Source: Telluribacter roseus (GTDB lineage: Bacteria; Bacteroidota; Bacteroidia; Cytophagales; Spirosomataceae). From it: a stretch of 64,000 nt of DNA. A program made the position numbers and the translations under genes. The notes beneath the pieces were generated by a model that searched no databases, was not told the DNA's origin, and saw nothing but the letters and a program-made list of their open reading frames with translations. Each line of letters begins with the position of its first letter. Positions within the stretch are counted from its first letter, which is position 1. Below are positions 1 through 64,000 of this stretch, in pieces. The stretch is from assembly GCF_017355915.2 (NCBI RefSeq), contig NZ_JAFEUV020000006.1, positions 62,001-126,000 on the forward strand, given 5' to 3'.

Positions 1-68
1 GGCCCAATGCTATTACTTCACGGGGCTAAATCCACCTTTCCTTCCATCATACCTAACATTAATACGCA

Positions 69-1547
69 ATGCCGTTCATCATTGGAGCTGATATTGGAAC
101 CACAAACGTAAAATCTGTCGCTTTTGACCTTTATGGTAATATATTGGCTCAGCATAGCGTAGGGTACCCCATCTACTATCCGCAGGACGACTGGAGTGAG
201 CAGGATCCGGAAGAGATGCTGAGGGCTACAATACAAAGCATTTCTACTGTATACGAAATGTGCAAAAAGCACGGAGAACTGAAAGGCATTACCTTCAGCT
301 CGGCCATGCATAGCCTGATAGCCCTGGATGAGCAGGGGCAGCCCCTTACCAGATCTATTATCTGGGCGGATAATCGTAGTGCCGACCTGGCGGATGCGCT
401 GCGTCACTCGTCGGATGGCCGCCTGCTGTACCACCGCAATGGTACTCCCATTCATGCCATGACGCCCGCCTGTAAGCTGCTGTGGCTGCGTCAGCACCAG
501 CCCGACCTGTTTGCCCGGGCTGCCATGTACGTAGGCATCAAAGAGTACGTCCTGTATAAGCTTACCGGCAAGTACCTGTCCGACTACTCCCTGGCGTCGG
601 CAACGGGCTTGTTCAACATACGGAATCTTCGCTGGGACAACTGGACGCTCAACTTCCTGGGACTGGACGAGGCACAGCTCCCGCAGGCGGTGTCCCCTTT
701 TCATATTGAAGAGCTGCCGGCGGTGAATAGGCTCGGACTACCAGCCGGTACGCCCCTGATCATGGGGGCCAGTGACGGGTGCCTGGCCAACCTGGGTAGT
801 GGCGCCATGACTCCCGACTCCATGGCGGTTACGATTGGTACCAGCGGGGCGGCTCGTGTGATATCCAGAAGCGCCTATACCGACGAGCAGATGCGGACCT
901 TCTGCTACCTGCTGGACGGAAAAACCTACGTAGTGGGTGGAGCCACCAACAACGGAGGCGTTATTTTTCAGTGGTTAAAAGATAATCTGTTTGCCGAATG
1001 GGGCTACGACACACTCTTTGAATCGGCCACCCGGATAGCCCCCGGAGCGGATGGGCTCTTGTTTATGCCCTACCTGCTGGGAGAGCGGGCTCCGCTCTGG
1101 AACTCGGCCGTACGGGGTGGTTTTATGGGGTTGGATATCAAACATACCAAGAGCCATCTGGCCCGGGCGGTTATGGAAGGTATCCTCCTCAATCTGTACA
1201 GCATCGGCAAGGTACTGATGGAGGATCGCAGCATCACGTCCATTTACGCCAACGGCGGCTTTGCCCGTAGCCCCATATGGGTACAGATGCTGGCCGATGT
1301 ATTTGGGATACCCGTCCGCCTAAATGACACGGTAGATACCGGCTCGGTAGGAGCGGCTATGGTAGGACTCAAAGCTCTGGGTATTATTAATGACTATGCT
1401 GAAGTACCTCTCTTTACGCCCGTCGGGCAGGTGGTAGAGCCTGATGCGGCCGCGCATGGGGCCTATGCCGGCGTATCTGACCATTTCAACCAGATAGCCC
1501 AACTCATGCTGGCGCAGGTACAGAAAGAAAAAGCCACCTCTGTTTAG
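69..1547 (+). CDS. gntK: Gluconokinase, FGGY carbohydrate kinase family
   Basis: ATP-dependent sugar kinase of the FGGY family, most like the long gluconokinases that make 6-phosphogluconate in the cytoplasm. Of 492 residues, the N-terminal phosphate-binding loop is GADIGTTNVK (6-15). The IWADNRS motif lies near 98-104, the presumed catalytic Asp in GASDG is residue 236, and the second nucleotide-binding motif GTSG is at 257-260. The length is normal for the family. The ATG has no clear Shine-Dalgarno sequence, as is usual in Bacteroidota. It converges on the cytochrome c gene across a shared hairpin. No gluconate transporter or 6-phosphogluconate dehydrogenase lies inside the window. Xylulokinase is the main alternative; the substrate is inferred from overall resemblance. 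Confidence 0.85.
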   Translation: MPFIIGADIGTTNVKSVAFDLYGNILAQHSVGYPIYYPQDDWSEQDPEEMLRATIQSISTVYEMCKKHGELKGITFSSAMHSLIALDEQGQPLTRSIIWADNRSADLADALRHSSDGRLLYHRNGTPIHAMTPACKLLWLRQHQPDLFARAAMYVGIKEYVLYKLTGKYLSDYSLASATGLFNIRNLRWDNWTLNFLGLDEAQLPQAVSPFHIEELPAVNRLGLPAGTPLIMGASDGCLANLGSGAMTPDSMAVTIGTSGAARVISRSAYTDEQMRTFCYLLDGKTYVVGGATNNGGVIFQWLKDNLFAEWGYDTLFESATRIAPGADGLLFMPYLLGERAPLWNSAVRGGFMGLDIKHTKSHLARAVMEGILLNLYSIGKVLMEDRSITSIYANGGFARSPIWVQMLADVFGIPVRLNDTVDTGSVGAAMVGLKALGIINDYAEVPLFTPVGQVVEPDAAAHGAYAGVSDHFNQIAQLMLAQVQKEKATSV

Positions 1548-1569
1548 CGAGGCATGGCTCAACCTATAA

Positions 1570-1605
1570 ATTAAAAGCGCAGGGCTTCTACCCTGCGCTT
1601 TTAAT
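1570..1605. terminator. Bidirectional intrinsic terminator between gntK and cytochrome c
   Basis: A 15-bp perfect stem (1570-1584 with 1591-1605) has a 6-base loop. The arms end in A-rich and T-rich tracts on both sides, so it can serve both convergent genes. Confidence 0.85.
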
Positions 1606-1624
1606 TTGATAGTAGTACACTATT

Positions 1625-2041
1625 TTACTTATCTGCCTCCTGCTTTACCGCTTCTACCATTTTCACGGTAATCATCTTTTTATTGGAGGAGTTGCCCCAG
1701 GAGTTCATGATGTAGTTCATGACATCGGCTACTTGCTCCTTGCTTAGGCCCGGATCAGGCATCATGTTGTCGTACTCGACACCGTTGACCTCGATGGCTC
1801 CCTGTAGACCAAACTTAACGGCATGGATGGCTTTCTCGGGAGTTTTCATCAGGTAGTCCGACTTGGCCAGGGGGGGGAATACACCTTCGACTCCTTCACC
1901 CGTGGCCTGATGGCAGGCTACGCAGTTGCCGGCATATACCTCCTTGCCGCGGGCTATGCTCTTCTGGAGTTCATCGTCCTGTCCGGGTAGTACAGCCGAA
2001 TAAAAAAGAGCTCCGGCAAGGGCTACAAAAGCTAGTTTCAT
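1625..2041 (-). CDS. Exported c-type cytochrome (single haem)
   Basis: Small periplasmic or membrane-anchored electron carrier of 138 residues. A hydrophobic N-terminal segment (about 2-18) is a signal peptide or anchor. The single haem-attachment motif CVACH is at 40-44, and the distal Met ligand is probably in NMMP (92-95). This is the normal layout of a class I cytochrome c domain, the kind often found as 'cytochrome c, mono- and diheme variants' in Bacteroidota. It converges with gntK and lies downstream of the GH92 gene on the same strand, with about 120 bp between. Its redox partner cannot be inferred from the context. Confidence 0.85.
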   Translation of the reverse strand: MKLAFVALAGALFYSAVLPGQDDELQKSIARGKEVYAGNCVACHQATGEGVEGVFPPLAKSDYLMKTPEKAIHAVKFGLQGAIEVNGVEYDNMMPDPGLSKEQVADVMNYIMNSWGNSSNKKMITVKMVEAVKQEADK

Positions 2042-2159
2042 ATAATTCTTGAATGATGCTATTGGATTGATGCAAATACTATGACTGGTACTGACACGTT
2101 ACTCACCTTCACAACGTAGTAAACAGGGTTGCTGTTCCACTCCTTGTTATTCCAGCCTA

Positions 2160-4451
2160 TCATTTTACGGCTGTGTACGACCAGGGTACATCCTTCTTGC
2201 TGGTGCCCCAGTTCCTGCTGGGCTGGCTACCCATGTCAAAGGTAATGTTGCCGCCTTTCAGGATGTCAAAGTGGTCAAGGTAGGTAGGGGTGTAGGCTTT
2301 GCCGTTGAGGGTAGCTTTCTGGATGTACAGGTTTTGGTCGCTGGTAGCGGGGGCCTGTACCACAAACTTCTTCCCGTTTTCGAGCGTCATAGTAGCCTTT
2401 TTGAACAGCGGAGTACCTATGACATACTGGGTAGTACCGGGGGTGACAGGGTAGAAGCCCAGTGCCGAGAACACGTACCAGGCCGAGGTCTGGCCGTTGT
2501 CTTCGTCGCCGCAGTAGCCGTCGGGGGTAGGCTGGTACAGGCGCTGCATCACCTCACGGAGCCAGTACTGGGCCTTGGCGGGAGCACCGGCGTAGTTGTA
2601 CAGGTAGATCATGTGCTGTACGGGCTGGTTGCCGTGGGCGTACTGTCCCATGTTCATGATCTGCATCTCCCGGATCTCGTGGATGGGGAAACCGTAGTAG
2701 CTGTCGTCAAAAATAGGAGGCATGGCAAATACTGTATCGAGCTTTTGTACGAAGGCTTCACGACCACCCACTAGCTCCACCAGCCCCTGTACATCCTGAA
2801 ACACCGACCAGGTGTAGTGCCAGCTGTTGCCTTCGGTAAAGGCATCCCCCCACTTGAACGGGTTGAATGGTTTCTGAAACTGGCCATTCTGGTTCTTGCC
2901 GCGCATGAGCTTGGTTTCGGGATCAAAGAGGTTGCGGTAGTTCTGGGCGCGTTTGGTATATAGGTCTATCTCCGCCTGCGGGCGCTTCAGCTCCCTGGCC
3001 AGCTGGGCAATACAGAAGTCGGCGTAGGCGTACTCGAGGGTTCGGGCCGCGTTCTCCCGGATCTTGACGTCGTAGGGTACATAGCCCAGTTCGTTGTAGT
3101 ACTCATGCCCAAGTCGCCCTACCGAACTCACCGGTCCGGCATTCTTTGTATTCTTGATGACAGCCTCATACAGCGTATTGATATCGTAGCCGCGGATTCC
3201 CTTTATGTACGAGTCAGCGATAAGGGAGGCCGAGTTGGAGCCGATCATCGACTCGCGGTGACCGGGGCTGGCCCACTCGGGCAGGAAGCCGCTTTCTTTG
3301 TAGGTGTTGACCAGGCCCTCCATGATCTGGGCGTTGAGGGTAGGGTACATGAGCGTAAAGAACGGGAACACCGCCCGGAAGGTATCCCAGAAGCCATTGT
3401 CCGTAAACATATAGCCCGGAAGTACCTCACCATTGTACGGGCTGTAGTGTACGATCTGATTTCGGGCATCCAGCTCATAGAACTTCCGCGGGAACAGCAG
3501 CACGCGGTACAGGCAGGAGTAGAAGGTCCGCGTCTGCTCAGGGCTACCACCTTCTACAGTGATGCGCGAAAGCTCTTTCTTCCAGATTGCATGTCCTTTC
3601 TTCTGGGTAGCTTCAAAGGTATCAGTACCCAGCTCGCGGCGGAGGTTCACCTCGGCCTGGTCGTAGCTGATAAACGAAGAGGCAACCTTGATACCAACCT
3701 GCTCGCCCCGGCGGGTCTTGAATCCTACTACGGCTCCTACGTGATCGGCTTTGTACTCCAGTGTATCCTTGGCCAGTTGCTTGCCGTGCCAGGTAGCTGA
3801 TAGGTTAAAAGGCTTGTCGAATACCAGTACAAAGTAGTTTTTGAAGTTGGCCGGTACACCGCCGCTGTTCTTGGTGGTGTAGCCAATGATCTTGCGCTCT
3901 GCCGGAATCACCTTTACGTACGAGCCTTTGTCAAAAGCGTCCAGTACTACGTAGGCGCTGTCGGTTTGGGGGAAGGTAATCCGGAACTGGGCCGCCCGCT
4001 CAGTGGGGGTTATCTCAGTTGTAACGTCGTAGTCGGCCAGGTATACCTTGTAGTAGTGTGGCTTGACGGTTTCGGCTTTGTGCGAAAACCAGCTCGCGCG
4101 GCTGTTTTCGTCAAACTTGAGCTTACCGGTTACGGGCATGATCGAAAACTGGCCGTAGTCGTTGATCCAGGGGCTGGGCTGGTGCGTCTGCTTGAACCCT
4201 CTGATCTTATCGGCGTCGTAGGTATACCCCCAGCCGTCACCCATCTTGCCCGTCTGGGGCATCCAGAAGTTCATGCCCCAGGGCAGGGCTATGGCCGGAT
4301 AGGTATTGCCAGTGGACAAGCTGAACTTCGACTGTGTACCCATCAGCGGATTGACCCACTCGGTAGGGTCAGCTACCTGCGTGACAGTCTGGGCAAAGGT
4401 GGCGGTAAGGGTAAAGGCAGAAAGAATAATACTGCAGAGAACTCTCTTCAT
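2160..4451 (-). CDS. GH92 family alpha-mannosidase (exported)
   Basis: Calcium-dependent exo-alpha-mannosidase of glycoside hydrolase family 92, acting on mannose-containing glycans in the periplasm or at the surface. The chosen start is the ATG at 4451, which begins a typical Sec signal peptide (MKRVLCSIILSAF..., cleavage after TFAQ) and gives 763 residues. An in-frame upstream extension lacks a signal. Family hallmarks are visible: the early NPLMGTQ motif, a WDTFR segment, HGNQPVQHM and, near the C-terminus, GDEDNGQTSAWYVFSALG, whose Asp residues correspond to the catalytic base pair known in GH92. There is no SusC/D pair next to it, so it is not in an obvious polysaccharide-utilisation locus. 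Confidence 0.92.
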   Translation of the reverse strand: MKRVLCSIILSAFTLTATFAQTVTQVADPTEWVNPLMGTQSKFSLSTGNTYPAIALPWGMNFWMPQTGKMGDGWGYTYDADKIRGFKQTHQPSPWINDYGQFSIMPVTGKLKFDENSRASWFSHKAETVKPHYYKVYLADYDVTTEITPTERAAQFRITFPQTDSAYVVLDAFDKGSYVKVIPAERKIIGYTTKNSGGVPANFKNYFVLVFDKPFNLSATWHGKQLAKDTLEYKADHVGAVVGFKTRRGEQVGIKVASSFISYDQAEVNLRRELGTDTFEATQKKGHAIWKKELSRITVEGGSPEQTRTFYSCLYRVLLFPRKFYELDARNQIVHYSPYNGEVLPGYMFTDNGFWDTFRAVFPFFTLMYPTLNAQIMEGLVNTYKESGFLPEWASPGHRESMIGSNSASLIADSYIKGIRGYDINTLYEAVIKNTKNAGPVSSVGRLGHEYYNELGYVPYDVKIRENAARTLEYAYADFCIAQLARELKRPQAEIDLYTKRAQNYRNLFDPETKLMRGKNQNGQFQKPFNPFKWGDAFTEGNSWHYTWSVFQDVQGLVELVGGREAFVQKLDTVFAMPPIFDDSYYGFPIHEIREMQIMNMGQYAHGNQPVQHMIYLYNYAGAPAKAQYWLREVMQRLYQPTPDGYCGDEDNGQTSAWYVFSALGFYPVTPGTTQYVIGTPLFKKATMTLENGKKFVVQAPATSDQNLYIQKATLNGKAYTPTYLDHFDILKGGNITFDMGSQPSRNWGTSKKDVPWSYTAVK

Positions 4452-4483
4452 GATACTATCTGATAAATACGAAAAAGGATTGA

Positions 4484-4491
4484 CAAAGTTA
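4484..4491 (-). promoter_or_regulatory. Bacteroidota -7 promoter element for the GH92 gene
   Basis: On the minus strand this reads TAACTTTG, a perfect TAnnTTTG match, 32 bp upstream of the ATG at 4451. No convincing -33 TTG partner was seen, so the call rests on the -7 box and its position. Confidence 0.45.
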
Positions 4492-4685
4492 CACTTTTCA
4501 TCCGAATGACCGGGCGGTAGCGTCGGAGCCAACGGTGGGGGTAGGTAATTTTGTCATATTCTTAGGTACTACCTATGCTCCTGGCAGTACTGGACTTTTC
4601 TGGCATAACTTTTTGTATATGAGCTGGTAGAAGCTGATTATTTCTATTTGTAGTTGTGTCTGTTTTTGTTTAACCGATTATATCT

Positions 4686-5153
4686 ATGAAAAAGTATCTG
4701 TTTCTGATCGCCAGTCTGTTCGTTGCAACAGGATGTGAAAAGGAGAATGACGGACCTACTCCGCAGCAATTGTATCTGGCTTACCTGACGGGAGGCGATC
4801 TGACCTCCAAACCTAAAACCTCTACCGGCACTTCGACCTCCTCCAACAATGGTACTGCTACCAGCGGTACCGCCGAAGGAGTATACGATCCGGATTCCAA
4901 CTATTTAAAGCTACGCCTGAAGGATGATATGCTCAAACCTGTCAATTGGCATCTTATCCTCAACGATCCCGACTATGTGGGTGAAGAAAACCTGGTAGTT
5001 GATCTGGGAAGGGACTTTACAAATCCGTTAGGGACCAAAGTCCGCCTGACCGAGGCACAGGAAAAAGCGCTGATGAAAGGCAAGTACTACGTGGAGGCGT
5101 ATTCAGATGAATACCCGGGTGGTGTGATCAGGGGACAACTCGTGCCCAGATAA
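4686..5153 (+). CDS. CHRD-like domain lipoprotein
   Basis: Predicted outer-membrane or periplasmic lipoprotein of 155 residues. A signal peptide ends in the lipobox ATGC with acylated Cys17, followed by a Ser/Thr/Gly-rich linker (about 40-65). The C-terminal half ends with PGGVIRGQL, the closing motif of CHRD domains (named after chordin; function in bacteria unknown). The central His-containing part is diverged compared with the clearer CHRD protein at 10682-11116, so this is a divergent member. It stands alone, converging on the DUF4382 lipoprotein gene, with a terminator between. Confidence 0.7.
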   Translation: MKKYLFLIASLFVATGCEKENDGPTPQQLYLAYLTGGDLTSKPKTSTGTSTSSNNGTATSGTAEGVYDPDSNYLKLRLKDDMLKPVNWHLILNDPDYVGEENLVVDLGRDFTNPLGTKVRLTEAQEKALMKGKYYVEAYSDEYPGGVIRGQLVPR

Positions 5154-5172
5154 GACGAGGAATGAATAATAA

Positions 5173-5208
5173 CAAAGGGAGCAGGTCATATACAACCTGC
5201 TCCCTTTG
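5173..5208. terminator. Bidirectional intrinsic terminator
   Basis: A 14-bp perfect stem (5173-5186 with 5195-5208) and an 8-base loop lie between the convergent CHRD-like and DUF4382 genes. Confidence 0.8.
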
Positions 5209-5238
5209 CTTAATATTTACCAATCAGGTACAGGGCCC

Positions 5239-6213
5239 TTAGAGGATGCCTCCCAGTATGCCTTTAATAGAAAGGGACAGATTGGTCTGTGAGTTAGCTT
5301 TTACCGAAATCGCATTCAGGTTGGTTTCGCTGTTCAGGTCCAGAAAGGTATTGAGGTTCAACTGGCCGGAACCTTCCTGACGGTACGTAACCACGTGCAG
5401 CTCATACTCACCTTCGGGAATGAAAGCGGCCGTAAAGCTACCGTCACTGTTTACTTTGGTGCTGGTCACGGAATTCTTAAACCTGACCTGGCTTTCACCC
5501 TGTCCGCTGGTTTCGGTGTTTTGCTTGAATGATCCTTTCGTATACACGTAAGCGACCGCCTTCCCGTTGGTGGATGCATTGTAGTTATTGAGCTTACCGG
5601 TGATCGAGCCGGTGCTTTCCTTCTTGACGAAGCGGATCGACGACTGCAGCTCGCCGTAAGTAACGAAGGCGTAGTCTTTAGAAGCGCCTCCCTGTTCTTT
5701 GATGGCTTTTCTCAGATCAAAATCCATCACTACCGTCTGGGTTTGTCCTTCGGCTATATCTACTTTAGGGCCTTTGATCTCGATATCGGTGCGGGCGTTG
5801 CCCGATACGACCAGTTTGTTCTTGGTACCATCCTGACGCTGGATGTAGCAGCCGGGGGCGTTGCCGTTGGCGTCGCGTTCGTAGTCCAGTACCAGCGTAA
5901 GCTTGTCGAAGGAGCCCATGGATACGTCACCTTCGGTTAGGGTTACTGTTTTTCCTCCCTGCAGTTCCAGCAGGTTCACCGTCTTGGGGCCCTGAAAGGC
6001 CTCCCACTTCTTACCGTCTACCCGCACTTCCGTTACAGTCACGAACACGCCCTGTACCGAAGCTTCATCAATGGGGGCATCGGTCATTTCTACTTTCAGA
6101 CGACCACCGGTACCCGATGGGTCGATATTGGTGTCGTCCTCCATGTCACAGGCGTTGATCGCCAGTACACTGATCAATCCCAGAGCTGTCCATTTGAGTT
6201 TTTTAACTAGCAT
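5239..6213 (-). CDS. DUF4382 domain lipoprotein
   Basis: Lipoprotein of 324 residues. The signal peptide ends in a lipobox with acylated Cys22 (LAINAC), followed by an acidic linker. Residues about 38-190 match the DUF4382 pattern: LKVEMTDAPID, then V.VTEVRVDG, a NLLELQGG segment and repeated beta strands. The C-terminal part (about 205-320) looks like an Ig-like or carboxypeptidase-regulatory beta domain with a GSFTAAFIPEGEYEL motif. DUF4382 proteins are common in Bacteroidota and have no established function; a cell-surface role is inferred. A long upstream gap (6214-6922) separates it from the divergent histidine kinase. Confidence 0.82.
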   Translation of the reverse strand: MLVKKLKWTALGLISVLAINACDMEDDTNIDPSGTGGRLKVEMTDAPIDEASVQGVFVTVTEVRVDGKKWEAFQGPKTVNLLELQGGKTVTLTEGDVSMGSFDKLTLVLDYERDANGNAPGCYIQRQDGTKNKLVVSGNARTDIEIKGPKVDIAEGQTQTVVMDFDLRKAIKEQGGASKDYAFVTYGELQSSIRFVKKESTGSITGKLNNYNASTNGKAVAYVYTKGSFKQNTETSGQGESQVRFKNSVTSTKVNSDGSFTAAFIPEGEYELHVVTYRQEGSGQLNLNTFLDLNSETNLNAISVKANSQTNLSLSIKGILGGIL

Positions 6214-6922
6214 AATTAATTAGTGATTTGAGTTGAACATAAATCATGATGTAGGGGTACGTCATGGGTAAAGGTTTCGTCATGTGCTAGTAAATTGTAT
6301 TTTATTAATAAGAACTCTGGTCTGTACTGGTGCTTTCAGGTAGAGAACGGGAGGTGATACAGAATATTTTTAGCAGGTGCCTTCATTGAGTGAACGGTAA
6401 AAATGTTTAGCATTTGTGTGTAAGTAGCTTATAATAAGATTTTTATGGGTTTGGTGTGGTTGCAAATATATATTTATAGCTGCTTGTTAACTCTGACGAC
6501 TTAGTAAGCGGTAAAGGAGCAGTGGCTTTGGGAGTAGAAGGCAGAAATGGTGACATTTTAAGATGTAATACAGAGTGTCAACATCTTATGCTACGCTTTC
6601 CTATCTTGCGATGGAGCTATTGAAGCCTTAAAATAAATCATCCGAAGAAAAGTGGCTGAAGCCGCAAGCAGGTAACCAAGTTGGTATCATAATTGTACTA
6701 GATAGGGTAATTCTGCATATGCAATACGTAATAATACGTGTTTTTTGGGGCGGAATATTTTGGTTCTTCACACACTTTATCGTTATTGTACGCTATACTA
6801 AATTGAAATAGGGCTCTCTGTTATGACAGTAGGGCAAATCAGCAGTACGCATACATACTATAACATCAGAAAGAGAAAGTAACTTATTGTGTGGTAGACT
6901 TATACGAATAACCATAGCTTGC
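6214..6922. other. Long intergenic region without a recognisable gene
   Basis: About 700 bases of AT-rich sequence separate two divergent genes. It must hold both promoters. One perfect TAnnTTTG on the minus strand (TATATTTG, 6466-6473) is a candidate -7 box for the DUF4382 gene, though it is about 250 bp from the start codon. No hairpin repeat, RNA gene or credible ORF was seen. Confidence 0.5.
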
Positions 6923-8629
6923 ATGAAGTCAGCTTCGATACCTTTTAATGAACAGGATAGATTAGTAGCCTTACAGGAATATAATATCCTGGATACCCTC
7001 CCCGAGCAGGACTTTGACGATATTACCCTGATTGCTTCTGAGATATGTGGTACCCCTATATCTCTCATTTCACTAGTCGATCAGGAGCGCCAGTGGTTTA
7101 AGTCATCGCATGGGCTGGATGCTTCTGAAACCCACCGCGACTATGCCTTTTGTGCCCATGCCATTCTGAACCCACAGGAAATCATGGTAGTGTCTGATAC
7201 CCTGTCGGACGACCGTTTCTTTGATAATCCGTTTACTACCGGCGACCCCTACGTGCGCTTTTACGCGGGGGCTCCGCTTACTACTTCGGAGGGCTATGCA
7301 CTGGGTACGCTATGCGTTATAGATCAACAGCCCAGAGAGCTTAGCGGACAGCAAAAGAAGGCCCTGGCGGCACTGGCCAATCAGGTGATGCACCAGCTCG
7401 AGCTGCGCAAAAAGGCGGAGGAACTGGGGAGTATCAAGAAGCAGCTCGAAGCCGCCATTCAGGAAATGAAGGAGGCGAAGCAAAAGGCCGAAGAGGCCAA
7501 CAAGGCTAAGAGTGATTTTCTGTCGGTGATGAGCCATGAGATCCGGAATCCGCTCCATTCAATCGTAGGATATACCAATCTGCTGATCGAAGAGACTCCC
7601 CGGGCTGACCAGCAGCCGCCCCTTAAGGCACTACGCTTCTCGGCTGAAACCCTGCTTTCGCTGGTCAACGATATACTGGACTTGGGCAAACTGGAAGCAA
7701 GTAGAGTGGAGCTGGAGTCGATCCCCTTTAACCTGGTAGAACTGATCAATAATGTGGTGCAGTCGAACCTGCATCGGGCCAGCAAGCGGGGCAACCATAT
7801 CGAGATTATATCCGATCCTACGCTGCCTGCCTACCTGCTGGGTGATCCTACACGTCTGCTGCAGATAATCAACAACCTGGTATCCAACAGTATCAAGTTT
7901 ACTGAGAAAGGTCTGATCCAGATTAAGCTCATTGCGGTTCCTGATACTATCAGCGACCAGGTCACCGTGCATTTCCAGATTTCGGATACCGGTATTGGTA
8001 TGTCTTCGGAGGTACTGGCGGTTATCTTCAATGAGTATACGCAGGCTTCTGCCGAGATCACCCGTAACTACGGTGGTACCGGGCTGGGGCTGTCAATTAC
8101 CAAGAAACTACTGAGCCTGTTTGGTAGCTCGATCCGGGTGGATAGCGAAGTCGGAAAAGGCTCGACCTTTACCTTTGAAATAGCCTTCAGAAAAGCCAAA
8201 GGCAGAGTAGCCGTTGAGGATGAACTACCGGACTTTGACTTTACTGACTACAAGGTAATGGTGGTGGATGACAGCGAGCTTAACCTTAAGCTGATCTCCC
8301 ACTCCCTGAGTAAGAAAGGGGTTCGGCTTGAGCTGTTTTCTTCACCGCTGAAGGCTTTGGAAGCCGCCCGGGAATCCACCTATGACCTGATCCTGATGGA
8401 TCTGCAGATGCCGGGGATGAGCGGATTTGTACTAAGTACCGAGATCAGAAAGCTGGATCAGGAGGTGCCGATCGTTGCCCTTTCCGCCGATCACAGTCCC
8501 GAAACCGCCCGGCTTACCCGGGAAGTAGGTATGAATGGGTACCTGCCCAAGCCATACGCCGTGAAGCAGTTGTACCAGGTAATGGCGCAGTACCTCAACC
8601 GGGAACAGGAAAAAGAAAGTAACGTATAA
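6923..8629 (+). CDS. GAF-domain hybrid sensor histidine kinase with receiver domain
   Basis: Soluble hybrid two-component sensor of 568 residues, starting at the ATG at 6923 (an upstream in-frame extension is not needed). Domains in order: an N-terminal GAF domain (about 10-160); a charged coiled coil (about 163-198); HisKA with the phospho-acceptor His205 in SHEIRNPLHS; HATPase_c with N-box NNLVSNSIKF, DTGIGM and GGTGLGLSI; and a C-terminal receiver with VVDDSE, phospho-Asp in LMDLQMPG and the conserved Lys in LPKPY. There is no membrane segment, so the signal is probably cytoplasmic. No response regulator or transcription factor lies next to it, so its output partner is unknown. Confidence 0.9.
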   Translation: MKSASIPFNEQDRLVALQEYNILDTLPEQDFDDITLIASEICGTPISLISLVDQERQWFKSSHGLDASETHRDYAFCAHAILNPQEIMVVSDTLSDDRFFDNPFTTGDPYVRFYAGAPLTTSEGYALGTLCVIDQQPRELSGQQKKALAALANQVMHQLELRKKAEELGSIKKQLEAAIQEMKEAKQKAEEANKAKSDFLSVMSHEIRNPLHSIVGYTNLLIEETPRADQQPPLKALRFSAETLLSLVNDILDLGKLEASRVELESIPFNLVELINNVVQSNLHRASKRGNHIEIISDPTLPAYLLGDPTRLLQIINNLVSNSIKFTEKGLIQIKLIAVPDTISDQVTVHFQISDTGIGMSSEVLAVIFNEYTQASAEITRNYGGTGLGLSITKKLLSLFGSSIRVDSEVGKGSTFTFEIAFRKAKGRVAVEDELPDFDFTDYKVMVVDDSELNLKLISHSLSKKGVRLELFSSPLKALEAARESTYDLILMDLQMPGMSGFVLSTEIRKLDQEVPIVALSADHSPETARLTREVGMNGYLPKPYAVKQLYQVMAQYLNREQEKESNV

Positions 8630-8669
8630 CCAAAGCGGGAGCCCCTATACAAGGGCTCCCGCTTTGGTT
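8629..8669. terminator. Bidirectional intrinsic terminator
   Basis: A long GC-rich hairpin begins at the stop codon of the hybrid kinase (stem arms AACCAAAGCGGGAGCCC and its complement, short loop). It serves the convergent PfpI gene as well. Confidence 0.8.
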
Positions 8670-8691
8670 ACTCATAGTTAGACAGGTACCT

Positions 8692-9261
8692 CTAAGCGTG
8701 TTGCCTGCAATGAACTCCTTCGGCAATTTCCTTGATCATTTTTTGATTAAAGGCAGGTATGTCGTCGGGTATTCGGCTGCTTACCAGCCCATGATCCACC
8801 ACCACTTCCTTGTCAAGCCAGCGAGCGCCGGCGTTTTGCAGGTCTTTGCGGAGCGACGGGTAGGAGGTAAGCGTGCGGCCGTGTACCACATCAGCTTCAA
8901 TCAGCAGTTGTAGGCTGTGACAAATAGCAGCAACGGGTTTCTGTTGTATAAAAAAAGAACGCACAAACTCAACGGCCCGGGCGTTCATACGTAGTGTATC
9001 CGGATTCATCACTCCCCCCGGTAGTAGCAGAGCATCGTAGTAGCAGGCTCTTGCTTGTTCCAGAGGTACATTCACTTCAAACGTCTCTCCCCACTCAATC
9101 TGATTCCACCCCTTGACGGAATCTTTGTTAGGGGAAATAATATGCGTAGTGGCTCCACACATATCCAGTGATTTTCGGGGTTCGGTCATTTCTACCTGCT
9201 CAAACCCATCGGCAACCAGAATGGCAACACGTATGCCTTTTAAGTTGGCTGGTATTTTCAT
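8692..9261 (-). CDS. DJ-1/PfpI family protein, diverged nucleophile elbow
   Basis: Member of the DJ-1/PfpI superfamily, YhbO/PfpI-like (protein repair or deglycase-like roles have been proposed for relatives), 189 residues, cytoplasmic. It has the N-terminal VAILVADGFEQVEMTEP, the LLLPGG loop and the nucleophile elbow AICHSLQLL with the catalytic Cys-His pair. The usual Gly-Pro after CH is replaced by Ser-Leu. It is a tandem paralogue of the gene at 9468-10031, which keeps CHGPQLL, and the two are alike along their whole length. The ending VHCRQHA versus VHVQQHA also shows recent duplication. Altered activity is an inference. Confidence 0.88.
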   Translation of the reverse strand: MKIPANLKGIRVAILVADGFEQVEMTEPRKSLDMCGATTHIISPNKDSVKGWNQIEWGETFEVNVPLEQARACYYDALLLPGGVMNPDTLRMNARAVEFVRSFFIQQKPVAAICHSLQLLIEADVVHGRTLTSYPSLRKDLQNAGARWLDKEVVVDHGLVSSRIPDDIPAFNQKMIKEIAEGVHCRQHA

Positions 9262-9399
9262 CAGTTTTTGATTTTAAGAGGTACTGGTAAAGTCTTATTT
9301 CATATAAAAAATGTACCAGCGAGTGGGTAACTACTGCTGTTGTTCCTAAAATATTTTTCGTAGCAAATAAGCTACAGGCAGATATAGGGGTGGTAAAAG

Positions 9400-9443
9400 A
9401 AAGAGGAAGAGGTATACCCACCCGGGGCTACCTCTTCCTCTTT
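9400..9443 (-). terminator. Hairpin downstream of the second PfpI gene
   Basis: A 15-bp perfect stem (9400-9414 with 9429-9443) lies just past the stop of the upstream paralogue on the minus strand. It is followed by an A-rich stretch on the plus strand (U-rich in the transcript) and probably separates the two paralogues transcriptionally. Confidence 0.6.
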
Positions 9444-9467
9444 ACCTGCTACTAGGTATATACCAAA

Positions 9468-10031
9468 TCAGGCGTGCTGTTGCACGTGAACGCCCTCCCG
9501 GAACTCCTCCACCATCTTACGGTTAAAGGCCGGAATATCATCAGGTTTCCGGCTCGTTACCAATCCGTGATCGGTTACTACCTCGGCATCTACCCATTCG
9601 GCACCGGCATTCTGCAGGTCAGTACGTACCGACGGGTAAGAGGTTAGTTTGCGGCCTCGTACTACATCTGCCTCGATCAGCAGCTGAGGTCCGTGACAGA
9701 TAGCAGCTACGGGCTTGCCCGACTGGAAAAACTCCCGGACAAACTGTACCGCTTTCTGGTTGGTACGGAGCTGGTCCGGATTAAGTACTCCTCCGGGTAG
9801 CAGCAGAGCATCGTACTCGTCGGCACTTACCTCATCGATTGACTTGTCTACCTCGAAAGAGTCGCCCCAGTTGGTCATGTCCCACGCTTTGATGGTACCC
9901 TTCTCAGGACTTATAATGTGTGTTTCGGCTCCCTGTTCGTCAAGAGCTTTTCTGGGGTCTGTCAATTCTACTTGTTCAAATCCATCAGTAGCCAGTATCG
10001 CTACCCTTTTTCCTTTCAGCTTCATTTCCAT
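9468..10031 (-). CDS. DJ-1/PfpI family protein (type 1 glutamine amidotransferase-like)
   Basis: Cytoplasmic DJ-1/PfpI protein of 187 residues with an intact family core: VAILATDGFEQVELTDP at the N-terminus with the conserved Glu of the active site, LLLPGGVLNPDQLR, and the nucleophile elbow AICHGPQLL. Relatives such as YhbO, PfpI and Hsp31-like proteins have been linked to stress survival and glycation repair. It is the canonical partner of the diverged copy at 8692-9261. Two ATG codons lie at the start (10031 and 10025); the first is used here. Confidence 0.9.
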   Translation of the reverse strand: MEMKLKGKRVAILATDGFEQVELTDPRKALDEQGAETHIISPEKGTIKAWDMTNWGDSFEVDKSIDEVSADEYDALLLPGGVLNPDQLRTNQKAVQFVREFFQSGKPVAAICHGPQLLIEADVVRGRKLTSYPSVRTDLQNAGAEWVDAEVVTDHGLVTSRKPDDIPAFNRKMVEEFREGVHVQQHA

Positions 10032-10221
10032 GACTCTCTTTACTAGTTAATTCAACTAAATATGTACAGTAAAATGGGGTAAAAGATCATTCCATGGCTG
10101 TCCAGGACTGTATGAGGGTAATACCGTGGTTATAGTCCACATTATGTGAAGTTGTTTCACAAAAAAAGATCCACCTACCGGCAGATCTTACTTCTCTTCC
10201 TATTGGCATATATACCCTTTG

Positions 10222-10479
10222 CTAGGATAGGTACTTCCGTAGGGCATCTTCGATCATGGAGTAGGGAGCAATAAAGGGCTTCTTGGTGATGGTAACCCTG
10301 AGTACATTGTTCTGAATGGCGTAGTTGCCTTCTACGGTACCGATCTTAGCAGGTACCGCAAACTCACCCGTATTGGTGTCTCCTGCAAAAGTACCCTGCG
10401 CTCCCTGTATGGTGTTGCGGGCGCGGCTGATGATCGAGTTGGGATCATCGTTGAATGGTATTTCAAATGAATAAGCCAT
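10222..10479 (-). CDS. Small conserved hypothetical protein (85 aa)
   Basis: Cytoplasmic protein of 85 residues with no signal peptide. The pattern is a helix (about 12-25), then a beta-rich centre with GTFAGDTNTGEFAVP, then NVLRVTITKKPFIAPYSMIE and a C-terminal helix. The layout weakly recalls the small polyhydroxyalkanoate-system/PHA_gran_rgn proteins, but the match is too vague to name. It has a clean ATG. A small hairpin at about 10167-10189, flanked by A residues, could end its transcript. Confidence 0.6.
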   Translation of the reverse strand: MAYSFEIPFNDDPNSIISRARNTIQGAQGTFAGDTNTGEFAVPAKIGTVEGNYAIQNNVLRVTITKKPFIAPYSMIEDALRKYLS

Positions 10480-10681
10480 GAAGTTGCTGTTTTTTGGGTA
10501 CCCTGAGGTACCGGTTAGTCTTTCCAGAACTACCCTAAAAATTGTGTGCCTGCTACTGATCCTACTAACTCGCGTATTCTCTGGTAATTATAAATTAAGA
10601 AGGCTGAGCAACCTCTGGTCAGATTGCTACGTAATGGTGGTGAACGCTACATTTTTACATTCACTCTAACCTCTGAATACG

Positions 10682-11116
10682 ATGAAAAAGCTCTTGTTAC
10701 TATGGATGGTGAGCCTGTTGCTGCTGGTTATGGGCTGTAAGGACAAAGAAGAAGAAGTGTCGCCGGAGGTACCGGTACTGGCCACCTTATCGGGGGCTTC
10801 GGAAGTACCGGCCAATCCCTCCACCGCTACCGGCAGGGCTGAGGGTACTTACAACAACGACACCAACGAGCTGAAGCTTACAATTACCTACCAGGGCATC
10901 ACACCTACGGCCTGGCATATACACAAGGCCGCCGCCGGTACCAACGGGGGAGTACTCTTTGACTTTGGGAACACCTTTACGACCCCTTTTAACTACTCGA
11001 CTGTACTGACCGAAGAACAGGAGGCCGACCTGAAAGCGGGAATGTACTACGTCAATATCCACTCAGCTACTTACCGGGGCGGCGAAATACGGGGGCAGTT
11101 GAGTGTGGAGGAGTAG
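10682..11116 (+). CDS. CHRD domain lipoprotein
   Basis: Lipoprotein of 144 residues. The signal peptide ends in LLVMGC (acylated Cys19), followed by an acidic Glu/Lys linker. A near-complete CHRD domain fills residues about 33-142: LATLSGASEVP at its start, GRAEGTYNNDTNEL, a TAWHIH metal- or ligand-like His cluster, and YYVNIHSATYRGGEIRGQL at the end. CHRD domains occur in chordin and in many bacterial surface proteins; their bacterial role is unknown. It is the clearer of two CHRD-type lipoproteins in the window (the other is at 4686-5153). Confidence 0.88.
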   Translation: MKKLLLLWMVSLLLLVMGCKDKEEEVSPEVPVLATLSGASEVPANPSTATGRAEGTYNNDTNELKLTITYQGITPTAWHIHKAAAGTNGGVLFDFGNTFTTPFNYSTVLTEEQEADLKAGMYYVNIHSATYRGGEIRGQLSVEE

Positions 11117-11196
11117 GGGAGTATATTACTTTTATAGATGACGGTGGGAGAGGTACTGCCTTAGACATTATATCTCAAGCTAACAACAAGCTCACC

Positions 11197-11294
11197 CTGA
11201 TTACAAATCGGGCGGTCCCCGCTGGGGTTTTATCTTGTTGCATTTCAAACGCAAGTATGATAGCAACCCGATTGCAAATCGGGTGGAGCCCCAG
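11197..11294. repeat. Two degenerate copies of a short palindromic intergenic repeat
   Basis: GATTACAAATCGGGCGG (from 11199) and GATTGCAAATCGGGTGG (from 11270) recur about 70 bp apart. Each is followed by a GGGG-containing segment, and the second copy is nearly palindromic (CCCGATTGCAAATCGGG). No gene is visible between 11117 and 11408. Confidence 0.5.
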
Positions 11295-11408
11295 TGGAAG
11301 AGACCGTTGGATAAAATTCGACTCTCCAATAAGGAATCGCAAGAGTTCTCACCTAACTTGCCCACGTAAGTGTATTACCGTACGCCCTCCTCGTTATAAT
11401 TACTACTA

Positions 11409-12107
11409 ATGCTTTTTCGTATACTCATCTCATTATTTCTACTATCAGGAATTCAGATCGGCAAGGCTACTGCTCAGGCTGGCTTCAAAGAAGGTATACT
11501 CATTTACCGTGTAGATACAGTACGCAGCCTGGTAAGTCATCCGGCTGCTTTCAGAGGTGCCCAGTTTAAGCTTTATAAGAAAGGGGATCTGATGCGCATT
11601 GAAAGGACGAAAGTTAATCACTTCAGGCCTGCTACCAAAGAAGTAACTATCCAGATAAGAAACAAGAAAGGTATCTACACTACGGGAGAGACAAGATTTA
11701 AGCCGATGGCTATATTCATGTCGTATGATGAAGAAAGGATAAATAAATCCAAGGCTGTATCGCAAGGTATGGTAAAGACCTATACGAGCAGGAGGACAGG
11801 CCAAAGATCAACGATTCTGTCCATGCCAACGGAGAAGGTGATTATTACGGGTTCAGGCGAAAGTCAGCTCCTGGAGGCTCAGGTGACCAAGGCACTGGAC
11901 GTTCCGGTGAAGCAGTTTTTTGAACATCTTCAGGGTGTTGAAGGTACACCTTTGCAGTTTACTGACTATGAATACGGATGGCTGGTCCGATATACTTTAG
12001 AATCCGTCAAAGCCCAGCCACTGCCCGATGAGCTTTTCCGAATCGACCCTAAGATGGAGGTTAAGACGATGGAACAAGTGCTAAAGGAGCTACGGGATTT
12101 TAAGTAG
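11409..12107 (+). CDS. Exported hypothetical protein (DUF4412/GLPGLI-like)
   Basis: Secreted or periplasmic protein of 232 residues with a Sec signal peptide ending near KATAQA (about 22). The mature part begins GFKEGILIYRVDT and alternates beta strands with charged turns. This is the style of Bacteroidota DUF4412 or GLPGLI proteins, which bind or handle unknown ligands in the envelope. No catalytic motif is visible. It stands alone, converging on clpB. The family assignment is tentative; the export prediction is firm. Confidence 0.6.
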   Translation: MLFRILISLFLLSGIQIGKATAQAGFKEGILIYRVDTVRSLVSHPAAFRGAQFKLYKKGDLMRIERTKVNHFRPATKEVTIQIRNKKGIYTTGETRFKPMAIFMSYDEERINKSKAVSQGMVKTYTSRRTGQRSTILSMPTEKVIITGSGESQLLEAQVTKALDVPVKQFFEHLQGVEGTPLQFTDYEYGWLVRYTLESVKAQPLPDELFRIDPKMEVKTMEQVLKELRDFK

Positions 12108-12161
12108 AGGTACTATTGGGTCAGCTTCTGGCAAGGATGAACTAGGTAAGTAGGCAGATAC

Positions 12162-12195
12162 AAAAAAGAGGCGCAACCCGTAGGCTGCACCTCTC
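12162..12195 (-). terminator. Intrinsic terminator of clpB
   Basis: On the minus strand, an AGAGGTGCAGCC stem pairs with GGTTGCGCCTCT (wobbles allowed) and is followed by a run of T, directly after the clpB stop codon. Confidence 0.75.
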
Positions 12196-12216
12196 ACGCA
12201 TGTATAGCAGGTAACA

Positions 12217-14823
12217 TTAGATTTCGACACCACCGCCGACATTCTCGAAGGCGATCTCACCGTCATTATTGACCTCCATCATAATCACCGCGTCTTTGGC
12301 GATCTGACCGCTCAGGATACCCTTGGACAGCTCGTTGAGGATACGGCGCTGCAGAACACGCTTAAGCGGACGGGCACCAAAGGCCGGATCGAAACCTTCT
12401 TCACCCAGCTTGGCCAGGGCTTCGTCGGTAGCGTCCAGCGTGATGCCCTGCTCCTGCAGGGTACGCTGAATCTGACGGAACTGGATATCCACGATCTTGC
12501 GGATGTTGCCCTGAGTCAGTGGCTCGAACAGTACAATCTCGTCGATCCGGTTCAGGAACTCCGGCCTTACCGAGGCTTTCAGCAGATCAAGTACGGCCTG
12601 CTTGGCCTCCTCCATAATGAGGGTGTGGTTCCACCCTTCGTCTTCCGCGTACTTCTCCTGAATGATATGGCTACCGATGTTGGACGTCATGATGATGATC
12701 GTGTTCTTGAAGTTAGCCACCCGACCTTTGTTATCGGTCAGTCGTCCTTCGTCCAGTACCTGCAGGAGGATGTTCCATACGTCCGGGTGTGCCTTTTCGA
12801 TCTCGTCAAGCAGCACTACGCTGTAGGGCTTGCGGCGTACGGCTTCGGTCAGCTGACCGCCTTCGTCGTAGCCTACGTAGCCCGGAGGCGCTCCTACCAG
12901 ACGGCTTACGGTATGGCGCTCCTGGTACTCACTCATGTCGATACGTACGATGGCGTTCTCGTCATTGAAGAGGTACTGCGCCAGGGTCTTGGCCAGCTCG
13001 GTCTTACCGACACCGGTAGGTCCCAGGAACAGGAAGCTACCTATCGGACGCTTGGGATCCTGCAGACCAGCCCGGCTACGACGTACCGCATCGGCTACTA
13101 CCTGGATGGCCTCGTTCTGACCGGCTACGCGGCGATGCAGTTCGTCTTCCAGGTTGAGCAGCTTTTCGCGCTCGCTCTGCAGCATTTTGCTTACGGGTAT
13201 ACCCGTCCACTTGGCTACTATTTCGGCAATTTCTTCCGACGTAATTTCCTCCTGCATCAGCTTGCGCTCGCCTTCCGACTTCTGCAGGTCTTCCAGCTTT
13301 TTCTGCGCTTCAGGAATACGGCCGTAGCGGATCTCGGCTACCTTACCGTAGTCACCGGTACGCTCGGCCTGCTCGGCTTCGAAGCGTAGGTGGTCTACCT
13401 GCTCTTTCAGGGCACGGATTTCATTTACGATTCCCTTCTCACTTTCCCACTGGGCCCGGAGGGCATTGCGCTGCTCGTTCAGGTCGGCCAGCTCCTTGTT
13501 CAGGACGGCTTCCTTTTCGAGGTTATTTTCACGACGGATGGCCTCACGCTCAATTTCGAGCTGCATGATCCGGCGGTTCAGTTCGTCCAGTTCTTCGGGT
13601 ACACTGTCCATTTCCAGGCGCAGCTTGGAAGCGGCTTCGTCCATCAGGTCAATGGCCTTGTCGGGCAGGAAACGGTCGGTAATATAGCGGTTCGACAGCT
13701 CCACAGCTGCGATGACGGCATCGTCCTGGATACGTACCCCATGGTGGAGTTCGTACTTTTCTTTAATACCCCGGAGGATACTGATGGCATCCGCTACATC
13801 CGGCTCATCCACCATCACAGACTGGAAGCGGCGCTCGAGGGCCTTGTCCTTTTCGATGTACTTCTGGTACTCTTTCAGGGTGGTAGCACCTATAGCGTGC
13901 AGCTCACCACGCGCCAGCGCGGGTTTCAGCAGGTTAGCGGCGTCCATGGCGCCTTCACCTCCGGCACCAGCCCCGATCAGGGTGTGGATCTCGTCGATGA
14001 AGAGGATGATCTCACCTTCGGAGTCGGTAACCTCTTTGATCACCGCCTTCAGGCGCTCCTCAAATTCACCCTTGTACTTGGCGCCGGCAATGAGCAGACC
14101 CATGTCCAGCGACACGATGATCTTGGTTTTCAGGTTTTCGGGAACGTCGCCCTGCACGATACGCTGGGCCAGACCTTCCACGATGGCCGTCTTACCTACA
14201 CCCGGCTCACCCAGCAGGATGGGGTTATTCTTGGTACGGCGGCTCAATATCTGTAGTACCCGGCGGATCTCTTCATCCCGACCGATTACAGGGTCGATCT
14301 TACCCGCTCGGGCAAGCTCGTTCAGGTTTTTGCTGTAACGTTCCAGCGAACGGTACTTGGCTTCTGCGTTCTGATCTTTCACGGGATTATTTTTACCTCT
14401 TAGTTCCTTAATAGCTTCTTTCAGTTCTTTCTCTCTAAATCCGGCGTCCTTCATCATCTGGGCCACGGAGTCTTTCCCGCCGACTAAACCCAGTAGTATC
14501 AGCTCAATGCTCACAAACTCGTCATTGAACTCTTTCAGGTAGCTCTGTGCCTTGGTCAGCGCAGTCGACAGGTCATTACCCAGAAAAACCTGAGAACTTG
14601 ATACCTTGGGGTACCCGCTTATAATGGCGTCCAGAGCCTGCTGGAGGCGCTGATGGTTCACGTTGAGCTTCTTCATCAGGAAGCCCGACGTACTGATATC
14701 TTCTTCTAGTATCGCTTTCAGAACGTGACCCGTTTCGATGGCCTGCTGCTGATTGCCCTGTGCAATCTGAGCCGCGTGCTGGATCACCTCCTGTGCTTTG
14801 ATGGTATACTGATTAAAATTCAT
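12217..14823 (-). CDS. clpB: ATP-dependent chaperone ClpB
   Basis: Hsp100 disaggregase that works with DnaK to rescue aggregated proteins after stress; cytoplasmic hexamer. With the ATG at 14823 it has 868 residues, the usual length. Domains: Clp N domain (1-145); AAA1 with Walker [10 protein letters not shown] and Walker [10 protein letters not shown]; the long coiled-coil M domain (about 400-525), which distinguishes ClpB from ClpA/C; AAA2 with GPTGVGKTE and [12 protein letters not shown]; and the C-terminal D2-small domain. An upstream in-frame extension from 14856 is unlikely to be used. No CIRCE or other heat-shock operator was seen upstream. Confidence 0.97.
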
Positions 14824-15214
14824 GGCTTTTAATTTCTTGGTTGATTCTTCTCGCAAACGCTTACGTACTATATACTATCAAACCCTGTACCTGAGCCTTA
14901 AACCTGAAATAATGGCACAGGAATAGGTAATTGTGAAAGATTTAATGACAAATAGGCATACCAAGGCGACATAATGGAATAGAGAAAAAGGGACAATAGG
15001 GAGCAGCCTCCCCAGGAAGTATATAACTATACCGGGCGGAGTAGATCTGGCTCAGAGTAACGTATTGTTACCGTTTAGTAATAAATGGTTTACATTGCTC
15101 TGTAAGGGCAATTTCTTTATACCGAAGTCTGAACAAAGCAGGGCATAGATAGTATTATACTAGTACCCATGTTCAGTAGTAAACACCATTATCTGTAGAA
15201 AGGAACTATACCCT
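14824..15214. other. Divergent intergenic region, no gene seen
   Basis: About 390 AT-rich bases lie between clpB and the esterase-fold gene. They contain A-rich blocks and short inverted sequences but no CIRCE element, no clear TAnnTTTG and no ORF worth calling. Confidence 0.5.
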
Positions 15215-15946
15215 ATGCAACGCGAAGTAACTGGCTGGTACAGCCCGGCGCTTGATAAATATATGGATGTGGCCGTGTATGGCCACTATGGGTTTGCGTT
15301 GTTAATGATCCCAACGGCTGACTCTGACTTTCTGGAATACGAACACCACGGCCTTATAGAGAGCATACGGCCATTTATCGATGCTGGTCTGTTAAAGGTG
15401 TTTTGTATCGGAAGCATTAACGCCGAGAGCTGGATGAATCCCCACATGGAGAACCGGGATAAAGCCCAGCGGCATCAGCAGTACAATGATTACATATTCA
15501 GGGAGGTAGTGCCTTTTCTTAAAGAGAAGACCAGTGAGGAAACTCCTATCATAGCCGCTGGAGCCGCGTTTGGAGCCCTGCATGCGGCTAATCTGTTTTT
15601 CAAGCACCCTGATCTTATCAATGGTATCATCGCTATGAGTGGGCGCTATGATCTGAGCGTGTACTCCGAGGGCTACTACGACGACAATGTGTACTTTAAC
15701 TCACCGGTACACTACCTGCCCAACCTCAATGCCGAGTGGCACCTGTGCAAGTACCGACAGAGCCGTCATATTCATTTCCTGTCCGGGTCGGGGGACTATG
15801 AAGATCCCAATTCCTCGCGTCATATCTCTACTATACTGAGCTCTAAAGGCGTGGCTCATGAACTGGATATATGGGGGCCGGAGTACCATCACGAATGGTC
15901 TACCTGGCATCAGATGATGCGTGTATACCTGGAGACGCGTTTCTAA
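15215..15946 (+). CDS. Esterase-fold (alpha/beta hydrolase) protein lacking the nucleophile serine
   Basis: Cytoplasmic alpha/beta-hydrolase of the putative esterase group (COG4947-like, Esterase D family), 243 residues. The fold markers are present: an N-terminal strand-rich region, the elbow before a helix leading to LHAANLFFKHP, an acidic loop GSGDYEDPN and a C-terminal YHHEWSTWH that would carry the catalytic His. The elbow reads G-A-A-F-G (116-120), so the serine of the usual G-x-S-x-G is Ala118 (codon GCG at 15566-15568). The protein may therefore be catalytically dead or have a binding role. It stands alone, with a strong terminator after it. Confidence 0.78.
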   Translation: MQREVTGWYSPALDKYMDVAVYGHYGFALLMIPTADSDFLEYEHHGLIESIRPFIDAGLLKVFCIGSINAESWMNPHMENRDKAQRHQQYNDYIFREVVPFLKEKTSEETPIIAAGAAFGALHAANLFFKHPDLINGIIAMSGRYDLSVYSEGYYDDNVYFNSPVHYLPNLNAEWHLCKYRQSRHIHFLSGSGDYEDPNSSRHISTILSSKGVAHELDIWGPEYHHEWSTWHQMMRVYLETRF

Positions 15947-15991
15947 GGCGATAGGCTCTATGCAATAGGCTATAAGTAGTAGTTGTCATAT

Positions 15992-16034
15992 AAAAGAAAG
16001 GGGCTGTTACCGATTGGCAACGCCCCTTTCTTTA
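15992..16034 (+). terminator. Intrinsic terminator
   Basis: A perfect stem of about 18 bp rich in G/C at its core ends in CTTTCTTT on the plus strand, about 45 bp after the esterase-fold gene. Confidence 0.8.
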
Positions 16035-16097
16035 TCAATTTCTTTTACTGCTAATTGGGAGGAGAACCCTTTGGCTATCCGATTGTACTGTGTGTCA

Positions 16098-16160
16098 CCC
16101 CTACGGGGCTGGGAGGTCAGGTGAATTTTTGGGGCTACTAAGATTTCGCCCCTCCGGGGC
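16098..16160. repeat. Pair of short GC palindromes (CCCCTACGGGG type)
   Basis: CCCCTACGGGG (16098-16108) and GCCCCTCCGGGGC (16148-16160) lie 39 bp apart downstream of pheS. They belong to the same palindrome family as copies near 35427 and 58555-58636. Confidence 0.6.
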
Positions 16161-16214
16161 TTATTCGGCTCCCACTATGGTTATTCACCATTCACTCATT
16201 CACTCTTTGAACAA

Positions 16215-17255
16215 CTACGCTCCTTCGAACTGGCGCAGGAAGCGGACGTCGTTTTCGGTGAACAGGCGCAGGTCCTTGATGCCGTACCGGAGCATGGTGA
16301 TGCGCTCGATACCCATACCAAAGGCAAAGCCCGTGTATTCTTCGGGATCGATACCACAGCTGGCCAGTACGTTAGGATCTACCATACCGGAGCCGGCTAT
16401 CTCTACCCAGCCGCTATGCTTACACACGTTGCAGCCTTCGCCCTTACAGATAAAGCAGGTCACGTCGATCTCGGCGCTGGGCTCAGTGAAAGGGAAGTAG
16501 GAGGGGCGCAGACGGATCTTGGAGTCCTGTCCGAACATCTCCTTGGCAAAGTGGTACAGGGTATCTTTAAGGTCTTTAAAGCTTACGTTTTTATCTACGT
16601 ACAGGCCTTCTACCTGGTGGAACACGCAGTGCGCCCGGGCCGAAATGGCCTCATTGCGGAATACCCGGCCCGGCATGATCGAGCGCAGGGGCGGTTTCTT
16701 GTGCTCCATCAGTCGGATCTGTACGTTGGACGTATGCGTTCGCAGCAGTACGTCGTCCTTTACCTCACCGGCGCTCTTCTCTATAAAGAAGGTATCCTGC
16801 ATTTCGCGGGCAGGGTGGTTGTCGGGGAAGTTGAGGGCGCTGAAGTTGTACCAGTCGGTTTCGATCTCGGGACCATCCGATACGTTGAAGCCCATGCGCT
16901 CGAAGATCTCGATGATCCGTCGGCGCACGATAGTCAGCGGGTGGATACTGCCGTACTGATTGGGTACTACCGGCAGGGTCAGGTCTATCTGTGCGGCGGT
17001 GCCGTTGTCTGACTGCTCTTCCAGCTGGGTAGTAAAGGCCTGGAAGCGATCCTGTGCCGCATTCTTTAACGTATTAAGCTCCTGGCCGACCGCCCGGCGG
17101 TCCTCCTGCGGAATATTCTTTAGCTGATCAAACAACTCAGTCACAACTCCCTTGCGGCTGATATAGCGCATGCGGAAGGCTTCCAGTTGTTCTTTATTAC
17201 TTACCGTGGTAGTCTCGATCTCGGTGAGTAATTCTTTTACCCGTTCGGTAATCAT
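16215..17255 (-). CDS. pheS: Phenylalanine--tRNA ligase alpha subunit
   Basis: Catalytic alpha subunit of the heterotetrameric class II phenylalanyl-tRNA synthetase, 346 residues as expected. It has the N-terminal helical arm (1-90), motif 2 in PGRVFRNEAISARAH with the following FHQVEGLYVD, the Phe-pocket segment RLRPSYFPFTEPSAEIDV, a C..C..C..C insertion (CFICKGEGCNVCKH) and motif 3 in GFAFGMGIERITMLRYGI. pheT is not adjacent and not in the window, which is common in Bacteroidota. Unlike tyrS, no phenylalanine leader peptide or terminator was found between its promoter and start codon. Confidence 0.97.
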   Translation of the reverse strand: MITERVKELLTEIETTTVSNKEQLEAFRMRYISRKGVVTELFDQLKNIPQEDRRAVGQELNTLKNAAQDRFQAFTTQLEEQSDNGTAAQIDLTLPVVPNQYGSIHPLTIVRRRIIEIFERMGFNVSDGPEIETDWYNFSALNFPDNHPAREMQDTFFIEKSAGEVKDDVLLRTHTSNVQIRLMEHKKPPLRSIMPGRVFRNEAISARAHCVFHQVEGLYVDKNVSFKDLKDTLYHFAKEMFGQDSKIRLRPSYFPFTEPSAEIDVTCFICKGEGCNVCKHSGWVEIAGSGMVDPNVLASCGIDPEEYTGFAFGMGIERITMLRYGIKDLRLFTENDVRFLRQFEGA

Positions 17256-17287
17256 ATCGTATCTGCTTTATTGAGGCTTTTCGGCTG

Positions 17288-17295
17288 CAAAGATA
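17288..17295 (-). promoter_or_regulatory. Candidate -7 element for pheS
   Basis: Minus-strand TATCTTTG matches TAnnTTTG perfectly and lies 32 bp upstream of the pheS ATG. Confidence 0.5.
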
Positions 17296-17534
17296 TATAA
17301 AGTTTGGAGGGTGTACCAGAGCCGGCCCATCAACTCGGAATATGACGTACTCTGATCCCGCTTTTTTACTTAGTAGCTATATTTTAGTAAACATATTTGC
17401 AATACGTAGTAACACCTGTTTTAGTAAGTGGCGCTACGTCTTTTGCTTCTCCTGCTGCTTGCTAATAGGCTGATGTTCAGTAGTTTAAAAAGTGATACGT
17501 AGTTGTACGTATTTCCGGGGACTATCTAAAGAGG

Positions 17535-17542
17535 TACTTTTG
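17535..17542 (+). promoter_or_regulatory. Candidate -7 element for the LytTR gene
   Basis: TACTTTTG matches TAnnTTTG perfectly, 39 bp upstream of the ATG at 17582. No clear -33 box was seen at the usual distance. Confidence 0.5.
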
Positions 17543-17581
17543 AATCAATAATTACATGCTCACTTATATCCTCAGGAACTC

Positions 17582-17992
17582 ATGGAAACCATTGCTAACT
17601 ACTCGATAAAAAAAGCGCCAGCCGCAACTGCCAGCTATACACACACCTTGCAGGGCACTGATATTGCTATTCATAGTATGGGGCAAATCCAATGGCTCTC
17701 ACCTGACGAAATTACGTGTCTGGAAGGAGAAGGAAACTATACGTATATCTACACCTGCCGGGGCAAACGGTACCTCGTATCCCGGACTCTTAAAAGCCTG
17801 ACCGAACATCTCAACGATACATTCCTGCGTGTACATAAGTCGTATATCGTTAATACCGAATACGTAGTAGACCGGGTAGACGACGATCGCGTAATCCGAA
17901 TGGTATGTGGCAAAGAAGTGGTCGTAGCCCGTCGCAAAATCAAAGAAATTGCAGAACTACTTAACGCCTATCGCGGCCGCATCAGTGCCTGA
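17582..17992 (+). CDS. Stand-alone LytTR DNA-binding regulator
   Basis: Transcription regulator of 136 residues, almost all LytTR DNA-binding domain (about 36-132). Typical features are the early IQWLSPDEITCLEGEGNYT strand-turn, the YLVSRTLKSL segment, FLRVHKSYIVN and a C-terminal VARRKIKEI helix. There is no receiver domain and no cognate histidine kinase beside it; the nearest, at 20508-21401, is of the HisKA type rather than the LytS type that usually partners LytTR regulators. It may be constitutively active or controlled by level. It is flanked by its own promoter and terminator, so it is monocistronic. Confidence 0.88.
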   Translation: METIANYSIKKAPAATASYTHTLQGTDIAIHSMGQIQWLSPDEITCLEGEGNYTYIYTCRGKRYLVSRTLKSLTEHLNDTFLRVHKSYIVNTEYVVDRVDDDRVIRMVCGKEVVVARRKIKEIAELLNAYRGRISA

Positions 17993-18044
17993 TACACGCG
18001 TTGTGTAGATTATAAGCTTCATTTTTAGTGGGTTAAATCGAGAA

Positions 18045-18082
18045 CAGCAGCCATCGCTAGAACGGTGGCTGCTTGTTTTTTT
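18045..18082 (+). terminator. Intrinsic terminator of the LytTR gene
   Basis: CAGCAGCCATCG pairs with CGGTGGCTGCTTG and is followed by seven T residues. Confidence 0.85.
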
Positions 18083-18151
18083 AACCCAATCCATCCGGCA
18101 GTACTTACGATTGCTAAGGGTGCGGGACTGGTTGTAAAGAAGCCTGATTAT

Positions 18152-18191
18152 AACAACGCCGCCACTCCGGTACCGGAGTGGCGGCGTTGTT
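18152..18191. terminator. Perfect 40-bp palindrome, terminator of the porin-like gene
   Basis: Two 20-base arms centred on GGTACC are perfectly self-complementary with no unpaired loop, rich in GC and ending in AACAA/TTGTT. It lies just past the stop codon of the minus-strand gene at 18213. Confidence 0.75.
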
Positions 18192-18212
18192 TATTACTAT
18201 ACAGTAGCTAGC

Positions 18213-18935
18213 TTATAACAGCTTCATCGCCAGAGTGACCTGCCATGAGTTGAGGCGCTGACGTACAGTAGAAGAACTGCCACCTACCTGGTTCTGATTT
18301 ACCCGGAAAGCGGCGATATCGTTGAATGAGCCTTCACGGCGAACATCCAGGCTAAAGCCCAGGATGTCGAGTCCGGCACCAAACTGGTACCCATATACGG
18401 CCTGCGACATAGCATCGTTGAAGCTACCTGAGGTATAGTGTTCAAAGGCATCGCGCAGGCGCTGGTTATCACCGATGCGGAACGAAGCCATCGGGCCGGC
18501 ATTGATCCGGAGTGGTCCGCCCTTCAAACCAATCAGTATGGGTACATCTATATTACTGAAGGTGACGTTGACATTGCTGGTCTGAGGGGTTGGACCGCTG
18601 TTATCTACAATGTTGAAACTACCTCCCTTGGTCGAAACCAGTACTTCAGGCTGCACAAAGAGGTTTCGGCCGAAGCGGGCGTACACACCGCCTACAAATC
18701 CGGTACGGGTTTCGTAGCTTTCGCGCAGGTTGTCACGTACGACCTGTCCGTTGTAGCCCAGGTAGGGATTCCCGTTGTTGTCGTACCGGGTAGTCAGTAC
18801 TTCGCCCATGGTGAGCTTGGAAAGATTAACACCGCCTTTAATACCAAAAGCAAATCCTTTGGCCTGTCCGAATGAGAGTTGAGGAGCGACGAGGCATAGC
18901 ATGAGGGCCAGCAGCCCGAGATGAGTGTTTTTCAT
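18213..18935 (-). CDS. Outer-membrane beta-barrel protein (PorT/OmpW-like fold)
   Basis: Predicted small outer-membrane barrel of 240 residues. The signal peptide is cleaved after about residue 23 (SFGQ). The mature N-terminus GFAFGIKGGVNLSKLTMGE is typical of the Bacteroidota 'outer membrane protein beta-barrel domain' family (PF13568-like). It is followed by alternating strands and ends with a strand finishing in Leu (QVTLAMKLL). Its ligand and role are unknown. It stands alone and is transcribed away from radA. Confidence 0.82.
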   Translation of the reverse strand: MKNTHLGLLALMLCLVAPQLSFGQAKGFAFGIKGGVNLSKLTMGEVLTTRYDNNGNPYLGYNGQVVRDNLRESYETRTGFVGGVYARFGRNLFVQPEVLVSTKGGSFNIVDNSGPTPQTSNVNVTFSNIDVPILIGLKGGPLRINAGPMASFRIGDNQRLRDAFEHYTSGSFNDAMSQAVYGYQFGAGLDILGFSLDVRREGSFNDIAAFRVNQNQVGGSSSTVRQRLNSWQVTLAMKLL

Positions 18936-19126
18936 GGTTTTTTAAGATCTAATAGATGCGTTTGTTGAATAACGAAATGATCACTACTGCTTACATACCT
19001 GCGGCACCTTTTTTAGATGCACGATGTTAATAAAGTTTGTACTTTCAGGTGCTGATCCGTCCATATCTCATGAAGGTCAGGTATCGTACAGGTACCCCTA
19101 AGACAATTAAAAAAGTAAATACCCCT

Positions 19127-20494
19127 ATGGCTAAAGCCAAAAGTGCCTATTTCTGTCAAAATTGTGGTCATAACTCTCCCAAGTGGTTGGGAAAATGCCC
19201 CTCCTGCGGCGAATGGAATACCTTCGTGGAGGAGATAGTCGAAAAAGAAGATAAAAAAACGCAGGTAGCCTGGAAGTCTATCAGCATCGCCAGCCGTCCC
19301 AAAGCCATCAGAGAGATCCGCTACGAAGAGGAGCCCCGTATCCTTACGACCGACCAGGAGCTCAACCGCGTACTGGGTGGTGGTATCGTACAGGGAGCCC
19401 TGGTGCTGATCGGCGGGGAGCCGGGCATTGGTAAGTCTACCCTGATGCTGCAGATCGCCCTCACCCTTTACAATAAGCGCGTCCTGTACGTATCGGGGGA
19501 AGAGTCGGAGCAGCAGATCAAGATGCGCGCCGAACGCCTGGATACCAAAAGCGACAACTGTTTTATCCTGACCGAAACCTCTACCACCAATATATTCCGG
19601 CAGATAGAGGAGTTTCAGCCCGATGTACTCATCATTGACTCCATCCAGACCATGCAGTCACCGCTGATCGAGTCCAGTGCCGGTAGTGTGTCGCAGGTGC
19701 GGGAGTGTACCTCCGAAATCATGAAGTATGCTAAGGAAATGGGTACGCCCGTGTTCCTGATCGGACATATTACCAAAGAAGGCTCGCTGGCGGGCCCCAA
19801 GGTACTGGAGCACATGGTAGATACGGTACTGCAGTTTGAAGGCGATCGCCACACGACCTACCGCATCCTGCGTACGGTCAAGAACCGCTTCGGAAGTACT
19901 TCCGAACTAGGTATCTATGAGATGCTCGGAACCGGCCTGCGGCAGGTGACTAATCCGTCGGAGATCCTGATCTCACAGCGCGACGAGCCACTGAGCGGTA
20001 TTACCATCGGCTCCATGATGGAAGGCAACCGTCCGCTGAAGATTGAAATACAGTCGCTGGTGAGCGTGGCCAACTACGGTACTCCGCAGCGGAGTAGTAC
20101 CGGCTTTGATGCCAAGCGCCTGCAGATGCTGCTGGCTGTACTGGAGAAGCGCGGCGGATTCCGGTTGGGTATTCAGGATGTGTTCCTCAACGTGGCCGGT
20201 GGCCTTAAAGTAGAAGATCCGGCCATTGACCTGGCGGTAGCTACGTCCATTGTTTCTTCTTACGAAGACATCGCCGTTCCGGCATCCGTATGTTTTGCGG
20301 CTGAGGTAGGACTGGGCGGTGAAGTACGAGCCGTCAACCGCATCGACAGCCGTATATCAGAAGCCGAGAAACTGGGCTTCAAGAAGATCTATATCTCCAA
20401 GTACAACACCAAAGGGCTGTCCTTATCGGATTACAAAATAGAGGTAGTACCCGTAGCCCGCCTGGATGACTTGTTCTCGGAGCTTATGGGCTAG
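19127..20494 (+). CDS. radA: DNA repair protein RadA
   Basis: RecA-like, DnaB-type branch-migration helicase that assists homologous recombination; cytoplasmic. The ATG at 19127 (MAKAKSAYF) gives 455 residues; upstream in-frame codons are not conserved in the family. It has an N-terminal C4 zinc finger (CQNCGH...CPSCGEW), Walker A GGEPGIGKST, Walker B in VLIIDSIQT, the RadA-specific VKNRFGST motif, and the C-terminal Lon-protease-like domain without a catalytic Ser/Lys dyad. The gene converges with an orphan histidine kinase, with only 13 bp between stop codons. Confidence 0.97.
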   Translation: MAKAKSAYFCQNCGHNSPKWLGKCPSCGEWNTFVEEIVEKEDKKTQVAWKSISIASRPKAIREIRYEEEPRILTTDQELNRVLGGGIVQGALVLIGGEPGIGKSTLMLQIALTLYNKRVLYVSGEESEQQIKMRAERLDTKSDNCFILTETSTTNIFRQIEEFQPDVLIIDSIQTMQSPLIESSAGSVSQVRECTSEIMKYAKEMGTPVFLIGHITKEGSLAGPKVLEHMVDTVLQFEGDRHTTYRILRTVKNRFGSTSELGIYEMLGTGLRQVTNPSEILISQRDEPLSGITIGSMMEGNRPLKIEIQSLVSVANYGTPQRSSTGFDAKRLQMLLAVLEKRGGFRLGIQDVFLNVAGGLKVEDPAIDLAVATSIVSSYEDIAVPASVCFAAEVGLGGEVRAVNRIDSRISEAEKLGFKKIYISKYNTKGLSLSDYKIEVVPVARLDDLFSELMG

Positions 20495-20507
20495 GATAAG
20501 CCGGGGC

Positions 20508-21401
20508 TCAGGTAGTAGCAGCAGTAGCAGGCTTATGCTGGTACTGGGGAATGGCCACTCTGAATTCACTGCCTTTCCCCACCTCACTATCCAGCTCAAG
20601 CTGCCACTGGTGAGCATTGACGATCTGCTGTACGTAACTCAGGCCCAATCCAAAGCCTTTGACACTACTGGTACGGCCTATCCGGTAAAACTTCTGGAAT
20701 ATTTTGCCTTTTTCTTCGGGGGGTATTCCTACTCCGTTGTCGCGTACGGCTATAACATAGTTGCCATCCTGGTCGTAGGTATACACTTTTATATCCGGAT
20801 TTTCGGGGGAGTACTTAATGGCATTCTCCATCAGGTTGTGCAGCACATTGATCAGGTGATGGCGGTCTACTTTGGCCAGGGCCTGCTGGGCATGGCACTC
20901 TGCTTTTACCAGACCATTGTACCTTTCCACCACACTATCCACCAGGTCATTGAGCGGCGTGGTTTCCAGGTTTAGTTTTAGTGAATTAGCATCCGCCTGC
21001 GCTATGTTCAGTACGTTTTCGATGTGCCACTGCATACGCTGGCTTTCCTCCTTAATGATGCGTACGTACTTTTTAAGCTTGTCGGGATTCTGCATCACTG
21101 GCGGAGATACCAGCATATCGGCCGCCAGCCTGATATTGGCTACGGGCGTCTGGAGCTCATGGGTCATCTGGTACATAAAGTCCATCTGATGCTGAGAGTA
21201 CGAATTAGATCTGAGAGTATACAGGCCCAGTGCTGCCATGCCAAGGATCGAGATGAGCAGCAAGCCTACCAGTAATACTTGATAGTCAGATAGGTTAGAC
21301 TGAGAGTCAGGAGAAGAAATACCGCTTAAAAAAGCCACCACACAAAGGATAGCCACTACTCCCAGGCTAATAAATCCCCATGCCTCCTTCCTTAATTTCA
21401 T
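20508..21401 (-). CDS. Membrane sensor histidine kinase (orphan)
   Basis: Two-component sensor of 297 residues with two transmembrane segments (about 9-27 and 42-62) and only a 15-residue periplasmic loop, so a large external ligand domain is absent. HisKA has phospho-acceptor His81 in MTHELQTPVANI. HATPase_c has N-box HNLMENAIKYSP, DNGVGIP, FYRIGR and GFGLGLSYV. The arrangement matches small Bacteroidota kinases usually paired with an OmpR-type regulator, but none lies beside this gene. The C-terminal tail is Ala/Thr-rich and not part of the fold. Confidence 0.9.
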   Translation of the reverse strand: MKLRKEAWGFISLGVVAILCVVAFLSGISSPDSQSNLSDYQVLLVGLLLISILGMAALGLYTLRSNSYSQHQMDFMYQMTHELQTPVANIRLAADMLVSPPVMQNPDKLKKYVRIIKEESQRMQWHIENVLNIAQADANSLKLNLETTPLNDLVDSVVERYNGLVKAECHAQQALAKVDRHHLINVLHNLMENAIKYSPENPDIKVYTYDQDGNYVIAVRDNGVGIPPEEKGKIFQKFYRIGRTSSVKGFGLGLSYVQQIVNAHQWQLELDSEVGKGSEFRVAIPQYQHKPATAATT

Positions 21402-21568
21402 TAGCTACGTATGTCCGCGGTTTATAAATCGTTCGGCTAATATACGTAATTGATTATTTTTAACTCTATAAAGCACAGCAGTAAATTGGACTATTTAGTT
21501 AAAGGTAAAAAAATGGATAAATCAGGCACATCCGAGATAAAACGTACCACAAGCGTACCCCATACCTT

Positions 21569-21619
21569 ATGAAAAAAGCATCTTTTTTACTGCTGGCTGT
21601 GCTGCTTCTAGGAGACTGA
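21569..21619 (+). CDS. Tiny signal-peptide-like ORF or gene remnant (16 aa)
   Basis: ATG followed by a perfect secretion-signal start (MKKASFLLLAVLLLGD) and then TGA. It resembles a lipoprotein signal cut off right where a lipobox Cys would come. It may be the remnant of a small lipoprotein gene, a leader peptide ahead of the sigma-factor unit, or chance. It lies 19 bp upstream of the earliest possible start of the sigma gene. Confidence 0.25.
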   Translation: MKKASFLLLAVLLLGD

Positions 21620-21638
21620 GCGTACGATTTATGGCCAT

Positions 21639-22295
21639 TTGCAATGGTTATGCTATAAGGGTAACATTCAATTTTTTATCTTCTCAGGCAACCCTTTGAT
21701 CGATGAGTTCATTATTACCACGATTCATCCACAAGACGTTTTGATCACACTTTCCACCATTCATGAAGCCCAGAAGAAGAGTGCCCCGGCACAGCGGTTG
21801 CTTTTTAATACGTATGGAAAGGTACTTTTCAGGTTGGCGAAGCGGTATCTGACTGATCCAGCTAAGGCGGAAGACGCCGTAGCAGAATCATTTTATATCC
21901 TACTTCAGACGATTGATACCTGCTGTTTCGTGGCCATCCCTCCCTTTGAAATGTGGATGAAGAGAATAGTGGTCAATGAATGTCTGAAGATGATCCGAAA
22001 AGACAAGCGGTTTGATATACTTTCTTACCCAGTGCTTGAAGGTTGTATTGTAGATGATGAACTGATCGAGCATCTGACCGCCGAAGAAATATTCAGGCTT
22101 ATTGAAGAATTGCCGCTGGGCTACCGTACTGTATTTAACCTGTATGAAATAGAAGGGTACTCTCATGTAGAAATAGCCGAAATGCTTGGTATTAGCTCCG
22201 GTACTTCCAAATCACAGCTGAGTAAAGCGAAGGGGATGCTCCAGAAGAAGATCATTGATTTAAATCCGGCTTATGCAAAACGAAAGGTTATATAA
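21639..22295 (+). CDS. ECF-type RNA polymerase sigma factor
   Basis: Sigma-70 family extracytoplasmic-function factor, up to 218 residues. Region 2 includes FRLAKRYLTDPAKAEDAVAESF (DNA melting and -10 contact). Region 4 is the C-terminal HTH LPLGYRTVFNLYEIEGYSHVEIAEMLGIS followed by SQLSKAKGML. The start is uncertain: the frame opens with TTG codons (21639 and another near 21696) and has no ATG before region 2. The next gene overlaps it by 23 bp and encodes a likely membrane anti-sigma protein, so the two are translated together and probably form a signal-responsive pair. Confidence 0.87.
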   Translation: MQWLCYKGNIQFFIFSGNPLIDEFIITTIHPQDVLITLSTIHEAQKKSAPAQRLLFNTYGKVLFRLAKRYLTDPAKAEDAVAESFYILLQTIDTCCFVAIPPFEMWMKRIVVNECLKMIRKDKRFDILSYPVLEGCIVDDELIEHLTAEEIFRLIEELPLGYRTVFNLYEIEGYSHVEIAEMLGISSGTSKSQLSKAKGMLQKKIIDLNPAYAKRKVI

Positions 22296-22998
22296 CAAGA
22301 TCAGGCATATAGCTCATACGGAAACACCGAGTACTGAGGAATGGAATCCTGACAGGGTATGGGCTAAGGTAGAGAAAAGAAGGAAGAAAGGTGCGGTGTG
22401 GCTCTGGCTGCCCGTTGCTGCCGCGTCTGTATTAGTAGTACTTGGGCTATTTATTGGACTGTCAGATGATCGAAATGAGAGCCTCGTTATAGTTTCAAAA
22501 GCAGATAAAGTAATTCCAATTCAACCTCTACCTTCCGTAGCGCTACCCATTCAGAAAGGCGTGGAAGTAGTTCAAAAAAGGGATCAGGAGCAGCTTGAAC
22601 CGAAAGAGAACCTTATTGCCAATCCCTTTTCCGAAGGTACTGAGCCCCTAAGTACGGACACCGCTATGGAGAGTCTACCGGCTGAGGAAGTAGGTACGGC
22701 AGAAGTTACCTTGGCAATTACAGATACAGTGAAGCTGGAACAACCTGATGCGACTAGCCTGGAACAAACAACCGAAAGAGTACTGGTGGCCTACATTTCT
22801 ATTCCTGAACAAAGAAGTGAAGAGCTATCGGCGCTGCGCCAGATGTATGATCAGGTGAAGCAAGACCGGGAAGCTCGTAAAATGCGTACGAGGCTAAGCG
22901 TGACTGGCCGGAAACCTAGTTTATGGTCTTTTGTCCATCATAGTTTTGTTGAATATCCTTCGTATGTCAAACCCGTATATGCACCAACTAATAAATAA
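22273..22998 (+). CDS. Single-TM protein, probable anti-sigma factor
   Basis: Membrane protein of 241 residues. It has a short cytoplasmic N-terminal helical part (1-40, including EEWNPDRVWAKVEKRRKK), one transmembrane segment (about 41-63), and a Pro/Glu/Thr-rich periplasmic stretch ending in a basic region. The layout (cytoplasmic segment that could hold a sigma factor, TM, periplasmic domain) and the 23-bp overlap with the ECF sigma gene point to an anti-sigma role. It lacks a recognisable FecR or zinc anti-sigma motif. The function is therefore inferred from context. Confidence 0.6.
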   Translation: MQNERLYNKIRHIAHTETPSTEEWNPDRVWAKVEKRRKKGAVWLWLPVAAASVLVVLGLFIGLSDDRNESLVIVSKADKVIPIQPLPSVALPIQKGVEVVQKRDQEQLEPKENLIANPFSEGTEPLSTDTAMESLPAEEVGTAEVTLAITDTVKLEQPDATSLEQTTERVLVAYISIPEQRSEELSALRQMYDQVKQDREARKMRTRLSVTGRKPSLWSFVHHSFVEYPSYVKPVYAPTNK

Positions 22999-23046
22999 TA
23001 CATTCTCCTATCAGAGAGCCTCTAACAGTTACTAACCTTTTTAACC

Positions 23047-24114
23047 ATGCACGTACTTCTCCTATCCATTGGGGCGCTCCTGACGTCCCTCTCTGGCCCT
23101 GCTTTGCCCGACACCATCATCCTGAATGCCGGAAAGAACAGCAAAGTCATCTTCTACGGCAAGTCCGCACAGGATCTCAAGGACCTGGAAAAGCTTGATC
23201 TCAACAAGATACTTAAGGAACTCAATGAAAAGCAAAGCCGTACGGATTCAGTACCGAGGCAGCAGGTGGTCATGGATGGGGACAACTTTATGACTCCTCA
23301 GCTCCCCAAAGATCTGGTATGGGTACAGAAGTACCTTGCAAATACCTTTCTGAACCTCCACATAGGTACCGGAGTACACATCAACCGATACGTATTTTAT
23401 CAGCCACCCTCTGCTTTGTTAGATCACCCTACGGCGCAGTTATCCACCGAAATCGTCCTGCGCAATCCGTTCACAAGCAGTCTGTCAGTAGTTCATGATG
23501 CCAGATTTGTTGACCGGCCCAAGTTTGCCGTTGCCTTGCGCTATGGTGTTGGGGTTGGATTTGCTATGCAAAGGTATTTGCATTGGAACCTTCTGCAATC
23601 AGCCCCATCCGACTATCCAAACGAAGTTGTTAATCGGGCTTGGGATCTTTTAAGGAAAGAAAAAGTCACGCCCTTACAGTCTGATTTTAACTCATTTCAG
23701 ACGTTTTTCCAGCTTTCGCCTAAGATTTCTGTGAAGAACAAAAAAGGCCTATCCACATTTTACCTTAGCCTGGGTGCGAGATTAAATTATAATAGAAATT
23801 ATGAAAGCATTAACCCCGCGGGATATGCTAGTACTCTATCTGTAAATTCATCAAAAGGAGGGCATCACAGGAGCAAGGGGCCAATCATTACAGGTGGCGG
23901 TTATGGGGTGTATAGTGCAGATAAAGCTTATAGCATCAGTTATATAGCGGAGTTAGGCTACAAGGCGATAGGGGTTTTCTTTGCTTATAACTCTGACTAT
24001 CTTCCCCTCCATACCCGGACATTAGGTAGCAATGTCAGAACAGATTCAGGCTTTACAGCAGGACAGCAAGGTAAGCTTGGCTATGCTTCCTTTGGCATCA
24101 GACTAGGCCGCTAG
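23047..24114 (+). CDS. Envelope protein, probable outer-membrane beta barrel
   Basis: Protein of 355 residues with an N-terminal signal-like segment (1-18) and a mature start PDTIILNAGKNSKVIFYGKS. A charged helical stretch follows (about 40-65, LKDLEKLDLNKILKELNEKQ). From about 105 there are alternating aromatic beta strands ending in SFGIRLGR, as in an outer-membrane barrel. No named family was recognised. It follows the sigma/anti-sigma pair by about 50 bp on the same strand, so it may be part of that unit and its target. Confidence 0.55.
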   Translation: MHVLLLSIGALLTSLSGPALPDTIILNAGKNSKVIFYGKSAQDLKDLEKLDLNKILKELNEKQSRTDSVPRQQVVMDGDNFMTPQLPKDLVWVQKYLANTFLNLHIGTGVHINRYVFYQPPSALLDHPTAQLSTEIVLRNPFTSSLSVVHDARFVDRPKFAVALRYGVGVGFAMQRYLHWNLLQSAPSDYPNEVVNRAWDLLRKEKVTPLQSDFNSFQTFFQLSPKISVKNKKGLSTFYLSLGARLNYNRNYESINPAGYASTLSVNSSKGGHHRSKGPIITGGGYGVYSADKAYSISYIAELGYKAIGVFFAYNSDYLPLHTRTLGSNVRTDSGFTAGQQGKLGYASFGIRLGR

Positions 24115-24194
24115 TACAAGGTACATTGCATTGTATCATCTATTTACCATCGCATACATACCAAGAAGTCACATTCTTCAAATTATTCCTTTCT

Positions 24195-24725
24195 ATGAAA
24201 AATTACTTGCTATTAGTAGCCCTCCTGCTTCCTATATACAACTGGGCTCAATCACCTGCAGAGGCGCAGTGGGCAGAAAAGGGGCAGAGGCAGATTGGAA
24301 TACGTACAGGAGCAGGTGTGAATACCCGTACCGGCTTCCTCAGAGCTACACCCTACGGCAATTATTTTCTAACGGAGCGCTGGGCACTCAGAGCGGAAGG
24401 TCGCTATGAACTCTACGGCCCTAACGGGAGCTGGTATATGGGAGCAGGCTTGGCTACCCGATACCACTTTCTAAAAATTTACGGGTTTTCCATGTATGCC
24501 CAGGCTGGCTACTTTTATGGATTTGAGAAAGAAAGAAAACGTGAGTTTCTTTTTAGTTGGTCCAAAATGATTACTGAGAGGTACAACTACGGGATGCTAA
24601 ATCTGGGGGTAGGAGCGCAGTATCGATTAGGCTCCCGCTGGTTTATCAATGGACAGGTGGAAAAAAACATCTCCCGATTCGACAATAGCAACGTCACCTT
24701 AGGTGTAGGCTTCCGGATCAGGTAG
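24195..24725 (+). CDS. Outer-membrane beta-barrel protein (176 aa)
   Basis: Small barrel protein. The ATG at 24195 opens a clean Sec signal peptide (MKNYLLLVALLLPIYNWAQ); the frame extends upstream without a signal, so the internal start is preferred. The mature part has a repeated strand pattern with GIRTGAGVNTRTGF, ERWALRAEGRYELYG, GLATRYHFL and GVGAQYRLGSRWFINGQVEKN, and ends in GVGFRIR. This is typical of OmpA-like or PF13568 barrels of about eight strands. It is the last gene of the sigma-factor cluster on this strand. Confidence 0.72.
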   Translation: MKNYLLLVALLLPIYNWAQSPAEAQWAEKGQRQIGIRTGAGVNTRTGFLRATPYGNYFLTERWALRAEGRYELYGPNGSWYMGAGLATRYHFLKIYGFSMYAQAGYFYGFEKERKREFLFSWSKMITERYNYGMLNLGVGAQYRLGSRWFINGQVEKNISRFDNSNVTLGVGFRIR

Positions 24726-24810
24726 GCTTTCTCAGTGGGTATGTAACAGGTATAAGTAGTCGTAGCCATTAGTTCTCTTTATACCTCTGAATTAAGACAA
24801 CGACTACCCC

Positions 24811-25698
24811 ATGACCCCCAACTTTACCCGCCGTACCTTTATCAAGTCCTCCATTGGTTTGGCCGCCGCTACTACGTTGACCTTACCTGAAACCAGCGAA
24901 GTACTTAATGTGGGGCAGGTGATTGACCGCATCAAGGCCAACGTAGGAATACCCTGGCGGGAGCAGACGGTGGATAACCTCATCGTGGGCACGCGGGAAC
25001 AGGAGGTAAAGGGCATCGCTACCGTGATGATGGCGACGCTGGAAGTACTGCAGAAGGCCGCGGCAAAGGGGCTGAACATGGTCGTTACGCACGAGCCAAC
25101 CTACTACTCGCACCAGGACCGGATCGAGCCGGTACAGCAGGACCCGCTGTTCCAGCACAAGCGCGATTTTCTGGAAAAGAATGGGATGGCCGTTTTCCAC
25201 TTCCACGACCACTGGCACGGACGCAAGCCCGACGGTATTGCCACGGGAATGATCCGGGAGCTGGGCTGGGAGAAGTACAACGACCCGGAGCAGCTCCGAC
25301 TCTTTCACTTTGAGAATATGACCCTGGCTCAGCTGGCCCGGAGCGTGGAGAAAAAGCTGGGTATCCGAACCATGCGGGTACTCGGCGACCCTGACCTGCC
25401 GGTGAAGCGGCTCATGGCCAGCTGGGGCAACGTGAGCCTGTTTCCGGGAGTGCCGTTCCTGGCGCAGGCCGATGCCCTAATCATCGGCGAGACCAACGAG
25501 TGGGAACTGGTCGAGTACGTACAGGATGCCATCGCGTCGGGTCAGAAGAAGGGGCTGATCATCATGGGGCACGTGGTATCCGAGCAGGCGGGTATGAAGT
25601 ACGCCGCCGACTGGCTGAAGGGCTTCATCAAGGAAGTACCTGTCCAGTACATCGCCATCAGGGAGCCCTTCTGGCGCCCCGGTCAGCCGGTGAAGTAA
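24811..25698 (+). CDS. NIF3/DUF34 dinuclear-metal protein with Tat-type signal
   Basis: Member of the NIF3-like dinuclear metal-centre family, 295 residues. The N-terminus TRRTFIKSSIGLAAATTLTL is a twin-arginine signal, so this copy is probably exported to the periplasm. Most NIF3 proteins are cytoplasmic and of unknown function. Family motifs are MVVTHEP (metal ligands, with Glu where many members have a second His) and, near the C-terminus, IIMGHVVSEQAGM with His and Glu ligands. The middle holds HFHDHWHGRKPDG. It is not in an evident operon; the following gene is on the other strand. Confidence 0.82.
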   Translation: MTPNFTRRTFIKSSIGLAAATTLTLPETSEVLNVGQVIDRIKANVGIPWREQTVDNLIVGTREQEVKGIATVMMATLEVLQKAAAKGLNMVVTHEPTYYSHQDRIEPVQQDPLFQHKRDFLEKNGMAVFHFHDHWHGRKPDGIATGMIRELGWEKYNDPEQLRLFHFENMTLAQLARSVEKKLGIRTMRVLGDPDLPVKRLMASWGNVSLFPGVPFLAQADALIIGETNEWELVEYVQDAIASGQKKGLIIMGHVVSEQAGMKYAADWLKGFIKEVPVQYIAIREPFWRPGQPVK

Positions 25699-25713
25699 GT
25701 ACTTTGGTTTTAC

Positions 25714-26076
25714 TTACTGGTTCGACAATCTGTCCAGCGCTTCTGAGGTGGACGCCACAAAATTGATTTGCCTCTGCTTATTACTTTCAAATATAAAGTC
25801 CCTGATGCTTTTGCTTTGGTACGCCGTAAAATCACCCACGATGGCTAAGCGGACCCGGTAGTTGGAGAACTTCTGGAGTACTTCGCCGGCTATACCGTTT
25901 TTCAGGTCAAAGAAGTCGGGTGTAATGTTCTTTTCGTGCACAATGATACTATCAAAGCCCTGGTAGTACAGGTTCCCCAGCAGGTCCAGTCCATCGGCTG
26001 CTTTGGCAATCACTATGTCTTCTGAAATGACCTCCGCTATGTCGGTCTGGTTCACGTGGTGCTTTTCTACTTTCAT
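25714..26076 (-). CDS. DUF4180 domain protein
   Basis: Cytoplasmic protein; the ATG at 26076 gives 120 residues. The sequence fits the DUF4180 pattern throughout: an early VISEDIVIAKAADGLDLLGNLYYQGFD, then HEKNITPDFFDLKNGIAGE, and the strongly conserved end KFSNYRVRLAIVGDF with YQSKSIRDFIFESNK. The family is found in single copies across Bacteroidota and Firmicutes and has no known role. A 14-residue upstream extension to 26118 is possible but unlikely. It converges tightly with the NIF3 gene (15 bp between). Confidence 0.85.
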   Translation of the reverse strand: MKVEKHHVNQTDIAEVISEDIVIAKAADGLDLLGNLYYQGFDSIIVHEKNITPDFFDLKNGIAGEVLQKFSNYRVRLAIVGDFTAYQSKSIRDFIFESNKQRQINFVASTSEALDRLSNQ

Positions 26077-26313
26077 CTTCTGATATATTATAATGTCTTT
26101 CAGGTAATTTTCTGGCACGAAGATAGCTGATCACTTACAAGCCGGACTACTGGCAAAGGATGAGTGGTAAGCTGCTTTTTCGAATGGTTGATCAGGTGCA
26201 ACAGCCTCCTGTGGCTTACTGGCTTTACTATCTTCATCCTCCCTTTTGGCGTTTTCATACACTAAATAGGCGAACTGAGTACAAATGGATTAGCCGGTCA
26301 GATAGTGCTGGGC

Positions 26314-26321
26314 TACCTTTG
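26314..26321 (+). promoter_or_regulatory. Candidate -7 element for the serine hydrolase gene
   Basis: TACCTTTG matches TAnnTTTG perfectly, about 80 bp upstream of the ATG at 26401. The rest of the gap 26077-26400 shows no convincing gene. Confidence 0.4.
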
Positions 26322-26400
26322 TCGTATAAGAATTCGCAGCAGACTATTAGCCATGACAAGTTATCTGCGAATAAGCCATGAAAGATTAACTACAAAGAAA

Positions 26401-27438
26401 ATGAATACCATCAGTCAGTCAAAACTGGACAAGATCGTAGCCGAAACCGTAACTAAAAAGAACATCTTCGGTGCCGCCTTCCGGGTGGCCACGCCTGACC
26501 AGTCGGTGGCGCTGACCAGTGCCGCCGGAAATATCGGACCCGATAGTCCCTTTTACATCGCCAGTATCAACAAGCTGTTTGTGGCGGCCCTGACGCTGCG
26601 CCTGGTGAGGAACAAGCGGTTGAACCTGTCGGATCCTATTTCAAAGTACCTGCCTGGCTACCTGATGCACGGACTGCACGTGTACCAGGGACAGGACTAC
26701 TCGGAGGAGATCACGATTCAGCACCTCATCACGCAGACCTCCGGCCTGCCCTGCTACCTGATCGACAAGCGCCCCGACGGGCCCAAGGTGATGGAAGAGC
26801 TACTGAGCGGGAAAGATCAGGCGTGGACGACGGACCAGGTAGTAGCCCAGGTAAAGCGCATGAAGCCCCACTTCCGGCCCGGGCAGAAGGGGAAGGCCAG
26901 CTACGGCAATACCAACTTCCGGCTGCTGGGACGGGTACTGGAACTAGTGACGGGAGAGCCTCTAAATAAGTTGCTGACCCAGCTCTTCGAGGAGCTGGAC
27001 CTGGAAAGTACTTTTGTGATCCGGCCGGATACCAACCGGGAGTTTGTGTCGGTGTACGCTAAAGCCAGGCCGGTACATCTGCCCAGGTACTTTGCAGCCT
27101 CCCGGTATGATATCGTATCCACTACCTACGATCTGATGGTATTCCTGAAGGCTTTCTTTGGCGGCTACTTTTATCCCCAAGAGCAGCTACAGGAGCTACA
27201 ACAGTGGAATGCGGTCTTCTTTCCGTTCCGGTACGGAGTGGGCATGCAGCAGTTCCACATGCCCTGGATTCTTTCGCCTTTCAGGCCCATTCCGAATATG
27301 ATCGGCCACTGCGGCTCGGTAGGTACCGCGGCTTTCTACGTACCCGACAAGAACGTATTCATTACCGGTACCATCAACCAGACCAGCAATCCCCAGCTCC
27401 TGTTTCAGACCATGATCCGGATCCTGAACCTGCTGTAA
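26401..27438 (+). CDS. Serine hydrolase, beta-lactamase class C/PBP4* fold
   Basis: Serine hydrolase of the beta-lactamase/DD-peptidase (PF00144) family, 345 residues from the ATG at 26401. The catalytic SxxK is SINK in YIASINKLFVA, the Tyr motif is YGNTNF (YxN), and the third motif is HCGSVG (HxG type). No signal peptide follows the chosen start, so it appears cytoplasmic. That favours an esterase- or peptidase-like role over a periplasmic beta-lactamase. An upstream in-frame extension (from 26305) also lacks a signal. The substrate is unknown. Confidence 0.85.
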   Translation: MNTISQSKLDKIVAETVTKKNIFGAAFRVATPDQSVALTSAAGNIGPDSPFYIASINKLFVAALTLRLVRNKRLNLSDPISKYLPGYLMHGLHVYQGQDYSEEITIQHLITQTSGLPCYLIDKRPDGPKVMEELLSGKDQAWTTDQVVAQVKRMKPHFRPGQKGKASYGNTNFRLLGRVLELVTGEPLNKLLTQLFEELDLESTFVIRPDTNREFVSVYAKARPVHLPRYFAASRYDIVSTTYDLMVFLKAFFGGYFYPQEQLQELQQWNAVFFPFRYGVGMQQFHMPWILSPFRPIPNMIGHCGSVGTAAFYVPDKNVFITGTINQTSNPQLLFQTMIRILNLL

Positions 27439-27470
27439 GGTACATCTGGGTACGGCTTGGATGTCCTCCT

Positions 27471-28043
27471 CTAGTCGCGCCTGGGCTCGTAGTGGAGGAC
27501 TATTATGCCGCACGCAAAGGGTGTAGCCTTTACCAGCGTCAGGTGCTGATGGCGGTCAAGCTCCCCAAAGATGCTCATTCCGCTACCGATAGCGACCGGG
27601 TTGATGAACAGATGAAACTCGTCGATCAGGCCCTGCTGGATAAGTGACGATACAAACGTAGCACCGCCGTAGGCGATAATGTCGCCGCCGTTCCCGCTTT
27701 TGAGTTGAGTGATTTCGTCAGCTAGTTCACCTTTGGCCAGTACGGTATTGTCCCACTCGGATTTGTCGAGCGTGCGAGAAAAAACAACTTTGGGCGTGTC
27801 CGTAAACTTCCTGCCGGCTGCGTTCTCCGGACTATCAGGATCGGCCGCTACCGAAGCCCAGTGAGGGATGAAGCCTTCGGCCAGTCTACGGCCCAGGACA
27901 ATGGTATCGACCGGCTCCGTGAGCTCGGTTACGTATTGATTGAGGGCATCGTCCCAGTCGAAGGTCATCCAATCCATTTCGCCGTTGGGACCGGCTATGT
28001 ACCCATCGAGGGTCATTTGTACCTGAAGTTTTAGCTTTCTCAT
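27471..28043 (-). CDS. Dihydrofolate reductase-family protein (RibD C-terminal type)
   Basis: Cytoplasmic NADPH-dependent reductase-like protein of 190 residues. It belongs to the RibD C-terminal/DHFR-like family (PF01872), commonly annotated 'dihydrofolate reductase family' though usually not true DHFR. Markers are MTLDGYIAGPNGEMDWM near the N-terminus, DTIVLGRRLAEGF, the KVVFSRTL segment, IIAYGGATFVSSL (nucleotide-binding turn) and IDEFHLFINPVAIGSG. There are no riboflavin genes nearby. It is probably monocistronic. Confidence 0.88.
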   Translation of the reverse strand: MRKLKLQVQMTLDGYIAGPNGEMDWMTFDWDDALNQYVTELTEPVDTIVLGRRLAEGFIPHWASVAADPDSPENAAGRKFTDTPKVVFSRTLDKSEWDNTVLAKGELADEITQLKSGNGGDIIAYGGATFVSSLIQQGLIDEFHLFINPVAIGSGMSIFGELDRHQHLTLVKATPFACGIIVLHYEPRRD

Positions 28044-28167
28044 TCGTTTTTATCTGTTTTGATAGTACAAATATCCGGCTTAACCCCGACTCGCAAGCGG
28101 TGTGAAAACGGCATACGAGGGGGCCGACTGCGACAAAGTACTTATAAGCTGGTTAAGATGACCAGGC

Positions 28168-28860
28168 TCAGCCCGGCTGACTCTCCTTTTCGAGTACATA
28201 GATCAGCAATTCTTTTCTGATTCGGAAGCCCAGCTTCTCGTATAGTTTGATGGCGTTGGTGTTGTCAGGGGCCGCATGTAGGAAAGGAATGCGGCCGGCT
28301 GCCATGATACTTCTGATCTGGCTGCGGATCAGTGTTGCCGCGTAGCCCTTGCCGGTATGGTCGGGGTGGGTACATACCGCGCTTACTTCGGTGTAGGGGT
28401 CAGGCTGCAGGCGCTGCCCGGCCATGGCTATCAGTTGGTTTCCGTCAAAGATTCCCTCGTAGTTGCCCAAGTCAATGGTGCGGGACAGGAAGGGGCCGGG
28501 CTTGGTGAGGTCAGTCAGCTCCAGCATGGCCGGTATGTGCTTGTCCTGTAAGGGTACTAATTGGTGAGCCTCTACCGGGGGTACATCCTGCGACTGATAC
28601 ACCATCTGGATAAGATCTTTCTTTACCTCTACGCGCCAGCCATTAGGAATGGATATTTCGCCCGGGGTGAAAAGTACAACAAGGCTCCCCTCCGGCACCA
28701 GGGCGTGCAGCTCATTCAGATCATTTTCACTGTTGGTCTTCAGGCCGGCAAAAAAGCCTATATCTCTTCGCATGTACCTGGCCTGCTCATGGCCAATGCT
28801 GAATGGCTTGCTGCCGGTACTGAGGGCGTTCCAGATAGGGTTATCAAGTATATGATCCAC
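28168..28860 (-). CDS. GNAT acetyltransferase, FR47-like
   Basis: Acetyl-CoA-dependent N-acetyltransferase of 230 residues starting at GTG. The first 130 residues are the variable FR47-type N-terminal part. The GNAT core is clear: VSAVCTHPDHTGKGYAATLI (motif A, acetyl-CoA pyrophosphate loop), then LHAAPDNTNAIKLYEKLGF (motif B). The acceptor substrate is unknown. It lies downstream of the GTPase pair on the same strand but is separated from it by a strong terminator, so it is not part of that operon. Confidence 0.87.
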   Translation of the reverse strand: MDHILDNPIWNALSTGSKPFSIGHEQARYMRRDIGFFAGLKTNSENDLNELHALVPEGSLVVLFTPGEISIPNGWRVEVKKDLIQMVYQSQDVPPVEAHQLVPLQDKHIPAMLELTDLTKPGPFLSRTIDLGNYEGIFDGNQLIAMAGQRLQPDPYTEVSAVCTHPDHTGKGYAATLIRSQIRSIMAAGRIPFLHAAPDNTNAIKLYEKLGFRIRKELLIYVLEKESQPG

Positions 28861-28946
28861 GGGTTAGTAGTAGGTAGTTGGCTTTGGGCAGCAAAGGTAC
28901 TCATTGGGTACTATATGATGAGTTATGCTGGGCTATTAAGCCTATA

Positions 28947-28984
28947 AAAGCACTAGCCCGACCAGTGGCCGGGCTAGTGCTTTT
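28947..28984. terminator. Strong terminator ending the two-GTPase operon
   Basis: AAAGCACTAGCCCG pairs with CGGGCTAGTGCTTT around a short loop, with A and T tails on both sides. It lies 30 bp past the stop codon of the 29014-30108 gene. Confidence 0.88.
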
Positions 28985-29013
28985 AATGTGGGTACCTAAG
29001 TTTACATACCGAT

Positions 29014-30108
29014 TTAGAGTAGCTGAGCGCCCTGGATGGTCGTAAAGCCGTTGGTCTGCAGGCCGGTATTGGGGTCCGAGTTACACCCTCTGGCAAAGTC
29101 ATTGATGGCTTTCAGGAAGGGCTTGTCGTTGCCGAACCAGTCAAACCAGAAGCCCTGATTTTCCAGAAATCGCTTCAGGATAAAGCGCAGGATGTAGCGC
29201 AGGGGCTGGTCACAGTAGCGGGGATTAAACTTCGACACCACGCTACCCTTCATGAATCGGGGCGAGTAGTTTTCCTTGTTGTCCATGTACGCATACACGA
29301 TATTGCCCATGGTCTCGACGGGCGTCACTACTACGGCTACATTGTCAGACATACCCTCACTGGCAAAAAAGTCGAGCAGTTGGGAGTACCCAGTCTTGAG
29401 GCGGTCCAGTAAAAGAGAGGCTGTCGCCGGGTCACTCATCCACTTCTCACACTTCACCGGTACCAGCAGCACCATTTTCTTTTCATTCAGGTCTTTGTAC
29501 GCCTCTTTGAATATATTCAGCATACCTGCAGAGCCGTTTTTGCCGTTCTCGGGTATGTTGCGGTCGTTGTGATACAGCCAGGGGAATGATCTTCCGCCTT
29601 CTACCATCAGGGCGGGAGTATCAATGGCGATCATCGTCACCGAACACTCACGAATACGACGAATCACCTCCTTGGGGTTTTCCATCAGTTGCTCCCCCGG
29701 ATAGTCGCGGAGTACCAGTTGCACTTTCGGCTTTTTGTTTTTCTGACCCAGGTTAAAGCGGTACTCTATATCATTAAATCCAAATTTGCTGATCGATCCC
29801 CGGTTATTTTTGAATTTTTGGCCGAGATCAAATCTTTCCTTTGGCTTTGTGATGCTGTTGCTTTCTACAATACTGGTAGCCTCCACCACATCGGCGTTAT
29901 TGAGAGGCATCTGGGTGATGGTGTCAAAGGCAGTACGTAGCTGCGCGGCATGCCTTCCTAAGTTAGAGTCCGTTTCGCTTACGGGTGTTATCTCCAGATC
30001 GCTGTCTCTTCCAATAACCTGAGAAAACTGGCAGTAAATCGAAGAGAGCAGACTGGTTTTGCCGGCTCGGGCCGGACCTAATACAGTAATGTTAAATTCT
30101 CTGATCAT
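29014..30108 (-). CDS. TRAFAC-class GTPase-like P-loop protein (double-GTPase type)
   Basis: Soluble P-loop protein of 364 residues. Walker A/G1 is GPARAGKTS (11-19), the G3-like motif is RDYPGE (134-139), and the G4 position reads PVKCEKW (217-223) instead of NKxD. A long insert (about 40-125) separates G1 from G3. It recalls the 'DO-GTPase' (double-GTPase) domains described in comparative genomics of bacterial conflict systems; that link is from memory and unverified. It starts 6 bp after the stop of a second, unrelated GTPase (30115-32319), so the two are surely co-transcribed and may act together. No membrane segment or effector domain is visible. Confidence 0.75.
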   Translation of the reverse strand: MIREFNITVLGPARAGKTSLLSSIYCQFSQVIGRDSDLEITPVSETDSNLGRHAAQLRTAFDTITQMPLNNADVVEATSIVESNSITKPKERFDLGQKFKNNRGSISKFGFNDIEYRFNLGQKNKKPKVQLVLRDYPGEQLMENPKEVIRRIRECSVTMIAIDTPALMVEGGRSFPWLYHNDRNIPENGKNGSAGMLNIFKEAYKDLNEKKMVLLVPVKCEKWMSDPATASLLLDRLKTGYSQLLDFFASEGMSDNVAVVVTPVETMGNIVYAYMDNKENYSPRFMKGSVVSKFNPRYCDQPLRYILRFILKRFLENQGFWFDWFGNDKPFLKAINDFARGCNSDPNTGLQTNGFTTIQGAQLL

Positions 30109-30114
30109 GATGGG

Positions 30115-32319
30115 TTAGTTCTCAGTTAAGGCAATAGATTTATTCAGTGTCACTACGCGCTCAGTGATTTCGAGCCACTGCCAGCGTAATCCATTATTGA
30201 CCGACATCTCCTGGAAGTTCTCCGGCCATACTTTGGCCCGGTTTTCCATGTAGAATGCCTGCCATTCATCCATTGCATTTTCAGTCCGAAGTACCTTGTC
30301 CACAAATTGCTCCGCCGTAGCGAATATGGCCTGGTTGATTTCGATGGGCCAGTTTTCCAGCTCACCCTTCAGGCTTTCGAGCACCATTTTGTGCATGGCT
30401 ACGAGTATATCCCGTACCTCTTTGGCGGTAGGCTTCGCGCTCAGCTCGGCCCGACCGGTATCGGGGGTAAGGCAGTCAAGATGCCTCCGGAGGCGGTAGT
30501 AGAAGAAGCCCTGGTACGAAATACGGAAGTCGGCCAGCATCTCGAACGCCGGATGCAATACCGGGTACTGCTCTCTGAGCAGGGTAGTTACGTCCGTAAG
30601 GAAGGCGGTACCGGTATTGGCGCTCAGGTTTTTGAGGCGTCCCTGGTTTTCATTTTTCAGTACGTCGGCTATCTGTACCTTGATCAGCTCTACCGACCGG
30701 CTCAACCCTTCCTCCAGGTTTTCAAAATGGCGCGTCAGCTGGGTACGGCTGTGGTTAAAGTAAAACTCACAGGCCGACTTATACCCCCCCAGCAGGTTAC
30801 GGGTATCTTCTATCTGCTCAATGGTCGGAATACCCGAGTCCGCGTAGGAGTTTTCCTGCGCTCTGAGTACATACTCCGAGAAGAGCTCATTAGGGGTTTC
30901 GCGCTGATCGCGCAGCTCCTTCATCTGCTGCTCAAAGCCTGAGTACAATCTCCGTACGGAGTCTCTGAACAGCTTGTTGAATACGTTGAAGTTGAAAGGA
31001 GTAGATTCTGTAACGATGCCCAACGCGTCCTTGGCCTTGCTCATTTCGGCCCGGACCTGGTTGTGCAGTACCAGTAGCTTATCGTAAAGGGAGTTGACGT
31101 AGATCTGGTCTATTTTTTCAATAGTCTGCGTCAGGTAGTCAAGTACCCGCTGAAGTACGATCTCATTGACCTGTACGGCATTGGAACAATCGGCTACCAC
31201 CGCATCCGCAAACTTCATCTGTTCGGAGCGGTCTTCCAGCAATCGCTCACAGTTGCGCATATTGTCCTCATTGGGAGAGGATGAGCGAACGTGATTCATG
31301 ACCAGGAAGGTCCACAGGTCCAGTGGCAGCTCGGGCAGTACATTGCGGGTTGTATCGTACAGGTCTATTTCCTGCGGCTTCCATACTTCACCCAGGCCGG
31401 ATGGCTTCTTGATAAAGAGGATTATATCGACGTCATGGCTCAGGGTATTGATCAGCCAGTCTTCGGCCACCAGACCCGTATCGCCCAGACCGGGCATATC
31501 CACGAAGGCAATCTGTCCTACGTTTTCGTGGGGGAAGCTGCATATAATCCGGGCTTCTCTTACCGCCAGGAAGTTATAAAATACCCGCTGGCCCGTAATA
31601 TCGTCCTGAGCTACGTACTCCCGAACGTTATTGATGGGCACGAAGTGGGGCGACGACAGCGAGAGCAGTGGCTTGTATTCGGCCAGATGATTTTTGTAAA
31701 GATCCAGCTGGGCGTATTTTATTCTTGCGCTGAGGCTTTGCTGTTTATCCGCCGGGAGAAGGGGCAGGGGAGTAGCCTCAAACTCTTCCAGGGTAGCGGG
31801 CTTGTAGGACGAGTCCAGAAGCTCGGTATAGTAGGGAGCCAATACCTGATTGACAAACTCATCTTTAGTATAGAAGTGTATTTCGCCGTGCGGCTCCACG
31901 GAGGGGTTGTGGATAATAACACTACGGGTTCCGGTACAGTGTCCGAACGGACCAGCAGGGATCGCGTTATCATCCAGTCCTGAAAGGCTCCTGAGTAGCT
32001 GACTTTTTCCCTGACGGGCCAGACCTACCACTCCGATGTTGAGGGTCTTTCTGATAAAGCGGGAGTAATAACGGGAAAGATTCAGCTCCTGCTCCGCAAT
32101 ACTTCTTTTGATAGAGTCAAGATCAAGGCTTAGCAGGCGGTAGCGAATGGATTCATTATCTGTAGAGTTGTAAATTTCTTCACGCCTCTGCTCCATTACA
32201 TCAATGGCCGATCGTAGAGAAATCAGCTGCTGCCGGATAGTACTTAGTTTTTTTGCGGTGAACTGCCTTTTCGCAACAATAGCATTGACTTGTTGCTCAC
32301 GAACCAACGTAGGAATCAT
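30115..32319 (-). CDS. Large dynamin-like GTPase with helical C-terminus
   Basis: GTPase of 734 residues from the ATG at 32319 (a TTG at 32397 would add 26). A charged N-terminal helical hairpin (about 10-90) precedes the GTPase domain: G1 GLARQGKS (99-106), a G2-like Thr in CTGT (128-131), and G3 DMPGLGDTG (274-282). The G4 position reads VMNHV instead of a T/NKxD motif. The second half (about 400-730) is almost wholly alpha-helical, as in dynamin stalks. There is no obvious transmembrane hairpin. It is the first gene of a two-gene operon with a smaller GTPase. A membrane-remodelling or defence role is an inference from architecture only. Confidence 0.75.
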   Translation of the reverse strand: MIPTLVREQQVNAIVAKRQFTAKKLSTIRQQLISLRSAIDVMEQRREEIYNSTDNESIRYRLLSLDLDSIKRSIAEQELNLSRYYSRFIRKTLNIGVVGLARQGKSQLLRSLSGLDDNAIPAGPFGHCTGTRSVIIHNPSVEPHGEIHFYTKDEFVNQVLAPYYTELLDSSYKPATLEEFEATPLPLLPADKQQSLSARIKYAQLDLYKNHLAEYKPLLSLSSPHFVPINNVREYVAQDDITGQRVFYNFLAVREARIICSFPHENVGQIAFVDMPGLGDTGLVAEDWLINTLSHDVDIILFIKKPSGLGEVWKPQEIDLYDTTRNVLPELPLDLWTFLVMNHVRSSSPNEDNMRNCERLLEDRSEQMKFADAVVADCSNAVQVNEIVLQRVLDYLTQTIEKIDQIYVNSLYDKLLVLHNQVRAEMSKAKDALGIVTESTPFNFNVFNKLFRDSVRRLYSGFEQQMKELRDQRETPNELFSEYVLRAQENSYADSGIPTIEQIEDTRNLLGGYKSACEFYFNHSRTQLTRHFENLEEGLSRSVELIKVQIADVLKNENQGRLKNLSANTGTAFLTDVTTLLREQYPVLHPAFEMLADFRISYQGFFYYRLRRHLDCLTPDTGRAELSAKPTAKEVRDILVAMHKMVLESLKGELENWPIEINQAIFATAEQFVDKVLRTENAMDEWQAFYMENRAKVWPENFQEMSVNNGLRWQWLEITERVVTLNKSIALTEN

Positions 32320-32534
32320 CAAGTATATAGAGTTAGGTTTATATGGTGCAAAATAGTGGGCTGGGCCATGTGTATAGTTCTTTAAATTAGTAGCCAATAC
32401 TCCATATACTAACGATATGCACTACAATTCTCCAAAGAATCATGTTACCTGCTGTCACTCTGCTACCAACAACCATGCCATTTTTTTAAAACCTATTGGC
32501 TCTTTTAACGCTCTGTGTAGCTGAATGGGTTGAT

Positions 32535-32574
32535 TGACAGTATTATACTATTGTCAAAAAAAGTAATACTATCA
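32535..32574. promoter_or_regulatory. Inverted repeat upstream of the two-GTPase operon
   Basis: TGACAGTATTA (32535-32545) and TAATACTATCA (32564-32574) form an imperfect inverted repeat about 215 bp upstream of the first GTPase gene. It lies in an otherwise featureless AT-rich gap (32320-32748) and is a possible operator. Confidence 0.35.
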
Positions 32575-32748
32575 TACGTGGAAGTAACTTCTTATAGTAA
32601 AGTGGTAGTGCTATCATGTAATCAGACCCCTTATTTGCCTGGTTATTTCGAAGCGCAGCAGGTACTGGAGTTAGAATGACAAAATAGAGGGGTATGACCA
32701 AAGAGGTACCCCCGTCCGTCTCTGGTCATACGCTTCATGTACCGTCCG

Positions 32749-33954
32749 TTAAATCAGTTCAATGTAGGTTCTTTTACCGATCCTGATTTTGGTGTTGGGT
32801 TTCAGTTCTATGAGCTGATTGGGATCACTGGCCCTGACCGTATCTACCTGTATGGCTCCTCCCGCAATCATTCTTCGGATGGAGGATCTGGTTTCTTCAC
32901 TTTTCAGGCGATGGCATAGTTCGATCAGAGGTATACGTTCCGAGGCAGATCCAATGGAGCCGATGGCGACTGGTTCGAAGCTTTTGTCATCGAATCCCTT
33001 GTTCTGGAACTGGTTGATGAAGTACTGCTCCGCGGCTTCGGCACTTTCTTTATCGTGGTACTGCCGGATGATATTCCGGGCGATGGCCTTCTTGATGTTC
33101 ATGGGGTTTTCGCCGGCCGCCAGTTGATCGCGGAGTACCTGCTTCTCCTGCGGGCCGAAGTCGGTAGCCAGGTCCAGGTACTCTGCTATGAGCTCGTCGG
33201 GCATGGACATCGTCTTGCCGAACATGTCGTTGGGGGCGTCGGTGAGGCCGATGATGTTGTTAAGCGACTTGCTCATTTTTTCTTTCCCATCCAGCCCTCT
33301 GAGCAGGGGCATGCACATCACGATCTGAGGGTCCAGGCCGTGGCTTTCCTGTAGCTGCCTTCCCATGGTACAGTTAAAGAGCTGATCCGTTCCCCCCATT
33401 TCGATGTCGCACTGAATATGCACCGAATCAAAGCCCTGCAGGATGGGGTACATCAGCTCGTGCATGGCAATGGGGGTATTCTCGGTAAAGCGCTTGTTGA
33501 AGTCATTGCGGTGCAGCAGCTGCGCTACCGTCACCCTGGACAAGAGCTGAATGATCTCCGAAAATCCCAGACCATCCAGCCAGTCGGAGTTGAACCGGAT
33601 CTGGCACCGGTCCACATCTATGATCCTGGAAAGCTGCCTGATGTACGTATCGGCATTAAACAGGACCTCTTCCTGGCTAAGTGGCTTGCGGCTCTTATTC
33701 TTGCCGGTAGGGTCGCCGATGCGGGCCGTGAAGCTGCCCACAATGATCACGATCTGGTGCCCCAGGTCCTGAAACTGTTTCAGTTTCTTAAGCACCACGG
33801 CGTGCCCCAGGTGCAGATCCGGGGCGGTAGGGTCAAAGCCCAGCTTGATCACCAGTTTTCGGTTTTCGATTTCGGCCTGTCTGATTTTCTGTTCCAGACC
33901 GTTCTGCGGGAGAATAATCTCCACGTTTGCTTGTAGTTGTTCTAAGTGGTTCAT
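32749..33954 (-). CDS. tyrS: Tyrosine--tRNA ligase
   Basis: Class I tyrosyl-tRNA synthetase, cytoplasmic dimer, 401 residues. It has the ATP-binding HLGH motif (48-51) after LGFDPTAPDL, the KMSKS loop (EKMSKSLNN) and a C-terminal S4 RNA-binding domain (from about 338, RRMIAGGAIQVD). The length and HLGH form fit the TyrZ-like bacterial branch. The ATG lies only 14 bp after the U-tract of an intrinsic terminator, which in turn follows a short ORF with three Tyr codons in a row. Expression is thus probably controlled by tyrosine-dependent transcription attenuation (see the leader entries). Confidence 0.97.
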   Translation of the reverse strand: MNHLEQLQANVEIILPQNGLEQKIRQAEIENRKLVIKLGFDPTAPDLHLGHAVVLKKLKQFQDLGHQIVIIVGSFTARIGDPTGKNKSRKPLSQEEVLFNADTYIRQLSRIIDVDRCQIRFNSDWLDGLGFSEIIQLLSRVTVAQLLHRNDFNKRFTENTPIAMHELMYPILQGFDSVHIQCDIEMGGTDQLFNCTMGRQLQESHGLDPQIVMCMPLLRGLDGKEKMSKSLNNIIGLTDAPNDMFGKTMSMPDELIAEYLDLATDFGPQEKQVLRDQLAAGENPMNIKKAIARNIIRQYHDKESAEAAEQYFINQFQNKGFDDKSFEPVAIGSIGSASERIPLIELCHRLKSEETRSSIRRMIAGGAIQVDTVRASDPNQLIELKPNTKIRIGKRTYIELI

Positions 33955-33968
33955 GATGGTTAGAAAAT

Positions 33969-34001
33969 AAAAAAGCCCCGAACAATGGGATTGTTCGGGG
34001 C
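33969..34001 (-). terminator. Attenuator terminator ahead of tyrS
   Basis: On the minus strand GCCCCGAACAA (34001-33991) pairs perfectly with TTGTTCGGGGC (33985-33975) around a 5-base loop and is followed by six T residues. It lies between the leader peptide and tyrS. Its 5' arm can alternatively pair with a segment inside the leader ORF. Confidence 0.88.
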
Positions 34002-34037
34002 CTGTGTTAGGTATGTAAGTCTTATTTATTGCAGCAG

Positions 34038-34136
34038 CTATTCCTTAAAGCACAAGACATACCTCTCCCGAACCATTACCGCGTAGTAATAATTATTGAA
34101 GAAGGGGAGGCGTAGTATGTTGTTTAAGTGTTTCAT
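34038..34136 (-). CDS. Putative tyrosine leader peptide of tyrS (32 aa)
   Basis: Short ORF from the ATG at 34136, too short for routine gene calling. It encodes a Tyr-Tyr-Tyr run (residues 16-18; codons TAT TAC TAC at 34091-34083) and one more Tyr at residue 26, preceded by PFFNN. A perfect -7 box ends 7 bp upstream of its ATG, so the mRNA would be leaderless or almost so. Its stop codon is followed after 36 bp by an intrinsic terminator and then tyrS. The peptide itself is probably without function; its translation would report charged tRNA-Tyr supply. Confidence 0.75.
   Translation of the reverse strand: MKHLNNILRLPFFNNYYYAVMVRERYVLCFKE
34062..34110 (-). promoter_or_regulatory. Attenuator segments 1 and 2 (sequestering hairpin and antiterminator) of tyrS
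   Basis: Segment 1, CCTCCCC (34110-34104), can pair with GGGAGAGG (34069-34062) and loops out the Tyr codons. Segment 2, GTTCGGG (34073-34067), overlaps that pairing and is exactly complementary to CCCGAAC (33999-33993) in the terminator's 5' arm. A ribosome stalled at the Tyr codons would cover segment 1 and free segment 2 to block the terminator. Confidence 0.65.
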
Positions 34137-34143
34137 TTCGATG

Positions 34144-34151
34144 CAAATATA
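34144..34151 (-). promoter_or_regulatory. -7 element of the tyrS leader promoter
   Basis: Minus-strand TATATTTG is a perfect TAnnTTTG match ending 7 bp before the leader-peptide ATG. A -33 TTG at the usual spacing was not seen. Confidence 0.6.
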
Positions 34152-34228
34152 GCTGGGCTTTCGCAGGTACCCAGCCATTGGGCCCACTTTATTTTCTGCA
34201 CCTGCTTTACAGGGAGCTGGCCCCAATC

Positions 34229-34747
34229 TTAAACGTGCTGGTCAATCAGGATCTGATTTCCATCCGGGTCCACTACGATCAGGCTACCGGGGCCGGTGGT
34301 TTTTTCATCGGCTTCGGATAGGGGTTTGATCCCCTTGCTTTTCAGGTGGCGCTGTATGGCCCGTACATCGTTATACTTCTCTACCTTGGCGGCGTTCTCG
34401 TCCCAGCCGGGGTTAAATGTCAGGATGGTTTTGTCGAACATGCCATGGAACAGGCCGATCAGGGCGTTGCCGTTCTTCATGATGTAGTAATTCTGCTCCG
34501 GTGCACCCGCAAAAGCCGTAAAGCCGAGGTTCTCGTAAAACTGCTTCGAAGCGTTCAGGTCCTTTACATTCAGGCTCACCGAAAACGCACCCAAAGGCAT
34601 ACCATTCGCCATCTGGTTGGTTGGGGCTTCGGTACCTGGCTGTTGCGTCTCCTGCGTGGGCGAGGCCGCCAGTTTGAGGTTTGCTAATCCAATACCGGCA
34701 AGAGTCACACCGATTCTCGTCAGCCAGTTTCGTCTGTTTTGTCCCAT
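34229..34747 (-). CDS. VOC-superfamily (glyoxalase/bleomycin-resistance fold) protein, probably exported
   Basis: Protein of 172 residues. The N-terminus (RRNWLTRIGVTLAGIGLANL) has paired arginines followed by a hydrophobic stretch, as in a Tat or Sec signal, and then a Gln/Thr/Pro-rich linker. The VOC domain starts near 52 with FSVSLNVKDLNASKQFYENLGF and ends with GSLIVVDPDGNQILIDQH, whose final acidic/His region is typical of metal-binding VOC folds. The substrate is unknown. It ends about 80 bp upstream of the tyrS leader promoter. Confidence 0.83.
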   Translation of the reverse strand: MGQNRRNWLTRIGVTLAGIGLANLKLAASPTQETQQPGTEAPTNQMANGMPLGAFSVSLNVKDLNASKQFYENLGFTAFAGAPEQNYYIMKNGNALIGLFHGMFDKTILTFNPGWDENAAKVEKYNDVRAIQRHLKSKGIKPLSEADEKTTGPGSLIVVDPDGNQILIDQHV

Positions 34748-34823
34748 ATAGTAGCTGTGTTAAGTGCTTTACAACAAGTGGAAGGTAGTAAAATTTACAG
34801 TAAAACTCCTCATTGTAACAGCT

Positions 34824-35201
34824 TTAACTTACATCTGTCAGCTGAACTACTTTATTACCGGAAAACGTAAATACAGACGTCCCCTTCAACGATATAGTGT
34901 CTCCCTTTTTCAGCCCATTCGGGAAGTCCATGTTTACTATACCGTAGTAGTCAATCGCTACTTCGGTCTGGTCATCCTGGTGCCGAAAGGCTAATATAGT
35001 CTGGGTTCGGGTAGAGAAGTAGGTGGTCGCCTGTACGGCCTGCTCCCTGAAAGCGGGGAGCCCCGTTAGCAACAGGGTAGTTTCCCCGTCTGAAATATTC
35101 CTGAATATTACCGCCTCGTCAAAGTCGGCCACCATCCGGTCTACGTCATACTGGTTGTAGCCTTCGACGTAGTTCCTGATTATCTCTTCCCGGCTTTTCA
35201 T
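34824..35201 (-). CDS. SnoaL-like (NTF2-fold) protein
   Basis: Cytoplasmic protein of 125 residues with the cone-shaped NTF2/SnoaL pattern: an N-terminal helix EEIIRNYVEGYNQYDVDRMVA, then FDEAVIFRNIS, a middle helix LPAFREQAVQATTYF and a curved sheet ending GTSVFTFSGNKVVQLTDVS. Proteins of this type are isomerases, hydrolases or simple ligand binders. No catalytic residue can be assigned here. It stands alone between the VOC gene and a small membrane ORF. Confidence 0.75.
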   Translation of the reverse strand: MKSREEIIRNYVEGYNQYDVDRMVADFDEAVIFRNISDGETTLLLTGLPAFREQAVQATTYFSTRTQTILAFRHQDDQTEVAIDYYGIVNMDFPNGLKKGDTISLKGTSVFTFSGNKVVQLTDVS

Positions 35202-35261
35202 GGCTTTACTGGTTAGCTATCTACTCTACTGGTCTGATGTACCTGACAAAGGGTTGATTGG

Positions 35262-35378
35262 CTAGGGTTTGGTTGCTCTTTGCCTGTATTGCCTCCTGAA
35301 AAATACAAAGATGTAGAAGAGTAGCAGGGCGATAAAAACTACCAGACTACTATTCAGGAAAAGCCAGATCCACGTCAT
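35262..35378 (-). CDS. Possible small single-TM protein (38 aa)
   Basis: From the ATG at 35378 the ORF encodes one long hydrophobic helix (about 3-26, rich in Leu, Phe, Val) followed by a basic tail RRQYRQRATKP. This is the classic layout of small inner-membrane proteins with the C-terminus inside. No homologue was recognised and no Shine-Dalgarno is visible. It may be a genuine small protein or chance. Confidence 0.35.
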   Translation of the reverse strand: MTWIWLFLNSSLVVFIALLLFYIFVFFRRQYRQRATKP

Positions 35379-35426
35379 AGGTATAGCGGTAATGTTGTAA
35401 TTAGATAAGGTTTGTAAAGAATCCAG

Positions 35427-35510
35427 CCCCGTAGGGGCGGTACCCACCACGGGCTTTCCAGGTATTTTACATACCCAAGTACTTACTACCCAGGGCGAAC
35501 TAGCCCGGGC
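35427..35510. repeat. Composite intergenic repeat with GCCCCGTAGGGGC palindrome
   Basis: GCCCCGTAGGGGC (35427-35439) is followed by two further G/C-rich palindromic segments, the last at about 35489-35510 (CCCAGGGC...GCCCGGGC). It lies in the gap between the small membrane ORF and the MFS gene and belongs to the dispersed palindrome family also seen near 16098 and 58555. Confidence 0.6.
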
Positions 35511-35567
35511 CTGTAGAGTGGTCGGGGCTGCTGCCCGGAATTGGCTTAAATATAGAGGTAAAATACG

Positions 35568-36740
35568 CTAAACAGCTACCTGCGGCGAGTAATATCTTTT
35601 GGTCAGCACCACATTAACCGCCGCAAGTACCCCCAGTATACCCATAAAGGTAGTGGCTAGTTGCCATCCGCCCCACTCGTAGCATAGGATGGCGGCGTAG
35701 GCTCCCAGGGCACCACCGATAAAGTAAGACGTCATGTACACGGTGTTGATCCGGCTGTTGGCGGTATGATCCAGGGTATAGATAACGGCAATGTTGGTCA
35801 CCTGCGTAGCCTGTACGCCAATATCCAGCAGGATGACCGCCACCCAGATCGCGGCCACGGACTGATCAAACTGCATCAATAGTAAGATGCTGAACAGGGT
35901 GATGCCGGTGGAGAATAGCAGCGACCGGAACGAGGAGCCCTTGTCGGCCAGCTTGCCGAACAGGGGAGCGATGAGGGCGCTGGCCGCGGCCAGTAATCCG
36001 AACAGACCAATCTGTGAGGCGGAGTAGCGGAAGTCCGGTCCGCTCAGGTGAAAGGTAAGTACCACCCAAAACGCACTGAAGGTACCAAAGGCCAGCATGC
36101 CGGTAAGGGCCGTCCGGCGCAGCAGGGGAAAGCGTCCCAGTTGGGTAATCGTAGACTTCAGCAGGTCCGGGTAGTTGCCGCTGAAGCGGTTGGGTACAGT
36201 ACTAAAGTCCGTTTGCATCAGTATAGCCGTACCCAGTACGAGCCCGGCCGATATGCCGTACACATACTGCCAGCCCAGCCAGCCCGCTACCAGGCCGCTG
36301 AATACCCGCGCCAGCAGGATACCCGCCAGGATGCCCGTAAATATCAGGCTCACTACCTTCCCCTTGTTGTCGGTTACCAGACTGGCCGCCATAGGCAGGA
36401 TGACCTGCGCTACCACCGAAAACACCCCAATCAGGAAACTACTCGCGTACAGCAACCAGAGGTGGGTAGCCAGCGCCATGATCAGGAGCGAAATAGTCAG
36501 TCCGGCCTGCAGGTAGAGGATTAACTTCTTTCGTTCGATCATATCGCCAATGGGCGTCAGGAAGAAGAGGCCAGCCCCGTAGCCAATCTGTGATAGTACC
36601 GATATCAGCCCCGACTGCTCAGGAGCGATGTGAAAAGTGGTGGCAATGGCGGTAAGGATAGGCTGGCTGTAGTATACATTGGCCACGGCCACACCCGCCG
36701 TTACGGCCATGATAGCGATCTGCTTTTTGGTCAGGTACAT
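35568..36740 (-). CDS. MFS transporter (DHA1, YnfM-like)
   Basis: Major facilitator superfamily permease of 390 residues with twelve predicted TM helices and no signal peptide. The first helix carries VANVYYSQPILTAIA, a signature of the YnfM/CmlA-like drug:H+ antiporter group. The loop between TM2 and TM3 has the family motif A variant PIGDMIERKKLI. It probably exports small hydrophobic compounds. A Crp/Fnr-type regulator gene lies 129 bp upstream on the same strand and may control it. The substrate cannot be told. Confidence 0.9.
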   Translation of the reverse strand: MYLTKKQIAIMAVTAGVAVANVYYSQPILTAIATTFHIAPEQSGLISVLSQIGYGAGLFFLTPIGDMIERKKLILYLQAGLTISLLIMALATHLWLLYASSFLIGVFSVVAQVILPMAASLVTDNKGKVVSLIFTGILAGILLARVFSGLVAGWLGWQYVYGISAGLVLGTAILMQTDFSTVPNRFSGNYPDLLKSTITQLGRFPLLRRTALTGMLAFGTFSAFWVVLTFHLSGPDFRYSASQIGLFGLLAAASALIAPLFGKLADKGSSFRSLLFSTGITLFSILLLMQFDQSVAAIWVAVILLDIGVQATQVTNIAVIYTLDHTANSRINTVYMTSYFIGGALGAYAAILCYEWGGWQLATTFMGILGVLAAVNVVLTKRYYSPQVAV

Positions 36741-36869
36741 AGTACTGAAAGTTTTGCTGTTCTATCGTCAAAAGCGACAGGGCAAAGTTCGGTACAGTAC
36801 CCCCCTCATACCAATGAACTGGTTTAGGAAAAAGGGGCGAAGCCGTTCGGGTAAAATGGTTGAACCAGT

Positions 36870-37460
36870 TCAACTTTTCTGGGTAACTCTCCTTTTCCTG
36901 AGCTTCGACAGGTACTCGCTGGTCATGCCCAGAAAGGAAGCCAGCGCGTACTGCGGTACCCGGTTGGCCACGTCAGGGTACTTTTCCAGAAAGAGCAGGT
37001 AGCGTTCTTCGGCCGATTGGGTGAGGTTGGTAATGACCCGGCGGGCCATATAGGCGGCGGTACGTTCGGCCAGGATCCGGAAGAAGGTCTCGTAGGCATG
37101 GCTGCTGCTTTTCAGCTTCTGCTCTACGTCGTAGTCAATCTGCAGTACGACGCTGTCTTCCAGGGCTACTACAAATTGGGTAGCCGGCTGCTGATAGATA
37201 TAGCTGTTGTAATCCGTGATCCACCAGTCATCAATCGCGAACTGGATGGTGTGTTCCTGACCTTCCTCGTTTACCACGTACGCCCGGAAGCTGCCTTTGA
37301 CCACGTAGTACCGCTGGCCGGGCGTAAACCGGGGCTGGATGATAAACTGCCTCTTCTTGATCCGTTCCAGCCTGAAAGACTGACAAAACTCCGTGAGCTG
37401 CTCCTCCGTCAGGGCAACCCTACGGAGTACATGCTGCTCTAATTGGTCATACTCGGCCAT
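36870..37460 (-). CDS. Crp/Fnr family transcription regulator
   Basis: Cyclic-nucleotide-binding-fold regulator of 196 residues. The N-terminal cupin-like sensor domain (about 20-120) has YYVVKGSFRAYVVNEEGQEHT. A long dimerisation helix and a short C-terminal HTH end in NRVPQYALASFLGMTSEYLSKLRKR. It lacks the Fe-S cysteines of Fnr and the typical cAMP-contact RRSA motif, as in most Bacteroidota members, so the effector is unknown. It precedes an MFS exporter on the same strand; regulation of that gene is plausible. Confidence 0.88.
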   Translation of the reverse strand: MAEYDQLEQHVLRRVALTEEQLTEFCQSFRLERIKKRQFIIQPRFTPGQRYYVVKGSFRAYVVNEEGQEHTIQFAIDDWWITDYNSYIYQQPATQFVVALEDSVVLQIDYDVEQKLKSSSHAYETFFRILAERTAAYMARRVITNLTQSAEERYLLFLEKYPDVANRVPQYALASFLGMTSEYLSKLRKRRVTQKS

Positions 37461-37493
37461 GGGGTGATTTATTTCGGGCTAAGATAATTAAAG

Positions 37494-37553
37494 TCACGCT
37501 ACGGGTGCCTCCTCCATATTGATAGCTTTCCATAAAGAGGAGGGGATGATACT
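37494..37553 (-). pseudogene. 3' fragment of a gene related to the one at 39885-40091
   Basis: Minus-strand codons read SIIPSSLWKAINMEEAPVA then stop, clearly related to the C-terminal NTIPSSLWKVLKIDTAPV of the gene at 39885-40091. The nucleotide string TTCCATAAAGAGGAGGGGAT is shared. The fragment stops abruptly at the edge of the 51-bp repeat at 37555, so the rest of the gene seems to have been lost or displaced by the element. Confidence 0.5.
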
Positions 37554-37554
37554 T

Positions 37555-37605
37555 CGCAGTCGCTCGGCTCCGTCGAGTGACGACTATCCATTAGCCCTCC
37601 GGGCG
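37555..37605 (+). repeat. REP-like repeat, left copy (inverted partner at 38080-38130)
   Basis: Fifty-one bases match the reverse complement of 38080-38130 with about four differences. It holds two hairpins: GTCGCTCG with CGAGTGAC (one G-U pair) and GCCC-TCC-GGGC. The copies bracket the transposase remnant. Confidence 0.8.
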
Positions 37606-38028
37606 CAGTTCTATGCAGAAAGCCCCCGCTGGCGTCCGAAGTTCGGTAGCGTGGTTGTTTTTTTGCCAGAAGGCATATTTCTCGTTATGCTGGATGTTGG
37701 CCGCATGGTACTTAAAACCATCTCCATCCAGTTTTTCTGTGACTCCTGCGCCTTTTCAAAAGAAGCAGATTCAGTAACCTATTAGCGGTAAAACTTTTGA
37801 AATCGCGAATGGTATGAGACAGTTCACCGTTTGCCCGGCTGACGATCAGGTGCAAATGGTTAGTCATGATGACATAAGCATAAATCTCCAGGCCTTTCTG
37901 CTGCTGGCAGAATTTCAAACTGTCAACTATCTCGTTGGTGTACAGAGATCGGCTGAAAACATCCAGCCAACGACGGTAAAAGTGAGGAAAAACAAGCCAT
38001 CTCCGTGCGTTTTTCTGAGTTCAGACAT
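37591..38028 (-). pseudogene. Decayed REP-associated tyrosine transposase (RAYT, Y1_Tnp family)
   Basis: A Y1/HUH transposase broken by at least three frameshifts. In order on the minus strand the pieces read MSELRKTHGDGLFFLTFTVV, then DVFSRSLYTNEIVDSLKFC, the HUH motif in VIMTNHLHLIV, LSHTIRDFKSFTANRLL, then FEKAQESQKNWMEM, then KYHAANIQHNEKYAFW and HATEL. The first break fits loss of 4 bp at a GGCT GGCT-like slip site. The position of the usual catalytic Tyr appears to be Phe (DFKSFT), as I recall for some Bacteroidota relatives. Such proteins mobilise REP hairpins; here 51-bp inverted copies flank it. Confidence 0.8.
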
Positions 38029-38079
38029 GGGTTTATTTAGCAAGTATAAGAATCAGGCTTGTCTGAGAACCTACCTGAC

Positions 38080-38130
38080 CGCCCGGAGGGCTACGGGATA
38101 GCCGTCACTCGACAGAGCCGAGCGACTGCG
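38080..38130 (-). repeat. REP-like repeat, right copy (inverted)
   Basis: Reverse-complement partner of 37555-37605 with the same two-hairpin layout, about 50 bp upstream of the transposase remnant's start. From 38131 to 38335 nothing further was recognised. Confidence 0.8.
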
Positions 38131-38335
38131 GTGAGCAAAGTGGAGTGTTTCTCTCTGCCAATATAGAAAACTTATTTGGAGATTGATTAAGAGCAGTGGC
38201 CAGGGGGATAACACCCGCAAAGGCGAAAAGCTGAAAAGTAGAGTTGTGGAAAGGAGCTTTGCAAACTAGCTGCCCTATTGAAGCGGCTACTCTGCAAAGC
38301 CCCTATAATCTGACCTATATAGTAAAAAGTGCGCA

Positions 38336-38953
38336 TTACCCCCGAAGCCCATATTTATCTATGATGGCCTGGCGTTGCTCATGAAACCACACGACACCAT
38401 ACTTCCTGTCAAGCGCAGCCATTTTGTTAGCCACTTCCGGGGTTGCTGGTGTCAGGTTATTCTGTACCATATGCGGTAGTATTTCATGAAATAGCTCTTC
38501 CAGATAATCCTCAAAACTCTGATTAAAGAAACAATCTACAAACCGCAGGGGCGTGTCACCCGCATTCCAGAAAGAATGCACAATACCACGCGGACGGAAA
38601 TTCCAGCCCCCGGCTTTCACTTCGAATATTTCCTCGCCTATCATAACCGTAGCGGTGCCTTCCAGCACATACATCAGTTCATCCAGGTCCTTATGTAGGT
38701 GCGGAGATGGCCCCATTTGTTTAGGTGCTACTGCTACTTCTACATTAGAAAATTGGTTGCTGGTTTGTTTTGACTGAATGATAGTCCGAACATCCGTATT
38801 GCCTGGTCCGGGGGTAAGTGGTTCTCTGGGCGGTATATAAAAAGGCATAAGTTGGTTTTTAGGGTTAGCAGATGGAGTAAATGAAAATGCGGGTGAACTA
38901 AGCATAGTTAATCCACCTAGTACGCCGACCGGAAGAAAATCTTTGCGTTTCAT
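38336..38953 (-). CDS. Exported cupin-domain protein
   Basis: Protein of 205 residues from the ATG at 38953, with an N-terminal signal (MKRKDFLPVGVLGGLTML, probably Tat/Sec-like). A single cupin_2 domain spans about 70-145: PHLHKDLDELMYVLEG carries the metal-binding HxH...E pattern, followed by GGWNFRPRGIVHSFWNAG with the third His. A C-terminal helical extension ends in YGLRG. Exported cupins may act as dioxygenases, isomerases or binding proteins; no substrate is evident. It is followed upstream by an AraC regulator on the same strand. Confidence 0.83.
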   Translation of the reverse strand: MKRKDFLPVGVLGGLTMLSSPAFSFTPSANPKNQLMPFYIPPREPLTPGPGNTDVRTIIQSKQTSNQFSNVEVAVAPKQMGPSPHLHKDLDELMYVLEGTATVMIGEEIFEVKAGGWNFRPRGIVHSFWNAGDTPLRFVDCFFNQSFEDYLEELFHEILPHMVQNNLTPATPEVANKMAALDRKYGVVWFHEQRQAIIDKYGLRG

Positions 38954-39033
38954 AGTGCAGTACGTTTGAGTTAAAAATCTTATCAAACCTACCTACTTAC
39001 GGGAATAGCGTGGTGGTAAAAAAGTGACATTCT

Positions 39034-39873
39034 TTACCCTTCATGTAAGGCGAATGTCCTTTCCGGCGAGGCTTTTTCTACTTCGTAAAAGGCCGGAGGG
39101 GTAAGGTTGGTGAATTCTTTGAAGTCTTTCACCAGATGCTGATAATCATAGTACCCGCAGGCCAGGGCTATGTGTAGCCAGTCCAATTCCGGGTGGTTGT
39201 TTTTTAGGCGATACGCCCGGTCAAACCGGAGGATTTTCTGAAACATCTTGGGACTCACGCCAACCTGCTCCTCAAATCTCCTGATAAACTGTCGGACGCT
39301 CAAACAGGATTGATCGGCCAGCCAGTCTATGGATACCCTGTTTTCGTGCCTGATCAGGTATATACACGCCTTATCAATGGGTTCCGCTGGTTTACACCTC
39401 TTCTTAATCAGGTCAAGGAGGAAAACTTCAATCGTACTAAGCATACTTCTCAGCTCATTCATCCTGAATAGCTTTTCCTGCAGCACGGAAAGCTCGCTGC
39501 CCAGACAATCCCGGGCATCTATGAACGTATCGGTTAACCCTTTGACCTCCGCTATCCTTAAACGTGATAACGTAGTAGGCTGAAGAACTACCTTGATGGC
39601 CAGGAAATCATACCCGCCGTACCGTTTGAGAGGTATGGTATAAATGCCATTAACTACACAGTGAGGATAGGCGATAGCGTGATCGGACTTGATAGGACTG
39701 AACCGCTGGGCATCCCGGGTATAAAAAGTTAGGGTGTGCTCTGGCCTGGGAGTATGGAATTTTACGGGCGGAACAACATCTGTATCAAATACAAATCGGA
39801 TGACCTGGTACTTCTGCACATACTCCTGCAGGGCCACGCCAGGATAAATGTCTGTAAGAAGTACCTGTTCCAT
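39034..39873 (-). CDS. AraC family transcription regulator
   Basis: Regulator of 279 residues. The N-terminal ligand-binding part (about 1-150) is the type common in Bacteroidota AraC proteins (DUF6597-like, with a YQVIRFVFDTDV start). The C-terminal double HTH runs from about 165: VSIDWLADQSCLSVRQFIRRFEEQVG for the first HTH and DRAYRLKNN...LALACGYYDYQHLVKDFKEF for the second. It lies upstream of the exported cupin gene on the same strand, 80 bp away, and may regulate it. The effector is unknown. Confidence 0.88.
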   Translation of the reverse strand: MEQVLLTDIYPGVALQEYVQKYQVIRFVFDTDVVPPVKFHTPRPEHTLTFYTRDAQRFSPIKSDHAIAYPHCVVNGIYTIPLKRYGGYDFLAIKVVLQPTTLSRLRIAEVKGLTDTFIDARDCLGSELSVLQEKLFRMNELRSMLSTIEVFLLDLIKKRCKPAEPIDKACIYLIRHENRVSIDWLADQSCLSVRQFIRRFEEQVGVSPKMFQKILRFDRAYRLKNNHPELDWLHIALACGYYDYQHLVKDFKEFTNLTPPAFYEVEKASPERTFALHEG

Positions 39874-39884
39874 AGGTCAGTCAT

Positions 39885-40091
39885 TTAGCTATTAGGAAGT
39901 AGGCATACAAAAGCGTGTTTCTGACAGGGGCTTTTGGGTACGGGGGCCGTATCAATCTTGAGCACTTTCCATAAAGAGGAGGGGATGGTATTTTTTACTG
40001 ATAGCAAATTCTTCATGGCTTCTTCCGCTTCTTCTGTCAACCTATTATCCTTAAAATAGGAGTACTCATAGTAGTAGCCCCAAAACTTCAT
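39885..40091 (-). CDS. Short hypothetical protein, possibly a gene fragment (68 aa)
   Basis: ORF of 68 residues from the ATG at 40091 (the frame stays open to a TTG at 40151). It is rich in aromatic and acidic residues (FWGYYYEYSYF, LTEEAEEAMKNLL) and ends near a Cys-containing tail. Its C-terminal IPSSLWK...APV segment recurs in the truncated fragment at 37494-37553, showing that at least two copies of this sequence existed. No family was recognised. It may be an incomplete gene in a degraded accessory stretch. Confidence 0.4.
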   Translation of the reverse strand: MKFWGYYYEYSYFKDNRLTEEAEEAMKNLLSVKNTIPSSLWKVLKIDTAPVPKSPCQKHAFVCLLPNS

Positions 40092-40294
40092 GGTACTGTC
40101 CGTATCAGTCTGCAGCAGCCTGATTAGGGGAAGGGGAATATTCCGGCACAAATCCTCTATATTTTAGTTTGCTGAAAAATGGTATACTTTTTCTTTGTCT
40201 ATTTTACTTCCTTATTGTATATCCAACAAAAGTACAAGGCAACATCGGCTGATTCATTCCAGGTAATTAATTTATTTTCTGTTTTTTATAAAAA

Positions 40295-40332
40295 AACAAG
40301 CCAAACAACTTTTTCAAGTTGTTTGGCTTGTT
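40295..40332 (-). terminator. Intrinsic terminator of the RidA-like gene
   Basis: A stem of about 17 bp, nearly perfect (AACAAGCCAAACAACTT with its complement), has a short loop and A residues to its left (U in the minus-strand transcript). Confidence 0.85.
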
Positions 40333-40356
40333 AGTTAAAATATTTCTATTTATTTT

Positions 40357-40749
40357 TTATTTTACAACAGTGGCTTCTAATTCTACTGTCAATGCGGCAA
40401 AAAGTCCTTTTACTTCGAGCAGGGTAGTGGCTTGTTGAATACCGTGTTTTATAATGAAAGGAACGTAAACGTCCATACAAGTCGTGAAAAATTCATTTGT
40501 GTTTGTTGAATAAACATTCAGTCTAACAATGTTTTTGCACTCATAGCCAGATTCACTTATGAGTTGCTCCAGATTTGCGATGGTTTGGATGAGTTGGCTT
40601 CGCATATCAGCACTACTAGGTACACCGTTAGCGTCAATAGCTACTTGTCCTGAACAATAAAGTGTTCCTTCTACATTTTTTACTTCAACGGCTTGTACAG
40701 AATTTGTGTTTTTGCCCCAGGCCCAAGGGTCGAATGATGTCTTTTGCAT
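40357..40749 (-). CDS. RidA/YjgF-family protein
   Basis: Small trimeric-fold protein of 130 residues from the RidA (YjgF/YER057c/UK114) family; canonical RidA hydrolyses reactive enamine/imine intermediates. Seen here: GTLYCSGQVAIDANG, the IANLEQLISESG helix, NIVRLNVYSTN and the final TVELEAT with the family Glu. The catalytic Arg of true RidA (R105 in E. coli) has no clear counterpart (KGLFAALTVE), so deaminase activity is doubtful. The gene is much more AT-rich than its surroundings, as is the adjacent regulator at 40839-41531. Confidence 0.85.
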   Translation of the reverse strand: MQKTSFDPWAWGKNTNSVQAVEVKNVEGTLYCSGQVAIDANGVPSSADMRSQLIQTIANLEQLISESGYECKNIVRLNVYSTNTNEFFTTCMDVYVPFIIKHGIQQATTLLEVKGLFAALTVELEATVVK

Positions 40750-40838
40750 TTTTACTTATTTTTAAATTGTTCGTCTTTATTGACATTGCAAAAGTAAAAT
40801 GGGCAAGTGACAGCCTTATGTCAGGGGTCAGGATCGGG

Positions 40839-41531
40839 TTAGTGAAATTTATCAAAATATTCCTGTAAGGTCATTTTGTGCTGTTCAAACTTTTCTGTAA
40901 TTACTTGCATTCTGGTAATCCTGTCCAAACGGAAATATCTAAATTCTTTTCGTAAACGACACCACGCAATTAGCAACCAGTTCTCTGTTGTGCTGATTAA
41001 AGCGAATGGCTCAACTATCCGACTTGTTGTTTTGCCTTGCTCGTTTGTGTAATCAATTTTTACAAGGTAAAAGTTTGTAAGTGCTTGTTGTAATTGAGAA
41101 ATATTGCTGCTGTTTCGCTCTCTGTTTAAATTTTGCTCAAATCGGGTTCTGTCGGCAAGTAAGTTGGCTTTGTCCTTTTCAGATGGTCGTAAAACGGCTT
41201 TTATTTTATCAATGGCTTCAATGTAATCTTTTATAAATGAAGTGTCTTTATTCTTTAGAACCAATTGCTCCGCGAGTATCAAAGCGTTTGCTTGACTTTC
41301 TGAAAACATTACAGGTGGAATTTTGTAGCCTTCCATAAGAGAATACCCTTTTCCATCTTCTGTTATGATTGGAACTCCGGCTTGTTCTAATGCTCTGATG
41401 TCTCTGTAAATTGTTCTGATACTAACATTGAATTTTTCTGCAAGATTTGTTGCAGTCAAAAGTCGTTTCGTCTGCAACTGTGTAAGAATTGCAGTCAGCC
41501 GTGAAAGTCGTTTTGTATCATTATCGTTCAT
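40839..41531 (-). CDS. YafY-family HTH/WYL-domain transcription regulator
   Basis: DeoR/YafY-type regulator of 230 residues. The N-terminal HTH_11 (about 8-60) includes LLTATNLAEKFNVSIRTIYRDIRALE. A linker and a WYL domain (about 135-210) follow, with IDYTNEQGK...RIVEPFALISTTENWLLIAWC and FRYFRLDRI. WYL domains bind ligands or nucleic acids and often regulate their neighbours. It lies 89 bp upstream of the RidA-like gene on the same strand. Both are AT-rich and use different codons from most of the window, which suggests joint horizontal acquisition. Confidence 0.92.
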   Translation of the reverse strand: MNDNDTKRLSRLTAILTQLQTKRLLTATNLAEKFNVSIRTIYRDIRALEQAGVPIITEDGKGYSLMEGYKIPPVMFSESQANALILAEQLVLKNKDTSFIKDYIEAIDKIKAVLRPSEKDKANLLADRTRFEQNLNRERNSSNISQLQQALTNFYLVKIDYTNEQGKTTSRIVEPFALISTTENWLLIAWCRLRKEFRYFRLDRITRMQVITEKFEQHKMTLQEYFDKFH

Positions 41532-41708
41532 TTTTTGTCTGACGGTTCATGTTTGCAGGGTCTCGTGGCATTACGCCTAACGTCGGAGGCATTTGTGCAG
41601 GGGTGGTATTCAGGGAACATCCGCCCGATCAAATGCTTCTCCTATTTTTCCATCCAGCACTTGAACTTACGCCATACGAATGAAAAATTAAATACAGCCT
41701 CAAAATTT

Positions 41709-42710
41709 TCAGGGCCTATACAACTTCCCCACCACCAACTTATCGCCCGATAGGTCTACTTCGAACAGATGCGGGATGCGGCGGTAGCGGCCGTTGATGC
41801 TCTTATGGCTGTGGATGGACATTAGCAGCTTGCCCTCTAGGGTATGGAACAGCATGCCGTGGCCGAAGTTGAGCGGAGTGATGGGCTCTTTCTCGTGTAT
41901 CCAGGGGCCGTCGAGGGTACCGCTTTGGGAGTAGGCTACGCCCTGCGTGTACACATCGTGGATCCAGCTGGTCCAGATCATGCCCAGCCGCCCGGTACCG
42001 GTTTTGAATAGATACGGGCCGTCCGTAACCTTATTTGGTTTGTCGTTGCCGTTGGCGTCTTTCTCGCGGCTCCACGGGGAGTCACTGGCCCGGAACATCA
42101 GCTTAGGAGTACCTAGGGTGCCGCTCAGGTCGGGTTTGAGTTCGATCTTTTCCATGGTACCGTTGAGGTTCTGCAGCCACTCGTAGCAGTACACCATGTA
42201 GGGCTTTCCGTCGGTATCTACCCAGAGGGTACCATCCAGCGTAGGCATGTTGGCGGGCAGGTAGGTAGGGTCCTGCATGGGTACGTAGGGGCCATCGGGC
42301 TGGTCGCTTACCAGTACATGGCAGGCCCGGCGCTCGATTACCTGGCCCTGTACGGTATCAATCTTGACGTCCCGGTTGGTGAAGGTCGCGAAGTAGTAGT
42401 ACTTGCCCTTATAGGGGTGTATCTCGGCCGCCCAGATCATGGGCTTGGGGCCCATCCAGGAGTTGGGGTCGGTTTGGGTGATGGGGTAGGGGCCATCCCA
42501 GGCTTTCAGGTCTTTGCTCTTCCACAGCATGCCGCCCGTGCCGGTCATGTAGTAGAGGCTGGTCTTCTTATCCGCCAGGATGAAGGGGTCACTCAGTACA
42601 ATGGAGTCCAGCGGTACTCCTTTGCGTAGGGCAGGTGCCCGACCTTCCTGGGCCTTGAGTACCCCTGAGAGAAACAAACACGCCAGTAGTGCCAATCCAA
42701 AACGTTTCAT
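41709..42710 (-). CDS. Exported family 43-type glycoside hydrolase (five-bladed propeller)
   Basis: Secreted protein of 333 residues with a Sec signal from the ATG at 42710 (MKRFGLALLACLFLSGVLKAQ). The GH43/62/117-like beta-propeller is shown by SDPFILADKKTSLYYMTG (catalytic Asp region), WAAEIHPYKGKYYYFATF with the conserved Glu, TLDGTLWVDTDGKPYMVY and VTDGPYLFKTG. Substrates of the family are arabinans, xylans or galactans; which one cannot be told. It is not in a polysaccharide-utilisation locus. An in-frame extension to 42758 lacks a signal and is not preferred. Confidence 0.85.
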   Translation of the reverse strand: MKRFGLALLACLFLSGVLKAQEGRAPALRKGVPLDSIVLSDPFILADKKTSLYYMTGTGGMLWKSKDLKAWDGPYPITQTDPNSWMGPKPMIWAAEIHPYKGKYYYFATFTNRDVKIDTVQGQVIERRACHVLVSDQPDGPYVPMQDPTYLPANMPTLDGTLWVDTDGKPYMVYCYEWLQNLNGTMEKIELKPDLSGTLGTPKLMFRASDSPWSREKDANGNDKPNKVTDGPYLFKTGTGRLGMIWTSWIHDVYTQGVAYSQSGTLDGPWIHEKEPITPLNFGHGMLFHTLEGKLLMSIHSHKSINGRYRRIPHLFEVDLSGDKLVVGKLYRP

Positions 42711-42793
42711 GTCTTTTTGATGGGAAAGTGTGTGTATAAAAGGCACATAGACAGCCATTCTACGTATAGCAGTGTGTCTTTAGTAGCAGGAGG

Positions 42794-42825
42794 CTACGGC
42801 CTGCTCACAGGAAAGCAGGCCGTAG
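42794..42825 (-). terminator. Hairpin downstream of the symporter gene
   Basis: A perfect 12-bp stem (CTACGGCCTGCT with AGCAGGCCGTAG) lies 10 bp past the stop codon. It lacks a clear U-tract on the minus strand, so termination is likely but not certain. Confidence 0.5.
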
Positions 42826-42835
42826 TCGGGCTGGA

Positions 42836-44407
42836 TTATTCCGCGCCTACGCCCAGGTAGGTACGGAGTTTCTCCGATTCAAACTTGGCGGCGGCGGCAG
42901 GCTCAGGCTGGAGCAGCGACACCACGATACCCATCAGAAACGCCCCGGACATGGAGACCAGCGCCGGATTTTTAAGCGGGAAAATGGCCTCCTCATACCC
43001 CATGATATCTACCATGATGGTAGGGCTCAGGACAATCAGGACCAGCGACAGGATAGCACCTGTAGCGATGCTCCATACCGCGCCCCGGGTGGTGAATTTC
43101 TTCCAGATGATGGACATGAGCAGAGCGGGGAAGTTGGCGCTGGCGGCAATGGAAAAGGCCAGTCCTACCATGAAGGCCACGTTTTGCCCTTTGAATACTA
43201 GCCCCAGTACGATAGACAGGATACCCAGGGCAATGGTGGCACGCTTGGCTACTTTGATTTCTCCCTGCTCGTCGGAGATGCCATTCTTGAATACGTGTAC
43301 GTACAGGTCATGCGAGATGCTGGATGCTCCCGACAGCGTAAGTCCGGCCACTACCGCCAGAATGGTAGCAAAAGCCACCGCCGCGATAAAGCCCAGGAAG
43401 GCGGTGCCGCCGGTCTGCTCGGCCAGGAGCAGGGCCGCCATGTTGCCGCCTTTGTCGATGCTCTCGATGGGGGCTTTGCCCACCAGGGCCATGGCCGAAA
43501 ACCCGATCAGAAAGGTGAGCAGATAGAAGTACCCGATGAAGCCCGTGGCCACAAAAACGGATTTGCGCGCGGCTTTGGCGTCGGGTACGGTATAGAACCG
43601 CATGAGGATGTGGGGGAGTCCGGCCGTACCCAGCATCAGGGCCAGTCCCAGCGAAAGGGCATCGAACGGATTGGTGATATAGCCACCGGGTGCGAGCATC
43701 TCCTCCCCGTACTGCGTCGTAACGGAATCAAACAGCGCGGCCGGACTAAACCCGAACCGGGCCAGCGAAAGCAGCACCAGTACCGAGGCGCCGCCCAGCA
43801 GCAGCACCGCCTTGATGATCTGCACCCAGGTAGTGGCCAGCATACCGCCAAACAGTACATAGGCCGTCATGACGATACCCACTACCAGCACGGCCAGCTC
43901 GTACTGCAACCCGAACAGGGTCCTGATCAGGCCACCGGCTCCCACCATCTGGGCGATCAGGTAAAAGGCGATGGTCAGGAGCGAACCTACCGACGACACA
44001 ATGCGAATGGGGCGCTGGCGCAGACGATACGCCACCACATCGGCGAAGGTGTATTTGCCCAGGTTGCGCAGGGGCTCCGCGATCAGGAACATGATCAGCG
44101 GCCAGCCCACCAGAAACCCGATGGAGTAGATAAGCCCATCGTAGCCTTTGGTGGCTACCATGCCGGCGATACCCAGAAAAGAGGCGGCACTCATATAGTC
44201 GCCGGCCAGGGCCAGGCCGTTCTGAAAGCCCGAGATATTACGGCCGGCGGCGTAGAACTCCGACCCGGTCTTGGTCTTCTTGGCGGCCCAGTACGTGATG
44301 TACATGGTAACGGCCACAAACAGGAAGAACATGGCAATAGAAATGGGGTTGGCGGTGCCCAGGGTAGAGGCTGGGGCCGCTTGCAGCAAAATGGTAGCAA
44401 AATACAT
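42836..44407 (-). CDS. actP: Sodium:solute symporter, acetate permease (ActP)-like
   Basis: Inner-membrane solute:sodium symporter of 523 residues with about 13 TM helices. It is closest to ActP (YjcG), which takes up acetate and other short monocarboxylates. Helpful segments are [29 protein letters not shown] near the N-terminus, [25 protein letters not shown] and [29 protein letters not shown]485 protein is encoded 39 bp upstream on the same strand, the usual YjcH-ActP pairing. The usual third partner, acetyl-CoA synthetase, is absent from the window. Confidence 0.9.
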
Positions 44408-44446
44408 GTACGGTACGAGCGATTGAGTACTTAAGGGAGAAACGGA

Positions 44447-44758
44447 TTACTTGACTTTGGCTTTGAGGTTGGCTACCTCCTGGTCGTAGTGGTTATTGGC
44501 CCAGTACACATATATACCGGTCAGAAGCCAGGCGAACAGGATAATGCCCAGTCCGACCGGAATGGCCAGCGTGAGGTTTTTTCCCACCATCTGCGCCAGG
44601 TATGCCTTGTTGAACGCCACCACCAGCAGAAATCCGAAGTACACCGTGAGCATGGCCAGCGTGAGTACCAGCGAAACCGACCATCGGCGGCGCACCAGTT
44701 GACGGAAGGCAGGGCTGTTAATGACTTCGTGAGGGGAATGAGTATCCGGGATTTGCAT
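44447..44758 (-). CDS. DUF485 membrane protein (YjcH-like)
   Basis: Small inner-membrane protein of 103 residues. A cytoplasmic start with the DUF485 hallmark PAFRQLVRRRWSVSLVLTLAML leads into TM1. TM2 (about 60-82) is LTLAIPVGLGIILFAWLLTGIY, and the tail ends YWANNHYDQEVANLKAKVK. This protein nearly always precedes acetate permease genes, as here (39 bp), and is thought to assist or regulate the symporter. The two genes form an operon. Confidence 0.92.
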   Translation of the reverse strand: MQIPDTHSPHEVINSPAFRQLVRRRWSVSLVLTLAMLTVYFGFLLVVAFNKAYLAQMVGKNLTLAIPVGLGIILFAWLLTGIYVYWANNHYDQEVANLKAKVK

Positions 44759-44908
44759 AGAGATTACCAGTCAGGTTAAGTGATAAGTTATCCTACAAAG
44801 ACCCCGGTCGGCCGATTCTACCGCGTTGGTGAAGTTCGCGTAGAGGTATCTAGGGTAGTTAGCCGGGGGAGTACCAGGGGAGTAGGTACTTAGCGGGCAG
44901 AAAACACA

Positions 44909-44938
44909 AAAGCCGAAGTGTACATACACCTCAGCTTT
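44909..44938 (-). terminator. Intrinsic terminator of the nitroreductase gene
   Basis: On the minus strand AAAGCTGAGGTGTA pairs with TACACTTCGGCTTT (one wobble), followed by a T-rich stretch, 38 bp past the stop codon. Confidence 0.7.
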
Positions 44939-44976
44939 GCATTTGCCAGTATCTCCTTACAGGTAGCTGTTGCCGA

Positions 44977-45606
44977 CTAGACGATCTCCGTTACAAACTC
45001 TTCTTTGGGCAGGCGAACTTTCTTCATCCGGGCAAAGGGATCTTTTTCTTCGTCGCGGTAGCCCAGCGCGAGCAGTACCACGCTTTTCAGCCCCTTTTCT
45101 TTGAGCCCCAGCAGGGTATCAAACCTTTCGGAGTCAAAGCCTTCCATAGGCGTAGCGTCTACCTGCTGATCGGCTGCCGCGATGATCCCGGTCCCCAGGG
45201 CTATGTAGGCCTGTCGGGCCGACCAGATAAAGTTTTCTTCGTCGGTCCGGCTCAAAAAATACTTTTCGAGTGAGTTCTTAAAATCAACCAGACTTTCTTC
45301 GGTGGTATTTCTCTCCCTGGCTATCAGCTGGATGTACTTTTGGATGTCTTCTTTGCGGATGGCGGTATACGCGGCGAATACCAGCAGATGGGAGGCTTCC
45401 GTGATCTGCGCGTTGAACGAGCCAACACCCAGTTCTTTTTTTAGCTCGGAGTTTTCGATCACGAACAGCCGGTACGGCTGCATGCCCGCGGATGAAGCCG
45501 AAAGATTGATCGCATCTACGATGGTCTGCAGCTTATCCGCTGCCAGTTTTTTGTTGCTGAATTTTTTGGTGGCATAGCGCCAGTTCAGGCTTTCCAGTAA
45601 GTCCAT
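44977..45606 (-). CDS. NAD(P)H-dependent nitroreductase family protein (NfsB-like)
   Basis: FMN-dependent oxidoreductase of 209 residues. N-terminal NWRYATKKFSNKKL provides the FMN-phosphate contacts (R and K), SASSAGMQPYRLFVI the second FMN segment, and LLALGYRDEEKDPFA near the C-terminus completes the site. Typical NfsB relatives reduce quinones, nitroaromatics or dihydropteridine. It is divergently transcribed from an HxlR-type regulator with a shared 106-bp control region full of short repeats, so induction by a reactive electrophile through that regulator is likely. Confidence 0.92.
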   Translation of the reverse strand: MDLLESLNWRYATKKFSNKKLAADKLQTIVDAINLSASSAGMQPYRLFVIENSELKKELGVGSFNAQITEASHLLVFAAYTAIRKEDIQKYIQLIARERNTTEESLVDFKNSLEKYFLSRTDEENFIWSARQAYIALGTGIIAAADQQVDATPMEGFDSERFDTLLGLKEKGLKSVVLLALGYRDEEKDPFARMKKVRLPKEEFVTEIV

Positions 45607-45655
45607 GTCTGTTACTTTTTTTGTTTTATGGCCTCAAAGTTCAGGAAAGATTGTT

Positions 45656-45702
45656 TACTTTTGATACCTAGTGACAAAAAGTAACAGTGACAAAAAGGTA
45701 AC
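45656..45702. promoter_or_regulatory. HxlR/nitroreductase control region: -7 box and tandem operator-like repeats
   Basis: TACTTTTG (45656-45663) is a perfect plus-strand -7 box. It is followed at once by AGTGACAAAAAGTAAC (45670-45685) and AGTGACAAAAAGGTAAC (45686-45702), a tandem pair. A related GTTACTTTTTTTGTTTTAT lies at 45611-45629, by the nitroreductase start. Confidence 0.6.
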
Positions 45703-45712
45703 CAGGTAACCT

Positions 45713-46063
45713 ATGGAGGAAGTAAAGCACGGTACGCACGAATGCAAGAAGACCATTCTGGCTATTCACGACGCAATGGATGTACTTAATGGCAAATGGA
45801 CCATCTCCATTGTGGCCTCTCTTTGTTTCGGGAAGAAAAGGTACTCGGAGATCTTACGGGAAGTACAGGGCATATCCGGTAAGATGCTGAGCCGGGAGCT
45901 GAAGGATATGGAAATGCATGATCTGGTAAAGCGTACTGTACTGGATACACAGCCTATCACGGTCGAGTATGAACTGACCGAGTACGGGCACAAACTCAGA
46001 TCCGTAATTGATCACCTGGCTGTCTGGGGGCTTGAACACCGTACTAAGATCATGGGGAATTAG
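45713..46063 (+). CDS. HxlR-family winged-helix regulator
   Basis: Small winged-helix transcription regulator of 116 residues. It has Cys11 in HGTHECKKTI, the conserved LNGKWTISIVASLCFGKKRYSEILREV, the recognition helix SGKMLSRELKDMEMHDLVKRTV and the wing VEYELTEYG. HxlR members often use an N-terminal Cys to sense electrophiles or oxidants; this protein has one at position 11. It is divergent from the nitroreductase gene and is predicted to repress it and itself through the tandem repeats just upstream. Confidence 0.93.
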   Translation: MEEVKHGTHECKKTILAIHDAMDVLNGKWTISIVASLCFGKKRYSEILREVQGISGKMLSRELKDMEMHDLVKRTVLDTQPITVEYELTEYGHKLRSVIDHLAVWGLEHRTKIMGN

Positions 46064-46110
46064 GGAATCATTGGAAGCTACTAGTGTAATCATGCTATGA
46101 TTAGCAGTAG

Positions 46111-46881
46111 CTACTTTCGTCCAATGATAAATTTAATTTCAGCTTCACAATAGTGTTCCTTACTGCCCAGGCAGTTTAGGAATTGACTTTTCGCACTCTG
46201 GAACCGGTCTTTGCCAAAGAAGTCCTGCAATGCCACCATTCTATTCAGCCTGTTCTCCCACGCGGTCAGAATTTGCTTATCAGCAGGACCGTTGAATACT
46301 AATTCTTCATCTTCTTTATTTTCATCCAACTCGATTGTCACTCCTTCCTGTAATAAGATTTGCCTGACTTTTCCACCCATTTCAAAGTCATATACATTAT
46401 TTGCTAGTTGCCTTTTGTAGAAAGCTTTAAAAGTATCCTCTATTGTTGCTTCCAAAGGTTTATGAGCAAATAAATCACTCATTTCAACAATAGCTATCCA
46501 GCCATTAGGTTTTAAAAGGTTTAACCAGTTCTTTAAGACAGGGGAGAAATCAGGCAGGTACGCAGCCGCAAAACTAGTCCATATGCCATCAACAGGCGGG
46601 AGGTTTAACTTCGTGAGGTCTTTAATGTCTGCTGTTATAAATTGAATGGTATCGCCTTGATAGGATCGTTGAGCTTCATTTAAAAGTTCAGCATTCAGAT
46701 CTATACCTATCACTTTCCCTGCTCTTTGAGCGAGTAAGTGTGTTACATACCCAGGCCCACATCCCAGGTCCAGTACTACCTCGTCCTTTTTTATCGGAAG
46801 CTTATCTAAGTAAGACTCCCAATGTCGCCAGGTGTTTTGGCTTTTATACTCTTCTATAAGCGCCATACGCATTATTAGCAT
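46111..46881 (-). CDS. SAM-dependent class I methyltransferase
   Basis: Methyltransferase of 256 residues (ATGs at 46881, 46872 and 46866 are all possible; MALIEEY is a natural start). Motif I is VLDLGCGPGYVTHLL, with the acidic loop VIGIDLNAE and motif post-I QFITADIKDL. The C-terminal part is variable, with an AWENRLNRMVALQ helix, so the acceptor is unknown. The gene is more AT-rich than most of the window. It converges with the HxlR gene and lies 59 bp downstream of a GNAT gene on the same strand. Confidence 0.88.
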   Translation of the reverse strand: MLIMRMALIEEYKSQNTWRHWESYLDKLPIKKDEVVLDLGCGPGYVTHLLAQRAGKVIGIDLNAELLNEAQRSYQGDTIQFITADIKDLTKLNLPPVDGIWTSFAAAYLPDFSPVLKNWLNLLKPNGWIAIVEMSDLFAHKPLEATIEDTFKAFYKRQLANNVYDFEMGGKVRQILLQEGVTIELDENKEDEELVFNGPADKQILTAWENRLNRMVALQDFFGKDRFQSAKSQFLNCLGSKEHYCEAEIKFIIGRK

Positions 46882-46940
46882 TTCTATCGAGACATTTAAG
46901 GGGTGTTAGTGATACCCCCAAGAATGGCAGAAGCACTCTG

Positions 46941-47438
46941 TTAAGCAATTGCAAGTGTATACAACCAATACTTCTTCCCTTGTCGTGGTTCGATCTCCCG
47001 TAAGATGGTAAAGCCTAACTTCTCGTAGATATGCCGTGCTTTGTGCATCATTTCAGAAGTATGAAGGGCAACCGTATGCTCCTTGTTGCGTTTTGCTATT
47101 TCGATGCACATCTCGGTTAATTGTCTGCCAATCCCTAGCCCACTAAAGTCTGGATGAACGGTCACGTACCGTAAGTAAGACCAATCAGCTTGGAATATAT
47201 CAGTCGGATTACCCCTGGGAACGAGAAAGGCCATTCCAATAATTGCTCCTGCAGCATTTTCGGAAACAATACAGTGTGACTGCGTAAGTAGCTCTGCATA
47301 CGTTTCGGTACGATTAAGATTGTTGAATAGCTTCTGCCAATTATCGGGTGTCAAATTAGCTTGATACTGCTTCCATGACGCTAAGCCTAGTAGGCGTAGT
47401 TGTTCTACATCGCCATAACTTCCTCGTCTAAAGTTCAT
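46941..47438 (-). CDS. GNAT family N-acetyltransferase
   Basis: Acetyltransferase of 165 residues. It has the N-terminal GNAT strand-helix RRGSYGDVEQLRLLGLASW, motif A YVTVHPDFSGLGIGRQLTE with the acetyl-CoA-binding GxGxG-like turn, and motif B HTSEMMHKARHIYEKLGF. The substrate is unknown. It shares strand with the methyltransferase gene and is likewise fairly AT-rich; a joint transcript is possible. Confidence 0.9.
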   Translation of the reverse strand: MNFRRGSYGDVEQLRLLGLASWKQYQANLTPDNWQKLFNNLNRTETYAELLTQSHCIVSENAAGAIIGMAFLVPRGNPTDIFQADWSYLRYVTVHPDFSGLGIGRQLTEMCIEIAKRNKEHTVALHTSEMMHKARHIYEKLGFTILREIEPRQGKKYWLYTLAIA

Positions 47439-47523
47439 CTACAGATAGTCTTCTACTTGATGAAAAGTTTAATAGGATATTTTGTATTGATTCAAGTAAA
47501 TTGTTCTGCTAATTAATAAACCG

Positions 47524-48837
47524 CTAACTCTTCCCCTTCTTCCGCGCTTCGCTGGCGATGCTGCTGATGGTGTTGACCAGCAGGTCGAGGTCTTTGGTAC
47601 TGGTGTAGATGTGGGGCGTAACGCGGACGCCGCTGATGTTTTCCCAGACGGTAGCGCTGGTGTGGATGCGGGATTTGTTGAAGAGGGCGTTGCCCACATC
47701 GCCGGGCGTCATGCCTTCGACGGAGAAGAGGGCCAGGGCGCCGCTGTACTTCGGACTTTTGGGCGTGTGTACCAGTGCACCCGGTATCTGCCGTACCTTA
47801 TCGGTCCAGTAGCGCTGCAGGTAGTGCAGGCGCGCAAACTTGCGGTCGGTGCCGATGCCGTTGTGGAAGTCTACGGCTGTACCTATAGCCATCTCGGAGG
47901 CAAAGGAGCGGGTACCCAGGCTCTCAAACTTCCGGATGTCGGGGCCGTCGGGTTCCGGGCTGGATAGCAGCGCCCACACGTCCTTGATCTTGTCCTTCTT
48001 GATGTACATCATTCCGCTGCCGAAGGGCGCACACAGCCACTTGTGCAGGCTCGTGGCGAAGTAGTCGCAGCCCAGGTCGGGTACCTTGAAATCAATGTGC
48101 GCGAAGGTATGCGCCCCGTCCACAATGGTCTCTATGCCCCGCTTACGCGCCTCGTCGGCAATCTTGCGCACGGACGTTACCTGCCCAATCCAGTTGATGA
48201 GGTGGGTGATGTGTACTACTTTGGTACGGGAGGTGAAGGCGCTGGTGTACTTCTGTACAAAGTACTCATCGTCCTCGCGGGGCAGCTCCAGATTGATCCA
48301 CACCAGCTTGATGCCGTCCCGTTTTTCGCGCTGCTTCCAGGCATTGATCATGTTGGGGTAGTCCTGCTTGCTGAGTACTACCTCGTCGCCCGCCTTGAGG
48401 TTGAGGCCAAAGATGATGGTGTTGAGGCCCTCGGTAGCATTGCGGTTGATGGCCAGTTCCTCGGCGTCACAGCCCGCCAGTTCGGCCAGTTTGGAGCGCA
48501 GGGCTTCTCTACCCTGATCCAGTATACGCCACATGTAGTAGCTGGGGGCTTCGTTGGAGTACTCATAAAACCGGATATGCGCCTGCTGTACTGCCCGGGG
48601 CTGGGGACTCACCCCGCCGTTGTTGAAGTTCAGTACGTTGGGGGAGACGGTATACTCATTCTTGATCCAGGCCCAGAAGTCCTCGTTCCGCGCCGCTTCG
48701 GTGGGGCTCAATCCGGTCAGGTGTCTGGTATGGGAGGCGAGTTCGCCGGCGTAGGCTTGTTCAAGAAAAGCGGGTAAGGCCGCAGCACCGGCAGCAGCGC
48801 TGCCCACTTGCCGGAAAAAGGAGCGTCGGGAGGTCAT
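47524..48837 (-). CDS. Tat-exported class V aminotransferase
   Basis: PLP-dependent class V enzyme (isopenicillin N epimerase/cysteine desulfurase-like fold), 437 residues from the ATG at 48837. It begins with a twin-arginine signal, SRRSFFRQVGSAAAGAAALPAF, so it is folded before export to the periplasm. The PLP site includes NRNATEGLNT (phosphate cup), the Asp-His of VDGAHTFAHIDF and the Schiff-base Lys in ATSLHKWLCAPFG. The substrate is unknown; exported class V enzymes recur in Bacteroidota and planctomycetes. The preceding open frame to 48912 is not a signal and is ignored. Confidence 0.9.
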   Translation of the reverse strand: MTSRRSFFRQVGSAAAGAAALPAFLEQAYAGELASHTRHLTGLSPTEAARNEDFWAWIKNEYTVSPNVLNFNNGGVSPQPRAVQQAHIRFYEYSNEAPSYYMWRILDQGREALRSKLAELAGCDAEELAINRNATEGLNTIIFGLNLKAGDEVVLSKQDYPNMINAWKQREKRDGIKLVWINLELPREDDEYFVQKYTSAFTSRTKVVHITHLINWIGQVTSVRKIADEARKRGIETIVDGAHTFAHIDFKVPDLGCDYFATSLHKWLCAPFGSGMMYIKKDKIKDVWALLSSPEPDGPDIRKFESLGTRSFASEMAIGTAVDFHNGIGTDRKFARLHYLQRYWTDKVRQIPGALVHTPKSPKYSGALALFSVEGMTPGDVGNALFNKSRIHTSATVWENISGVRVTPHIYTSTKDLDLLVNTISSIASEARKKGKS

Positions 48838-49069
48838 GTTTGGGTAAATTAGGGGAAAAGGATTTATGGAAGGCGGCCACCATGGAATGGCCACTATTAC
48901 AATTTTACGCAAATTCTCGGTTTACTAGAAGCTTATTCTGAATTTAAAGTACAAGGCAGGTACTTATGCTGATTTTTTCTCTATTGGCAAGGGTAGTGTG
49001 TGTATGTATACTACGCTGAGAAGATTAAGGGAGGTGTAATATTTAAAGAGTTTTACTTCCGGCTCTCAT

Positions 49070-49421
49070 GGGTAATGCAGTCGTTTGCCCTCCTCCGCCG
49101 GGCGGGCGGCGCTCTCCCCACGCCTCTGTACTCTGCGGGCCTGCGCAAGGCTAGCGCACAAATGCCCACAGCGCAAGGTCGGCTTAGGGGAGAGCTGGGA
49201 AACTTGACAGACTGCCTACTTGTAACAGCAGTATATATGTTTGTTTTGAAAATGAAATCCTATTGCTACTAAACAAGAACAATGCTAACTCTATCAGCCC
49301 TCTCATAAGCCGCCTATATTTATGGCCGTTGTGCGGCTGGCAAGCGCAGGGCCATAAATATGCCAGCGGTGTTGAGAGGGCGGGGCCCGCCCGGCCGCGA
49401 GGGCAAAAGACAGCATTACCC
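49070..49421. repeat. GC-rich structured element with terminal inverted repeats (MITE-like)
   Basis: The element starts GGGTAATGCAGTCGTTTGCC and ends with a near-perfect inverted copy (49374-49421, reverse complement GGGTAATGCTGTCTTTTGCC). The arms share about 35-45 bp, including GCCGGGCGGGC. Its left 127 bp (49070-49196) recur at 55263-55404. Internal hairpins include ATATTTATGGCC with GGCCATAAATAT. No target-site duplication or ORF was seen. It fills the gap between the class V aminotransferase and the calcium ATPase; the rest of 48838-49565 holds nothing else recognised. Confidence 0.7.
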
Positions 49422-49516
49422 AATAAAATTGGAACTAGCAGCAAATAAGTTAAAGAAGCAGGGTCACTCCTCTGTTATAAAGGAGAAGTACCTGCCTCCC
49501 AATACTATACTTCAAA

Positions 49517-49579
49517 TTGGTCACTGGTCACTGCTTACATTGGTCACTGCCTAACTGGTCACTGGTCACTGGTCACTGT
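49517..49579 (+). repeat. GGTCACTG short tandem array
   Basis: Six copies of GGTCACTG occur within about 63 bp, some directly abutting. The array runs through the last codons of the minus-strand ATPase gene, whose stop codon (49566-49568) is inside the repeat. Confidence 0.8.
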
Positions 49580-52145
49580 TAAGCCTCCGGCGCTTCACCC
49601 ACTTCTCTACTTCAACAGTAAAGAAGATTATACTGGAAATGGCCAAGCAAGTGCCAAGCTCACCCCAGGTAAGGGATTGCGTATGGAACATATCCTGCAG
49701 GAAAGGAACGTAGATGACCGCCAGTTGCAGGAGCAGGGTAAACAGGACGGCAGCCGTAAGCTGCCTGTTGCTCATGAGCCCCTGTTTGAAAAGCGAAACC
49801 GTATCGCTGCGGATGGCGAGGGCATGGCCCATCTGACTCAGGGATAGTACCGTGAACACCATCGTCTGCCACTTCGGATTATCTATATTCATGCTCCATA
49901 CCTGCGTGCCGAGGCAAAGCGCCCCCATCAGCAGGCCGACCCAGCCAATGTGTACACTAAGGCTCCGGTTGAAGATACCCTCGCTGCTCTTTTGCGGCGG
50001 CCGTTTCATGGTGTTCTTCTCGACGGGTTCGGACGCCAGGGCCAGTCCGGGTAGTCCGTCCGTGACCAGGTTGATCCAGAGGATATGGATGGGGAGCAGG
50101 GGAATGGGCAGACCCAGCACGGGCGCCATAAAAATGGTCCAGATCTCCCCCGCGTTACTGGTGAGGGTGTACTTGATGAATTTGCGGATGTTGTCGAAGA
50201 TGCGGCGGCCTTCGCGCACGGCCTTCAGGATGGTAGCGAAGTTGTCGTCCAGCAGGATCATGTGCGAGGCCTCCTTGGTCACGTCCGTACCGGTAATACC
50301 CATAGCTACCCCAATGTTGGCTTTCTTGAGGGCCGGCGCATCGTTGACCCCGTCACCGGTCATGGATACGAAGTGACCCTTTTTCTGAAGACCCGTGACA
50401 ATATTCAATTTTTGTTCGGGCGATACCCTGGCGTATACCTTGATGGATTCTACCTTGTTCTCAAACTCCTCCTGGGATAGCTTACCCAGTTCCCTTCCGG
50501 TCACCACCAAGTCTTTTTCATTCCGAAGTATACCTACCTGTGAGGCAATGGCTTTGGCCGTGGCGGGGTGGTCGCCCGTGATCATAACCGGAGTAATACC
50601 CGCGTCGAAGCATTCGGCAATAGCTTCCTTCACCTCTTCGCGCGGCGGGTCTATCATGGCGACCAGCCCTACAAAGTGCAGGTCCGACTCGATGAGCTCT
50701 TCTTTGACCATATGAGGTACCTCATCCAGAAGCTTGTAGCCGTACGAGATCACCCGCATACCCTCGCACGCCAGCTCTTCGGCCTGCTTCAGGATCGGTC
50801 CCGGATCATCCACCGACACATCGTCCATGGCTTCGGAGGCTCCTTTGGTCACGACCAGGTACTTAGGTCCAAACTGGTGGATGGTGGTCATCCGCTTGCG
50901 GTCGGAGTTGAAAGGAATTTCGTTGACCCGAGGGTACCGCTGGATCCATTCCTGCTGATAGGCAGGCTGCTTTTTGACGTACTCGACCACCGCTACCTCC
51001 GTTGGGTCGCCCAGGTACTCGCCCTGCTCATCCTGCTTGACGTCGTGGTTGAGACTGATGCAGAGCAGGAGCAGATCCTCCCGGCTGAACTCTTCCAGGT
51101 CAGGGGCCTGGACCGTATCCGGCTGCCAGGTCTCCATGACGGTCATCTGGTTCTGGGTAATGGTACCTGTTTTGTCGGAGCAGATGTAGCTGACGGAGCC
51201 CAGTGTCTCAACGGCCGGCAGCTGACGGATCAGGGCGTTTTGCTTCACCATCCGCTTGGCTCCCAGCGCCAGGGCAATGGTCACCACGGCCGGGAGTGCT
51301 TCGGGAATAGCCGCAACGGCCAGTGAGATAGAGGTCAGCAGCATCCGGAGCGGATCTTCGCCGCGTAGCAGACCCATACCGTACAGCAGGGCGCATATCA
51401 CCAGTACGATCACCGAAAGCTGCTTGCCAAACTTAGCCAGCCTTTTCTGCAGGGGCGTCTGGCTGTCACTTCCCTGGAGTAGCTGGGCTATGCGTCCCAT
51501 TTCGGTCTGCATACCGGTGGCTACCACCACGCCTTCGGCTCTACCGTCTTTGACAATGGTACCCCTATAGGCCATGTTGACGCGGTCGCCCAGGGGAAGG
51601 TCTACTTCGGTAAGCGGAGCGCTGTTCTTTTCAACGGCTTCCGATTCACCCGTGAGTGAAGCTTCTTCCACCTTCATAGAGGATACCTCGTAGAGGCGCA
51701 TATCGGCTGGTACCAGATTACCGGCTTCCAGCAGGACCACATCACCGGGTACCAGGGCTAAGGCCTCTACGCGTGCTTCGGTACCTCCACGCCGTACGAG
51801 GGCCTGGGGAGCCGACATGTTGCGGAGGGCTTCGATGGCCTTCTCGGCCCGGTACTCCTGCACAAAGCCAATGATGGCGTTCAGCACTACAATGACCAGG
51901 ATTACAATAGCATCGCTGGCTTCTCCGATCAGTACCGATACCACGGCTGCAGCCAGCAGAATGAGGATCATGACGTCCATGAACTGGTTGATGACCAGCT
52001 TCCAGACGGACTTGCCGGAGGTACCCTGCAGTTCGTTGGGGCCGTACTGTTCAAGCCGGGTTTGCGCCTCGGCGTTGGATAGGCCTTCTCTATGCGTACT
52101 TAGTTCTTTGAATACATCATTGATCTCTGACAGGTACCACTTCAT
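49566..52145 (-). CDS. P-type calcium-transporting ATPase (P2A-like)
   Basis: Cation-pumping P-type ATPase of the calcium/SERCA-like P2 group, 859 residues from the ATG at 52145 (a TTG at 52175 would add 10). It has a cation_ATPase_N domain at the start, the actuator TGES motif (SLTGESEAVEKNS), the phosphorylation site CSDKTGTITQNQM, nucleotide-domain KGASE, the hinge TGDGVNDAPALKKANIG, and about ten TM helices with PEALP in M4 and NLVTDGLP in M6. It exports Ca2+ (or Mn2+) across the inner membrane. The last codons lie within a GGTCACTG array, so its C-terminus may vary between strains. Confidence 0.93.
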   Translation of the reverse strand: MKWYLSEINDVFKELSTHREGLSNAEAQTRLEQYGPNELQGTSGKSVWKLVINQFMDVMILILLAAAVVSVLIGEASDAIVILVIVVLNAIIGFVQEYRAEKAIEALRNMSAPQALVRRGGTEARVEALALVPGDVVLLEAGNLVPADMRLYEVSSMKVEEASLTGESEAVEKNSAPLTEVDLPLGDRVNMAYRGTIVKDGRAEGVVVATGMQTEMGRIAQLLQGSDSQTPLQKRLAKFGKQLSVIVLVICALLYGMGLLRGEDPLRMLLTSISLAVAAIPEALPAVVTIALALGAKRMVKQNALIRQLPAVETLGSVSYICSDKTGTITQNQMTVMETWQPDTVQAPDLEEFSREDLLLLCISLNHDVKQDEQGEYLGDPTEVAVVEYVKKQPAYQQEWIQRYPRVNEIPFNSDRKRMTTIHQFGPKYLVVTKGASEAMDDVSVDDPGPILKQAEELACEGMRVISYGYKLLDEVPHMVKEELIESDLHFVGLVAMIDPPREEVKEAIAECFDAGITPVMITGDHPATAKAIASQVGILRNEKDLVVTGRELGKLSQEEFENKVESIKVYARVSPEQKLNIVTGLQKKGHFVSMTGDGVNDAPALKKANIGVAMGITGTDVTKEASHMILLDDNFATILKAVREGRRIFDNIRKFIKYTLTSNAGEIWTIFMAPVLGLPIPLLPIHILWINLVTDGLPGLALASEPVEKNTMKRPPQKSSEGIFNRSLSVHIGWVGLLMGALCLGTQVWSMNIDNPKWQTMVFTVLSLSQMGHALAIRSDTVSLFKQGLMSNRQLTAAVLFTLLLQLAVIYVPFLQDMFHTQSLTWGELGTCLAISSIIFFTVEVEKWVKRRRLNSDQ

Positions 52146-52227
52146 AGTGCTGCTGATGTTGGGTTGATTAGACAAAGGTTCTGGTAAAGTACTCTTTAAC
52201 TCTTAATAACCTGCCCCTCAAATAACA

Positions 52228-52256
52228 AAAGCCTCATGCGTTAAACGCAGAGGCTT
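52228..52256 (-). terminator. Intrinsic terminator of the lactonase gene
   Basis: AAAGCCTC with GAGGCTTT form the outer stem and GCG with CGC the inner stem. It is followed on the minus strand by a T-rich stretch, about 40 bp past the stop codon. Confidence 0.75.
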
Positions 52257-52295
52257 TGGCTAATGTTTATGTCTGACTATGAGCCGGGTGAGCGG

Positions 52296-53402
52296 CTATT
52301 TCATGAACTCAATACAGGTAGGTGTGTTGACAGACAAGGTTTTCTCGCGGAACGTCATCTTACCGGTTTTGTCATCCAGGCTATACACCGCCAGATCGTT
52401 GGTATTCATATTGGCCACGAGCATGTACTTACCCGTTGGGTCGATGTTGAAGTCACGCGGCGTATCGATGGATTGGGTCACTTTACCTACTTCTTCCAGT
52501 CCACCCCTGTCGGTGATCCGGTAGCCCGTGATGCCGTTGTACCCCCGGTTGGATACGTACACAAACTGGCCGTTGGGGTGCAGGCGAATGGCCGCTCCCT
52601 TATTGGCTTCTTTGAAGTCGGCCGGTAGGGAATTGACCGTCTTGATTTCCTTAAGAGCACCTTTGTCATCAATGGCAAAGGAGGTAACGATGGGCTCCAT
52701 TTCGTGCAGTACAATCAGGTACTTACCCGAAGGATGCGCTACAATATGGCGCGGACCAGCACCGGGCTTGGACTCGAAGTACTTCTGAGCGGGGTTAGGA
52801 GTCAGCTTGCCGGAACCGCCGTCCACCACGTAGTTCATGATCCGATCGGTACCCAGGTCAGCTACGTACAGGTACTTGCCGTTGGGGCTGGGGATGGCGC
52901 AGTGGGCGTGGGGCTTCTCCTGGCGGGATTTGTCGGGGCCGCTGCCGGTATACTGCTCGGTATACGAAGCAGCGGCCAGGGTACCATCCTTTTTGACGGG
53001 ATAGGCCGCCATACTACCGCCGGTGTAGTTAGCCAGGAAAGCCATCTGTCCCGATGGAAGTACCGACACGTGGCAGGGGTTCTGTCCCTCCGACGACTGG
53101 CTGTTGAGTACCTTGAGCTGTCCATCAACCCCCACCGATAGAGCATTGATCATGTTGTCCTGCGTAACGGCAAAAAGCGTTTTCTGGTCGGGCGAGAGCT
53201 TGATGTAGCCCGGTCCTTTTAGCTCAGTGAAGGTATTTCGGGTCGTGATCTTTCCGGTCTTTAGGTCCAGCTCACACAGAATAATGGGCGATGGGCCGTC
53301 TTTGGCCATGGTACCGATATAGAATAATGCAGTGTCGTTTTTCATAGGCTTAAATGCAAGGCTTGAAAAAAGAACCACAGCAAGCATCAAAAGTTTTTTC
53401 AT
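52296..53402 (-). CDS. Exported lactonase-family beta-propeller protein
   Basis: Seven-bladed beta-propeller of the lactonase family (PF10282; 6-phosphogluconolactonase Pgl-like), 368 residues with an N-terminal Sec signal (MKKLLMLAVVLFSSLAFKPM). Blade motifs recur: GPGYIKLSPDQKTLFAV, NPCHVSVLPSGQMAFLANY, KPHAHCAIPSPNGKYLYVADLGTD, GPRHIVAHPSGKYLIVLHE and PRDFNIDPTGKYMLVANMNTND. True cytosolic Pgl has no signal, so this one probably acts on sugar lactones or other substrates in the periplasm. Gluconokinase lies far away at the window start; a joint gluconate route is speculation. Confidence 0.88.
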   Translation of the reverse strand: MKKLLMLAVVLFSSLAFKPMKNDTALFYIGTMAKDGPSPIILCELDLKTGKITTRNTFTELKGPGYIKLSPDQKTLFAVTQDNMINALSVGVDGQLKVLNSQSSEGQNPCHVSVLPSGQMAFLANYTGGSMAAYPVKKDGTLAAASYTEQYTGSGPDKSRQEKPHAHCAIPSPNGKYLYVADLGTDRIMNYVVDGGSGKLTPNPAQKYFESKPGAGPRHIVAHPSGKYLIVLHEMEPIVTSFAIDDKGALKEIKTVNSLPADFKEANKGAAIRLHPNGQFVYVSNRGYNGITGYRITDRGGLEEVGKVTQSIDTPRDFNIDPTGKYMLVANMNTNDLAVYSLDDKTGKMTFREKTLSVNTPTCIEFMK

Positions 53403-53536
53403 AATGATGTAGCTTTTAGGTAGTAGCTGGTTAGGGATTATATTTAGTTTATTTACTTCTTACTAAGCTCGCACCCGCTAGTGTTGGTTTTGCAAGTAGT
53501 CAGATATTTATTTAAAACTACATAGGTACCCCTAAT

Positions 53537-54763
53537 CTACTCCCGCCGGATAGCCTCCACCGGGTCTAGGCGGGCGGCCCGCAGGGCCGGGTAGGTACCA
53601 AACACCACCCCCACTACTACGGCTATGATGGAGATAGTCAGGAAGGTGTTCCAGGTATAGGCCGCCTGAAAGGGTACCTTTGTGACCGCTTTGATGATGG
53701 GAATCACCGCCATGGTACCCAGTACTCCCAGCGCTAGCCCCAGCAGGCTACCAAAGGTAGAGATTGTCACGGACTCCGACAGAAACTGCAGCAGGATGTC
53801 CCGCTTCTTGGCTCCGACGGCCTTACGTACACCTATCTCGGAGGTACGCTCGGAGACGGAAATGAGCAGTACGTTCATGACGCCAATGCCCCCGACCACC
53901 ACCGATATACCCACGATCAGCCCCATCACAATACGGAACAGCAGAAATCCCTGCGCCGCCTGCTGCACCCTGAACTCGTTGGTCATGACCCGGTAGTCTT
54001 CCTTGCCGTGGCGGATGTTCTTCTGCAGCCAGGTTTCGCTTTGTACTTTCAGGGCGGCGACATCTTCCACGCGGGTAGCCTCCAGGCCGTAGTCGACACG
54101 CTGGGTCCGCAGCTCCGCCTCAGGGAGGAGGGAGATGGGGTAATAGATCTGAGCGGGGCGGGTGGTGTCGGCTACCAGTACACCTACTATGGTTAATTCT
54201 CGGTCCTGCACCCGTAGCTTCTTACCGATCAGGGTGGCGGCCTTACCCTTTCCTGCTGCTTTCCAGACAAATTTAGTATTCACCACGGCTACCGGCCGCC
54301 GTCGGGTAAGATCTTCCTGCGTGAATCGGTTACCAACCAGGATGGTACCGTTAGGTTCCAGAGCCGGAAGCGCGGCGCTCACGACGGTTCCGATACGGTG
54401 GGTGTCGCCCGGCATACTTACCTCCATGCCCCTGTTGGTGATCATGTAGGGCTGGCTGGGCAGGGTGAGGGAGGCGTGGAGCTGGCTCATTTGGGTGTAG
54501 GTGAGCCGGGGTATGGTATCTTTGGGTACCCGCACGTCATTGACCAGCTTGTCGGGCTGGGCCACGATAAAGATGCCTTTCAGCGAGGTGGTGCGGCTGA
54601 TCTGCTCGTTGGCAAACCGCTCCATACCATCGATCAGCGACAGGATGCCTACCAGGGAGGCTACGCCTATGACGATACCCAGTACCGAGAGTACGGTATG
54701 GAAAAAACGGGAGCGGATATTCTGGATAGCCGACAGAAAGGAATTAAGAGTGTTCTTCCACAT
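53537..54763 (-). CDS. MacB/FtsX-type ABC transporter permease
   Basis: ABC-transporter permease of 408 residues with the type VII (MacB) layout. TM1 (about 20-45) is VLSVLGIVIGVASLVGILSL. A large periplasmic MacB_PCD domain (about 48-250) follows. The FtsX domain has three TM helices, with GIGVMNVLLISVSERTSEIGVRKAVGAKKRDI as the hallmark coupling region and a C-terminal YPALRAARLDPVEAIRRE. Its ATPase and membrane-fusion partner genes are not adjacent, so it may use a distant ATPase. Such permeases move lipoproteins, peptides or drugs or transmit mechanical signals. Confidence 0.92.
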   Translation of the reverse strand: MWKNTLNSFLSAIQNIRSRFFHTVLSVLGIVIGVASLVGILSLIDGMERFANEQISRTTSLKGIFIVAQPDKLVNDVRVPKDTIPRLTYTQMSQLHASLTLPSQPYMITNRGMEVSMPGDTHRIGTVVSAALPALEPNGTILVGNRFTQEDLTRRRPVAVVNTKFVWKAAGKGKAATLIGKKLRVQDRELTIVGVLVADTTRPAQIYYPISLLPEAELRTQRVDYGLEATRVEDVAALKVQSETWLQKNIRHGKEDYRVMTNEFRVQQAAQGFLLFRIVMGLIVGISVVVGGIGVMNVLLISVSERTSEIGVRKAVGAKKRDILLQFLSESVTISTFGSLLGLALGVLGTMAVIPIIKAVTKVPFQAAYTWNTFLTISIIAVVVGVVFGTYPALRAARLDPVEAIRRE

Positions 54764-54831
54764 AAGCGGGGCTGTAAGGAGAAGGCTATTTTGTCTAATC
54801 TTCTTACATTTCCAACTTAATTAGTACGAAC

Positions 54832-55185
54832 ATGACAATTTCATCCATGAATACCATCAGCTGGTCTGATTTTGAGAAAGTAGACCTCCGGGCAGGTACG
54901 ATCATCCGGGTAGAGGATTTTCCCAAAGCCCGCAAACCCGCCTACCAACTCTGGATCGATCTGGGGCCAGAGCTAGGGGTAAAAGCCTCTTCTGCTCAGA
55001 TCACCAGGCTGTATACTAAAGAAGAGCTGGTTGGTCGGCAGGTCCTGTGTGTAGTCAACTTCCCGCCCCGGCAGATCGCTAACTTCTTCTCCGAGGTACT
55101 TACGACGGGGTTTGTATTGCCCGATGGGGAGGTGGTGCTGTCGCAACCTGAGCGGCCGGTACCAAATGGGACCAGGCTGGCTTGA
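54832..55185 (+). CDS. csaA: tRNA-binding domain protein, CsaA-like
   Basis: Small OB-fold tRNA-binding protein, 117 residues (112 if the second ATG at 54847 is used). It shows the complete CsaA pattern: [66 protein letters not shown] and a closing [13 protein letters not shown]. CsaA is reported to have chaperone-like and tRNA-binding activity and forms dimers. It is divergent from the MacB-like permease gene and followed by the GC-rich repeat copy at 55263. Confidence 0.92.
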
Positions 55186-55262
55186 TTTAGGAGATGTCAT
55201 TGTAAAACACACAAAGCTTAATCTGCACCTGCTAATACAAGTAGGCTCAATTTTATACTTTA

Positions 55263-55404
55263 GGGTAATGCAGTCGTTTGCCCTCACGGCCGGGCGGGCC
55301 CCGCTCTCCCCACACCTCCGTGCTCTGCGGGCCTGCGCGGGGCTAGCGCACATGGGCCCACAGCGCAAGCCGGGGCGCCGGAGCGATCGGCTTAGGGGAG
55401 AGCT
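55263..55404 (+). repeat. Second copy of the GC-rich structured repeat
   Basis: It begins GGGTAATGCAGTCGTTTGCC, as at 49070, and ends CTTAGGGGAGAGCT. CGCTCTCCCC near its start is complementary to GGGGAGAGC near its end, so the whole unit can fold into one long stem. It carries about 15 extra bases (GGGGCGCCGGAGCGA region) compared with 49070-49196. Confidence 0.8.
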
Positions 55405-55490
55405 GTAATAAATAGTTGATAGACTTCACATTTATAGCCGTTCTTCTTTCTCTTTAAGAAAGAAGGTTACTATCCTGCGTCCCAAAATCA

Positions 55491-55546
55491 TGTAATTCTG
55501 GTCCATAATTGTGTAATAGCTGGTGAACAGTGGGGTAGTACCTTTG
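55491..55546 (+). promoter_or_regulatory. copA promoter with 21-bp-spaced direct repeats
   Basis: TGTAATTCTGGT (55491-55502) and TGTAATAGCTGGT (55512-55524) are direct repeats whose starts lie exactly 21 bp apart, two helical turns, as AraC-type activators prefer. A perfect -7 box TACCTTTG (55539-55546) follows. The likely binder is the HMA-AraC regulator at 61952. Confidence 0.55.
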
Positions 55547-55607
55547 TGTTGTCAGTATGAGTATTGACTTACTGACCAATGATTCACAGTTAGTCATGGA
55601 ATAGATT

Positions 55608-57842
55608 ATGGAAACAGCAACCAAACCAAATACATTGAAAGTCACCCTGCCCGTAACGGGTATGACCTGTGCGGGCTGTGCTGCCAGTGTGGAGTCTATG
55701 CTGAAGCATACCACCGGTGTAGCCGATGCCGGGGTGAACTTCGCCAACCAGTCGGCCTGGGTGGAGTACGAGCCTACGGAGGTGTCGCTCCCCGAGCTGG
55801 ACAAGGTACTACAGGGCGTAGGCTATGGCTTTATACTGACCGCCGAGGAAGACGAGGCACTTGTTAAGCAGGAGGAGATACAGCACGAGCGGTATGCTAC
55901 CCTCAAGCAGCGTACCATCTGGACGGGTATACTTACCCTTCCCATTGTGACCATAGGTATGTTTTTCATGGACATGCCCTACGGCAACTACATCATGCTG
56001 GCGTTTACTCTGCCGGTATTGGTGGTGCTGGGCCGCGACTTCTTCATCAACGCCTGGAAGCAGGCCAGCCACGGCAAGGCCAACATGGATACCCTGGTGG
56101 CGCTGAGTACGGGTATCGCCTTCCTGTTCAGTACCTTCAACACTTTCAATCCGGAGTTCTGGCACGCCCGCGGACTGCACGCCCACGTGTACTTTGAAGC
56201 GGCGGCTATGATTGTCTTCTTCATCATGCTGGGTAAGCTGCTGGAAGAACGAGCCAAAGCCAATACTTCGGATGCCCTGAAAAAACTGATGGGCCTGCAA
56301 CCCAAGACGGTACGGGTCGTGCGTCAGGGCGTAGAGAGTGAGATATCGGTCAAAGAAGTACTGATGGGCGATGAGGTAGTGATTCGGTCGGGTGAGAAGA
56401 TTCCTGTGGATGGCAAAGTCATCAGCGGACATTCATACGTAGACGAAAGCCTTATGACCGGGGAACCGGTACCGGCTGAAAAGAAGGCCGGAGAGCGGGT
56501 ATTCGCCGGTACGATCAACCAGCAGGGTAGCTTTACCTTCATTGCCGAAAAGGTAGGCAAGGATACCGTGCTGTCGCAGATTATCCGTACCGTACAGGAA
56601 GCACAGGGCAGCAAGGCCCCCGTCCAACGCCTGGTGGATAAGATAGCCGGTATATTCGTACCCATTGTTATAGGAATAGCCCTACTGACCTTTGTGGCCT
56701 GGATGGTACTGGGAGGTGATAATGCGCTGACCCACGCGCTGCTGGCTTCGGTGTCGGTGCTGGTGATTGCCTGTCCGTGTGCCCTGGGGCTGGCTACGCC
56801 TACGGCCATTATGGTGGGAGTAGGCAAGGGTGCCGAAAATAACATCCTGATCCGCGATGCCGAAAGCCTTGAAAAAGCGCACGAAGTAAATGCCGTGATT
56901 CTGGACAAGACAGGTACCCTTACGCAGGGACATCCTCAGGTAACAGGGTGGCACTGGCTGGGAGGTCTGGCAGAGACGGAACGTCACGCCGCCGCTATCC
57001 GGGCCATTGAAGCCCGCTCGGAGCACCCCCTGGCGCAGGCGGTAGTAGACCATACTACGTCAGCACAGGATGTGAAGGTAGAAAGTTTTAAGGCCGTAGT
57101 GGGACGTGGAGTACAGGCCGAAGTAGCCGGTGAAAAGTACCTCATCGGTACGCTGTCCTTCCTCAAAGAAGAAGGCGTGACGCTAAATTCTGAGCTGGAA
57201 GCTCTGGCCGAGCAGCACCGCCAGCAGGCCCGGACGGTGATCGGAGTAGGGTGGAAGGGGCAGCAGGTCGCTCTCATCGCGATTGCAGATCAGCTGAAAG
57301 CTACCTCCGCCGAGGCGGTACGCAAATTGCAGGAGCAGGGTATTGAAGTGTACATGCTCACGGGAGATAACCCCCAGACGGCCGCCGCCGTGGCGAAACA
57401 GGTGGGCATCAGCCAATACCAGGCCGAGGTAAAGCCGGACGATAAAATGCAGTTTGTAAAGAAGCTGCAGGCCGAAGGCAAAACCGTAGCCATGGTGGGA
57501 GATGGTATCAACGACTCACAGGCGCTGGCTCAGGCCGATGTAAGCGTAGCGATGGGTAAGGGCTCTGACATAGCTATGGACGTAGCCAAAATGACCCTGA
57601 TCACCTCGGATCTGCTGACGTTGCCTAAGGCCCTGAAGCTGTCCCGCCGGACTGTGCGCACCATCCGCCAGAACCTGTTCTGGGCTTTCATCTATAACCT
57701 GATCGGGATTCCCATTGCGGCCGGTATACTGTACCCCATCAACGGATTCCTGCTCAACCCGATGATCGCGGGAGCCGCCATGGCTCTGAGCTCGGTGTCA
57801 GTAGTAACCAACAGCCTGCGCCTGCGCAGCCAAAAGTTATAG
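55608..57842 (+). CDS. copA: Copper-exporting P1B-type ATPase
   Basis: Heavy-metal P-type ATPase of 744 residues that pumps Cu+ out of the cytoplasm. One N-terminal HMA domain has MTCAGCAAS (CxxC 21-24). Then come the P1B-specific MA/MB helices, the actuator with SLMTGEPVP, the ion-binding CPC in [13 protein letters not shown] (the Cu+ type), [11 protein letters not shown], the P1B-specific SEHPLA motif, and the hinge [16 protein letters not shown]. It opens the copper locus behind a promoter with 21-bp direct repeats. The next gene, a MntA-like antitoxin, starts 35 bp after its stop. Confidence 0.95.
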
Positions 57843-57877
57843 TAAATAATTGTTATTATTACAGAAAAAGAAGAGGT

Positions 57878-58183
57878 ATGAATCAGTTGCTAAGTCAGAA
57901 TCTCCCGCAGATTGAACACATCCTTCGGAAGAACAAGGTAAGGCGAGCTTATGCTTTTGGATCTGTATGTACCGAGCGATTTAACGAAAGCAGTGATGTG
58001 GATATATTGGTTGCTTTCGAAGATGGCCTTGATCCTATTGAGTACGGAGACAGGTACTTTGAAATACTGGATAGTCTACAAACGCTCCTGGGACGCGATG
58101 TTGACCTGGTTACTGAAAAGTCACTCAAGAGCAGCTATTTTATAAAGCAGGTAGATAAAACCAAAGTAGCGATCTTGGGATGA
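57878..58183 (+). CDS. MntA-like nucleotidyltransferase antitoxin
   Basis: Minimal nucleotidyltransferase (MNT) of 101 residues. It carries the exact GSX10DXD signature: Gly28-Ser29, ten residues, then Asp40-Val-Asp42 in SSDVDILVAFEDG, with a third Asp in RDVDLVTE. In type VII toxin-antitoxin systems, MntA AMPylates a Tyr on the partner HepT RNase and disarms it. The stop codon overlaps the HepT start (ATGA), ensuring coupled translation. It sits directly behind copA inside the copper locus, which is unusual for this module. Confidence 0.92.
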   Translation: MNQLLSQNLPQIEHILRKNKVRRAYAFGSVCTERFNESSDVDILVAFEDGLDPIEYGDRYFEILDSLQTLLGRDVDLVTEKSLKSSYFIKQVDKTKVAILG

Positions 58184-58512
58184 GGGAAGAGGTGCATGAA
58201 TACCTGGGGCATATTTTGGATGCTATTGCGGGTATTGAAATACATATTGGCGAGCAGCCAAGCTACCAGCAGTACCTGGCTAGTCCGACGATGCGAAGAG
58301 CCGTTGAACGAGAATTGGAAATCATTGGTGAAGCTATGAACCGGGTTAAAAAGCTGGAACCTACCATTTCGATAAGTAATGCCAGTCATATCGTTTATAC
58401 CCGTAACCGGATCATCCATGGGTATGATTGTATTGACGATACCATTATTTGGCGCATTGTTATAAAAGATATTCCTGTGTTAAAAGAAGAAATAAAGAAT
58501 TTACTGGAATAA
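58180..58512 (+). CDS. HepT-like HEPN RNase toxin
   Basis: HEPN-domain protein of 110 residues, all helical. The catalytic RX4HXY motif is complete: Arg75, His80 and Tyr82 in RNRIIHGYD; Tyr82 is the residue AMPylated by MntA in characterised pairs. Preceding segments EVHEYLGHILDAIAGIEIHIG and RAVERELEIIGEAMNRV match the DUF86/HepT family. It overlaps the MntA gene by 4 bp. HepT degrades RNA (mRNA or tRNA) when freed. The pair interrupts the series of copper genes but runs in the same direction and could be co-transcribed with copA. Confidence 0.93.
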   Translation: MREEVHEYLGHILDAIAGIEIHIGEQPSYQQYLASPTMRRAVERELEIIGEAMNRVKKLEPTISISNASHIVYTRNRIIHGYDCIDDTIIWRIVIKDIPVLKEEIKNLLE

Positions 58513-58554
58513 TAACCACAGAAGACAGGCACCAGCGTGGCGACTAATATGCTA

Positions 58555-58636
58555 GCCTCGTAGAGGCGACCGATCTTGTAGCCCAACGGGCACCATTTTG
58601 TCAAATAAATTTTCAACCATAAAGCCCCATAGGGGC
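58555..58636. repeat. Two GCCYCRTAGRGGC palindromes with a shared GATCTTGT tail
   Basis: GCCTCGTAGAGGC (58555-58567) and GCCCCATAGGGGC (58624-58636) are each followed by GACCGATCTTGT or GATTGATCTTGT. The second ends 17 bp before the ATG of the CopZ-like gene. Confidence 0.7.
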
Positions 58637-58653
58637 GATTGATCTTGTCTTGT

Positions 58654-58863
58654 ATGGAAACGTTAAAATTCAAAACCAATATCAAATGCGGAGGATGTGT
58701 AGCCGGAGTTACACCCCACCTGAATGCCGACGAAGCGATCACAAACTGGGAAGTAGACCTGCAGAGCCCGGATCGTATCCTGACCGTCGAAACCGACAAG
58801 TCAGCCGAAGAAGTAGCCCAGGTGGTGAAACAGGCCGGCTTTACCGCAGAACCTGTTCAATAA
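58654..58863 (+). CDS. copZ: CopZ-like heavy-metal-associated chaperone
   Basis: Single HMA domain of 69 residues from the ATG at 58654, soluble and without a signal. The metal-binding site is CGGC (in TNIKCGGCVAGV), and the ferredoxin-like fold ends in EEVAQVVKQAGFTAEPV. It would hand copper to the CopA ATPase. The first Cys is preceded by Lys instead of Thr-Cys of classical CopZ, but the CxxC and fold pattern are intact. A GC palindrome lies just upstream of the start. It is part of the copper locus. Confidence 0.88.
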   Translation: METLKFKTNIKCGGCVAGVTPHLNADEAITNWEVDLQSPDRILTVETDKSAEEVAQVVKQAGFTAEPVQ

Positions 58864-59040
58864 GCTAATAAGGTGAGGGAGGGGCAATTAGTAAGGTCCC
58901 TCCTCCACCTAAAAAGCACCCCGAATTCATTGGTATTACCTATATTTTGAGTAACTTCGTACAGAAGAATTGATAAGAGCAGGAGATCGTACGAATAGTC
59001 ATTTCCCTGAATCAATAGCCTGACTGGCTTACAGCTAATC

Positions 59041-59490
59041 ATGAAAAACGCGATTTACAGATCCTTTACCGTATTTATGGCCTGCCTGGTGCTGCTGTCC
59101 AGTACAGGATTCGGGCTGGTGGAGCATCATTGCATGATGCGCGGTAAGTCGCTGCAGCTGATGGCCGTTGAGGCCAAGGGCGGGTGTAAGAGCTGTATGA
59201 AAAAGAACGTGAGCCACGTCAAGCCTCACGAAACCATTGTCAAAAAAGCGGATTGCTGTAAAGAGGAGCAAAAGTACCAGAAGGTAGATTTTGTATCTTC
59301 ATTTTCACAGCTCATAGCCAAGCTGCTTAAGTCCCTGGCCGAAGCGGTGGTCTTTGCGGTCAAAGCAGTCGTCATCTCCATCGCTGACTGGCTGTTACCG
59401 GCATCTACCCGTCATGCCGTAGTCCATTCCTTTTCTTCCTTATTCTTTGGGCGAAGCATGCTTTCGTTCGTCCAATCCTTTCTGATTTAA
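59041..59490 (+). CDS. HYC_CC_PP-type exported protein
   Basis: Bacteroidota-specific protein of 149 residues with an N-terminal signal or anchor (about 8-24). The family marks are the early EHHC (of the H-Y-C motif), the CxxC pair GGCKSC, and the CC doublet ADCCKEE. A hydrophobic helix (about 88-115) follows, and no PP motif is visible, so the C-terminal half is diverged. These proteins cluster with copper and other metal-handling genes and probably bind metal through their Cys/His residues. It precedes the TonB receptor gene by 118 bp. Confidence 0.72.
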   Translation: MKNAIYRSFTVFMACLVLLSSTGFGLVEHHCMMRGKSLQLMAVEAKGGCKSCMKKNVSHVKPHETIVKKADCCKEEQKYQKVDFVSSFSQLIAKLLKSLAEAVVFAVKAVVISIADWLLPASTRHAVVHSFSSLFFGRSMLSFVQSFLI

Positions 59491-59608
59491 GCGTGCCGAT
59501 ACAGAGTGTCAAAGGTAAGTTGTAGGCGTACGGAGATGTACTCTTATGACTTGACCACGTGTGGTTTTTATCACACCTCATTTACTATCAACAGACTTAA
59601 ATAGCATC

Positions 59609-61834
59609 ATGTATAAATATTTTCTGGTAGGGCTACTGGCCCTGCTTGCAAGCGTGGCTGAGGCGCAGCGTGTCACCGGGACGGTGTACGAGCAACCATC
59701 AGCAGATACCGAAAAAACACCCCTGATCGGAGCCAGTGTATTCTGGGCTGGTACTACACTGGGTACCAGTACCGACGCTTCCGGCCACTTTTCCATTCCT
59801 CGTAGTGCGCAGTCCAATAAGCTGGTATTTAGCTTTGTGGGCTATGTCAATGACACCCTTAGCATTGGCGCCGAAAGCGAAGTGGAAGCTATATTACGGA
59901 GTGAGCAAACGCTCAATGAGGTAGTGGTACAGGGCAACGCCACCACCGTCGACCGCCTCAATCCTATTCAGACCGAGATCATCACCACCCGGGCCCTGGC
60001 CAAGGCCGCCTGCTGTAACCTATCCGAGAGCTTCGAGACCAACGCCTCCGTGTCAGTATCGTACGCGGATGCCGTGACAGGTTCCAAGCAGATCCAGATG
60101 CTGGGACTGAGCGGTACCTACATCCAGACCAACGTCGAGAACATCCCGACCATCCGCGGATTGGCTACTACCTTTGGCCTCAACTACGTACCGGGTACCT
60201 GGGTACAATCCATTGACATCGGTAAGGGAGCGGGTTCGGTAGTGAATGGCTACGAGTCCATGACGGGGCAGATCAACGTGGAGCTGCAGAAGCCCGATAC
60301 CCACGAAAAGCTGTACTTTAATACCTACGTCAATAATTTCGGACGGGCGGAGCTGAACCTCAACCTGGCGCACCAGCTCAACGACAAGTGGAGCACCGGA
60401 TTCCTGTCGCACGCCAGTACCCTGCGCAACCGCGTGGACAACAATGGGGATGGCTTTCTGGATCTGCCGCTGTATACGCAGTTCAACGGTATGAACCGCT
60501 GGAAGTACCAGGGCGAGCGGATGATGGCGCAGTTTGGTGTAAAAGCCTTACACGAGAATCGTCTGGGCGGGCAGACCAGTTTCCAGCCGGAGCTGCGCGG
60601 TACGTACCGCGCCTACGGGTACGGATCCAATGTGAATCGTTTTGAGGCGTTCTCTAAGGTAGCCAAGCTGTTCCCGGAGAAGCCTTACAAGGGGCTTGGA
60701 CTGGTCATGAACGCCTCGCTGCACGACTCCCGCTCGTACTTTGGCTTTACCAACTACGATGGCGTGCAGAAAACCCTGTACGGTAACCTGATCTACCAGT
60801 CCATCATTGGCAATACCAACCATTCGTTCAAGACTGGTGCGAGCTATCTGCTGGACGACTACAACGAGAAGTACCGCGATACAACGCTGGCGCGTACGGA
60901 GTCGGTACCGGGAGCCTTCTTTGAGTACACCTACAACAACCTGGACAAGTTTGTACTGGTAGCGGGCTCACGGGTAGATTTTCATAATCTGTTCGGCACG
61001 CAGCTGACGCCCCGTCTGCACCTTAAGTACAGCCTCAACCCCAATACAACGCTGCGGGCTTCGGCCGGTAAAGGATTCCGGGTGGCCAATCCGCTGGCTG
61101 AGTACTACGGCAACCTGGTGAGCTCGCGGGCGGTGGTGTTTCGGGAGCAGATCCGCCCGGAGGTATCCTGGAACTACGGCGCCAGTCTGACGCAGGAGTT
61201 TGACCTGGGGGGCATGGATGGCAACATTATTGTGGACTACTACCGGACCGACTTCCAGAACCAGCTCGTAGCCGATTTTGAACACCCCGGCTTTGCCTAC
61301 TTCTATAACCTGCAGGACAAGGCCTTTGCCAACAGCTTCCAGGCCGAAGTAAACCTGACGCCCATCAAGCGCTTCGAACTGAAGCTGGCCTACCGCCTGT
61401 TCGATGTGAAGCAAACCATGGGCGAGCCCTACGGAGAGCAGGTACTGCTGCCCCGCATGATGATCAGCCGCGACAGGGTACTCTTCAACGCGGGCTACGC
61501 GCTGCCTTATGACAAGTGGAAGTTTGACGTGACGGTACAGTGGAACGGCAAACGCCGCATCCCGAACATGGATCCCGGCTACGATCATACCTCCTATGAG
61601 AATATGCCTACGGATATAGCTCCGGCTTTCTACAACCTCAACGCGCAGGTGACACGTACCTTTCCGAAATGGGACATCTACCTCGGAGGCGAGAACCTGA
61701 CGGGCTTCCGTCAGATGAATCCGATCATCGGGGCTAACGATCCTTTTGGTCAGCGCTTTGATGCCGGTATGGCCTGGGGACCCGTCGTGGGGCGTACTAT
61801 CTACGCAGGTATTCGATATAAAATCATCAGGTAA
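59609..61834 (+). CDS. TonB-dependent receptor of the copper locus
   Basis: Outer-membrane receptor of 741 residues from the ATG at 59609 (MYKYFLVGLLALLASVAEAQ signal). It starts with a carboxypeptidase-regulatory-like beta domain (about 20-105) with GASVFWAGTTLGTSTDASGHFSIP. The plug domain contains AACCNLSESFETN and QIQMLGLSGTYIQTNVENIPTIRGLA. The C-terminal 22-strand barrel ends in GRTIYAGIRYKIIR. The CC in the plug and the location between HYC_CC_PP and HMA-AraC genes suggest a role in copper or a copper-binding compound. It lacks a SusD partner. Confidence 0.9.
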   Translation: MYKYFLVGLLALLASVAEAQRVTGTVYEQPSADTEKTPLIGASVFWAGTTLGTSTDASGHFSIPRSAQSNKLVFSFVGYVNDTLSIGAESEVEAILRSEQTLNEVVVQGNATTVDRLNPIQTEIITTRALAKAACCNLSESFETNASVSVSYADAVTGSKQIQMLGLSGTYIQTNVENIPTIRGLATTFGLNYVPGTWVQSIDIGKGAGSVVNGYESMTGQINVELQKPDTHEKLYFNTYVNNFGRAELNLNLAHQLNDKWSTGFLSHASTLRNRVDNNGDGFLDLPLYTQFNGMNRWKYQGERMMAQFGVKALHENRLGGQTSFQPELRGTYRAYGYGSNVNRFEAFSKVAKLFPEKPYKGLGLVMNASLHDSRSYFGFTNYDGVQKTLYGNLIYQSIIGNTNHSFKTGASYLLDDYNEKYRDTTLARTESVPGAFFEYTYNNLDKFVLVAGSRVDFHNLFGTQLTPRLHLKYSLNPNTTLRASAGKGFRVANPLAEYYGNLVSSRAVVFREQIRPEVSWNYGASLTQEFDLGGMDGNIIVDYYRTDFQNQLVADFEHPGFAYFYNLQDKAFANSFQAEVNLTPIKRFELKLAYRLFDVKQTMGEPYGEQVLLPRMMISRDRVLFNAGYALPYDKWKFDVTVQWNGKRRIPNMDPGYDHTSYENMPTDIAPAFYNLNAQVTRTFPKWDIYLGGENLTGFRQMNPIIGANDPFGQRFDAGMAWGPVVGRTIYAGIRYKIIR

Positions 61835-61951
61835 GTAGCTGATAGGTATTAGCAGTTAGTTTTTAGCTGTTAGCTTTTATTAAAGTAAAGCACAGTAGTT
61901 GTTTGGTGCTTTATCTTCCTTCAAAAAATAGATATAACGAGTACTGAAATT

Positions 61952-62518
61952 ATGAAGCTACTCATCAAAAATATGGTCTGTGACCGCTGTCGGCGGGTAG
62001 TGCGGGAGGAACTGGAAGGGCTGGGCCTGCAGGTGCAGGATGTAGCGCTGGGAGAGGTAGAAGTAGAGGGGGAGCCCTCTGCCGAGAAGCTCCTGGAAGT
62101 GGATGAAACCTTGAAGAAAAGTGGGTTTGAACTCCTGAACGATCGCCGGTTGGCCCTTGTTGAATATATAAAGACCTTGGTTATCGAAGAGGTACAGCAT
62201 CTGAAAGGCCAGAAGCCCGGCACGATGAACTTCTCGGACTACCTGGCCGAAAAGACCGGCTACGAGTACTCGTACCTGAGCACCCTTTTTTCGACCGAGA
62301 CGGGCACTACCATTGAGCAGTACCTGATCGCGCAGCGGGTAGAAAAAGTAAAAGAGTGGCTGTCGTACGATGAACTAAGCATCAGCGAAATGGCCTGGCG
62401 CCTGGGGTACAGCAGTTCGGCTCACCTGGCCAACCAGTTCAAAAAGCTGACGGGACAGACGCCCGGACAGTACAAGAAGGGAGCGCTGCTGGCGCGCAAA
62501 ACACTGGATCAAGTATAG
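61952..62518 (+). CDS. HMA-like sensor fused to AraC DNA-binding domain
   Basis: Regulator of 188 residues. The N-terminal 70 residues resemble a heavy-metal-associated domain with a CxxC in MVCDRCRRVV. The C-terminal AraC double HTH (about 100-180) is TGYEYSYLSTLFSTETGTTIEQYL followed by SISEMAWRLGYSSSAHLANQFKKLTGQTPGQYKK. A direct metal-to-DNA sensor is thus built into one small protein. It lies among copper genes and likely activates copA and itself; direct repeats upstream of copA are candidate sites. Known copper sensors (CueR, CsoR, CopY) belong to other families. Confidence 0.9.
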   Translation: MKLLIKNMVCDRCRRVVREELEGLGLQVQDVALGEVEVEGEPSAEKLLEVDETLKKSGFELLNDRRLALVEYIKTLVIEEVQHLKGQKPGTMNFSDYLAEKTGYEYSYLSTLFSTETGTTIEQYLIAQRVEKVKEWLSYDELSISEMAWRLGYSSSAHLANQFKKLTGQTPGQYKKGALLARKTLDQV

Positions 62519-62557
62519 ATTAAATAACCTCTTATAACACGTAATCTTTCTGAATTA

Positions 62558-62812
62558 ATGAAAAAAGTATTGTTTCTGCTGTCGTTTGGTGCCCTGGTAG
62601 CCTGTTCCGGAAATGACGAAAGTACCACTCAAACTACCGATGCTCCCGCTGCTACGGAGCAGGTAGCCGATGGCAAGCAGTTTGCCTGTCCCATGAAATG
62701 CGAAGGAGACAAGACCTACGCCGAAGCAGTAAAATGTCCGGTGTGCGAAATGGACCTGAAAGAAGTAGCCGTAGCGCATACAGAAGGTGACGGCCATAAT
62801 CACGATCATTAA
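62558..62812 (+). CDS. Heavy-metal-binding-domain lipoprotein
   Basis: Lipoprotein of 84 residues. The signal peptide ends at the lipobox LVAC (acylated Cys16). An Asp/Thr/Ala-rich linker is followed by a heavy-metal-binding domain of the CPMH type: FACPMKCEGDKTY, then VKCPVCEMDLKEV. The tail is His-rich (HTEGDGHNHDH). Domains like this occur in copper/silver efflux adaptors; here it stands alone as a surface or periplasmic metal sponge. It lies 39 bp after the HMA-AraC gene. Confidence 0.88.
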   Translation: MKKVLFLLSFGALVACSGNDESTTQTTDAPAATEQVADGKQFACPMKCEGDKTYAEAVKCPVCEMDLKEVAVAHTEGDGHNHDH

Positions 62813-62863
62813 ACCAGTAGCTTTAAATACAATCTAATTCATAAACCCAATAATCTCATAACC

Positions 62864-63223
62864 ATGAAAGCAACCCTTTTTTCAATACTATTCGCCCTGG
62901 GCGTGACTTTTGGCTTTGCGCAGGCTGATGACAAAGAGAAGGTAGTAAAGGTAAAAACTTCGGCTATCTGCGAAATGTGTAAAGAGCGGCTGGAGCGTAA
63001 TCTGGGCCTGTCGAAGGGAGTAAAGGAAGCTGATCTGAACCTGGACAACAAGGTGATGACGGTGAAGTACAACCCTAAGAAAACCGACGAAGCCTCAATC
63101 AAGTCGATCATTGTCAATACCGGCTATGATGCAGACGGAATGGTAGCCGATCAGAAGGCGCACGACAAACTACCCAAGTGCTGCCGCAAAACAGCAGCTC
63201 CTCATAGCGATATGAAGCACTAA
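62864..63223 (+). CDS. Periplasmic HMA-domain protein
   Basis: Secreted HMA protein of 119 residues with a Sec signal cleaved near FGFAQA (about 21). The metal site is CEMC in SAICEMCKERLERNLGLS, followed by the rest of the ferredoxin-like fold (VKYNPKKTDEASIKSIIVNTGY). The Cys- and His-containing tail (KCCRKTAAPHSDMKH) could add metal sites. It lies 51 bp after the metal-binding lipoprotein and is followed by a good terminator. It probably binds or passes copper in the periplasm. Confidence 0.88.
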   Translation: MKATLFSILFALGVTFGFAQADDKEKVVKVKTSAICEMCKERLERNLGLSKGVKEADLNLDNKVMTVKYNPKKTDEASIKSIIVNTGYDADGMVADQKAHDKLPKCCRKTAAPHSDMKH

Positions 63224-63229
63224 TATTTG

Positions 63230-63265
63230 AAAAGCCGGATGGAACACTTGTTCCTCCGGCTTTTA
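63230..63265 (+). terminator. Intrinsic terminator ending the copper gene series
   Basis: AAAAGCCGGA...GGAAC pairs with GTTCC...TCCGGCTTTT (one small bulge), followed by a T/A tail. It lies 6 bp after the HMA gene stop. Confidence 0.85.
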
Positions 63266-63563
63266 TATTTTCTGTCCTCTTCCTGCCCAATATACCTCCT
63301 TTCTGCTACTCTGATTGAGTACTCAAGTTGGGCATACCCAGCTTATTAGCAGCTACCATATATTCCATCGGCCCACTATCTGGATCTGATTCCCCTCTTA
63401 CCATCCTCCTTTTTCTGTCCACGGCCTTTTTGGCTACTGGGGTAGGGGAAGTACTGGGCTTTTTTCGCCGCGCTTGGGGTAGGCATAGTTATTTGTGGGG
63501 TAGCTGGACAGGATGCTGATTGAGGAGAAGAGAAGCTCTTAAACACATAATCACTATCAACCC
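63266..63563. other. Intergenic gap, no gene seen
   Basis: About 300 bases separate the terminator and the last gene. An open frame with a TTG start (63328-63519) has a hydrophobic, Leu/Phe-rich sequence but no family match; it is left uncalled. Confidence 0.4.
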
Positions 63564-64000
63564 ATGAAAAAGCACTATTTAGATCTTATAGCCATTGTGG
63601 CTGCTGTACTAGTAGCCGTACCGGCTGCGGCCCAGCATGATCACCACCAGCATCAGGCACCGAAGGCCGATACTACCAAGCCTGACCACTCTATGCATCA
63701 GGGACATACCATGGAAGGAGCCGCCGGTAGCCAAATGGGAGGTATGCACCACATGACGCACGCATTTTCGCTCAGCCTGCCCATGACCCGAAACGGCTCC
63801 GGTACCAGCTGGCAGCCCGATGCCACGCCCATGTACGCCTACATGCACCACGGCCGCAACTGGAACTACATGGTACACGGTAGCGTGTTCCTGCAGTACA
63901 ACGGGCAAAATATCAACAACAAGGGCAGCAAAGGCTCTGAGCGGGCCTTTAATGTACCTAACTGGGTCATGGGGATGGCCCAGCGGCAGGTGGGGCAGAA
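63564..64000 (+). CDS. Exported His/Met-rich protein of the copper locus (3' end beyond the window)
   Basis: Incomplete gene; the first 145 codons are inside the window. The Sec signal ends near PAAAQ (about 24). It is followed by a strongly His- and Met-rich segment (25-75, for example HDHHQHQAP and MHQGHTMEG, then MGGMHHMTHAF), typical of copper-binding regions. The next part, with MYAYMHHGRNWNYMVHGSVFLQYNG, looks like the start of a beta-rich domain, perhaps an outer-membrane barrel as in CopB-like proteins. The role is inferred from the His/Met content and neighbours; the family is not identified. Confidence 0.7.
   Translation, partial: MKKHYLDLIAIVAAVLVAVPAAAQHDHHQHQAPKADTTKPDHSMHQGHTMEGAAGSQMGGMHHMTHAFSLSLPMTRNGSGTSWQPDATPMYAYMHHGRNWNYMVHGSVFLQYNGQNINNKGSKGSERAFNVPNWVMGMAQRQVGQ

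Follow-up and report, generated by a model that had tools for sequence, protein, structure and literature searches.

A predicted tyrosine leader-peptide attenuator with a conserved peptide precedes an auxiliary tyrosyl-tRNA synthetase gene in Telluribacter roseus and other Bacteroidota

Introduction

A tyrS gene of Telluribacter roseus is preceded by a short open reading frame (ORF) with a run of tyrosine codons and by a hairpin, which raises the question of whether these elements form a regulatory switch and what kind of tyrosyl-tRNA synthetase (TyrRS) such a switch would control. The original prediction, drawn from a window of 64,000 nucleotides (the whole stretch of DNA that was analysed), proposed a trp-type switch with the alternative RNA pairings 1:2, 2:3 and 3:4. 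Attenuators of this type are exemplified by the E. coli trp, his and pheST leaders. Vecchione and Sello are said to have described in 2010 an auxiliary, antibiotic-resistant TrpRS of Streptomyces that is under ribosome-mediated attenuation. Attenuation of synthetase operons was reportedly also treated by Lopatovskaya et al. in 2010, in work that may contain related predictions. The accessible parts of other reports place candidate attenuators upstream of the Streptomyces genes trpS2 and leuS (PMC1262725) and His leader peptides ahead of hisS* and hisZ in bacilli (PMC2965389). For Flavobacterium psychrophilum, the accessible part of one study gives clues to leader-peptide attenuation before amino-acid biosynthesis operons, as well as structured 5' UTRs at synthetase genes (PMC9723704).

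Results and Discussion

Parts of the tyrS leader

Direct reading confirmed the coordinates of the parts on which the original prediction was built, namely the perfect -7 box, the 32-codon ORF with TAT TAC TAC, the complementary GTTCGGG and CCCGAAC, the hairpin with six U and the tyrS ATG 14 bp further on. The features of the locus are as follows:

34151-34144, minus strand: -7 promoter box TATATTTG of the TAnnTTTG type; the leader ATG follows after 7 nt
34136-34038, minus strand: near-leaderless leader ORF of 32 codons, MKHLNNILRLPFFNNYYYAVMVRERYVLCFKE*, with its ATG at 34136
34111-34104 and 34094-34085, minus strand: segment 1, 5' strand of the protector hairpin, with an overlap into the Tyr codons (from the fold)
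34110-34104, minus strand: CCTCCCC, inside segment 1 (from the sequence)
34091-34083, minus strand: putative Tyr sensor codons TAT TAC TAC, leader codons 16-18 (from the sequence)
34080-34061, minus strand: 3' side of the protector hairpin, which includes segment 2 (from the fold)
34073-34067, minus strand: segment 2, GTTCGGG, the antiterminator core, 12 nt past codon 17
34064-34059, minus strand: AGGTAT, 5' side of the outer extension of the antiterminator, paired with 34014-34009 in a fold ending before the terminator 3' arm
34014-34009, minus strand: ATACCT, 3' side of the outer extension, partner of 34064-34059 in the same fold
34003-33973, minus strand: stem of the predicted intrinsic terminator, 14 pairs (inverted repeat)
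33999-33993, minus strand: segment 3, CCCGAAC, partner of segment 2 or of the terminator 3' arm (from pairing in the alignment)
33974-33969, minus strand: terminator U tract, six T (from the sequence)
33954-32749, minus strand: auxiliary tyrS, 401 aa, with its ATG at 33954, 14 bp beyond the U tract
Ending at 34229, same strand as tyrS: upstream gene of the VOC family

Terminator-like patterns taken alone are common enough, with six in 4 kb against 4.1 +/- 2.0 expected. A composite scan of both strands looked for TAnnTTT, a start codon 5-11 nt on, an ORF of 8-50 codons and a terminator, and this combination of box, start, short ORF and terminator occurs at one place in the 64-kb window, which is the tyrS leader. 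Over the 571,839 bases of loci L003-L082 the same scan found 70 places, 69 of them tyrS leaders spread over 69 of the 80 loci and one of another kind. The fold of the window leader RNA is better than that of 200 out of 200 dinucleotide shuffles (z -4.18).

The window gene encodes an auxiliary TyrRS

The product of the window gene matches TIGR00234 (E 6.8e-101) as well as PF00579 and PF01479, and the motifs HLGH and KMSKS can be recognized in it by eye. The same genome encodes a second, housekeeping TyrRS (at G000:C17) of 433 aa, which is 31% identical. A housekeeping enzyme is present alongside the auxiliary one in all 36 carrier genomes tested, of which 28 come from the best 80 of 209 matches and 8 are others; in one of them, G375, the housekeeping match lies in two pieces. 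The original prediction was right in placing a tyrS behind the leader, but this tyrS is not the sole one; judged by sequence comparison, it is an auxiliary (spare) TyrRS gene. This auxiliary status, the conservation of the leader peptide and the horizontal spread described below were absent from that prediction and are added here.

A conserved leader peptide

We scanned 116 loci with the pattern M-K-x-L-x-x-I-L-x-L-P-F-x-x-x-Y-Y, variants allowed. These loci comprise 84 with the pattern, the housekeeping locus L002, the variant leaders L084-L087 and 27 distant TyrRS genes. The 84 include the window itself, 80 of the 84 are the highest-ranking of 209 matches, and at least one pair among them (L029 and L089) apparently belongs to the same genome. 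The conserved peptide MKxLNxILRLPFFxxYY thus precedes 84 of the 88 auxiliary tyrS loci, and in a later check set it was found in 26 of 27 loci, 7 of the 27 having the same first 60 nt as an earlier leader. Tyr occupies codons 16 and 17 in 34/34 non-redundant leaders and codon 18 in 18 of them. The Tyr run and the terminator, whose conservation in relatives had been set beforehand as one test of the original prediction, are both kept.

The N-terminus of the leader evolves in the manner of a protein. For codons 2-15 the pN/pS ratio is 0.20 (0.199, as compared with 0.203 for tyrS itself), for codons 7-13 it is 0.09 and for codons 18-20 it rises to 0.67. Since codons 9-15 are also constrained by RNA pairing, the cleanest evidence for selection on the peptide comes from codons 2-8, which lie outside the protector hairpin and have a pN/pS of 0.187 in frame versus 0.895 and 1.41 in the +1 and +2 frames; on this evidence peptide-level selection on the N-terminus is clear for these codons. 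The best conserved codons (4, 5, 7 and 8, chosen after the alignment was viewed) have a ratio of 0.074. Codons 9-15, which lie closest to the predicted stall site, are also conserved, yet RNA pairing ties them as well. Mean identity over residues 1-17, with the fixed Met and Tyr counted, is 82%, versus 75% for the TyrRS of the same set. Conservation of the peptide exceeds what a simple codon counter would need, and this suggests that the nascent chain matters.

Two individual leaders depart from the common form. In L182 (G1347) the leader is degenerate: its Tyr stretch is one base shorter than that in L030, so that the second Tyr and the downstream frame are lost and a single Tyr is left, with segment 2 and the terminator kept. 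In L203 (G1535) the leader peptide is retained (MKFLENILRLPFFSTYYY), segment 2 departs from the GYYCGG form, and a shifted GGGGCT may, by eye, pair with the 5' arm.

The remaining four of the 88 auxiliary tyrS loci (L084-L087), from two other families of the order to which T. roseus belongs, carry a different Tyr-rich leader that lacks LPFF and holds 5-6 Tyr codons. The distance from the Tyr run to a GGG-type segment is 13 nt in three of these leaders and, as read by eye, about 14 nt in the fourth; the antiterminator of the variant leaders was assessed by eye only. These variants suggest that the attenuator peptide may have arisen or been rebuilt more than once. In L086 (G342) and L087 (G375) the auxiliary tyrS is apparently shortened or interrupted, with a match limited to residues 1-290 and with one TAG and one TAA inside, and the Tyr leader is still present; these genes are perhaps decaying copies.

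Competing RNA pairings

We evaluated the pairings in an alignment of 34 leaders that are less than 90% alike. The terminator is paired in 99.3% of cells and has five pairs changed on both sides; on four measures none of 500 shuffles matched it, and on a fifth 46 of them did. The antiterminator is paired in 94.5% of cells, one of its pairs being UA in 20 leaders and CG in 14 with no exception, and its end pair (columns 73/147) is open in 13 of the 34. Its paired fraction and its covariation score are matched by 0/500 shuffles. There is only one doubly changed pair in the antiterminator and 480 of the 500 shuffles also reach one, so its support comes largely from complementarity and spacing. When the terminator 3' arm is left out of the fold, segment 2 is paired to the 5' arm at all six positions in 34/34 leaders, a result favoured by the choice of the folded stretch (segment 2 to the 5' arm), which was set to end at the arm. 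The mean z of these folds is -2.1, and 32 of the 34 lie below -1 (the exceptions are L030 and L069). The original prediction had equated segment 2 with GTTCGGG, and this heptamer stands as the antiterminator core, but in the window the pairing extends further, to 34064-34059 with 34014-34009.

The protector helix (1:2) is paired in 93.1% of cells in the same 34 leaders, and its covariation score is above that of 500/500 shuffles; it has two doubly changed pairs, a number reached by 192 of the 500, and many of its pairs are G-U. The helix was also compared with codon shuffles that preserve the peptide. The window protector fold has an energy of -16.6 kcal/mol, and 3% of 300 such shuffles are as stable. 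Across the 34 leaders a median of 1.5% of codon shuffles fold as well; fewer than 20% do so in 28 leaders, and six show no clear excess. CCTCCCC, proposed as segment 1, does pair, but the segment is larger than was proposed, since it comprises 34111-34104 together with 34094-34085 at the Tyr codons, with 34080-34061 as partner.

An automatic test for segment 2, the 5' arm and the 3' arm was passed by 22 of 27 later loci. The test covered 26 of the 27, all but L182; the four that missed are L179 and L185 (wrong upstream match taken by the script), L164 (imperfect 3' arm) and L203 (segment 2 shifted).

Spacing and a near-leaderless start

The end of codon 17 and segment 2 are separated by 12, 13 or 15 nt in 84/84 leaders and by 16 nt in one later leader, L191. 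Segment 2 occupies two different reading frames across the 84 leaders; because the gap is fixed in spite of this, it is the RNA position that is held there and not the peptide. Given the size of the ribosome footprint, the spacing fits a ribosome whose A site holds a Tyr codon and whose leading edge lies just short of segment 2.

The upstream end of the leader is also distinctive. In 75 of the 84 leaders a TAnnTTT box is found no more than 22 nt from the start codon, versus 1.0% of control windows inside tyrS, and the longer form TAnnTTTG occurs in this range in 50 of the 84, versus 0.4% of control windows. In the 75 leaders with a visible TAnnTTT, the box is 5-10 nt from the start codon. Transcription usually starts a few nucleotides after a -7 box, which would leave a very short 5' UTR of just a few nucleotides. 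Translation in Bacteroidota initiates largely without Shine-Dalgarno sequences. No clear -33 element was seen by eye 19-21 bp upstream of the window -7 box.

Restriction to auxiliary tyrS genes

The attenuator was found at none of 30 housekeeping tyrS genes. Under a strict scan, 0/30 of these have a terminator and 2/30 have some ORF with YY; the same scan at auxiliary tyrS gives a terminator in 71/84 and a YY ORF in 84/84. Upstream of 27 distant TyrRS genes (at most 47% identity), neither the peptide (0/27) nor a terminator within 150 nt (0/27) was found; two members of this set, L105 and L116, carry a short upstream ORF with YY that is unrelated.

Additionally, a model of the leader was searched against 24 genomes. 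In 18 of them there is exactly one strong match (E <= 4.1e-9), adjoining the auxiliary tyrS, and every other match has E >= 0.04. Two of the four variant-leader genomes give no match and the other two weak ones (E >= 0.37), and no match is found in two genomes without the auxiliary gene. With strict filters, the model finds one match in 395 class genomes, which is the window; this is a count of leader matches rather than of carriers of the auxiliary gene.

A separate search of 20 genomes with the N-terminal pattern gave 16 matches, 12 of which are tyrS leaders and four lie elsewhere; the backward control gave one. The other four are one gene of 318 codons and three short ORFs (20-28 codons) that lack a run of Tyr codons, and therefore no general family of leaders sharing this N-terminus is apparent in the 20 genomes.

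Proposed mechanism and alternatives

The leader combines the elements expected of an attenuator as judged from sequence: a short ORF with cognate codons, a terminator, an antiterminator that would exclude it, a protector hairpin, and stall codons in a suitable position. Conservation, covariation, fixed spacing and the synonymous-codon test all support the trp-type switch of the original prediction. We conclude that the locus is most probably a ribosome-mediated transcription attenuator of an auxiliary, emergency TyrRS. In this mechanism RNA polymerase would initiate a few nucleotides from the leader ATG, and a ribosome would translate the leader ORF behind it. When Tyr-tRNA is charged, the ribosome would proceed and either cover segment 2 or leave it in the 1:2 protector hairpin; with segment 2 occupied, the 3:4 terminator would form and tyrS would be off. 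When Tyr-tRNA is uncharged, whether through starvation or because the housekeeping TyrRS is failing or inhibited, the ribosome would stall at Tyr codons 16-18 and melt segment 1, while its leading edge would stop just short of segment 2 and leave it free. Pairing of segments 2 and 3 would then keep the terminator from forming, and the spare TyrRS would be made.

The conserved peptide may aid stalling. A more elaborate version of the mechanism, which we put forward tentatively and consider possible at best, is a near-leaderless sensor with two inputs, in which the Tyr codons are joined by an ILRLPFF nascent chain that makes the ribosome more responsive to slow decoding of Tyr codons, and which together with its TyrRS would constitute a one-gene, mobile, inducible rescue module against a natural inhibitor or a toxic tyrosine analogue acting on the housekeeping TyrRS.

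In TnaC and similar peptides the nascent chain stalls the ribosome upon binding of a small molecule. The leader might likewise act as an arrest peptide, with nascent ILRLPFF rather than Tyr-tRNA charging stalling the ribosome near codons 16-17, perhaps once a small molecule such as tyrosine, one of its analogues or an antibiotic is bound, and with the RNA part operating as in attenuation. Such a switch would account for the in-frame constraint on codons 2-8 and for a peptide that is more conserved than the enzyme behind it, and in a ribosome paused with its A site on codon 16 or 17 the peptidyl-transferase centre would be 2-8 residues away from residues 8-13. However, the variant (type II) leaders do without the peptide and still have Tyr codons at similar spacing, and tyrS itself shows practically the same pN/pS as codons 2-15. 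Moreover, an invariant Tyr at codons 16-17 and a gene product that charges tRNA with tyrosine agree with plain sensing of charging, and we regard arrest by the peptide as unlikely. The hairpin might instead be just the 3' terminator of the VOC-family gene, with the short ORF incidental. Although that gene ends nearby on the same strand, the -7 box sits between it and the hairpin, and the ORF, Tyr codons, antiterminator and spacing are kept across genera while the ten largest clusters of neighbouring genes are confined to Chryseobacterium, which makes this reading highly improbable. That a tRNA-binding T-box or another riboswitch controls tyrS with the ORF untranslated, as the accessible part of one report describes T-box control for tyrS in Gram-positives, for example Enterococcus durans (PMC3315439), is scarcely credible here, as an Rfam scan of the whole window gives no match at gathering score, T-box model included, and the leader is about 180 nt long with a coding pattern.

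Comparison with known systems

As in the E. coli trp, his and pheST leaders, an ORF with cognate codons, exclusive 1:2, 2:3 and 3:4 pairings, an intrinsic terminator and a cognate gene downstream are present or predicted. In contrast to those leaders, the tyrS leader would sense Tyr, has almost no predicted 5' UTR, places segment 1 over the sensor codons, encodes a peptide conserved across orders, and precedes a gene for a spare TyrRS. It resembles the reported Streptomyces TrpRS system in coupling a second aminoacyl-tRNA synthetase gene with predicted ribosome-mediated attenuation; the enzyme, amino acid and phylum are different, and drug resistance is a feature reported for the TrpRS. A switch attached to a spare synthetase with apparent transfers between orders recalls that drug-resistant TrpRS and points to natural pressure on TyrRS.

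Predicted leader-peptide control of synthetases and their duplicates is likewise shared with Streptomyces trpS2 and leuS and with hisS* and hisZ of bacilli, and the accessible parts of these two reports name neither a Tyr leader nor a case in Bacteroidota (PMC1262725, PMC2965389). The Flavobacterium psychrophilum clues come from the same phylum, and the accessible part of that report names no tyrS, auxiliary TyrRS or peptide (PMC9723704). A second tyrS-like gene that rises when tyrosine is short is also described in the accessible part of the report on Gram-positive tyrS (PMC3315439); the T-box there senses uncharged tRNA directly, whereas the sensor of the Bacteroidota tyrS would be the translating ribosome.

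A search of the open literature found nothing combining the terms 'Bacteroidota', 'leader peptide' and 'attenuation', and by titles and abstract openings no Tyr leader peptide before tyrS was found. The kind of attenuator is known, and the Tyr version, the spare enzyme, the conserved peptide, the near-leaderless start and the spread were not found in the open literature. The locus would supply a complete and conserved leader-peptide attenuator in Bacteroidota, for which the accessible portion of the literature gives such switches only as clues. Its conservation at the peptide level raises a testable question, namely whether nascent chains help classical attenuators, and the leader could possibly be used as a tyrosine-starvation reporter for flavobacteria.

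Distribution and horizontal transfer

The auxiliary type is rare and patchily distributed. Counting matches at E <= 1e-100, with the genome at the centre of each search included, it occurs in 2/200 genomes of the T. roseus family and 5/291 of its order, in 3/117 of the family of Chitinophaga sp. YR627, in 24/148 of family f25 and in 3/199 of the family of Flavobacterium sp. HSC-32F16. The one other species of the T. roseus genus included in the search gave no auxiliary TyrRS match. In a sample of the phylum, 187 of 395 genomes have a TyrRS match, and among the matches listed identity is at most 47% except for T. roseus itself and two f25 genomes.

In a TyrRS tree with good support at 18 of its 43 inner branches, the window enzyme clusters with two Chitinophagaceae (100/99), away from G094, a member of its own family, and a Sphingobacterium enzyme joins that of Vaginella (99/96). 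These groupings cross taxonomy and imply transfer between orders. The unit of attenuator and tyrS therefore seems to have moved horizontally across distant Bacteroidota. Plasmid searches gave 13 records at E <= 1e-60, all below 60% identity and none from Bacteroidota by genus.

Neighbouring genes

The ten largest clusters of shared neighbouring genes all lie within Chryseobacterium. No tRNA gene was found in the window. In the window, two adjacent minus-strand genes (29014-30108 and 30115-32397) are located downstream of tyrS. PADLOC gave nothing convincing for these two genes and the TyrRS; the product of one of the two, 760 aa long, matches nothing in Pfam and has just a weak hit in PADLOC (E 0.0028). 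The other has a match to the DO-GTPase2 domain (PF19993, E 2e-6), and the two genes possibly constitute a double-GTPase conflict system.
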